35,221 nt of DNA from Chloroflexota bacterium (GTDB taxonomy: Bacteria; Chloroflexota; Chloroflexia; Chloroflexales; Chloroflexaceae), in NCBI GenBank assembly GCA_030550625.1, contig JAUQOZ010000390.1:1-35221 (forward strand), written 5' to 3'. The position numbers and the translations under genes were made by a program. The notes beneath the pieces were generated by a model that worked only from the letters and a program-made list of their open reading frames with translations, did no database searches and had not been told where the DNA came from. Shown in pieces: positions 1 through 35,221 of this stretch (the stretch's first letter is position 1; the number at the start of each line of letters is the position of its first letter).

Positions 1-76
1 GACGACGGGCCATTTGTTGCGGAGCGCGCCACGCGGGCCGTCCTCCGTGTCAACCGCGGTGCGATTGACGATGGGG

Positions 77-105
77 AGTATAGCAACTCTTGCCCGATTT
101 GTCAA
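77..105 (-). promoter_or_regulatory. Sigma-70-type promoter reading out of the left edge
   Basis: On the minus strand TTGACA (100-105) and TATACT (77-82) are separated by exactly 17 bases. Transcription would start near position 70 and run off the window. A GGAGG (42-46) followed 9 bases later by GTG (30-32), or an ATG at 11-13, could begin the divergent gene, but too little is visible to name it. Confidence 0.6.
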
Positions 106-224
106 GCGGTTCAAGCTGCCGGAGATGCGTAGCGCTTTTTTGCCTTTCTAGTCAACTAAAACGCTTTTGTTTCGCTCGCGTTTCGGTTCAGTACGATCAC
201 GTAATGTCGATAAGATCTCGCAGA

Positions 225-253
225 TACACCCTCTTTACGGCTCGTGCTATAAT
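225..253 (+). promoter_or_regulatory. Extended -10 promoter for accD-accA
   Basis: TGCTATAAT (245-253) is a perfect -10 hexamer with the TGn extension. The -35 region 17 bases upstream (about 225-230, tacacc) is poor, as is usual for extended -10 promoters. The start codon of accD lies about 75 bases downstream. The same nonamer occurs upstream of ftsK. Confidence 0.55.
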
Positions 254-329
254 ACATGGCAATGACGCCACTGTGAATAAAATCACCAGCAAACGCGCGC
301 ATGTGCGCCAAGTGAAAGCGTAGGGAACA

Positions 330-1250
330 GTGAAAGAGTTCTTCCGCCTCAGCCGAAAAGGGTTTACCGGGCCCGATGATCAGGATAATGCCCAAATCCC
401 GGACGATCTGTGGGTGAAGTGCAGCGAATGTCGCGAGCTGATTTACAAGAAACAGCTCAACGACAATCTCAAAGTCTGCCCGAAGTGCGGTCATCACATG
501 CGCCTTAGCGCCCACGAGTGGCTCGGTTTGCTCGATGTCGGATCGTTCCGCGAGATGGATGCCAACCTGTTGCCGACTGACCCGCTTGGTTTTGTCGCTG
601 CTGATGAAAGCTATGCCGCTAAATTGGCCAAGGCTCAGCAACGTACCGGTATGGCTGATGCCGTGATTTCTGGTGTCGGCGCAATCAGCGGTATGAAACT
701 GTGTGTCGCCGTAGGTGATTTCTCGTTTATGGGAGCGTCAATGGGCAGCGTCTACGGCGAGAAGATGGCCCGCGCCGCCGAGCGCGCCGCTGAGCTGGGG
801 GTGCCGTTGTTGACAATTAATACGTCAGGCGGCGCGCGCCAGCAAGAGGGTGTGATCGGCTTGATGCAGATGGCCAAGGTTACGATGGCGCTGACCCGCT
901 TGGCGGCTGCCGGCCAACCCCATATCGCCCTGTTGGTTGACCCATGCTACGGTGGTGTGACCGCCTCTTACCCATCGGTGGCCGATGTGATTATCGCCGA
1001 ACCGGGTGCTAATATCGGTTTTGCCGGCAAACGCCTGATCGAGCAGATTATGCGCCAGAAGTTGCCTGCTGGTTTCCAGACGGCTGAGTTTATGCTCGAA
1101 CACGGGATGATCGATATGGTGGTGCCGCGCAGTGAGATGCGCGATATGCTGGCGCGCCTGCTCAAGCTCTACCAGCAGCGACCGGCTCCGGCAGCCAGAA
1201 CCGATCAGCTCGCGGCGCGCCGCGCTACTCTCCCGCAGCCGATTATGTAA
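330..1250 (+). CDS. accD: Acetyl-CoA carboxylase carboxyltransferase subunit beta
   Basis: This is the beta half of the carboxyltransferase that moves the carboxyl group from carboxybiotin to acetyl-CoA to make malonyl-CoA for fatty acid synthesis; it acts in the cytoplasm as an alpha2beta2 complex. The N-terminus carries the bacterial four-cysteine zinc ribbon (C31-x2-C34 and C50-x2-C53), followed by the crotonase-fold carboxyltransferase domain with the NTSGGARQQEG and GKRLIEQ stretches. The length of 306 residues is normal. The start is GTG, with AGGGA three bases upstream, and it matches the family N-terminus. accA follows after 18 bases, so the two subunits are probably co-transcribed. 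In autotrophic Chloroflexota malonyl-CoA also feeds the 3-hydroxypropionate cycle; that is family knowledge, not shown here. Confidence 0.97.
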   Translation: MKEFFRLSRKGFTGPDDQDNAQIPDDLWVKCSECRELIYKKQLNDNLKVCPKCGHHMRLSAHEWLGLLDVGSFREMDANLLPTDPLGFVAADESYAAKLAKAQQRTGMADAVISGVGAISGMKLCVAVGDFSFMGASMGSVYGEKMARAAERAAELGVPLLTINTSGGARQQEGVIGLMQMAKVTMALTRLAAAGQPHIALLVDPCYGGVTASYPSVADVIIAEPGANIGFAGKRLIEQIMRQKLPAGFQTAEFMLEHGMIDMVVPRSEMRDMLARLLKLYQQRPAPAARTDQLAARRATLPQPIM

Positions 1251-1268
1251 GATCACGCGAGGCACGGT

Positions 1269-2117
1269 ATGGAAGAAACTCCTCCCCAACAAACGATGAC
1301 TCCGTGGGATCGCGTGCAGTTGGCGCGCCATCCGCAGCGTCCGCATACCCTCGACTATATCGCCGCTCTCTGCGAGGATTTTGTCGAGTTGCACGGCGAT
1401 CGACGGTTTGGTGATGATCCGGCGATGGTCGGCGGGATGGCGACGTTTGCCGGCCAGACGGTGATGGTGATCGGCCACCAGAAGGGTAACGATACCCGCG
1501 AGAATATGCGGCGCAATTTCGGTATGCCTCACCCGGAAGGCTATCGCAAAGCGCAGCGCTTGATGCGCCACGCTGAGAAGTTTGGGTTGCCGGTGATTTG
1601 CTTTGTGGATACCCCCGCCGCTGATCCGACCAAGAGTTCGGAAGAGCGCGGCCAAGCGAATGCGATTGCCGAAAGCATTATGCTGATGACAACGTTGCGT
1701 GTGCCGAGCGTTGCCGTTGTTATCGGCGAGGGCGGCAGCGGCGGCGCGTTGGCTATCAGTGTCGCCGATCGCATTCTGATGCAAGAGAATTCGATCTATT
1801 CCGTTGCACCGCCCGAAGCAGCCGCTTCCATCCTTTGGCGCGATGCCGCTAAGGCGCCTGAGGCTGCCAAGGCCCTGAAGCTGACTGCCGCCGATCTCTT
1901 CGAGTTGCGCATTATCGATGAGGTGATCCCGGAACCTCCCGGCGGCGCTCATACTGATCGTCTTGCCGCGATTACTGCGGTCGGCGAACGGCTCCGCTTC
2001 CATCTGGCCGATTTGCAGCAGCGTGATCTCGATACGCTGCTGCGTGAACGGTACCAAAAGTATCGCTCAATGGGCCAGTATCAAGAGCAGCAGATGGATT
2101 TCTTCGCCCGCCGGTAA
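1269..2117 (+). CDS. accA: Acetyl-CoA carboxylase carboxyltransferase subunit alpha
   Basis: This is the alpha subunit partner of the preceding accD. It shows the expected order of family motifs: RHPQRPHTLDYI near the N-terminus, the FVELHGDRRFGDD segment, GMPHPEGYRKAQRLM, then CFVDTPAADP and the oxyanion-hole region GEGGSGGALAI, ending with the PPEAAASILWRD block. The length of 282 residues is somewhat short of the E. coli protein (about 319), mainly at the N-terminus. The ATG is preceded by CGAGGCACGGT, a moderate ribosome binding site. A GC-rich hairpin follows the stop. The biotin carboxylase and carrier genes (accC, accB) are not in this window. Confidence 0.96.
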   Translation: MEETPPQQTMTPWDRVQLARHPQRPHTLDYIAALCEDFVELHGDRRFGDDPAMVGGMATFAGQTVMVIGHQKGNDTRENMRRNFGMPHPEGYRKAQRLMRHAEKFGLPVICFVDTPAADPTKSSEERGQANAIAESIMLMTTLRVPSVAVVIGEGGSGGALAISVADRILMQENSIYSVAPPEAAASILWRDAAKAPEAAKALKLTAADLFELRIIDEVIPEPPGGAHTDRLAAITAVGERLRFHLADLQQRDLDTLLRERYQKYRSMGQYQEQQMDFFARR

Positions 2118-2146
2118 TGCGATGTGATAGATGAGATGATTTTAGA

Positions 2147-2167
2147 ACGGGCGGGTTTGCCGCCCGT
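2147..2167 (+). terminator. Hairpin after accA, probable terminator
   Basis: ACGGGCGG - GTTTG - CCGCCCGT is a perfect 8-bp stem with a 5-base loop, 30 bases after the accA stop. The trailing sequence is only weakly T-rich, so termination may be incomplete. Confidence 0.55.
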
Positions 2168-2316
2168 CCGTTCGGTGTTTATCGGCTCTCTCGCCATCGC
2201 ACACATGAACAATGTTTTTAGTACTATATACCTATGCTGCGCATAATGACATTTTATTCATCAGATGATAAAGTAGCCAAGGGTGACGCCGTAACTACAT
2301 AAGAAGAGGCGCATCA

Positions 2317-3558
2317 ATGGCTCATACACGACGGCTTGTCCTGATTGCTCTCATTCTGCTGAGCGCCGTTGCTTCCCTGCCTGCTCCCGCCTTGTCACAG
2401 GCATGCCCGCCTAATCGCTCGCATCTTGTTCCCCGCTTTGGGGGACGTTGGTTTCTCGTTGGGGCAAACGTGCCATGGCTCAACGGCGGCTATGGGGCTG
2501 ATTTCGCCACGGTAGAGGAATGGAATCAACACACCTACGACCCTAACGCCACCCGAGCGATGTTGCGCGCCTTGCGCCAACAGGGCGCCAATACGGTGCG
2601 TTGGTGGCTGTTTGCCGATGGGCGGGGCGCACCTGAGTTTAACGCCAACAGCGGCGGCGCCGTCACCGGTCTCGATGCCAATTTTCTGCCGAGCCTTGCC
2701 AACGCCATTCAGATCGCAGCCGAAGAGGATATGTACCTCGTCTTTAACCTCTGGAGCTTCGATATGCTGATGGCGGACTCGACCGTGTCTGGGCGAGGCG
2801 AGCATGCTGGCGGGCATCGCGATCTGATTGTTGAGAGCGCCAAACGCTCGTCGTTTATCAATAACGCACTCTTGCCGATGCTGCACTACCCGGTGGGCGC
2901 TAGCGGCTATACCATTGGCACCCATCCTCACGTATTGGCATGGGATATCTTCAACGAGCCGGAATTTGGCATTAACGAGCCACCGCATTTTGCTCCAGCG
3001 AGCGATATTTCCCAACCAGTGACGCTGGCCCAAATGCAACGGTTTATCGCCGAGATTTCTGGCGCCATCCACCGCAATTCCAATCAGTTGACCACCGTCG
3101 GCAGCGCGTCAATGAAATGGAACAGCACCGGCGCCCTCGGCGCTGCCGGTAATTTCTGGAGTGACGCTGCGCTGACAGCTTACGATCCACAGGGTTATCT
3201 CGATTTCTACCAGATCCATTACTATGGCTGGATGAACGGCGATGAACGCTATTGGAGCTATTCGCCGTTATTTATCGACTGGTATGAAGGCCAATTCGAT
3301 AAACCGGTGGTGGTCGGCGAGGCGCCAGCCAACGCAGGCGGTACGAACCGTACCCCAACCCAATTGCTGGCCGGGTTGCGCGCCAATTGTTACGCTGGTG
3401 CGTGGGTATGGCCCTATTTCAATATCAACGATAATACCGGCCAATGGTCAGATGCCGCCGCCGCCGTCAAAGCCTTGACCGATGCGGCTCCAGCCGAGGT
3501 GCGGATTGTCAAAACAGCGCTCTCGCCGCGCGTCTACATTCCATTGGCATTGCGCTGA
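2317..3558 (+). CDS. Secreted clan GH-A (GH5-like) glycoside hydrolase
   Basis: This is probably an extracellular beta-glycan hydrolase of the GH5 type or a close clan GH-A relative. Residues 1-28 form a signal peptide ending PALSQA. The body is a TIM barrel with NTVRWWLF (strand 2 region), the acid/base glutamate in WDIFNEPE (E214), FYQIHYYGW (H301-Y302) and the nucleophile glutamate in VVVGEAPA (E335). Both catalytic acids are present, so it should be active; the substrate (mannan, glucan or other) cannot be read from sequence. The protein ends exactly with VYIPLALR, a short motif resembling one near the start of the mature next protein. AGAAGAGG lies 7 bases before the ATG. It stands alone between accA and another secreted gene. 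Confidence 0.85.
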   Translation: MAHTRRLVLIALILLSAVASLPAPALSQACPPNRSHLVPRFGGRWFLVGANVPWLNGGYGADFATVEEWNQHTYDPNATRAMLRALRQQGANTVRWWLFADGRGAPEFNANSGGAVTGLDANFLPSLANAIQIAAEEDMYLVFNLWSFDMLMADSTVSGRGEHAGGHRDLIVESAKRSSFINNALLPMLHYPVGASGYTIGTHPHVLAWDIFNEPEFGINEPPHFAPASDISQPVTLAQMQRFIAEISGAIHRNSNQLTTVGSASMKWNSTGALGAAGNFWSDAALTAYDPQGYLDFYQIHYYGWMNGDERYWSYSPLFIDWYEGQFDKPVVVGEAPANAGGTNRTPTQLLAGLRANCYAGAWVWPYFNINDNTGQWSDAAAAVKALTDAAPAEVRIVKTALSPRVYIPLALR

Positions 3559-3732
3559 GGGGGCAATCAATCTTGTGTATGTGAACCGGCCAATCAATCC
3601 TCTGTTCGTTTGGATGATGTTCGGTTCGAGCCGTTACTTATGGCGATGAACAGCGACGTTTCTTATGGGAGCGATCTGGCGTTGCCGTTTACCCTCCCCC
3701 TCTGGCACGCGATCGCTCCCCAAGCGGCAATG

Positions 3733-3769
3733 ACGCCCTCAGATCCGGGATCATCCGGTCTGAGGGCGT
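3733..3769 (+). repeat. Inverted repeat just upstream of the 3791 gene
   Basis: ACGCCCTCAGA(T)CCGG and CCGGTCTGAGGGCGT face each other around a 6-base loop, giving a 15-bp stem with one bulged base. There is no T-run. It sits about 175 bases after the glycoside hydrolase and 12 bases before the GGAGG of the next gene. It could be a terminator of the first gene, or a leader structure or operator of the second. Confidence 0.6.
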
Positions 3770-3790
3770 TGTGGCATCACGGAGGTTTGC

Positions 3791-5008
3791 ATGCAGCGAC
3801 GACTATGGCTGCTCACCGCTAGTCTGATGGGCTTCAGCGCTTTGCTCTGGGTGATGTGGCAGCCATCGCCCGCCGTTGTAGCTAATGGCGGCAATCGCCA
3901 ATTTATTCCATTGATCGTCAAACCGTCTATCTTCACCGAAACCTTCACCGGCGAACCATCGCGGCCACAAAGCTGGAATCCGGCCAACTGGGATGTCACG
4001 ATCCATTCGCGTGATGTCAATACATGGTATCAGCTTGAACCAATGGCGGCTGAGCATGGCGTGGATTGCGCGCCGGCGCCGGCGACGCACACTATTAGCG
4101 CGTATGAGGATGCAGTCTATCTTTGCCGGAATCATGTGATGACGGCGATCAAGGCCAGCGGCTACGGGATGGTCTATCTCACGCCGAATCATTTGGTTGA
4201 TTTTAGCGGCGGGACTGCTACGATCCGTTTTGATGTCTCAACCCTGCGCACGAGTTTGCGCGATTGGATTGATATTTGGATCAGCCCCTACAATGATCAT
4301 CTCCAACTTCCGCTTGATATGGATGTTGATTTAAGCGGGCCGCCGCGCAATGCAGTGCAAGTGCGCATGGATCTGAGCGGTAATTACTTTGATGTGGTGA
4401 TCTATCGGAATTTCCAGCCTACCGTTATTGATGGCGCGCCGATCCCGTATGAGCGCTTCCTCGATCCGAGCCCAACGCGCCGCGACACGTTTGAATTGCA
4501 GATCTCGCGTACCAGCGTGAAGTTTGGCATGCCGGCGTACAATTTTTATTGGGTTGATACACGCATTGCCGATCTTGGCTGGAGCCAAGGCGTGGTACAG
4601 TTTGGCCATCACTCGTACAATCCGCTGAAAGACTGCGCAACGTGCCGGCCGGGTACGTGGCACTGGGATAACGTGACGATAAGCCCGTCACAACCGTTTA
4701 CGATGATTGCCGCCAATCGCCGGTTTGTCGATCGAGCTAACCCAACGGTCACACTAACAGCGCCGGCGCCAGCGAATGCCCGGCTGCGTTTTGCTGGCAT
4801 TGGCCCCAATCTACAGGTTCGGTTTGATGGCGGCGCTTGGCAAGCAGCGCAGGTGCAGGCGCATAATACGCGCTATTTCAAAGATGAACATTTTCGCAGC
4901 TTCTGGATGCCGATCCCAGCCGGTGTGACCCAAATCGAGTTCCGCGGCGATCGCTGGTGGGGTGGTGATTGGCACGCCCGTGACATTAGTGTTTGGGCTT
5001 TACCCTGA
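3791..5008 (+). CDS. Secreted beta-sandwich protein, function unknown
   Basis: I do not recognise a specific family. A signal peptide or N-terminal anchor occupies residues 1-32 (basic MQRR, then a hydrophobic run). Just after it comes QFIPLIVK, similar to the C-terminal motif of the preceding enzyme. The rest is rich in alternating hydrophobic and aromatic residues (ATIRFDVS, DWIDIWISPY, GTWHWDNVTIS), typical of concanavalin/LamG-like jelly-roll domains that bind or cleave polysaccharide. A second small beta domain (about residues 305-405) resembles a carbohydrate-binding or Ig-like module. No catalytic motif is obvious. GGAGG lies 5 bases before the ATG. The 3' end overlaps the convergent glycosyltransferase gene by 9 bases. 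Confidence 0.75.
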   Translation: MQRRLWLLTASLMGFSALLWVMWQPSPAVVANGGNRQFIPLIVKPSIFTETFTGEPSRPQSWNPANWDVTIHSRDVNTWYQLEPMAAEHGVDCAPAPATHTISAYEDAVYLCRNHVMTAIKASGYGMVYLTPNHLVDFSGGTATIRFDVSTLRTSLRDWIDIWISPYNDHLQLPLDMDVDLSGPPRNAVQVRMDLSGNYFDVVIYRNFQPTVIDGAPIPYERFLDPSPTRRDTFELQISRTSVKFGMPAYNFYWVDTRIADLGWSQGVVQFGHHSYNPLKDCATCRPGTWHWDNVTISPSQPFTMIAANRRFVDRANPTVTLTAPAPANARLRFAGIGPNLQVRFDGGAWQAAQVQAHNTRYFKDEHFRSFWMPIPAGVTQIEFRGDRWWGGDWHARDISVWALP

Positions 5009-6115
5009 TGATGGCTCGCGGGTCGCCTGCACTTGGCATCGTTGCCCATCGCAAGCCGCTTGAGCCACTAGTTCTGCGATTTGGGTTGCGTTGTGGATCG
5101 CATCAAAATGCTGTTCGGCGTGACGCCGGGCGGCTTGCGCCATCCGCGCTCGTGTCTCAGGCTGCTCGATCAGGAGTTGCAAACGAGCAGCAAGGGCTGC
5201 TGGATCGCTTGGCGGTACCAGAAACCCATTGCTGCCATCTTGTACAATATCAGGCAGTCCGCCGACTGGCGTTGCAATGACAGGCACGCCGCACGCAATC
5301 GCTTCCACCGTCGCGATGCCAAACGCTTCCGCTTGGGTCGGGAAGACAAAGACATCGGCTTGTTGATAGAGTTCGATTAACTGGGGTGCATTTGGCGTCA
5401 GATTGCGGTAGACGTACATCCCGTCCGCCGGCTCGATGACGCTCCGGGTCACGATATGCGCTTCAACCGGGGTCTTGATCCGGCGCAACGCGGCCAACAG
5501 GGTTGGCCCGCCTTTCCGATCAAAATCGCCGCCGACAAACAAGACGCGGAATGGCCCCGGCGTCCGTGCCGTTCGTGGTTGCCAGCGGGTAAGATCAATG
5601 CCGGGAGGAATGACACGCACCCGCTCAGGCTGCACGCCATACTCGCGCACCAACGACTCGCTCGCCCACCGCGACCATGGCAACACCCACGCGGCCCGTT
5701 GAAACAGGCGAGCATTGAGCCAGTGCTTCCAGACAGCTATCGGACTAGATCGATCGGCGCGATGGTTGTACAACTCCGCCATCGCGTCATATTGGCGCGG
5801 CGTAATGTCGGTAGCAACGAGATATGGCCGGCGATAGACCAAACCGCCGGCCAGTGCTGCCGGGACTTGGGTATTAAACAGCGCCACGTCATACTCAGTT
5901 GCGCGCAACGCTCGCCGCGCCTGCTGCCGGCCTCGCCATGCGCCGCGCACACCGGCCGGCAACGGCAGGCGCTCAATCCAACCATTGGCGTCATAATAGG
6001 TGATGCCAATCCATTGCGCCGCAATCTGTGATTGATGAGCAAAGCCGAATCGTAGATTCTCGGCGTAGGTGCGATGGCCAAGATGTTGCTCAAGCACAAA
6101 GAGCGCTCGTATCAT
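5000..6115 (-). CDS. Glycosyltransferase family 4 (GT-B fold)
   Basis: This is a retaining glycosyltransferase that would add a sugar from a nucleotide donor to a growing glycan on the cytoplasmic membrane face. The C-terminal half has the family hallmarks: VIPPGIDLTRW, FVGGDFDRKGG, and the E-x7-E donor-binding motif EAFGIATVE (E263, E271) followed by CGVPVIATPVGGLPDIV. The N-terminal Rossmann-like domain is more divergent, as expected for acceptor recognition. The length of 371 residues is typical. It is the last gene of the 12-gene polysaccharide cluster, 36 bases after the acyltransferase gene, and its stop overlaps the stop of the convergent secreted-protein gene. The ribosome binding site is weak (AAGCGGGG). 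Confidence 0.92.
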   Translation of the reverse strand: MIRALFVLEQHLGHRTYAENLRFGFAHQSQIAAQWIGITYYDANGWIERLPLPAGVRGAWRGRQQARRALRATEYDVALFNTQVPAALAGGLVYRRPYLVATDITPRQYDAMAELYNHRADRSSPIAVWKHWLNARLFQRAAWVLPWSRWASESLVREYGVQPERVRVIPPGIDLTRWQPRTARTPGPFRVLFVGGDFDRKGGPTLLAALRRIKTPVEAHIVTRSVIEPADGMYVYRNLTPNAPQLIELYQQADVFVFPTQAEAFGIATVEAIACGVPVIATPVGGLPDIVQDGSNGFLVPPSDPAALAARLQLLIEQPETRARMAQAARRHAEQHFDAIHNATQIAELVAQAACDGQRCQVQATREPSSG

Positions 6116-6151
6116 CCCCGCTTGTGCTTTCTAGGAACTGGCGAACATACG

Positions 6152-6706
6152 CTATGCGCTCACCTGTTCCGGCTCTGCCGGAATACCATCGATCTTCACG
6201 ACACGCGCCGGTATCCCAACTACCGTCGCGCCTGCCGGCACATCACGAGTCACGACAGCATTGGCGCCAATGCGAGCACGATCGCCAATCGTAATCCCGC
6301 CTAAGACTCGCGCTCCGGCGCCGATAAACACATCGTCGCCGATCGCGGGAAACTCCCACTCGTTGCGCATCCCAATCGTGACCGCAGCGACAATCGTGCA
6401 ATTGCGGCCAATCCGCTGCGGGGCAACGACCGTGCCGATAGGATGGGCAATGTACAGGCCGCCGCCGATGTCAGCGCCAACCACAATTTCGAGGCCATAG
6501 CGCCGGTATAACCTTCGCTGCACATAACCGGGCAGAAAGGGGATGCCGCGTTGCTTGCACCATGATCCGAACCGGAACCAGAGCATAGCGCGGAGGGGGA
6601 GATGGCGAAAGAGGAGCGCCAATAGTTGCCGCCAACTCAACGGCGCGGTGCTGATTTGTCCCGGTACTACCCAGCGCCGGGCGTCTTGCAGAAAGAGTTC
6701 CCACAT
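6152..6706 (-). CDS. Serine acetyltransferase-like LbH acyltransferase
   Basis: This is a hexapeptide-repeat (left-handed beta-helix) acyltransferase of the CysE/serine acetyltransferase type. Residues from about 75 onward carry the repeats, including IAHPIGTVVAPQRIG with a likely catalytic histidine, and it ends with VVGIPARVVKID, the usual family tail. Inside an exopolysaccharide cluster it more likely O- or N-acetylates a sugar than makes O-acetylserine; that is inference. The chosen ATG at 6704-6706 (MWELFLQD) has AGGGGG six bases upstream and matches common family starts. The ORF-track ATG at 6719-6721 forms an ATGA overlap with the upstream stop and is an alternative, adding five residues. 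Confidence 0.88.
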   Translation of the reverse strand: MWELFLQDARRWVVPGQISTAPLSWRQLLALLFRHLPLRAMLWFRFGSWCKQRGIPFLPGYVQRRLYRRYGLEIVVGADIGGGLYIAHPIGTVVAPQRIGRNCTIVAAVTIGMRNEWEFPAIGDDVFIGAGARVLGGITIGDRARIGANAVVTRDVPAGATVVGIPARVVKIDGIPAEPEQVSA

Positions 6707-6717
6707 ACGCTGCCCCC

Positions 6718-7719
6718 TCATGCCTGCGCGGCGGTAATGGTCGTTCCCGGAGCGAAAAAGCGATCGCGCCCGCCTAATTCATCGGCGACACCCTGATAGT
6801 AGCGGAGATTGAAGATCGCGCTATAGATGGGCCGGCTGCCCCGCTCGCCCAGCACCCGATGCGCGAGTAATGCGAGTTGAGGCATAACCGCTAATGCTGC
6901 CGCGCTAGCCCGTGGCCGGTCGAGCAGTGCCCATACCAACCAGCGGGTCAACCGGTTGCGTTGGCCGAATTCACGCCGGACAAACTCAAGTAGATTAACT
7001 TGCTGTTCGCGCCCAAAAATAATATCGTTACGCCCGTATGTATACGGCGTTGCCAGCCACGACGCGAAGCTGCGTTCGGCGTAGTGATACCCAGCAGCCT
7101 GCGGCGCAAAGACGAACTCGACCCCTAGTTTATTGAGGCGATAGGCTAATTCGATGTCCTCGGCCCGGCGGAAGCGCTCGTCAAATCCACCCGCAGCGAT
7201 CACAAGCTGGCGGGCCAATGAGGTGTTGCCGGTGTAGAACTGGCGCGCCGTCGCTGGCCAAACCCCGTTGGTCATGGCCCGATACTGCTTTTCGAGCATT
7301 GCTTGTTCCCATGCCACCCATGGCGACAAGCGGGCATCGGGAGGGGTAAGCATCGTACCGAGCACGACCCGGTTGGCTCGTTCCTCGTGTAGCCGTAGAT
7401 GTTCGGCAATCAGATTGGGAGCCGGCACAACATCATCGTCGAGAAAGAGCACCAGTGCGCCCCGTGCTGCCGCCACTCCCCGATTGCGCGCCGCTGCCGG
7501 CCCTGCGTTTTCCTGTTGGATGAAGTGCAGGCGGAACGGCATTTGCACCTGCCGGCAATAGTCTGCCGTACCGTCAGTGGAACCATCAGAGACAATCACA
7601 ACCTCGAACCGATCAGGCGAGTATGTCTGCGCAGCTAGTGCCGCCAGCACCCGTTGCAGGCGCGCTAACCGGTTGTAGGTCGGTGTCACGACGCTGATTG
7701 TTACCGCTTGCTCGTTCAT
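6718..7719 (-). CDS. Glycosyltransferase family 2
   Basis: This is an inverting GT-A glycosyltransferase. The N-terminus shows the classic order: ISVVTPTYNR, the nucleotide-binding VSDGSTDGT, and the metal-binding LDDDVV, preceded by GPAAARNRGVAAARG. Around residue 165 FYTGNTSLAR and GGFDERFRRAEDIELAYRL give the typical acceptor-side 'ED' motif. The C-terminal part is helical and may lie on the membrane. Donor and acceptor cannot be predicted. It begins 4 bases after the stop of the upstream acyltransferase gene and its stop (TGA) overlaps the alternative start of the next gene, so translation is probably coupled. Confidence 0.93.
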   Translation of the reverse strand: MNEQAVTISVVTPTYNRLARLQRVLAALAAQTYSPDRFEVVIVSDGSTDGTADYCRQVQMPFRLHFIQQENAGPAAARNRGVAAARGALVLFLDDDVVPAPNLIAEHLRLHEERANRVVLGTMLTPPDARLSPWVAWEQAMLEKQYRAMTNGVWPATARQFYTGNTSLARQLVIAAGGFDERFRRAEDIELAYRLNKLGVEFVFAPQAAGYHYAERSFASWLATPYTYGRNDIIFGREQQVNLLEFVRREFGQRNRLTRWLVWALLDRPRASAAALAVMPQLALLAHRVLGERGSRPIYSAIFNLRYYQGVADELGGRDRFFAPGTTITAAQA

Positions 7720-7723
7720 ACGC

Positions 7724-8266
7724 TCATAACTGCCGGATCACGCGCGCCGGCACACCGGCAGCGAGCGATCGCGGCGGAATACTCTTTGTTACTACACTCC
7801 CGGCGCCGATCACACTCCCGGCGCCGATCGTTACTCCGCTTAAGACAGTTACTCTCCCGCCCAACCATACATTCTCTTCCAACACAATCGGCGCTGAAGG
7901 AGGCCGCTCTTGCCGCCGTTCCGGTTCGAGCCGGTGAAAGTCGTTGTCCATGATCATGGCATACGTGCCGATGTTACACCTTGGCCCGATCCGCACTAGT
8001 TCGGTAGCGGCAATCGAACAACCGTAATTGATGAACGTTCCGTCACCAATTTCAAGCCGCGCTCCATGCGCTACGGCTAATTCCAATGGTACCACCGTCG
8101 AAACCAAGCGCGCACGTTCCCCGATCACCAACCGGCCATAATTGCTAACGACCGGATGACCCCACAACCGCACTCGCGGCCCTAGTTCGGCGCTGCGTAG
8201 ATACCAGCGCGCTCGCAGCACAGCCAGAATGTCACTGATGATGTCGGCTAACGGGCGTGATGGCAT
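7724..8266 (-). CDS. LbH acyltransferase, sugar O-acetyltransferase-like
   Basis: This is a left-handed beta-helix transferase related to the maltose/galactoside O-acetyltransferase and WbbJ groups. Repeats run through FINYGCSIAATELVRIG, then MIMDNDFH with the probable catalytic histidine, and VWLGGRVTVLSGVTIG, ending GVPARVIRQL. It likely acetylates a sugar of the cluster's glycan, possibly an amino group made by the DegT aminotransferases; that is inference. The ATG at 8264-8266 has AGAGGGA nine bases upstream. The longer ORF (from 8338) adds 24 residues that do not look like the family; an intermediate ATG at 8290 is also possible. Two perfect 18-base tandem units encode adjacent hexapeptides. 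Confidence 0.87.
   Translation of the reverse strand: MPSRPLADIISDILAVLRARWYLRSAELGPRVRLWGHPVVSNYGRLVIGERARLVSTVVPLELAVAHGARLEIGDGTFINYGCSIAATELVRIGPRCNIGTYAMIMDNDFHRLEPERRQERPPSAPIVLEENVWLGGRVTVLSGVTIGAGSVIGAGSVVTKSIPPRSLAAGVPARVIRQL
7794..7829 (-). repeat. 2 x 18-bp perfect tandem repeat within LbH gene
   Basis: acactcccggcgccgatc occurs twice without a mismatch. It encodes the repeated hexapeptide IGAGSV of the beta-helix, so it is a coding repeat and not a separate element. Confidence 0.8.
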
Positions 8267-8418
8267 GGTCTCGATTCCCTCTGCGCTCATCATCACCTTA
8301 TCGAATTGAGATGAACAGCCGCTAAATAAACTTATCATCTGCGTTAACAGTTTCGTCGCTCGTTTCCAAGCAAATGTTTATCCTCGCTGTGTACGTGCCA
8401 CGATGAGATCATCATCTT

Positions 8419-9381
8419 CTACACGCTGCTGCCGCGCTGCGCGATGACCAACTGCACTTCCGCTGCCTGAGCATTGGCACGCAACCGGCGCAACTGTTCG
8501 CCACTGACGAAGCCTTCACGTGGCGGCAAGCGGAAGCCATCCCAAAAGCCGCGTAACCGTTGGCCGGCATAGAACAGCTCGCGCCGATCGCCCCGCAGCG
8601 TTGCCGGCAGAGCGTGCAGGATGTGCTTTACTTCACGGGCGAGAAACCAAGCTCCCGCAAACAGATCGCCGCGACGGGTGAAGCGGCCAAAGTTGCCGCC
8701 ATTGCCGTACTGGTAGCGGGCAAAGAGCGCTTCAGCCTCGGCGCGCGGGCGGAAGCCATGCGTATGCACGACCTCAATATGCGGGCAAATCTTGTACCGG
8801 GCGCCACTGCGCACGATCCGCCAGCATAGGTCGGTGTCATCGGAAGCGCGCAGCCGGCTGCCGGGGCCGCAGAACTCATCATAGCCGCCCACCCGATCGA
8901 ACAGACGCCGCCGCATGCTGAAATTAGCCCCAGAAGCGTGGAGCGGAAAATGCCAGCGCGAGAGGTATGGCCAAGCCTCGAATGCCGGCGTATAACCGCT
9001 GTCCGGATCGTATGGCGGCGCGGTGAGCCGCCCAGCGATGAAATCAAGTGCAGGATCGGCGCTAAACTCGGCGACGATCTGCGATAGCCAGTCTGGTTGC
9101 ACTTCAACATCGTCGTCAATCAAGGCAATAATCTCGCCCCGGCTGGCGGCAATGCCCAAATTACGCGAACTCGCCGCCCCAAAGCCGGGTCGCCGGTTGA
9201 GCAGGTAGTGAAAGCGCGGGTCTTGCTGGAATGGGGCTAAAATCAGCGCGCTAGCGTCATCAGGGCTTTGATCAACTACAAAGAGTTCAAAATGTTGATA
9301 GGTGCTGCGAAAGACGCTCTGCACCGCATCGTACAACGGTTGTGGGCGCTGTTTGGTTGGAATGATAATCGACACTAGCAT
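8419..9381 (-). CDS. Glycosyltransferase family 2
   Basis: This is a GT-A family 2 enzyme with VSIIIPTKQRPQPL at the start, VVDQSPDD in the nucleotide site, GFGAASSRNLGIAASRG and the metal site IDDDVE. Later FSMRRRLFDRVGGYDEF and the acidic ASDDTDLCWR follow the usual pattern. The ATG at 9379-9381 (MLVSIIIPT) is preferred because GGAG lies nine bases before it and because the family normally starts there; the ORF-track start adds MEQTC. It is similar in layout to the next gene (DQSPDD versus DQSTD), suggesting an old duplication. The preceding gene ends 23 bases upstream. Sugar specificity is unknown. Confidence 0.92.
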   Translation of the reverse strand: MLVSIIIPTKQRPQPLYDAVQSVFRSTYQHFELFVVDQSPDDASALILAPFQQDPRFHYLLNRRPGFGAASSRNLGIAASRGEIIALIDDDVEVQPDWLSQIVAEFSADPALDFIAGRLTAPPYDPDSGYTPAFEAWPYLSRWHFPLHASGANFSMRRRLFDRVGGYDEFCGPGSRLRASDDTDLCWRIVRSGARYKICPHIEVVHTHGFRPRAEAEALFARYQYGNGGNFGRFTRRGDLFAGAWFLAREVKHILHALPATLRGDRRELFYAGQRLRGFWDGFRLPPREGFVSGEQLRRLRANAQAAEVQLVIAQRGSSV

Positions 9382-9404
9382 ACATGTCTGCTCCATAACT
9401 TACA

Positions 9405-10349
9405 TTACAACGATCGCTCGACGGTGGTTGGTGCAGTAGCAATCGGCTGATACACCAACCGTTCCCGATCGACCGGATGGGCTAAACCACGCGCACACCC
9501 CCGTATCAGCGCAACTAGTCGCCCTAACCCTCGTGGCCGGCGCAGCCGGAGCAGTGGCATGAGGGGTTCAAGAAACGCTGGCACCAGCAATTCGTACCCT
9601 AACACGACCACAGCTCGCCAATGACCCGCTTTCAATGGTTTGATGTACGCTGCGCCTAACCCTTCCCAGTCACGCGCAGCCAATTCACGCGCTTCGGCCC
9701 ACGTGCGAAACCCGTCGTGAATGACGTAGGTGGCCGGAGTCTCGACGACATACCAGCCATGAGCAATGGCCCGCAAGGCAATATCAGCGTCTTCGGCGGA
9801 AGGAAACTTGCCGCCAGCGCCTAACGCTTCATCAAACCCGCCTATCGCCAGTACGGGATCACGTCGCACCGCCATACCAGCCCCAATGCCACGCGCCCGG
9901 CATTTTCCGCAAAAGCTCTTCACCACCGTTCGCTGTTGGCGTTGGTACGCTGGGATAAAGCCGGCGCTCTCATCGTGCGACCCCGGCAGCACATTGCAGA
10001 AGAGCACTGCTGCCCGTGGCTCACGCTGAAATTCCTGTTCTATCGTCCGCAGCCAATTGGCCGGCACGCGGCAGTCGTCGTCGGTAAAGGCGACCAATGG
10101 CGCGCGCGCCAGTTGCAAACCGATATTGCGCGCTACTCCCAATCCCTTGGTAGACGAAGCGATGTAATGTAGCCGGTGATCATGCTGAAACCGGCGGAGC
10201 GCCATAGCGGTGATTGTATCGGTGCTTTGATCAATGACAATCAACTCAAATGCCGGATGATCGTTGGCGAGGATGCTTTCAACCGCAGCCACCACGCTCT
10301 CACCTCGATTGCGGGTGCAGATGATGGCGCTTATCGTTGGTATGCTCAT
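9405..10349 (-). CDS. Glycosyltransferase family 2
   Basis: This is a third GT-A family 2 enzyme: ISAIICTRNRGESV, VIDQSTD, GLGVARNIGLQLARAP and the metal-binding TDDDCRVP. The central GAGMAVRRDPVLAIGGFDEAL and SAEDADIALR are the acceptor-side motif. The C-terminal 60 residues are basic with hydrophobic helices and may contact the membrane. AAGGGGGGG lies upstream of the ATG. The gene is 38 bases after the deacetylase and 23 before the next glycosyltransferase. It probably adds one residue of the repeat unit, but which one cannot be told. Confidence 0.92.
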   Translation of the reverse strand: MSIPTISAIICTRNRGESVVAAVESILANDHPAFELIVIDQSTDTITAMALRRFQHDHRLHYIASSTKGLGVARNIGLQLARAPLVAFTDDDCRVPANWLRTIEQEFQREPRAAVLFCNVLPGSHDESAGFIPAYQRQQRTVVKSFCGKCRARGIGAGMAVRRDPVLAIGGFDEALGAGGKFPSAEDADIALRAIAHGWYVVETPATYVIHDGFRTWAEARELAARDWEGLGAAYIKPLKAGHWRAVVVLGYELLVPAFLEPLMPLLRLRRPRGLGRLVALIRGCARGLAHPVDRERLVYQPIATAPTTVERSL

Positions 10350-10387
10350 ACATTCCCCCCCTTGCGCTTCACAATGTCGCTGCGCAG

Positions 10388-11116
10388 CTATGTTTCGCCA
10401 TACGCCGGCAGTCCCAGTAGTTCCGGGATAGTGACAATCTCATACCCTTCGCTGCGCAACCATGGCACTAAGCTGCGCACTGCCTGCGCGGTTTCCGTCT
10501 TTTCCCACCGGATTTGGTTCGAGACGGAATCATGCATCAAAATGATTGAGCCGGGTTTCACCAACGGTTTGATCTGCGCCACTAATTGCGCTGCCGGCAC
10601 TTCCGGCACTTTCCAATCATCAGGGTAGATATCCCACCCGATCACGGCATACCCCCGTTGCTGCAAGCGCCGCCCTTCCCACGGCGTCAACCAGCCCCAC
10701 GGCGGACGGTAGAGGCGTGGCCGGCGCCCAATGACCTGCGTGATAGCCGCAGTCGCCGCATCGATGTGATCGCCGCCGCGTAGCATGAGCCCAGCTTTGC
10801 GGCTGTGCATCATCGAGTGATTGCCGATCACGTGGCCTTCGACAAAGGCGCGCTGGACGACATCCGGGTGCCATTGCACGCTGAGCCCGACGCAGAAGAA
10901 GGTCGCTTTGACACCAAGCTCGCCAAGCGTATCGAGCAGCAGTTCGGTGCAGGGTTTGCTGGGCCCATCATCGAACGTGAAAGCCACCGCTCGCCGCGTG
11001 CGCGGTCCGTGATTGTAATAGTAGCCAAACCCGCCATACGGCGGGCTGAGCAAGAGGTTGCCCATCTGATCAACCGCTTTGGTAAGTGTTGTCCGTACGT
11101 TCATGCCAAACCTCAT
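10388..11116 (-). CDS. Polysaccharide deacetylase (CE4, NodB-like)
   Basis: This is a metal-dependent deacetylase of carbohydrate esterase family 4, which removes acetyl groups from N-acetylated sugars. The motifs are intact: TFDDGPS (D49, D50), the metal-binding HVIGNHSMMH (H100, H104), the RPPWGWLTPW groove motif and SIILMHDS near the C-terminus. There is no signal peptide or membrane segment, so it may act in the cytoplasm on lipid-linked intermediates. The ATG directly follows the TGA of the upstream glycosyltransferase gene. A second in-frame ATG four codons later is also possible. Placed among amino-sugar genes, it may uncover a free amine in the repeat unit. Confidence 0.92.
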   Translation of the reverse strand: MRFGMNVRTTLTKAVDQMGNLLLSPPYGGFGYYYNHGPRTRRAVAFTFDDGPSKPCTELLLDTLGELGVKATFFCVGLSVQWHPDVVQRAFVEGHVIGNHSMMHSRKAGLMLRGGDHIDAATAAITQVIGRRPRLYRPPWGWLTPWEGRRLQQRGYAVIGWDIYPDDWKVPEVPAAQLVAQIKPLVKPGSIILMHDSVSNQIRWEKTETAQAVRSLVPWLRSEGYEIVTIPELLGLPAYGET

Positions 11117-12118
11117 TCAGACCGAGGCCGCTGCCTGTTCAGTGACAGCCGGTTGCGCGCGGCGAAACAGTTTGCCGTACAGTTTCGCGCCGAGCAGCGC
11201 GCGCAACGCAATGGCCGCCGACCCTTTTTGCAGGATGGTCTCCCACGGGCTGATCTGTAACCCGACACGGTAAAACTGCCAACCGAGCCGCAGATTGCCG
11301 CTAAAGACGGCATCAGCCGCAAATGAAATCAAGGCCCGTTGCCGCGCTTTGCGATACAGCCATTGTTTCTGCTGCCGCTCCGCTTCCGGCATCAAGCTAA
11401 ATGTCCAATCAAAGATGCGGAAGAGTTCGTAGATGGCGTTACGCAACGCGGCAGGGTCTTTCGACATACTCGATGGATGCCGGCGGTAGGCATAGAGCAT
11501 CTCATCAATGTAGGCAACATCGCCAACATGGCACAACCCTAACCACATTTGTGCGTCGAGCGACCAGCGTAAGGTTGGGTCGTAGCCGCCAAGCGCCTCG
11601 TACGCGCTTTTGCGAATCATCGTGCCACTGTGCTGCGGGTAGCCTTTGAGCAGAAAATCGGCAAAGACTTCCTTCCCATCACGCACATAACTGCGTTCTG
11701 CCGCCCGGCTGACAAAGCTCAATGTCTGTTCGTCGGCGTAGAGGCCGTAGGCGCTGAATGCCATCACCACCCGCGGGTGCTGTTCCAGCGCCTCGACTTG
11801 GCGGGCGAAGGCATGCGGCGAAACTACCCAGTCATCCGCCGAAATGACGCTCAGGTAGCTGCCGCGCGATTCCTGCATGCCCTCGATCAGCGACGCGACG
11901 AAGCCCTTGTTTTGCTCGTGGTTGATCAACCGCACACGCGGATCGCTCAGATATGGCGCGATGACTTCGAGCGAGTTGTCGGTGGAACAGTCATTGATCA
12001 CAATGACCTCGAAGTCGCGAAAACTCTGCTGAAGGATCGAGTCGAGACAGTGGGGGAGGAAGCGAGCATAGTTATAGTTTAAGACGGTGACTGACACCAA
12101 TGGCGTGTTGCCTTGCAT
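11117..12118 (-). CDS. Glycosyltransferase family 2
   Basis: This is a GT-A family 2 enzyme with VSVTVLNYNYARFLPHCLDS, VINDCSTDNS and the metal site ISADDWV. SGTMIRKSAYEALGGYDPTLRWSLDAQMWL is the usual mid-protein motif, followed by YRRHPSSMS as in many polysaccharide-cluster members. AAGGAG is placed six bases before the ATG. It lies 15 bases after the first aminotransferase gene and abuts the deacetylase gene with no spacing. In transcription order it is the first glycosyltransferase of the cluster, so it may act early in assembly; that is inference. Confidence 0.93.
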   Translation of the reverse strand: MQGNTPLVSVTVLNYNYARFLPHCLDSILQQSFRDFEVIVINDCSTDNSLEVIAPYLSDPRVRLINHEQNKGFVASLIEGMQESRGSYLSVISADDWVVSPHAFARQVEALEQHPRVVMAFSAYGLYADEQTLSFVSRAAERSYVRDGKEVFADFLLKGYPQHSGTMIRKSAYEALGGYDPTLRWSLDAQMWLGLCHVGDVAYIDEMLYAYRRHPSSMSKDPAALRNAIYELFRIFDWTFSLMPEAERQQKQWLYRKARQRALISFAADAVFSGNLRLGWQFYRVGLQISPWETILQKGSAAIALRALLGAKLYGKLFRRAQPAVTEQAAASV

Positions 12119-12133
12119 CGCCAGCTCCTTCTA

Positions 12134-13291
12134 TCAGCGCGCACAGGCTGCTGCTAATGTTTCGACCACATAGTCTTGATCTTCAGTTGTCATCTGGGGA
12201 TAGAGCGGCAACAGGATGCTGCGATCTTGGCCGTATTCCGAGTGCGGCAACTGGTATCCCTCTGCGCGCCAATACGGTTGTTCGCGATGCGCGCACATAA
12301 TACCGCGCCGGGTGGCGATGCCGTGGTCGAGCATATACTGCATCACGGCCCGCTGATCGCACCACTCTGGCAGATAGATCGAGTAGCTTTGCCAGTTGGT
12401 GCGCGCATAGGCCGGCTCGTCTGGTACACCAACCCCCGGAATGGCACTGAGGAGTTTGGCGTAGCGCGCCGCTAACTGTCGTCGCGTCGCCACAATCTCT
12501 GGCAAGCGCCGCAATTGCTCGCGCCCGACGGCTGCCTGTATGTCAGTCATGCGGTAGTTGTAGCCAACCACGTTGTACTCTTCAAAAATCACCTGATGAG
12601 CTAGATGGCGCACCCGGTCATTCACGCTCATCCCATGCTGGCGCAAGAGGCGGAATAAGTTGGCATACTCGGCGTTGTTGGTGGTGAGCATGCCGCCATC
12701 ACCGGTGCTCAGCACCTTGCGCGGGTGGAACGAGAAGCATGCGATCACCCCGTGCGGTTTGCCAATCTTCTCCCAACGACCCTCCCACCAGAGTTCGCTC
12801 CCGATCGCGCAAGCGGCATCTTCGATCACCGGCAAGCCATGCGCTTCCGCCACCGCCAAGATCCGCGCCATATCCGCCGGCATCCCCATCTGATGCACGG
12901 TCAAAATCGCTTTAGTGCGCAGCGTGATCGCCGCTTCGATCAGCGCCGGATCCATGTTGTGCGTCGCCGGATCGATGTCAACGAAGACCGGCTCGGCCCC
13001 GCAATAGCGCACACTGTTGGCGGTGGCGATATACGAATGGCTGACTGTGATCACTTCATCGCCGGGACCAACTCCCACCGCCAGCAGGGCAAGATGCAGC
13101 GCAGTGGTGCAATTCGAGACGGCTACCGCATGCGCGGCGCCGGTGTAGGCAGCAAACTCTTGCTCAAACGCGGCCACTTCCGGCCCTTGCGTGATCCACC
13201 CCGACAAAATGACGCGCTGGGCTGCTTCGGCTTCGGCATAGCCCATCACCGGTTTGGCCAGTGGGATCTGGCGCTTGGCTGTCGTTGTCAT
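12134..13291 (-). CDS. DegT/DnrJ/EryC1/StrS aminotransferase
   Basis: This is a PLP-dependent sugar aminotransferase that would convert a keto nucleotide-sugar to an amino sugar with glutamate as the usual donor. Visible motifs are IPLAKPVMGYAEAEAA, the phosphate-binding VSNCTTALHLAL, VIEDAACAIGS, and the PLP lysine in FSFHPRKVLSTGDGG. The ATG at 13289-13291 (MTTTAKRQ) overlaps the upstream TGA as ATGA and has AGAGGAGAT nine bases before it; the longer ORF start lies inside the neighbouring gene and is rejected. It differs clearly from the second aminotransferase of the cluster, suggesting a different substrate. Confidence 0.93.
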   Translation of the reverse strand: MTTTAKRQIPLAKPVMGYAEAEAAQRVILSGWITQGPEVAAFEQEFAAYTGAAHAVAVSNCTTALHLALLAVGVGPGDEVITVSHSYIATANSVRYCGAEPVFVDIDPATHNMDPALIEAAITLRTKAILTVHQMGMPADMARILAVAEAHGLPVIEDAACAIGSELWWEGRWEKIGKPHGVIACFSFHPRKVLSTGDGGMLTTNNAEYANLFRLLRQHGMSVNDRVRHLAHQVIFEEYNVVGYNYRMTDIQAAVGREQLRRLPEIVATRRQLAARYAKLLSAIPGVGVPDEPAYARTNWQSYSIYLPEWCDQRAVMQYMLDHGIATRRGIMCAHREQPYWRAEGYQLPHSEYGQDRSILLPLYPQMTTEDQDYVVETLAAACAR

Positions 13292-14301
13292 AGCCGGGTA
13301 ATCTCCTCTTTTTTCCAATTGTGAACTCGCTCTTCGGTCAGCAGATCCTCGATCGCCACACCACGCGATAGATACCATTCGCGCAGCCGCTGCAACCCTT
13401 CGCGCAACGAGACGGTTGGCGCAAAGCCGAGCACCTGTTGCGCCCGCGTGCTGTCGGCATAGAGCCGCAACACATCTCCCGGTCGTGGCTCATCATGGAT
13501 GACCGGCGCATCGGGATGCCCTATCACCTCGGCGACAGTGCGGGCCAGCTCGTTGATTGAAATTTCCCTGCCCTGTCCAATATTAAACGTACCGCCAACC
13601 GCACTTTCGACCATACCGGCCAGCATAATCCCGCGCGCCGTGTCGCTCACGTAGGTGAAATCACGGGTTTGCGCGCCGTCGCCAAAGATGATCATCGGCT
13701 TGCCAGCCATTGCTCGTAGCATGAACTTCGGAATCACCTCGCCACTATCGCCTTCGTGATGGCTACGCGGGCCAAAGCTGTTAAACGGGCGCACCACGAC
13801 GGTCGGGTAGCGATAGCTTTCCCAAAAAGCGCGCGTGTAGCATTCGCCAGCCAGCTTGCCGCCGCCATAGACCGTCATCGGAAAGGTGGGATGCTCTTCC
13901 GTCATCGGCGCCCAGCGCGCCGTGCCATACACCTCCGAGCTTGACACATACACGAAGCGCGGCACTTCGGCCCGGCGAGCCAAATCGAGCAAGATGAGCG
14001 TGCCGGTCGCGTTGACATCATGGTTCTCGAACGGATCATGCAGGCTGTGGCGCACACCGAGGCAAGCCAGATGGTAGATAATCTCAACCCCGCGCAGCAG
14101 GCGTGCCATCGCGTCACGGTCACGAATATCAACCACGGCCAGCTCAACTTCGGCATCACGTAGGTGTGCAAGATTGGCTCGCTTGCCATTCACTAAGTTA
14201 TCAACCGCGATCACTCGGTGGCCGGCGGCGGCCAGTTGCGTCACCAGCTCGCTGCCAATAAAACCGGCCCCGCCGGTGACGAGAATCCGTTTTGTTGTCA
14301 T
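13288..14301 (-). CDS. NAD-dependent nucleotide-sugar epimerase/dehydratase
   Basis: This is an extended short-chain dehydrogenase acting on a nucleotide sugar. It has the NAD-binding TGGAGFIGS at the N-terminus, DIRD, YVSSSEVYG with the catalytic serine, and a Y-x3-K in VYGGGKLAGE, where the usual serine before lysine is glycine. The nucleotide-binding part includes RPFNSFGPRSH and GDGAQTRDFTYVSD. It could be a 4-epimerase, a 4,6-dehydratase or a decarboxylase; sequence alone does not decide. Its stop overlaps the start of the following aminotransferase gene, so the pair may act in sequence (keto-sugar, then amination). The upstream gap carries a hairpin. Confidence 0.9.
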   Translation of the reverse strand: MTTKRILVTGGAGFIGSELVTQLAAAGHRVIAVDNLVNGKRANLAHLRDAEVELAVVDIRDRDAMARLLRGVEIIYHLACLGVRHSLHDPFENHDVNATGTLILLDLARRAEVPRFVYVSSSEVYGTARWAPMTEEHPTFPMTVYGGGKLAGECYTRAFWESYRYPTVVVRPFNSFGPRSHHEGDSGEVIPKFMLRAMAGKPMIIFGDGAQTRDFTYVSDTARGIMLAGMVESAVGGTFNIGQGREISINELARTVAEVIGHPDAPVIHDEPRPGDVLRLYADSTRAQQVLGFAPTVSLREGLQRLREWYLSRGVAIEDLLTEERVHNWKKEEITRL

Positions 14302-14329
14302 GTGTTACCCTCGTGATAAATAACGATGT

Positions 14330-14359
14330 CGTAGGGATACAACGGCGCTGTATCCTACG
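14330..14359 (-). repeat. Intercistronic hairpin in the polysaccharide cluster
   Basis: CGTAG(G)GATACA - ACGGCGC - TGTATCCTACG forms an 11-bp stem with one bulged G. It fills the 60-base gap between the second aminotransferase gene and the epimerase gene. It lacks a T-run, so it may tune expression or mRNA stability more than end transcription. Confidence 0.5.
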
Positions 14360-14361
14360 CC

Positions 14362-15480
14362 CTACGAAGCCACAGCCGCAATCTGCTGCATCCAACCCTG
14401 CATCGCGTTCGCGACCGCTTGCTGTTGTTCGGCGGTCAATTCAGGGAACATCGGCAGCGAGAGCACTTCTGCCGCTGCCGCTTCGGCCTGCGGAAAATCA
14501 CCCGCTTGATAGCCCAACTCGGCAAACGCCTTTTGCATATGCACCGGGATCGGATAGTGAATGCCGGTGCTCACGCCATGCTCGTGCAAATACGCTTGCA
14601 ATTCGTCGCGACGGGCATCGCGGATCGCATAAATGTGATAGACATGACGGCGATCAGGCAAAGCTGCAGGAGTGCGCACCCCTATCGGCGCTAGCAACGC
14701 ATCGTAGCGAGCCGCTGCCGCGCGGCGCAACTCCGTCCACTGTTCGATATAGCCCATCTTCACGCGCAAAATCGCGCCCTGAATACCTTCCATCCGGTAA
14801 TTGAAACCCTTGAGGTCATGATGATAGCGCCGTTCGGCGCCCCAGTCGCGCAGCATACGCACTGTGCGGGCTAGTTCGGGATTGTTGGTCGTCACGGCGC
14901 CGCCTTCGCCATACGCACCCAGATTCTTGCCGGGGTAGAAGCTAAAGCACCCTAAATCGCCAATGCTGCCAACCCGCCGGCCCTTATATTCGGCCCCGTG
15001 CGCTTGCGCCGCGTCTTCAATAACCACCAGCCCATGCTTGCGCGCAATCGCCATAATCGCATCCATCTCAGCCGGCTGGCCGTACAGATGTACAGGAATG
15101 ATTGCCTTGGTGCGCGGCGTAATCGCAGCCTCGATCTGAGCCGGATCAATCGTAAAACTGACCGGATCAATATCCACAAACACCGGTCGCGCACCGGTAT
15201 AGTCAATCGCTGAGACAGTGGCGATAAAGGTGTGCGGCGTCGTAATCACCTCATCGCCGCGCCCGACGCCAGCAGCTAGCAGGGCTAGATGCAGCGCGCT
15301 CGTACCGGAATTGACCCCCAAGGCGTAGCGGCATTGGGTGTAGTCAGCGAATAATTCTTCAAACGCCGCTACTTCTTTGCCCAAGACAAACTGGGTGCTG
15401 GCTAGCGTATCAAGCACTGCGCGATCGACCTCTTCTTTGATCGAGAGGTACTGAGCTTTCAAATCAACAAATGGGATCAT
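14362..15480 (-). CDS. DegT/DnrJ aminotransferase, WbpE/WlbC-like
   Basis: This is a PLP-dependent aminotransferase for a 3-keto or 4-keto nucleotide sugar. Motifs include [45 protein letters not shown], and the PLP lysine in [16 protein letters not shown]. The FVDLKAQY start and the lysine-site sequence resemble the WbpE/WlbC group, which works directly after a WbpB/WlbA-type oxidoreductase; such an oxidoreductase is encoded immediately upstream. I infer C3 amination of a UDP-sugar by this pair. AAAGGGGAA sits close before the ATG. The length of 372 residues is normal. Confidence 0.94.
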
Positions 15481-15545
15481 GAACTTCCCCTTTCACAATA
15501 GGCGGATGGGTTGCTATCATCGTTGGCTAACAATGACCAATGCGC

Positions 15546-16556
15546 TTACTCTAACGCAATCGGCTGGCCACGATTGGTCATCGAGCGCGTTGCCGCTTCC
15601 AGAATGCGAATGACGCGCAGGCCGGCATGGCCATCCGACTGTGGCCGGCGACCATTGCGCACGCAATCCACAAAATGCTCGGCCTCGATCCGCAAGGCCT
15701 CGATGTTGTCAAGTCGCGGCGCCCACATATCGCCGGTGCGGTAGCCGACATGGCGCTGGTAAACGGCATCCTCGCTCTCACTTACAATGATGCCTTTGTC
15801 GTAGACCTTCACTTTTTCACTCATTTCAATATCATCATAGACAACCATCTTTTCCGATCCACCAATCAGTGTTTGGCGGATCTTCACCGGCGCCATCCAA
15901 TTGACATGAAAATGGGCGATCAAGTTGTTGGGGAAATAGCAGGTCAAGTAGGCCATATTTTCCGGTTTACCCGGTACATGCGCCATGCCGGTGGCCGCAA
16001 TCATGGTTGGGGTCGCTCCGACCAGATAATCCATGATCGAGAGATCATGCACGGCCAGATCCCAGAGTACATTGACATCATTCTGGAACAGACCCAAATT
16101 GACCCGCACCGAGTCGTAGTAGTAGAGCGTGCCTAGCGTCCCGTTATCGATCAATTCTTTAATCTTGCGCACGGCGCTAGTGTAGATAAACGTATGATCC
16201 ACCATCAGCGTCAACCCGCGGCGCTCGGCCTCTTCCACCAGCCGCTCCGCTTGGGAGACAGTGGCCGTAAACGGCTTTTCAACCAGCACGTGCTTACCAG
16301 CCTGTAACGCCATCAACGCCAATTCAAAATGCGATGATACCGGCGTCGCTACCGCCACTGCATCAAGGTCAGGATTGCGCAGCATATCAGCGACATCAGC
16401 ATAGGTCTTCACCGAGGGGTAGACCTGCTCGACCAATGCGCGCCGTTCGCTTCGTTGATCACACACCGCTACCACTCGGACGCCGGTGACTTGGGCAAAA
16501 TTGCGCACGAGGTTGGGTCCCCAGTAGCCGTATCCGATGACGCCAATTCCAATCAT
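15546..16556 (-). CDS. Gfo/Idh/MocA oxidoreductase, WlbA/WbpB-like
   Basis: This is an NAD(P)-dependent sugar oxidoreductase. The Rossmann motif is in IGVIGYGYWGPNLVRNF, followed by the family EKP motif in VLVEKPFTATVS and a C-terminal beta-sheet domain. The YWGPNLVRNF wording is frequent in WlbA-like enzymes that oxidise C3 of UDP-N-acetylglucosaminuronate. With the adjacent WbpE-like aminotransferase it would make a 3-amino sugar. It is the promoter-proximal gene of the cluster. AGGTG lies 5 bases before the ATG. The upstream region holds a palindrome and AT-rich sequence. Confidence 0.93.
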   Translation of the reverse strand: MIGIGVIGYGYWGPNLVRNFAQVTGVRVVAVCDQRSERRALVEQVYPSVKTYADVADMLRNPDLDAVAVATPVSSHFELALMALQAGKHVLVEKPFTATVSQAERLVEEAERRGLTLMVDHTFIYTSAVRKIKELIDNGTLGTLYYYDSVRVNLGLFQNDVNVLWDLAVHDLSIMDYLVGATPTMIAATGMAHVPGKPENMAYLTCYFPNNLIAHFHVNWMAPVKIRQTLIGGSEKMVVYDDIEMSEKVKVYDKGIIVSESEDAVYQRHVGYRTGDMWAPRLDNIEALRIEAEHFVDCVRNGRRPQSDGHAGLRVIRILEAATRSMTNRGQPIALE

Positions 16557-16607
16557 GGTGACACCTGCCTTGATAAGCTTCAGGATGAAGCAACGAGAAT
16601 GGTTTAT

Positions 16608-16624
16608 GTGTCAATGATAGACAC
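16608..16624. promoter_or_regulatory. Palindrome GTGTC-N7-GACAC, possible operator
   Basis: GTGTC and GACAC flank AATGATA, and on the minus strand one arm overlaps a TTGACA. It is about 50 bases before the first gene of the polysaccharide cluster. Size and symmetry suit a dimeric repressor, but no matching -10 was found at the right distance. Confidence 0.35.
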
Positions 16625-16892
16625 GTGCGATGATGAGGGGGTGAATGATGGTCGAGCAAGTATGAGAGGTTTGTTATATTGCTTGATAAAGCAAATACAG
16701 ATACGATAGATTTCTACATCACAAAAAGGCTCTATTATCGTAAGAATGGTGTTGTGTTAGGGCATGCGATAGGCGTGGCAACTGAGGCCAGCGCGCTGAG
16801 GGGCAAATTCACGGGCGCGCAGCCCCCGCTGCCATCTCCCGCTCTGGCGAGGACCACCATTGCGCCCCTCTCGCTCAAGCGGGGGATGGCTT

Positions 16893-16909
16893 CGCCGCCT
16901 GTGGCGGCG
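16893..16909 (-). terminator. GC hairpin after sbcD, possible terminator
   Basis: CGCCGCC - TGT - GGCGGCG is a perfect 7-bp stem about 50 bases after the sbcD stop on the minus strand. No T-run follows. Confidence 0.35.
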
Positions 16910-16960
16910 CGCAAGGACCTTGGGAGTGGTGGTGTCGCAAAGACAACTAATGTGGTTGCG

Positions 16961-18196
16961 CTACGAACCGTGTCCCATCTCAGCAATAAGCTCGTCTGCC
17001 GCTGCGAGCAATTGCTCAATCCGCTGCGGCGGCGTATTCTTGCTCTTGAGGTACAGTTCGAGCGCTTGGCGCGGCGTCAGTCCCTCGCGCAACGCTTCCG
17101 CCACCCCGGCAAAGCGTTGGCGCGCCGGACGTTCCACATCAAACACAATGGCGGCAATCACTGCTGCGCCGGCTTCGTGGAGCCACGTTCGTACCTGCTC
17201 TTCGCGGAGCAGCGGGGTCTGTTCGCGCGAAAGCTGCACTTCAACGCGCACCACTGCATCGCGCACATCATGCCGCTCGATCGCCGTCCGCAATGCCGCC
17301 GCCGGATCACTGCTCCGGCGGAGATCGCGTTCAATGCTGACAAACGGGCGCGCGTTCAACGGCACAAAGCGCCAGCGCGCTTGGCCCGGCGCTAATTCCA
17401 CTAAGACACAGCCTTTTGGTTCGTCGCGCTCGCCAAAATCGATCCGTTCAATGCTGCCGGGGTAGACGATCGGCGGCTGTTCACCTAACACTTGATGACG
17501 GTGAATATGACCCAACGCGACATAATCAACGCCGGGATGGGTTAATGCCGAACGCGGCAGGCTCAGATCGCGGCCAAGGATCATCGCCCGCTCTGACCCC
17601 AACTGCGCGCCTTCTACCGTGCCGTGAAAGGCAATGATGGTCGGCAGGCTGGGGTCGCGTTGAGCTACTGCCTGCTCGATAAAATCGACCAACCGGCGGC
17701 TCAGTTCGTACTCGATCGTTGCAATCGACGCGCCGGCCAGTTCTTCGCGGGCCAGCAGCATTTGGCGCGTCACCCACGGCACCGCGATCAGTTGCACCTC
17801 GCCGTTGCGGGTAGCAATCCGGTGCTGGCGTGGCCGGTCGGCTACCGTCACCCCTTCGAGCGCCAGCGTGGCAAAGATCTCGACCGAGTGCGCTTTGCCT
17901 TGCGCCGGCGAAATGTCATGGTTGCCGGTGAGAATAACCACCGCGACCCCTGCTTCGCGCAATCGCCGGATGCGGGTGGCAAATTCGCGTTGTACTGTCG
18001 GGTTGGGGGTGCGGTTTTTGTAGATATCGCCGGCAATCAAGCAGAGATCGATCTGGTGATCGAGGCCAATGCTAATCGCTTCATCAAGCCGGTCGAGATA
18101 GTCGATCAGGCGCGAATGCAACCCGCGGCGCGGATCAAGCGCGCCGTAGTTTTCAACGCCGAGGTGTAGATCGGCGAGATGGAGCATACGGATCAT
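16961..18196 (-). CDS. sbcD: DNA repair exonuclease SbcD/Mre11 family
   Basis: This is the metallophosphoesterase subunit of the SbcCD/Mre11-Rad50 nuclease, which opens DNA hairpins and trims blocked ends. All metal-site motifs are present in order: MLHLADLHLG, LIAGDIYKN, LTGNHD, FHGTVEG and LGHIHRHQ. A capping domain follows to about residue 330, and the C-terminal helical part would contact the SbcC coiled coil. The length of 411 residues is normal. The ATG at 18194-18196 has GGAG eight bases upstream; the ORF-track GTG start adds three residues. No sbcC gene is in the window on this side, though one might be expected next door. Confidence 0.93.
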   Translation of the reverse strand: MIRMLHLADLHLGVENYGALDPRRGLHSRLIDYLDRLDEAISIGLDHQIDLCLIAGDIYKNRTPNPTVQREFATRIRRLREAGVAVVILTGNHDISPAQGKAHSVEIFATLALEGVTVADRPRQHRIATRNGEVQLIAVPWVTRQMLLAREELAGASIATIEYELSRRLVDFIEQAVAQRDPSLPTIIAFHGTVEGAQLGSERAMILGRDLSLPRSALTHPGVDYVALGHIHRHQVLGEQPPIVYPGSIERIDFGERDEPKGCVLVELAPGQARWRFVPLNARPFVSIERDLRRSSDPAAALRTAIERHDVRDAVVRVEVQLSREQTPLLREEQVRTWLHEAGAAVIAAIVFDVERPARQRFAGVAEALREGLTPRQALELYLKSKNTPPQRIEQLLAAADELIAEMGHGS

Positions 18197-18228
18197 CGTG
18201 ATCACTCCATGCGTAATAGAATGGGTGA

Positions 18229-18249
18229 GGGCGACGCACTGCGTCGCCC
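18229..18249 (-). terminator. Hairpin after the peptide transporter operon
   Basis: GGGCGACGCA and TGCGTCGCCC meet around a single base, giving a practical stem of about 8 bp with a 5-base loop. It lies 32 bases after the stop of the last ATPase gene and before sbcD. There is no good T-run. Confidence 0.5.
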
Positions 18250-18280
18250 CTAATATTGCGCTCTGCCTTGTCGCTACACT

Positions 18281-19279
<999 letters not shown>

Positions 19280-19304
19280 GGTCTCGCTCCATCGTATCGT
19301 CATA

Positions 19305-19335
19305 GCCAAGACGTTGGGCTGCGCGACGTCTTGGC
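19305..19335 (-). repeat. Intercistronic hairpin between the two ATPase genes
   Basis: GCCAAGACGT and ACGTCTTGGC form a perfect 10-bp stem with an 11-base loop, beginning 1 base after the oppD-like stop. No T-run follows. Confidence 0.6.
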
Positions 19336-19336
19336 G

Positions 19337-20353
19337 TCAATCTTCATACAGCCAGCACCGCACGCGCCGGTTCGCGCCTAACTCGATCATCGGCGGCGGC
19401 TGGTCGCATTTCTCAAATCGCTTATTGCAGCGCGACGCGAACCGGCACCCTTTGGGCGGATTGATCAAGCTCGGCACCGTACCGGGAATGACCTCCAACT
19501 CCTCGCGTTCATCGCCGAGCACCGGCATCGAATTGAGCAAGCCGCGGGTGTAAGGGTGCTTGGGATCGCTAAACAGCGACTGTACATCAGCGTATTCAAC
19601 CACTTGACCAGCGTACATCACCACCACACTATCAGCCATCTCGGCGATCACACCCATATCGTGCGTAATCAGCATAATCGCCGTCTCGATCTTCTCGCGC
19701 AGTTCGCGCATCAGATCAAGGATCTGGGCCTGAATTGTCACATCAAGCGCGGTGGTCGGCTCGTCAGCGATCAATAATTCGGGGTTGCAGGCAAGGGCCA
19801 TCGCGATCATCACGCGCTGGCATTGCCCACCCGATAGCTCGTGAGGATACTGGCGCATCCGCCGCTGCGGGTCGGGCAACCCCACCATCGACAGCAGCTC
19901 GATACAGCGTTTTTGCGCCTCTTCGCCCTTGAGACCCTGATGGATTTCGAGCGTCTCGATAATCTGATCACCCACCCGGAAGACCGGATTGAGCGCCGTA
20001 GTCGGCTGCTGGAAAATCATCGCGATCCGGTCGCCGCGGATCTTGCGCATCTCTTCAGGGTCAAGGTCAAGCAGATTAACTCCGTCGAAGATAATCTTGC
20101 CTTCGACAATCCGGCCGGGCGGGCTCACCAAGCGCATAATCGAGAGTGAGGTCACACTCTTGCCTGACCCCGACTCACCGACGATACCGAGCGTTTCGCC
20201 GCGGCGCAGGGTGAAATCGACGCCATCAACCGCCTGCACCACGCCATCTTCGGTAAAGAAATAGGTCTTCAAGCCCTCCACGCGCAGCAGTTCAGCGCCA
20301 CGCCGGCCGGTGGGGCGCGCTGCGCCCGCTACAACACGAGACTCGGTTGCCAC
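19337..20353 (-). CDS. Peptide ABC transporter ATP-binding protein (OppD/DppD-like)
   Basis: This is the second ATPase of the peptide importer. Motifs: [19 protein letters not shown], Walker [11 protein letters not shown]-loop [14 protein letters not shown], signature [16 protein letters not shown], Walker [17 protein letters not shown] and [14 protein letters not shown]. The oligo_HPY tail has [14 protein letters not shown] followed by a further cysteine (FEKC), as in its partner. The start is GTG with GGAGT about four bases upstream. It follows the permease gene by 37 bases. The two ATPases should form a heterodimer under the two permeases. Confidence 0.94.
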
Positions 20354-20390
20354 AGGTACTCCGTATCGTTATCTTGAGCGTGCCCGTTGC

Positions 20391-21383
20391 TTAACCGCGC
20401 TGGCGCGGATCGAGCGCGTCACGCAGACCATCACCAATATAGTTAATCGCAATCGATGCGATCAAGATCGGCATCGCCGGAATGAGCGGCATCCACGGGT
20501 ACTGGAACATATAGCTTTGGGCATAGCCCAACATATTGCCCCACGTTGGCGTCGGGTCTTGAATGCCGAAGCCAAGGAAGCTCAGCGCCGACTCGGCGAC
20601 CAGCGTGCCATTCACGCCGAGGGTAAAATCGACGATCATCGGCGGCAGTGCATTGGGGAAGACATGGCGAAACAGAATGCGCGCATTGCTCGCGCCGAGA
20701 GCGCGGGCCGACTCGATGTAGACATTCTCGCGCACCGAGAGCACCATACCGCGCATCAAGCGGGCCGTTCCCGTCCAGCCAAAGAATGCCAGCACCAAAA
20801 TCACGGCAAAAATAATCCGCGCTTCACGCTCCGACACCGCAAAGAGAAAGGCGAGGAATGATGCGCCCCATGCAGGCAGCGGCACCGCATTAATATTTTG
20901 CACCAAGATTGACGACAAAATCAGCAAGAGGAGCAGGGTAGGGAATGTCGCAACAATCTCAAGGAAGCGACTAATCACTATATCCACCCACCCGCCGAAA
21001 TACCCGGCCAGCATGCCAAGGATGATCCCGATCGTTGAGGCGATGAAGGTGGCGGTAAAGGCGGTGCCTAACGATACGCGCGAAGCGTAAAGCAAACGAG
21101 TGGCATAATCACGCCCAAGGTGGTCGGTGCCAAGAATATGCAAACCGCCATCGGCATCGCGGCCCATCGGTGTGAGAAAGCGCCCGGTGAGATTTGGCTC
21201 ATCGCGCTCGTAGGGAGCAATCAATGGCGCTGCTGCTGAGAGCAATAGTAAAACGGCAAGCAACCCGACACAGAACATCGCCAGCCGGTGGCGGCGAAAG
21301 CGCCGGAAGACAATTGCCCACTGCCCTTCCGATCGCCGGGGTGCAGCCTCTTCGAGTGGCACGGCAGTCGTGCTAGTGGCCAT
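20391..21383 (-). CDS. Peptide ABC transporter permease (OppC/DppC-like)
   Basis: This is one of the two membrane permeases. It has the N-terminal OppC_N segment (RRFRRHRLAMFCVGLLAVLL, first membrane helix), the ILGTDHLGRDYATRLLY motif, several further helices and the ATPase-contacting EAA loop in ESARALGASNARILFRHVFPNALPP. The C-terminal ALSFLGFGIQDPTPTWGNML is highly typical. A short extra loop (INAVPLPAWGASFLAFLFAVSE) sits between middle helices. The ATG at 21381-21383 has GAGGAG seven bases upstream; the ORF-track start adds 19 residues that do not resemble the family. Confidence 0.94.
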   Translation of the reverse strand: MATSTTAVPLEEAAPRRSEGQWAIVFRRFRRHRLAMFCVGLLAVLLLLSAAAPLIAPYERDEPNLTGRFLTPMGRDADGGLHILGTDHLGRDYATRLLYASRVSLGTAFTATFIASTIGIILGMLAGYFGGWVDIVISRFLEIVATFPTLLLLLILSSILVQNINAVPLPAWGASFLAFLFAVSEREARIIFAVILVLAFFGWTGTARLMRGMVLSVRENVYIESARALGASNARILFRHVFPNALPPMIVDFTLGVNGTLVAESALSFLGFGIQDPTPTWGNMLGYAQSYMFQYPWMPLIPAMPILIASIAINYIGDGLRDALDPRQRG

Positions 21384-21412
21384 GCAACTTCTCCTCGTGA
21401 ACGTGGTAATCA

Positions 21413-21428
21413 CCGGCGATAGCGCCGG
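21413..21428 (-). repeat. Small hairpin at the permease-permease junction
   Basis: CCGGCG - ATAG - CGCCGG forms a 6-bp stem in the 56-base gap between the two permease genes. Confidence 0.35.
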
Positions 21429-21439
21429 CAAAAACATCA

Positions 21440-22633
21440 TTAGGTCAAGCGAATGCGCGGATCGACCACCGTATACAAGATATCGGTGATCAAAATGCCA
21501 ATCAACAACAAAACGACGTTGATGATCAACAACGCCATCACCACATTATAATCATTGCGGCCAAGGGCATCGATAAACAGGCGCCCAATCCCCGGCCAGT
21601 TAAACACCGTCTCGGTGATCAGCGCACCGCTGAAGAGCGCAACCAGAATGCCGGCCAACAAGGTGACAAACGGGATGAGTGAATTGCGCAGGGCGTGCTT
21701 CAGAATCACAACTCGCTCAGCAACGCCTTTCGCCCGTGCCGTGCGCACATAATCGAGGCTCAGCACTTCAAGCATACTCCCGCGCACGAAGCGGCTCCAG
21801 CCGGCGATATTGATAAAGGTCAACACGCCGCACGGCATCAAAAAGCGCAAGAAGCGGTCAAGGAACGAGCCGGCCTGCACGGTACCGATCAACGGGATGG
21901 TATAATCGCGCACCCCGACGGCATCACCCGGCGGCAAGTATGGCAACCCGGCATTCTTGGCCAATACCGAGAAGAGCAGGATCGCGAAAATGCCAAAGAC
22001 GAAGCTTGGCAGCGATGCGCCAATAAAGGCGATCGTGGTCATGATATAGTCAAAGCGCGAATACTGGCGCACTGCCGAGTACACACCGATTGGCACTGCG
22101 ATCAAAATTGACAGTAAAATCGATGTCCCCATCAAATAGAGGGTATAGGGCAAGCGGGTCATAATCAGATCGCTCACCGGCCGGCCACGCAACATCACCT
22201 GTGAGATGCCAAAATCGCCAAAGACGATGCCACGGCTCACAGTGCGGCCTTCCAGATCGGCCATGGTCACCGGCACCTCACATCCCTCTTCGCGCACCTC
22301 CACCCGTCCATCCGGGTAACGCAGACGTACTTGGCCGGGCACAGCACACCCAATCTGCCAATTGGCGCCAATACCGCCGGGCAGCGGCCCCGCTGGCCAG
22401 CCAATCAGCCAACGAGTAAAACGGAAGGGCAAATAGATATCCAATTCAAATCGCTCGCGCACGCGGCGAATATCTGCTTCTGTAATTCGATTTGGACCGG
22501 CATTTTGTCGTTCGGCCAGCAATTGATCAATCGGCCCGCCGGGCACCAAATACAACATGCCATAAGCGCAGATTGCCGCTACTAGTGCCACCAAAAACAT
22601 TTGTACGAAGCGGCGGGCAAGATAACCTGCCAT
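21440..22633 (-). CDS. Peptide ABC transporter permease (OppB/DppB-like), with insertion
   Basis: This is the other permease of the importer. The first helix (RRFVQMFLVALVAAICAYGML) and VPGGPIDQLL are typical, as are the later helices, the EAA loop VRTARAKGVAERVVILKHALRNSLIP and ITETVFNWPGIGRL. At 397 residues it is longer than the usual 305-340. The extra sequence is mainly at residues 80-140, outside the membrane between helices 1 and 2, with two cysteines (C96, C118) that could form a disulfide, and a smaller insertion near GDAVGVRDYTIP. AGGAG lies seven bases before the ATG. It follows the binding-protein gene across a hairpin-bearing gap. Confidence 0.94.
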   Translation of the reverse strand: MAGYLARRFVQMFLVALVAAICAYGMLYLVPGGPIDQLLAERQNAGPNRITEADIRRVRERFELDIYLPFRFTRWLIGWPAGPLPGGIGANWQIGCAVPGQVRLRYPDGRVEVREEGCEVPVTMADLEGRTVSRGIVFGDFGISQVMLRGRPVSDLIMTRLPYTLYLMGTSILLSILIAVPIGVYSAVRQYSRFDYIMTTIAFIGASLPSFVFGIFAILLFSVLAKNAGLPYLPPGDAVGVRDYTIPLIGTVQAGSFLDRFLRFLMPCGVLTFINIAGWSRFVRGSMLEVLSLDYVRTARAKGVAERVVILKHALRNSLIPFVTLLAGILVALFSGALITETVFNWPGIGRLFIDALGRNDYNVVMALLIINVVLLLIGILITDILYTVVDPRIRLT

Positions 22634-22751
22634 AGTAATACTCCTGAACGTTGGGGAATAATCGATCGTGGCCGGCTGCGCGAAGTCACGATTGTCAAGC
22701 AGCTCTTGTTAGTCGCGTTGCGCCGTTGTGTTCATCCTAATAGAGCAGGCG

Positions 22752-22781
22752 CGGCGATGGGCAACGATCTGCCCATCGCCG
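22752..22781 (-). repeat. Strong intercistronic hairpin after the binding-protein gene
   Basis: CGGCGATGGGCA and TGCCCATCGCCG form a perfect 12-bp stem with a 6-base loop, 26 bases after the binding-protein stop. No T-run follows. In many binding-protein operons such a hairpin leaves more binding-protein mRNA than permease mRNA; that role here is inference. Confidence 0.65.
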
Positions 22782-22807
22782 TGCCGGTTACCGGCCAATT
22801 CAATCGC

Positions 22808-24742
<1,935 letters not shown>

Positions 24743-24757
24743 CTGTCTGTGTCCTCC

Positions 24758-24829
24758 TTAAATCTGAGGGCAACTGAACGAACGATTTCCAATCTCTTGC
24801 CAAGCATTGCTATCGATCGGCCGCGCCAT
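24758..24829 (-). CDS. Possible 23-codon leader ORF before the binding-protein gene
   Basis: An ATG at 24827-24829 opens MARPIDSNAWQEIGNRS and runs 23 codons to a TAA that overlaps the AAGGAGG of the binding-protein gene. An in-frame GTG at 24836-24838 gives 26 codons. The upstream AAAGGAGG is 14 bases from the GTG and 23 from the ATG, which is too far for an ordinary start. The peptide matches no family I know, and coding is uncertain. Confidence 0.2.
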   Translation of the reverse strand: MARPIDSNAWQEIGNRSFSCPQI

Positions 24830-24848
24830 TGCGTTCACTCTTCGCCGC

Positions 24849-24863
24849 ATCACCTCCTTTCTA
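24849..24863 (-). promoter_or_regulatory. Perfect extended Shine-Dalgarno in the leader
   Basis: TAGAAAGGAGGTGAT on the minus strand is fully complementary to the conserved 3' end of bacterial 16S rRNA (ATCACCTCCTTTCTA on the plus strand). No start codon lies 5-9 bases after GGAGG. It may be a ribosome standby site or belong to the leader ORF. Confidence 0.45.
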
Positions 24864-25018
24864 CATCCTACACGCCATTTGTCCGATAATCATATCAGCC
24901 CGCGGCTGATGTGCGAGCGAAGGCTATATAAGCCTGCATACGTGGACCAGAATAGCATGAGGCGAGGTGCGGCGACGATCGACAGGCGTTGGTAAGAAAC
25001 TGTACGTCGTTAGGCGGG

Positions 25019-25047
25019 ATTATAACGGTTCTGTTAGCGACTGTCAA
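25019..25047 (-). promoter_or_regulatory. Full-consensus sigma-70-type promoter of the peptide transporter operon
   Basis: On the minus strand TTGACA (25042-25047) and TATAAT (25019-25024) are exactly 17 bases apart. Transcription would start near 25012, leaving a leader of about 270 bases before the binding-protein gene. Confidence 0.8.
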
Positions 25048-25110
25048 CTTTATCAACGAATTGGCAACCGAGTAACAAATGATTATGTTGTCTGTGTCGT
25101 TCGCGTAGTC

Positions 25111-25139
25111 TTGCGCGACATAGCGGGCCATGTTATGAT
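25111..25139 (+). promoter_or_regulatory. Promoter for maf and the response regulator
   Basis: TTGCGC (25111-25116) and TATGAT (25134-25139) are 17 bases apart, and the -10 is extended by TGT (25131-25133). The maf ATG is about 36 bases after the expected start point. Confidence 0.6.
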
Positions 25140-25181
25140 CGATGCGCTGACGGCTCAAGGGATAGCGATATCAGGATTGGT

Positions 25182-25919
25182 ATGCCCGCCTCGTCGTCTC
25201 ACCCGCTCATTCTTGCTTCTGCTTCGCCCCGCCGGCGCGAGTTGCTCGCCTACCTTGGCGTGGAATATACGTGTCTGGCTAGCCCGGCTGAAGATCATCC
25301 CGCGCCGGCGCCGGTTGATCTGGCGGCGGCGTTGCCGCCGTTGCCGGAACCCTTGCCGATCGACGCGCATCCCACGCTCGTGGCTTGGCGCAAAGCGGCG
25401 GATATTGGCCGGCGCCATCCTGATGCGATTGTGCTGGCTGCTGATACCGAAGTGGTGATCGACGGGATGGTGTTGGGCAAACCGCGTGACGAAGACCATG
25501 CCTGTGCAATGATCCGGCGCTTGGCCGGGCGCGCGCACACGGTGTTGACCGGTTTGTGCCTCTTGTTGCCCCCAGCAGTTGATCGCAGCGGGGTGTTGTA
25601 TGATGGGAGGCAGATGTTGTTTGACCTTGTCGCCAGCCGGGTGCGTTTCCGCGCATTGAGTGATGACGAGATCGCTGCCTACGTAGCCCTCGGCGAGTCA
25701 CTGGATAAAGCTGGCGGTTACGGTTTGCAGAGCGGTGGTGCGGCCTTAATTGACTCAATTGAAGGCAGCTACACCAATGTGGTAGGATTGCCGTTGCCGG
25801 CAGTGGCGCGCCTGCTCCGCGCTGCCGGTGTGGAAGTGCCCGTTGAGCCGGTTGAAGCATATCTCAGATGGCTGCGCAGTCAGGGAAAGGAACCGGCGCC
25901 ATGGCCAACCCAACCGTAA
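25182..25919 (+). CDS. maf: Maf-family nucleoside triphosphate pyrophosphatase
   Basis: This is a house-cleaning pyrophosphatase of the Maf/YhdE family that hydrolyses nucleotides such as dTTP, UTP or modified forms. Visible are the N-terminal LILASASPRRRELLAYLG, the acidic LAADTEVVIDGMVLGKP, and DKAGGYGLQSGGAALIDSIEGSYTNVVGLPL near the C-terminus. At 245 residues it is longer than the usual 190-210, with a proline-rich insertion (about residues 36-62) and one after LTGLCLLLPP. The ribosome binding site is weak. The last 19 bases overlap the response regulator gene, so the two are probably translated together. Confidence 0.92.
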   Translation: MPASSSHPLILASASPRRRELLAYLGVEYTCLASPAEDHPAPAPVDLAAALPPLPEPLPIDAHPTLVAWRKAADIGRRHPDAIVLAADTEVVIDGMVLGKPRDEDHACAMIRRLAGRAHTVLTGLCLLLPPAVDRSGVLYDGRQMLFDLVASRVRFRALSDDEIAAYVALGESLDKAGGYGLQSGGAALIDSIEGSYTNVVGLPLPAVARLLRAAGVEVPVEPVEAYLRWLRSQGKEPAPWPTQP

Positions 25920-26638
25920 AATTGTTGATCGTGGATGACCATCCGTTGTTCCGGCAGGGGGTGCGCTGGGCGTTATCCCACGAATCGGGCATCCAGATTG
26001 TGGGCGAGGCGGGGAATGGCGAAGAGGCGTTGCAATGGTTAGCCCAAGTCGATCCGAGCCTTGAACCGAATGTGATGCTGGTTGATCTCAATCTGCCGGG
26101 CATGAGCGGTTTAGAGTTGACCCGGCAGGTGCGCCGGCAGTACGCTAGTATTGCTGTCGTGATGCTGAGCATGCACGAGAGCGATGAAGCGGCGTTTAAC
26201 GCTTTGCGCGCCGGGGCCGCCGCCTACCGCTCGAAAGATATCAAGCCCGCTGCTTTGGCCGACATCCTGCGGCGCGTGGCGCGCGGCGAGTATGTGATTA
26301 ATGATGTCTTGACCGAAGAGCCGCGCGTCGCTAGCCGGATCCTCTCGCAGTTTCGCAGTCTGCCCGAAGTGCAGATGGTTGCCGAAGATCTCGGCTTGCA
26401 AATTTTTACGCCATTGAGTGAACGCGAGATCGAGGTGCTTGAGCGCATTGCTGCCGGCAGTAGCAATAAAGAGATTGCCGATGAATTAGGCATTAGCACC
26501 CAGACGGTCAAGAATCATATTTCGTCGATTTTGCGCAAATTGTCGCTCAATGACCGCACGCAGGCGGTGATCTTCGCCCTGCGCCGCGGGTGGATCGAGA
26601 CGCCGCAAAACATCCAGCCGGGTGAACCAGAAGCGTAA
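25901..26638 (+). CDS. NarL/FixJ-type response regulator (REC + LuxR HTH)
   Basis: This is a DNA-binding response regulator. The receiver domain has the acidic pair D12-D13 (IVDDHPLF), phosphoacceptor D62 (VMLVDLNLPGMSG), VVMLSMHE, and the conserved lysine in YRSKDI. The C-terminal LuxR helix-turn-helix is complete: LSEREIEVLERIAAGSSNKEI followed by STQTVKNHISSILRKL. The linker between domains is longer than usual (about residues 135-170). The ATG at 25901 (MANPTVK) has AAAGGA nine bases upstream, inside the maf gene; the ORF-track start adds eleven residues. No histidine kinase is nearby, so it is an orphan here; targets are unknown. Confidence 0.93.
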   Translation: MANPTVKLLIVDDHPLFRQGVRWALSHESGIQIVGEAGNGEEALQWLAQVDPSLEPNVMLVDLNLPGMSGLELTRQVRRQYASIAVVMLSMHESDEAAFNALRAGAAAYRSKDIKPAALADILRRVARGEYVINDVLTEEPRVASRILSQFRSLPEVQMVAEDLGLQIFTPLSEREIEVLERIAAGSSNKEIADELGISTQTVKNHISSILRKLSLNDRTQAVIFALRRGWIETPQNIQPGEPEA

Positions 26639-26655
26639 TCGGCTGGCAAATATGC

Positions 26656-26678
26656 GCGGCGCCCATACCGGGCGCCGC
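26656..26678. terminator. Hairpin between convergent genes
   Basis: GCGGCGCCC - ATACC - GGGCGCCGC is a perfect 9-bp stem with a 5-base loop. It sits in the 57-base gap between the response regulator stop and the acyltransferase stop, where it could end transcription from both sides. Confidence 0.65.
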
Positions 26679-26695
26679 TTCCTCACTAGACCTCT

Positions 26696-28069
26696 CTAGA
26701 ACACCGACGTCCGTTCGGCTAATTTCTGATTGATCGTTTCTTGAATCGTCTCGCGTACCTGCTCCGATAATTCCAGCACGGTGATCGGATCATCGGCGGC
26801 AGCGGGGCCGTAGCTGGTCGTGTCGATCGGCGGGCAGAAGGTAATCGACCAGCGCGTTGGCAGCGGGATCACGCCCAGCAAGCCGAACCACGGGAAGAAT
26901 GGGGTGAGCGGAAAGTAGGGGAAACCGAGTAGCTTGGCGATCCCTTCGGCATTGGCAAGCATCGGATAGATCTCTTCCGCGCCGACGACGGCGACCGGCA
27001 CAATCGGCGCTTGGGTGCGGAGCGCGGCTTGCACAAAGCCGCCGCGACCAAAGCGGGCTAGCTTGTAGCGATCTTTGAAGAGCTTACCTACCCCCTTTAA
27101 CCCTTCGGGAAAGACACATACCAGCTCATCCCGCTCGAGCAGGCGAATGGCATTTTCTGGGATGCCGGGTACTTGACCTAATGCGGCGAGCGTTGGCGCA
27201 ATCACCGGCAGGGTCGTGAACCAGTGCAGGTGAAGCGAGCGCACAATCCGCTCGTTTTGGGCCGGATGCTCATTGAACACGGCGGTCGCGATCATCGCCC
27301 CATCCCACGGCAATACGCCGCTGTGGTTAGCTACCAACAGCGCCCGTCCTTCAGCCGGCACATGCTCTAGCCCGCTAGCCTGTACCCGCCACCACGTATG
27401 GTACATAAACGAGAGAAATGGCCGAGCGACCTCGATAATCTCGCGATCCATGCCAAAGGGATCGGTCGTATACTCGCCCCGCTGCCGGCGCTGGATAAAG
27501 TTGATCTGTTCGTCAATCTGATACCGCAGCACCATCCCGATCCCCTTCCAAAAATCGGGATCGAGGTAATCGCGCAGGTCAACCCCCTGCAACATACTAT
27601 TGACCCGCTCGATCTGTTCGTTGGTCATGCGCTGGAGATTCTCGCCAATCAATCGTACCACGCCGGCGGCGAAATTACCGAGGGCGGCTTGCGAGCCGGA
27701 TTGCTGTTCGCTCTGCTGGCGAATATCAATCTCGACCTCAAATAACCGTTCAGCCGAACGGCGCGCGGGGGGCGATTCATCCCATACGAGCGCCGTTGGC
27801 GCCGGATCAACCGGATCGACGGGCGCTGCGTGCTCGTGCGGAGCGGCGGTGGGCGTCGTCTCAACTGGATCGGCGGGCGCTGCGTGCTCGTGCGGAGCGG
27901 CGGTGGGCGTCGTCTCGACCGGATCGGCGGGTACTGCGTGCTCTTGCGGATCGGCGGTGGGCGGCGTCCCGATTTCCATCTCAACCGCCACCGCGCGCGC
28001 CCGGCCCCGGCGGGGACGGCGTGGCTCTCCCGGATCGCTGGTTGGCGGAGTAACCGGCTCGTCGTTCAT
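26696..28069 (-). CDS. Lysophospholipid acyltransferase-family protein with N-terminal repeats
   Basis: This is a PlsC/LPLAT-superfamily acyltransferase, expected to acylate a glycerolipid or related alcohol at the membrane. The catalytic block is ANHSGVLPWDGAMI (H249, D256), an H-x6-D spacing in place of the commoner H-x4-D, and VCVFPEGLKGVGKLF serves as the FPEG motif; PIVPVAVVGAEEIYP follows. This combination belongs to a branch with NHSGVLPWDG. The first 100 residues are low-complexity and include about three 18-residue repeats (PVETTPTAAPHEHAAPAD). A helical region (110-200) precedes the enzyme domain. Its ATG overlaps the upstream SDR stop as ATGA, so the two products are probably made together. 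Confidence 0.87.
   Translation of the reverse strand: MNDEPVTPPTSDPGEPRRPRRGRARAVAVEMEIGTPPTADPQEHAVPADPVETTPTAAPHEHAAPADPVETTPTAAPHEHAAPVDPVDPAPTALVWDESPPARRSAERLFEVEIDIRQQSEQQSGSQAALGNFAAGVVRLIGENLQRMTNEQIERVNSMLQGVDLRDYLDPDFWKGIGMVLRYQIDEQINFIQRRQRGEYTTDPFGMDREIIEVARPFLSFMYHTWWRVQASGLEHVPAEGRALLVANHSGVLPWDGAMIATAVFNEHPAQNERIVRSLHLHWFTTLPVIAPTLAALGQVPGIPENAIRLLERDELVCVFPEGLKGVGKLFKDRYKLARFGRGGFVQAALRTQAPIVPVAVVGAEEIYPMLANAEGIAKLLGFPYFPLTPFFPWFGLLGVIPLPTRWSITFCPPIDTTSYGPAAADDPITVLELSEQVRETIQETINQKLAERTSVF
27821..27982 (-). repeat. 54-bp tandem repeat, about three copies
   Basis: Units start at 27821, 27875 and 27929 with a period of 54 bases (18 codons). The first two copies are nearly identical and the third is diverged; a partial copy extends leftward to about 27805. 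The repeat is in frame within the acyltransferase N-terminus. Confidence 0.85.
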
Positions 28070-29034
28070 TCTACCCGTCTCCTGCGGTTGAGAAACTCGT
28101 TCAACGCGCGTGTAGCTGCGGCATATTCTTCTTCCGGTGACAGCGGCTTGAGGGTGTCAAGCGCGGCTGCCATATCGTACTTCGCCGCCCATCCCAACTG
28201 ACGGCAGGCGCGTTGCGGATCGATGGTGCAGCGGTAGCGCAAATAGTCAACCTCAAACGGCCAGCCCGGCGGAGGTTGATTATCGAACAGCGGCCCCATC
28301 GTCGCCGCGGGTTGTTTCCCTAACCGCCGGATCACTTGGCTCAGCGGCATTGGCTGTTCAGGCGCGAGATTAAACGCACCCCCGACCGGTTGGTTTACGG
28401 CGGCAACCATGGCGCAAGCGGCATCATCGACGTGCAGCAACTGGATCATGGGATCGAAGCCGAACAGCATCTGGGGCGATGGCGAGCGCAGATACGTCAT
28501 CACCGGGCTATCTTGGTTCAGCAACGGCGCATAGCGTAACACTGTCACCGTGATCTGGGGATGGCGCGCGGCAAAATCGGCCACGACTTGCTCGACTTCG
28601 CCGAGGGTGCGCAACAGACCACGGCTATGGTGCGTCTTGATTGGGCGTTCTTCGGTAATCAAGAGCGGATTGAGCGGGCTGGCGCCATAGATCCAACCGT
28701 GGCTGCGCACAATAATCTGGCGCACCCCCGCTGCCCGGCAAGCGCCGAGCAGCTCCATCGTCCCGATCACATTATGCTGCACGGTCGTCTCGTGATCGGG
28801 CAATGGCCCATCAAAGCCGAGCAGATCAAGATGGATCACGGTTTCAATCTGCTCGGCGCGCAGCAATTCGAGCATCTGCTTGCGATCAAGGCGGGCCACG
28901 AGCCAATCGGCATGCCCGATCGGCCCTGCGGGCGGTCGCCGGCCCAGCACAATCACCTCGTGCTGCTGGCTCAGCAATTGCGCCGCCCGCACGCTTAACA
29001 TTCCGGTCGAGCCATTAATCAGCACCCGCGTCAT
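28066..29034 (-). CDS. Atypical SDR, NAD-dependent epimerase-like
   Basis: This is an extended short-chain dehydrogenase relative. The nucleotide-binding loop is VLINGSTGMLSVRA, with the third glycine replaced, and VRSHGWIYGAS corresponds to the serine strand. The usual Y-x3-K is not visible where expected (HHSRGLLRTLGEVEQV), so it may bind a nucleotide without classic dehydrogenase chemistry. Later VLRYAPLLN, QLLHVDDAACAMVAAV and FNLAPEQPMPLSQVI fit the family. The chosen ATG at 29032-29034 begins MTRVLING; the ORF-track start adds 19 residues. The gene overlaps the upstream Doc-like gene by 20 bases and the downstream acyltransferase gene by 4. Together with the acyltransferase it suggests a lipid-modifying pair, by inference. 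Confidence 0.85.
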   Translation of the reverse strand: MTRVLINGSTGMLSVRAAQLLSQQHEVIVLGRRPPAGPIGHADWLVARLDRKQMLELLRAEQIETVIHLDLLGFDGPLPDHETTVQHNVIGTMELLGACRAAGVRQIIVRSHGWIYGASPLNPLLITEERPIKTHHSRGLLRTLGEVEQVVADFAARHPQITVTVLRYAPLLNQDSPVMTYLRSPSPQMLFGFDPMIQLLHVDDAACAMVAAVNQPVGGAFNLAPEQPMPLSQVIRRLGKQPAATMGPLFDNQPPPGWPFEVDYLRYRCTIDPQRACRQLGWAAKYDMAAALDTLKPLSPEEEYAAATRALNEFLNRRRRVE

Positions 29035-29455
29035 GGCAACATTCCACATTCTCGCGCAGCCAGCGCTCAAGCTCTTCCCGATCCATATCACCGTGACTCA
29101 GTGCGTGGAACACCCAGCCAATCTCATCAGGCCCGACTTCGGGCCGCAAACTCGCGCCATTCAAGGCGAGAAAGCGCAACAGACTGACAAAGGCTGTCGC
29201 TTCATTGGCCGAATTGAACGGATGGTGCTTCACAAGCATAAAGGTGAGCACTGCCGCCTTACTGCACAGATCGGGGTAAAGTTCCGCCCCAAAGAGGATC
29301 TGGCGTGGCGCGTGCAACACCATCTGCAACCGATCTTGACTCTTGATGCCGAGCAAACCGCCATAGCGCTCGATCACAAAGGTATGTAAATCGAGCACAT
29401 CGTCTTGCGAAAGATAGACGATTGGGGTCGCTTCTTCTTCCAACATGGCGCTCAT
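29015..29455 (-). CDS. Doc/Fic-family toxin-like protein with degenerate active site
   Basis: This is related to death-on-curing (Doc) toxins. The start VYLSQDDVLDLHTFVIERYGG and the helix GIKSQDRLQMVLHAPRQ are clearly Doc-like. The active-site motif reads HHPFNSANEATAF, whereas active Doc/Fic proteins have HxFx(D/E)(G/A)N(K/G)R. The histidine (H78), F80 and N84 remain, but the acidic residue is serine and the nucleotide-contacting lysine and arginine are E85 and A86. Catalysis is therefore doubtful. The neighbour upstream is an AbrB-like antitoxin, 90 bases away. It may be a retired toxin or one with a changed role. The start is not certain (second ATG three codons later). Confidence 0.85.
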   Translation of the reverse strand: MSAMLEEEATPIVYLSQDDVLDLHTFVIERYGGLLGIKSQDRLQMVLHAPRQILFGAELYPDLCSKAAVLTFMLVKHHPFNSANEATAFVSLLRFLALNGASLRPEVGPDEIGWVFHALSHGDMDREELERWLRENVECCHDAGAD

Positions 29456-29545
29456 CCCATCGTCCTGCGCTGATTGGCGCGGCTAGCGTCGATCCAAACC
29501 GGCCCGGCGCAACGATGCCGTGCTGCCGCATCAATTGCCGCACCC

Positions 29546-29761
29546 TTAGATACCGACAATCTGCCGGAAGGCCCGATCGTACTGATCGCACATTGCCTCG
29601 GCCCAAGCGCGCAAATGCGGACTCATCGGCCGGCGGATCAGCAACTCGCGTTCGGTAAAGACCAACTCGATCACCTCTTCTTCACCGAGGCCAATCGCCT
29701 CGATCCAGCGTTGCACTACCGCCGGCAAACTCTCACGCTCGACCGTAAACGAGCGGGGCAT
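29546..29761 (-). CDS. AbrB/MazE-like antitoxin
   Basis: This 71-residue protein has the shape of an AbrB/SpoVT swapped-hairpin DNA-binding domain: FTVERESLPAVVQRWIEAIG followed by EEEVIELVFTERELLIRRP, the two beta-hairpin strands around a short helix. The last 25 residues are helical and would bind a toxin. It probably pairs with the Doc-like gene downstream and may repress its own transcription. The ATG at 29759-29761 has AAAGGAGG five bases upstream, which is decisive against the ORF-track start at 29806. It lies 41 bases after the lysS stop, so it may share the lysS transcript. Confidence 0.78.
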   Translation of the reverse strand: MPRSFTVERESLPAVVQRWIEAIGLGEEEVIELVFTERELLIRRPMSPHLRAWAEAMCDQYDRAFRQIVGI

Positions 29762-29802
29762 ACACGCCTCCTTTCCGGTTACGGTTTGCCAGCACCGCTC
29801 AC

Positions 29803-31275
29803 TCAATCGGATCGTTCCCGCAAATGCGGGAAAAGTATCACTTCACGAATCGTCGGCTGGTCAGTCAGCACCATCACCAGCCGGTCAATCCCGATGCCAA
29901 GGCCGCCGGTGGGGGGCATGCCATAGCGCAGCGCATTGATAAAGTCTTCATCCATCTGGTGCGCTTCTTCATCGCCGGCGGCGAAAGCGCGCAACTGCTC
30001 GCGGAAGCGTTCTTCCTGATCAAACGGATCGTTCAGCTCGGTAAAGGCGTTGCCGATCTCCATCCCGGCGATAAAGGCCTCAAACCGTTCGGTAAAGTCG
30101 GGCCGGTCGGGAATGCGCTTGGCCAGCGGCGACATCGCCACCGGATAGTCGATGATAAAGGTAGGCTGGAAGAGGTGGGGTTGGACGAATTCCGAGAAGA
30201 GTTCATCAACCTGTTTGGCCCACGATGCCTTGCGATCAACGCGCAAGCCGCGATCGGCGATGGCCGCATGCAGAGAGGCCAGATCCGGATGCTGGGTAAT
30301 ATCAATCCCGGTGCGTTCGGCGATCGCATCAGCCATCGCAAGGCGCGGCCACGGCGGGCGAAACTCAAGCTCGCGGCCCTGATAGGTGATCGTGGTCGTG
30401 CCATGCACCGCATAGCAAATCTCACCCAGCATCTCTTCGACCAGCGCCATCATAGCGTGATAATCGGCATACGCCTGATAGCACTCCATCATCGTAAACT
30501 CAGGGTTATGCGAGCGATCAACCCCCTCGTTGCGGAAGTTTTTGCCGATCTCGTAGACGCCGGGGAAGCCGCCGACGATCAACCGCTTGAGATAGAGCTC
30601 AGTCGCGATGCGCAGATAAAGATTCTGGCCGAGCGCATTGTGATAGGTAACGAACGGGCGTGCGGCAGCGCCGCCATAGAGCGGCTGCAAGACCGGCGTC
30701 TCCACTTCCAGAAAGCCGCGTTCGTCGAGCACGCGCCGCATGGTGCTGATAATGCGGGCGCGAGCACGAAAAATATCGCGCCGCTCGCGATTCACAATCA
30801 GGTCAAGGTAGCGTTGGCGATGACGTTCTTCCACATCTTGCAGACCGGCCCACTTTTCTGGCGGCGGGTTAATCGTCTTGGCCAGCACCGCCAACTCACG
30901 CACAAACAGCGAGCGTTCGCCGGTTTTCGTGCGGCGGAGAGTACCAGTCGCTTGGACAATATCAAACGTGTCGAGCTGATCGCGAAACCGCTCGAACCAC
31001 TCATCGCCGATGTCAGCCCGGCTGAGCCAGAGTTGGATCTCGCCACTCCCATCTTCGATGTGGGCGAAAGCGATCTTGCCCATAACCCGTCGTGCGCCGA
31101 CGATGCGCCCGGCGAGAGTAATCACCGTTTCGGCAGCGGCCAATTCATCAAACGCAGCCAATGCTGCGCCGATGGTATGGCTGCGGTAGCAGCGGGGTGG
31201 AAAGGGATCAATTCCGGCGGCGCGCAACTGTGCAAGCTTGGCGGCGCGTTGGGCTTGTAAGTCGTTTAATTCCAT
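29803..31275 (-). CDS. lysS: Lysyl-tRNA synthetase, class II
   Basis: This enzyme charges tRNA-Lys. The N-terminal OB-fold anticodon domain (to about residue 145; [20 protein letters not shown]) is followed by the class II core: motif 1 in [18 protein letters not shown], motif 2 in [20 protein letters not shown] and motif 3 in [15 protein letters not shown]. The tail [14 protein letters not shown] is normal. The 490-residue length fits. No clear Shine-Dalgarno precedes the ATG. A palindrome that may end greA transcription lies about 80 bases upstream, with a TATAAT-like sequence beside it that might serve lysS. Confidence 0.97.
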
Positions 31276-31353
31276 ACTGAACGAATCGGTGCCATTTCAC
31301 CGGCGCATTCCGCCAGCGCCGGCGCTTCTCTCCCCATTATACCGGAAAACAGC

Positions 31354-31377
31354 ACGGGCGAGGCATGCCTCGCCCGT
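31354..31377 (-). terminator. Perfect palindrome after greA, intrinsic terminator
   Basis: ACGGGCGAGGCATGCCTCGCCCGT is a perfect 24-base palindrome (about a 10-bp stem with a 4-base loop). It starts 24 bases after the greA stop, and on the minus strand GCTGTTTTCC follows, a short T-run. Confidence 0.65.
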
Positions 31378-31400
31378 GGTCAGCCGGTGGAAAATGGCTG

Positions 31401-31874
31401 CTAGCGCACCTTGAGGATCGTCAATTTCATCACACCAGAAGGGGTATGCACCGTCACCTTATTGCGGGCACGCTTGCCAAGCAGCGCAGCACCGAGCGGC
31501 GACTCGTTCGAGATGCGGCCTTGGCGCGGGTTGGCCTCGGCGCTGCCGACAATCGTCCACGTCTCTTCCGAGCCGTCGTCTTCAAACCGGACGGTTACGG
31601 ACGAACCGACCCGTACCTCGCCGTTGCTCGCCTGATCTTCATCAATTAATTCAGCGCGCGAGAGTAGGTGCTTGAGTTCGCGAATCCGACCTTCGAGCAA
31701 GGCTTGCGCTTTCTTCGCGTCTTCGTATTCACCGCTCTCAGAAATGTCGCCCAATTCTTTGGCCGCGGCAATCCGCTCAGCGATCTGCTTGCGTTCCACG
31801 GTCATTAGGTACTCAAGCTCCGCTTCAAGGCGGGCGCGACCTTCGCGAGTCAGGTACGTCGGCTTGTCTGTCAT
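31401..31874 (-). CDS. greA: Transcription elongation factor GreA
   Basis: GreA enters the RNA polymerase secondary channel and stimulates cleavage of backtracked RNA. The N-terminal coiled coil has the catalytic acidic tip ELGDISESGEYEDAKK (D43, E46), matching GreA D41/E44. The C-terminal FKBP-like domain shows VRVGSSVTVRFEDDG, RISNESPLGAALLGKR and VTVHTPSGVMKLTIL. The length of 157 residues is normal. The ATG at 31872-31874 has AGAGGC seven bases upstream; the ORF-track GTG lies one codon earlier. The leader carries a strong promoter and a terminator-like hairpin, suggesting control by attenuation. Confidence 0.96.
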   Translation of the reverse strand: MTDKPTYLTREGRARLEAELEYLMTVERKQIAERIAAAKELGDISESGEYEDAKKAQALLEGRIRELKHLLSRAELIDEDQASNGEVRVGSSVTVRFEDDGSEETWTIVGSAEANPRQGRISNESPLGAALLGKRARNKVTVHTPSGVMKLTILKVR

Positions 31875-31926
31875 CACTACTGCCTCTACGCTGCCCGTAC
31901 CGCGCAGCCGGGCGGACGGGAAACCT

Positions 31927-31963
31927 CAATATAAAAAGAATAACTGAGAGCACATCTCTCAGT
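31927..31963 (-). terminator. Intrinsic terminator-like hairpin in the greA leader
   Basis: On the minus strand ACTGAGAG - ATGTG - CTCTCAGT (31943-31963) is a perfect 8-bp stem, followed by TATTCTTTTTATATT (31927-31942 region). It lies between the greA promoter and the greA start, so it would release an RNA of about 70-75 bases or act as an attenuator. Confidence 0.65.
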
Positions 31964-32007
31964 CGTGGCCGGGGGCGCTTTCGCAGCCTACCCCATACCT
32001 TGCCACA

Positions 32008-32036
32008 ATTATATGTGGTTGCGCGCAATTTGTAAA
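32008..32036 (-). promoter_or_regulatory. Promoter of greA
   Basis: On the minus strand TTTACA (32031-32036) and a perfect TATAAT (32008-32013) are 17 bases apart. The expected start point is near 32001, giving a leader of about 125 bases. Confidence 0.7.
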
Positions 32037-32051
32037 GACGGTTTGCATATC

Positions 32052-32080
32052 ATGGAATACTCGCACAGATATGCTATAAT
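32052..32080 (+). promoter_or_regulatory. Extended -10 promoter of ftsK
   Basis: TGCTATAAT (32072-32080) is identical to the extended -10 upstream of accD. The -35 region (about 32052-32057, atggaa) is weak. The ATG of ftsK is 39 bases after the hexamer. Confidence 0.55.
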
Positions 32081-32118
32081 CGAATTGCAGATTGTAGGCG
32101 TTAGGGAACTGAGGAGCA

Positions 32119-34464
32119 ATGGCTTCACGCAGCGGCAACAAATCAACCGGCAAGCGGCGCGCGACTGGCAGCCGTAGCCGCAAGAGTGGTGCGAGGGCGG
32201 GCTGGGCCATCTCGTTGCGCCCCGAACATCAGCGTGAGCTATTTGCGCTAGGCCTGATCCTGATCGCTGCCGTTACGATTATCTTTGTGTTCACCGGCGA
32301 AGCTGGCGGGTTGGGCAGCCTGTACCTCAACGGCGTGCGCTCATTGTTTGGCGCCGGGGTCTTCTTTGTGCCGTTCACCCTCTTTTTGATCGGGATCGCC
32401 ATCCTCTGGCAAGAGCGGATGAGCGATGCTAACCTGAGCGGGGCCAATGTGCTGGGCACAATGCTCGTGCTCTTCGCGATGCTGGGCCTGCTCGAAGCGC
32501 CGGTGCATGATATTCTGATCGCCGATCGCTTCAACGAGGGCGGCGGCTTGATTGGGTATTGGCTGCTCGAGGCGTTGCAGCTTGCGATTGGCCGGATTGC
32601 GGCAGTAGTGGTGATTTTGGCGCTGGGGTTGGCCGGGTTGCTGCTCACCTTCAATCTGACCGTGCGCGAGCTGGTGTTGGGGATGGCCGAGCGCACCGCC
32701 GCCTTTTGGCAGATGCTCTGGAGCGCGCCGCGCCGTCCGGCTGCACCAGCCAACGCGACCCGCCGCTCATTGGCCGATCTGATCTTTACGCCACCGCCGC
32801 AGGGCGAGGCCGATGATATTGTGCCGACGCCGATTGCTGCCCGCCCGACACGGGCGAGCCTGTTTAAGCTCCCTACGCCTGAATTGCCTCCACCCGCCGA
32901 ACCGGCCAAGCTGACCAGCGCGCCGGCGGTGAGCGCGTCGCCGGTCAAGCCGGAACCGGTGCAAGAGGTGGTGCAAGAGGCGCTCGATGGGTTCGAGATT
33001 TCGCCGGTGCGGCGGGCTTGGCCGCTGCCGTCGCTCGATCTGCTCTTGGAGCGCGCGCCTGACGGTGGCATTACCGACGAAGAGCGCCGCTTGAAAGCGC
33101 GTGTGATCGAAGAGACCTTGGCCAGCTTTAAGGTTGAAGCGCGGGTGGTTGGAGTCAATACCGGCCCCGCCGTGACCCAGTTTGAGTTGCAGCCGGCGGT
33201 TGGGGTGAAGGTGGCCAAGATTATGACGCTCGAACGCGATCTCGCGCTGGCGCTAGCCGCACAGTCGATCCGGATCGAGGCGCCTATCCCCGGCAAGAAT
33301 GTGGTTGGCATCGAGATTCCCAACAGCGCAATCGCGATGGTCTCGCTGCGCGAGGTGCTCGATAGCGAAGAGTATGAGCTGCACCGCGGACGGCTGAAGC
33401 TGCCGTTAGGCAAGGATGTCAGCGGTACGCCGGTGATTGCCGATTTGACCAAGATGCCGCACCTGCTGGTGGCCGGCGCCACCGGTTCGGGCAAGTCGGT
33501 GGCGATTAATGCGTTCTTGTGCGGCTTGCTGCTCAAGCATACCCCCGATGAGCTGAAGCTGATTCTGATCGACCCCAAGATGGTCGAGATGATAGTCTAT
33601 AATCGGATTCCGCACCTGCTCTCGCCGGTCGTCACCGAGGTGGAGCGGGTGGTGCCGACGCTCAAGTGGGCAACCCGCGAGATGGAGCGGCGCTATAAGG
33701 TGTTTGCGAAACACGCTTGCCGCAATATTGACAGTTACCGCCAACTGGCGCGCAAACGGGCCGATCTTGAGCCGATGCCCTACATCGTGATTGTGATTGA
33801 TGAGTTGGCCGACTTGATGATGATGGCCCCCGATGAAGTTGAGACGTATGTCTGCCGGTTGGCGCAGATGGCCCGCGCCACGGGGATTCATCTGATTATC
33901 GCCACCCAGCGTCCGTCGGTTGATGTGATTACCGGCCTGATCAAGGCAAACTTCCCTTCGCGCATCGCCTTTGCAGTGACCTCGCAAGTCGATAGCCGGG
34001 TCATTCTCGACGTGCCCGGCGCTGAACATCTGCTTGGCCGCGGCGATATGCTCTATATGGCGGCTGACTCGGCGAAGCTGGTGCGGATTCAGGGTACCTA
34101 CGTCGCCGATCGTGAGGTTGAGCGGATCGTTGATTTTTGGCGTAAGGCGGCGCCGCCCGATGAGGCGAAGCCGGAGGAGGCGAAGGCGAGCGGGGGCGAG
34201 ACCCAACCTGCCGCCAGTGGCGAGAGCTTCCAACCTCCCGCCGAGTTCCTCTCGCCTGCCGAGCAAGACGAATTGCTGCCGCAAGCGATTGCGCTCGTCT
34301 CACAACATCAGCGCGCCTCAGCCTCGCTCTTGCAGCGCCGGTTGCGGATTGGCTATTCCAAAGCGCAGCAATTGATCGATCTGCTCGAACAGCAGGGCTA
34401 CGTCGGCCCGCCTGATGGCGGGCGGTCGCGTGAGGTGCTGCGCCGTGACGGCACGCCGCCGTGA
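32119..34464 (+). CDS. ftsK: DNA translocase FtsK/SpoIIIE
   Basis: FtsK pumps chromosome ends across the closing septum. After a basic N-terminus (residues 1-35) come about four membrane helices (40-190), starting ELFALGLILIAAVTIIFVF. A proline-rich linker (about 210-300) is followed by the motor: the alpha domain (DEERRLKARVIEETLASFKV), Walker A AGATGSGKS (K459), Walker B IVIVIDELADLMM (D561), and GIHLIIATQRPSVDVITGLI. The C-terminal gamma winged helix (LLPQAIALVSQHQRAS, YSKAQQLIDLLEQQGY) recognises polar DNA motifs. All catalytic parts are present; at 781 residues it matches SpoIIIE-type length. GAGGAG precedes the ATG closely. Confidence 0.96.
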   Translation: MASRSGNKSTGKRRATGSRSRKSGARAGWAISLRPEHQRELFALGLILIAAVTIIFVFTGEAGGLGSLYLNGVRSLFGAGVFFVPFTLFLIGIAILWQERMSDANLSGANVLGTMLVLFAMLGLLEAPVHDILIADRFNEGGGLIGYWLLEALQLAIGRIAAVVVILALGLAGLLLTFNLTVRELVLGMAERTAAFWQMLWSAPRRPAAPANATRRSLADLIFTPPPQGEADDIVPTPIAARPTRASLFKLPTPELPPPAEPAKLTSAPAVSASPVKPEPVQEVVQEALDGFEISPVRRAWPLPSLDLLLERAPDGGITDEERRLKARVIEETLASFKVEARVVGVNTGPAVTQFELQPAVGVKVAKIMTLERDLALALAAQSIRIEAPIPGKNVVGIEIPNSAIAMVSLREVLDSEEYELHRGRLKLPLGKDVSGTPVIADLTKMPHLLVAGATGSGKSVAINAFLCGLLLKHTPDELKLILIDPKMVEMIVYNRIPHLLSPVVTEVERVVPTLKWATREMERRYKVFAKHACRNIDSYRQLARKRADLEPMPYIVIVIDELADLMMMAPDEVETYVCRLAQMARATGIHLIIATQRPSVDVITGLIKANFPSRIAFAVTSQVDSRVILDVPGAEHLLGRGDMLYMAADSAKLVRIQGTYVADREVERIVDFWRKAAPPDEAKPEEAKASGGETQPAASGESFQPPAEFLSPAEQDELLPQAIALVSQHQRASASLLQRRLRIGYSKAQQLIDLLEQQGYVGPPDGGRSREVLRRDGTPP

Positions 34465-34570
34465 CGGTTTGGCGATGGCCGATCTGAAGGAATGTAGCGC
34501 CGCAACGATCCGGCCTGTGGGTGCGTCTAACCGGCAACCAATCACCCGTCTCGCTCAGGAGGAAGCTGCG

Positions 34571-34840
34571 ATGGCGATCGAAGATTTTTATACCGGCGCG
34601 CGCCGGATTTTGGCGAATATGCTGGAAGAGACGCCAAAGGCTGATCGCGAGCAATTGCTCGACGCCTACGCCGAATTGCTCACCCGCTTGCATGCCGAAG
34701 AAGCGCATCGGATGCTGACCGAGGTGATCGAGGATGCGCGCACCCGGCTTGATGCCCGCCTCTCGCCCGATCCGATCCGGCAGACGATTGCCGGTGTGCA
34801 GACGACGCTGCAAGACTTGTGGAATAGCCTCTGGCGGTAG
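34571..34840 (+). CDS. Small helical protein of unknown function
   Basis: I do not recognise this 89-residue protein. It is almost entirely helical and charged (AIEDFYTGARRILANMLEE, DREQLLDAYAELLTRLHAEE), with no signal peptide, membrane segment or cysteine, and ends with the amphipathic TTLQDLWNSLWR. A coiled-coil or adaptor role is possible. The ATG at 34571 has AGGAGGA seven bases upstream, which makes translation likely; the ORF-track start at 34415 overlaps ftsK and adds an unrelated arginine-rich stretch. It follows ftsK by 106 bases. Confidence 0.65.
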   Translation: MAIEDFYTGARRILANMLEETPKADREQLLDAYAELLTRLHAEEAHRMLTEVIEDARTRLDARLSPDPIRQTIAGVQTTLQDLWNSLWR

Positions 34841-34870
34841 GGCCTCACCCCTCGGCTGGAGCGGGGATAT

Positions 34871-35070
34871 GTTTTTTACCGCCGAGGACGCCGAGGGCGC
34901 AGAGGAAGGAAATAGCCACAAAACCTCGCAAAAGGCACAAACGTATTGCTGTTACACGCTTGTGGCCTTTCGTGGCTCTGACCCAAAACCCCTGTGCGCT
35001 CTTTGCGTTCTTCGCGCCTTTGCGTTTGACCCCTCTGCGGCTTGGCTTGCGTGGTGGCTTTGGAGTAGGC
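34871..35070. repeat. Imperfect inverted-repeat element with 9-base units
   Basis: On the left, CGCCGAGGA, CGCCGAGGG and CGCAGAGGA follow one another from 34880. On the right, CTTTGCGTT, CTTCGCGCC and TTTGCGTTT run from 35001. Inside, AGCCACAAAACC pairs with GGCCTTTCGTGGCT across the centre, and the outer parts are also roughly complementary. No ORF for a transposase is present. Similar strings occur in many bacterial genomes to my recollection. Confidence 0.55.
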
Positions 35071-35083
35071 CCTCACCCCCCGG

Positions 35084-35115
35084 CCCCCTCTCCCACCTGA
35101 CGGCGGGAGAGGGGG
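35084..35115. repeat. GC-rich palindrome 1
   Basis: CCCCCTCTCCC and GGGAGAGGGGG form an 11-bp stem with the 10-base loop ACCTGACGGC. It is preceded by CCCTCACCCCCCGG. Confidence 0.75.
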
Positions 35116-35164
35116 AGCTGCGTGATGGGCGGACGAGGCATGGCAGGAGCGGAAGAGAGTAGCG

Positions 35165-35192
35165 CCCCTCTCCCGCGCTAGTGGGAGAGGGG
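35165..35192. repeat. GC-rich palindrome 2
   Basis: CCCCTCTCCC and GGGAGAGGGG form a 10-bp stem with loop GCGCTAGT. Its arms are the same sequence as those of palindrome 1, 80 bases away, so the two could also pair with each other. Confidence 0.75.
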
Positions 35193-35221
35193 GAGGGGGT
35201 GAGGGTTGCCCCTCCCCCAGC

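Follow-up and report, generated by a model that had tools for sequence, protein, structure and literature searches.

The closest described system is GraL of E. coli, in which a promoter, a short leader and a hairpin with a T-run lie in the 5' UTR of greA, followed by greA itself. About two thirds of the transcripts end at GraL and about one third read through; catalytically active GreA acts through GraL to repress greA, and GraL sequence both in the hairpin and ahead of it is required, the structure alone being insufficient (PMC6829880). Experiments in vitro failed to reproduce the autoregulation of GreA via GraL, and overproduction of Nus factors was without effect (PMC6829880). The available part of Naville and Gautheret 2010 (PMC2965389), on greA/rnk leaders, names no Chloroflexota and gives a clear antiterminator in each cluster, in contrast to the Chloroflexota leader, in which none was detectable. 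In B. subtilis, NusG residues N81 and T82 have been tied to pausing at TTNTTT (PMC12288461). A search of the literature on Chloroflexus or Dehalococcoides, for a greA leader or for maps of transcription starts, found nothing relevant.

Here we describe a greA leader of Chloroflexota with the same layout as GraL. A preliminary description had proposed a terminator-type hairpin before greA in this distant phylum, unrelated in sequence to GraL, and comparison with the E. coli hairpin agrees with that proposal. Attenuation of the GraL kind in a greA leader is already known; what the comparison suggests as new is a leader of unrelated sequence that is conserved across much of Chloroflexota.

Results

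The greA locus and its leader

The window, which means the whole 35,221-nt stretch analysed, comes from a Chloroflexus genome and carries the element on the minus strand, in the intergenic strip between greA and the divergent ftsK (32119, plus strand; Table 1). No Gre-family protein other than the product of greA was found in the genome; this product has the catalytic acidic pair (GDISE) and is identical in G008, a relative of the same genus. The promoter, leader, hairpin, T-run and greA reported earlier were all found again. The promoter has a 17-nt spacer and matches the consensus at 11 of 12 positions, and spacing from this conserved promoter would place the transcription start near 32001. 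The leader ahead of the hairpin is thus short, as reported, with a predicted length of ~37 nt instead of ~40. The hairpin GACTGAGAG-ATGTG-CTCTCAGTT (31964-31942, minus strand) has nine pairs, one of them a terminal G-U, where a perfect 8-bp stem had been counted. The ATG of greA lies ~57 nt past the T-run (given before as ~50) and 67 nt past the stem. No promoter-like site from which greA transcription could start downstream of the hairpin was seen on that strand.

Table 1. Features of the greA leader region in the window (positions in the window).
Feature	Position	Strand	Basis or remark
greA	31401..31874	-	TIGR01462 and NF001263 above cut-off (NCBIfam); ATG at 31874
Shine-Dalgarno AGAGG	31883..31887	-	sequence
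Second hairpin, between T-run and ribosome-binding site	31890..31920	-	seen in computed fold
Interrupted T-run ATTCTTTTTAT	31931..31941	-	contains TTCTTT (TTNTTT type); predicted 3' ends of ~70-nt leader RNA
Hairpin 3' arm CTCTCAGTT	31942..31950	-	sequence and conservation
Hairpin loop ATGTG	31951..31955	-	length differs among relatives
Hairpin 5' arm GACTGAGAG	31956..31964	-	near-invariant over the order
Leader RNA 5' part, predicted ~37 nt	31965..32001	-	sequence poorly conserved in Chloroflexus; covarying hairpin in sister genera
-10 hexamer TATAAT, greA promoter	32008..32013	-	sequence; kept in the family
-35 hexamer TTTACA, greA promoter	32031..32036	-	sequence

The element has the architecture of an intrinsic (Rho-independent) terminator, with a G+C-containing hairpin and a T-run immediately after it. 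As in the GraL arrangement, it lies between the promoter and the start of greA on the same strand, and the window holds no co-directional upstream gene. A 3' terminator of an upstream gene was ruled out, since the sole upstream neighbour, ftsK, is divergent and the neighbours differ in relatives; a genomic repeat or general terminator was likewise ruled out by the single copy in the 4.74-Mb genome. Local statistics were unremarkable: three terminator-like sites were found in the 2.5-kb neighbourhood compared with 2.8 +/- 1.7 in shuffles, and the folding energy of the leader gave z = -0.49. The hairpin stands above chance because of the comparison, being single in the genome and conserved before greA in family, order and phylum.

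Directly after the T-run, ATTGAGG (31930-31924, minus strand) is complementary to the 3' arm of the hairpin, and a similar stretch is present in 6 of 8 Chloroflexus loci. Made only after read-through, it could open the hairpin at that stage. On the other side of the promoter, GATATGCTATAATCG (32068-32082, plus strand) resembles part of a divergent ftsK promoter. Several Chloroflexus genomes keep this block; L007 and L008 lack it and have a different sequence upstream of greA.

Conservation in Chloroflexaceae and in the order

Only the promoter and the hairpin (ACTGAGAG, a loop of five bases, CTCTCAGT and the T-run) have escaped divergence in the regions upstream of greA in 30 Chloroflexaceae loci. 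CTTTACA-N17-TATAAT was present in 29 of the 30, the exception being the stretch of L020 that was read. The hairpin has been kept through insertions: in L026 an insertion separates promoter from hairpin and the distance to greA is longer, and in L041 a repeat insertion puts the hairpin ~350 nt from the start codon.

Each of the order's four families shows the hairpin before greA, with varied loop lengths and gene neighbours. It was not found in a few genomes of the order (L046, L048 and L053), and L067 gave a weak candidate only. Among 53 distinct hairpin sequences from the order, 96.9% of pair cells are standard pairs, and the seven core pairs CTGAGAG/CTCTCAG (pairs 3-9) are unbroken in all 53, with wobble or two-sided changes. 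Two-sided changes occur at three pairs; in L058 and L060, for instance, GAGAG/CUCUC has become GAGAA/UUCUC. Presence of the stem in close relatives had been set beforehand as a test of the proposal; the stem is there, with pair-preserving changes, and the T-run straight after it is retained in nearly all relatives. Terminators normally conserve structure and not sequence. The strong terminators at the 3' end of greA in the same loci served as a control, and they share no sequence even inside the window's own genus.

Sister genera have further structure in the leader. In Chloroflexaceae other than Chloroflexus (L014-L031, alignment A6), the first ~50 nt of the leader contain a covarying hairpin, AACGG..GCAGGC..GUCUGC..CCGUU, 5' of the terminator. 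In L010-L031 (alignment A5), a two-helix element, GGAGC-A-GGGYC..GRCCC-U..CUGU..GCUCC, lies ~20-90 nt before greA, between the T-run and the Shine-Dalgarno sequence; both helices covary, and the element had no Rfam match in the loci scanned. Its bulge CUGU can pair with ACAG beside the Shine-Dalgarno sequence, a possible pseudoknot and possibly a translational layer of control. Chloroflexus itself has merely a short hairpin here, in which the loop GCTGC (31908-31904) and GCAGC (31894-31890), matched by eye, form a candidate pseudoknot adjoining the Shine-Dalgarno sequence.

Distribution across Chloroflexota

We scanned 85k species genomes with the exact pattern CTGAGAG-N3-6-CTCTCAGTT followed by a T-run. 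Of the 31 matches, 27 share the strand of a greA gene and precede it, and the other four are without an adjoining greA. Four of the 27 come from MAG contigs that bear the label Anaerolineae, Anaerolineales or Chloroflexi and encode a GreA of only 44-51% identity. Outside the phylum, the scan gave no match beside greA.

A covariance model (R1) was then run on 400 genomes of the phylum at E <= 0.001 and gave exactly one match per genome in 48 of them. According to the coordinates of the greA places and tblastn, 47 of the 48 matches are directly upstream of greA; in the remaining genome (G068) a contig edge interrupts greA, and the hairpin is on a different contig. The training set of R1 includes greA hairpins from the order itself; its ten matches beyond the order are therefore the independent evidence, and every one of them lies at greA. 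In four genomes filed under other phyla, greA is present without an R1 match. As to the pattern scan, L079 (JAAUTF010000445.1), filed as a Candidatus Gracilibacteria MAG, has a Chloroflexaceae-like greA locus with 82% GreA identity; its placement is probably a binning error.

An ACUGAG-type hairpin was found in ~90 of 141 greA upstream regions, which as a share of Chloroflexota greA genes is an estimate from a non-random sample over-representing the window's own order. The script gave 92; its picks in L155, L157 and L178 are other hairpins, and L155 and L157 also bear a longer ACTGAG stem. The stem base ACUGAG/CUCAGU is constant, and the upper stem covaries (A-U to G-C at one position; 10 distinct hairpins). 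The preliminary description overlooked the chief point, that the stem is conserved across much of the phylum in its sequence and not in structure only.

Some Chloroflexota greA genes are without an ACUGAG-type hairpin. In several families, a different hairpin with a T-run occupies the same place: GCATCTCT..AGAGATGC in f19, GAACTTCAGGCG..CGCCTGGAGTTC in f33 and GGCACAG..CTGTGTC in f82. Such leader hairpins of other sequence, apparently replacements, were observed in L152, L153, L163, L164, L178 and L207. Beyond the order, 48 primary greA copies were judged by a strict rule, and 13 had a leader hairpin with a T-run, where dinucleotide shuffles gave 0.25. Another sequence type accounts for five of these 13, and some ACUGAG-type hairpins are among those counted. 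Second greA copies had such a hairpin in 1 of 11 cases. The clostridial Geosporobacter, one of the four genomes from outside the phylum without an R1 match, carries its own, different greA leader hairpin.

Comparison with known leader classes

The E. coli hairpin, ACCTGGG-ACTTGT-ACCCGGGT, has a stem without sequence similarity to that of Chloroflexota; no homology was seen by eye, and R1 had no match in the E. coli locus (L033). The two systems also differ in that the Chloroflexota stem sequence is conserved at phylum level. Rfam 15, at gathering and relaxed thresholds, gave nothing at the hairpin in the window and 14 family loci. In L145, one sub-threshold Rfam match (828-906) lies away from the hairpin.

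An upstream antiterminator was sought as contiguous pairing with the 5' arm in 57 leaders, and the mean complementarity was 4.7 nt compared with 5.0 nt in shuffles. A switch made of RNA only, by antiterminator or riboswitch, was rejected because the contiguous upstream complementarity in these 57 leaders is no higher than in shuffles.

TTNTTT was present in 68 of 92 tails compared with 54 expected from shuffled tails; the enrichment is mild, and TTNTTT was rejected as a strong conserved motif. The RNTPGV stretch of the genome's NusG presumably aligns with N81/T82 of the B. subtilis protein. By a published residue rule, this NusG is of the pro-pausing type (PMC12288461). The leader resembles the B. 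subtilis leaders with NusG-dependent pausing and termination in two points: a hairpin followed by a T-rich tract that contains TTNTTT, and the type of NusG. It differs from them in the weak enrichment of the motif relative to shuffled tails, and the likeness was read from nucleotide and protein sequences.

Discussion

The sequences show promoter, hairpin, T-run and greA in one constant order, with the hairpin under strong selection. We consider it fairly probable that the whole element is an attenuator in the greA leader, in which read-through is set by polymerase pausing and backtracking together with protein factors, GreA being the likeliest input. Transcription would begin ~37 nt before the hairpin, as judged from the conserved promoter, and would partly terminate at the T-run to release an RNA of ~70 nt. 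The fraction that reads through would most likely be governed by the pausing and backtracking state of the polymerase and its factors, since no upstream RNA antiterminator was detectable. GreA would probably feed back negatively on its own gene, as it does in E. coli, and a plausible helper would be pausing of the NusG type along the T-rich tract.

The near-invariant stem base probably has a sequence-specific role beyond helix formation, such as contact with RNA polymerase or a factor. A near-invariant stem is to be expected if the sequence is read in Chloroflexota too, as the sequence of the GraL hairpin matters in E. coli. A more specific proposal, which we regard as quite possible but hold tentatively, is that ACUGAG/CUCAGU is a signal read by RNA polymerase or a partner in the exit channel, at one gene only and kept over many deep branches, and that it is the missing specificity determinant of GreA feedback left open by the E. 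coli work.

The T-run is interrupted and the stem base is weak in A-U and G-U pairs, so polymerase might pause there and release little RNA. On such grounds, the hairpin may be only a pause or a 5'-end stabiliser that shields greA mRNA or sets the timing of its translation, without RNA release, and the further structured element before the ribosome-binding site in sister genera would fit this role. We judge this rather unlikely, given that stabilisation alone would not need a T-run, which is kept in nearly all relatives and in the replacements of other families. It is also unlikely that the released leader RNA serves mainly as a trans-acting small RNA, with the arms kept for stability or a partner and any effect on greA secondary. 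GraL does work in trans besides cis (PMC6829880), and conservation of the hairpin sequence goes far beyond what a terminator needs; however, the 5' part of the leader, where an unpaired seed would sit, is the part least conserved between genera, and the conserved letters sit in the stem.

The near-invariant arms, and a spacer of exactly five in the listed Chloroflexaceae loci, might instead point to a DNA operator with half-sites ACTGAGAG and a 5-bp spacer, at which a transcription factor would form a roadblock at about +40 of greA. The pair-keeping changes and variable loops favour RNA structure over such an operator: the spacer length varies over order and phylum, and one-sided wobble changes break the dyad symmetry of the DNA yet keep the RNA pair. 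A T-run follows the palindrome and a second genomic copy is absent, and we regard the operator as very unlikely. That hairpin and T-run arose by chance, or are kept through common descent only, agrees with the finding that terminator-like sites in the region are no commoner than in shuffles, but is scarcely credible: the hairpin was kept while flanks, gene neighbours and spacing changed and neighbouring terminators turned over, and the unbroken core pairs, the pattern scan and the R1 matches at greA contradict it.

The leader attenuator that we favour rests on one hairpin of ~20 nt, held before one gene while GreA diverged to 41-51% identity. Seen alongside the leaders of Proteobacteria, Bacilli and Clostridia, it suggests early termination as a recurrent bacterial means of controlling GreA. 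The ~90 loci form a natural alignment for finding the letters that are read by the feedback, a question left by E. coli GraL. In one locus of family f83 (L143, 480-935), the tip of GreA is GAFAE, with the first acidic residue lost, and the conserved leader hairpin is kept, which argues against a cleavage requirement there.
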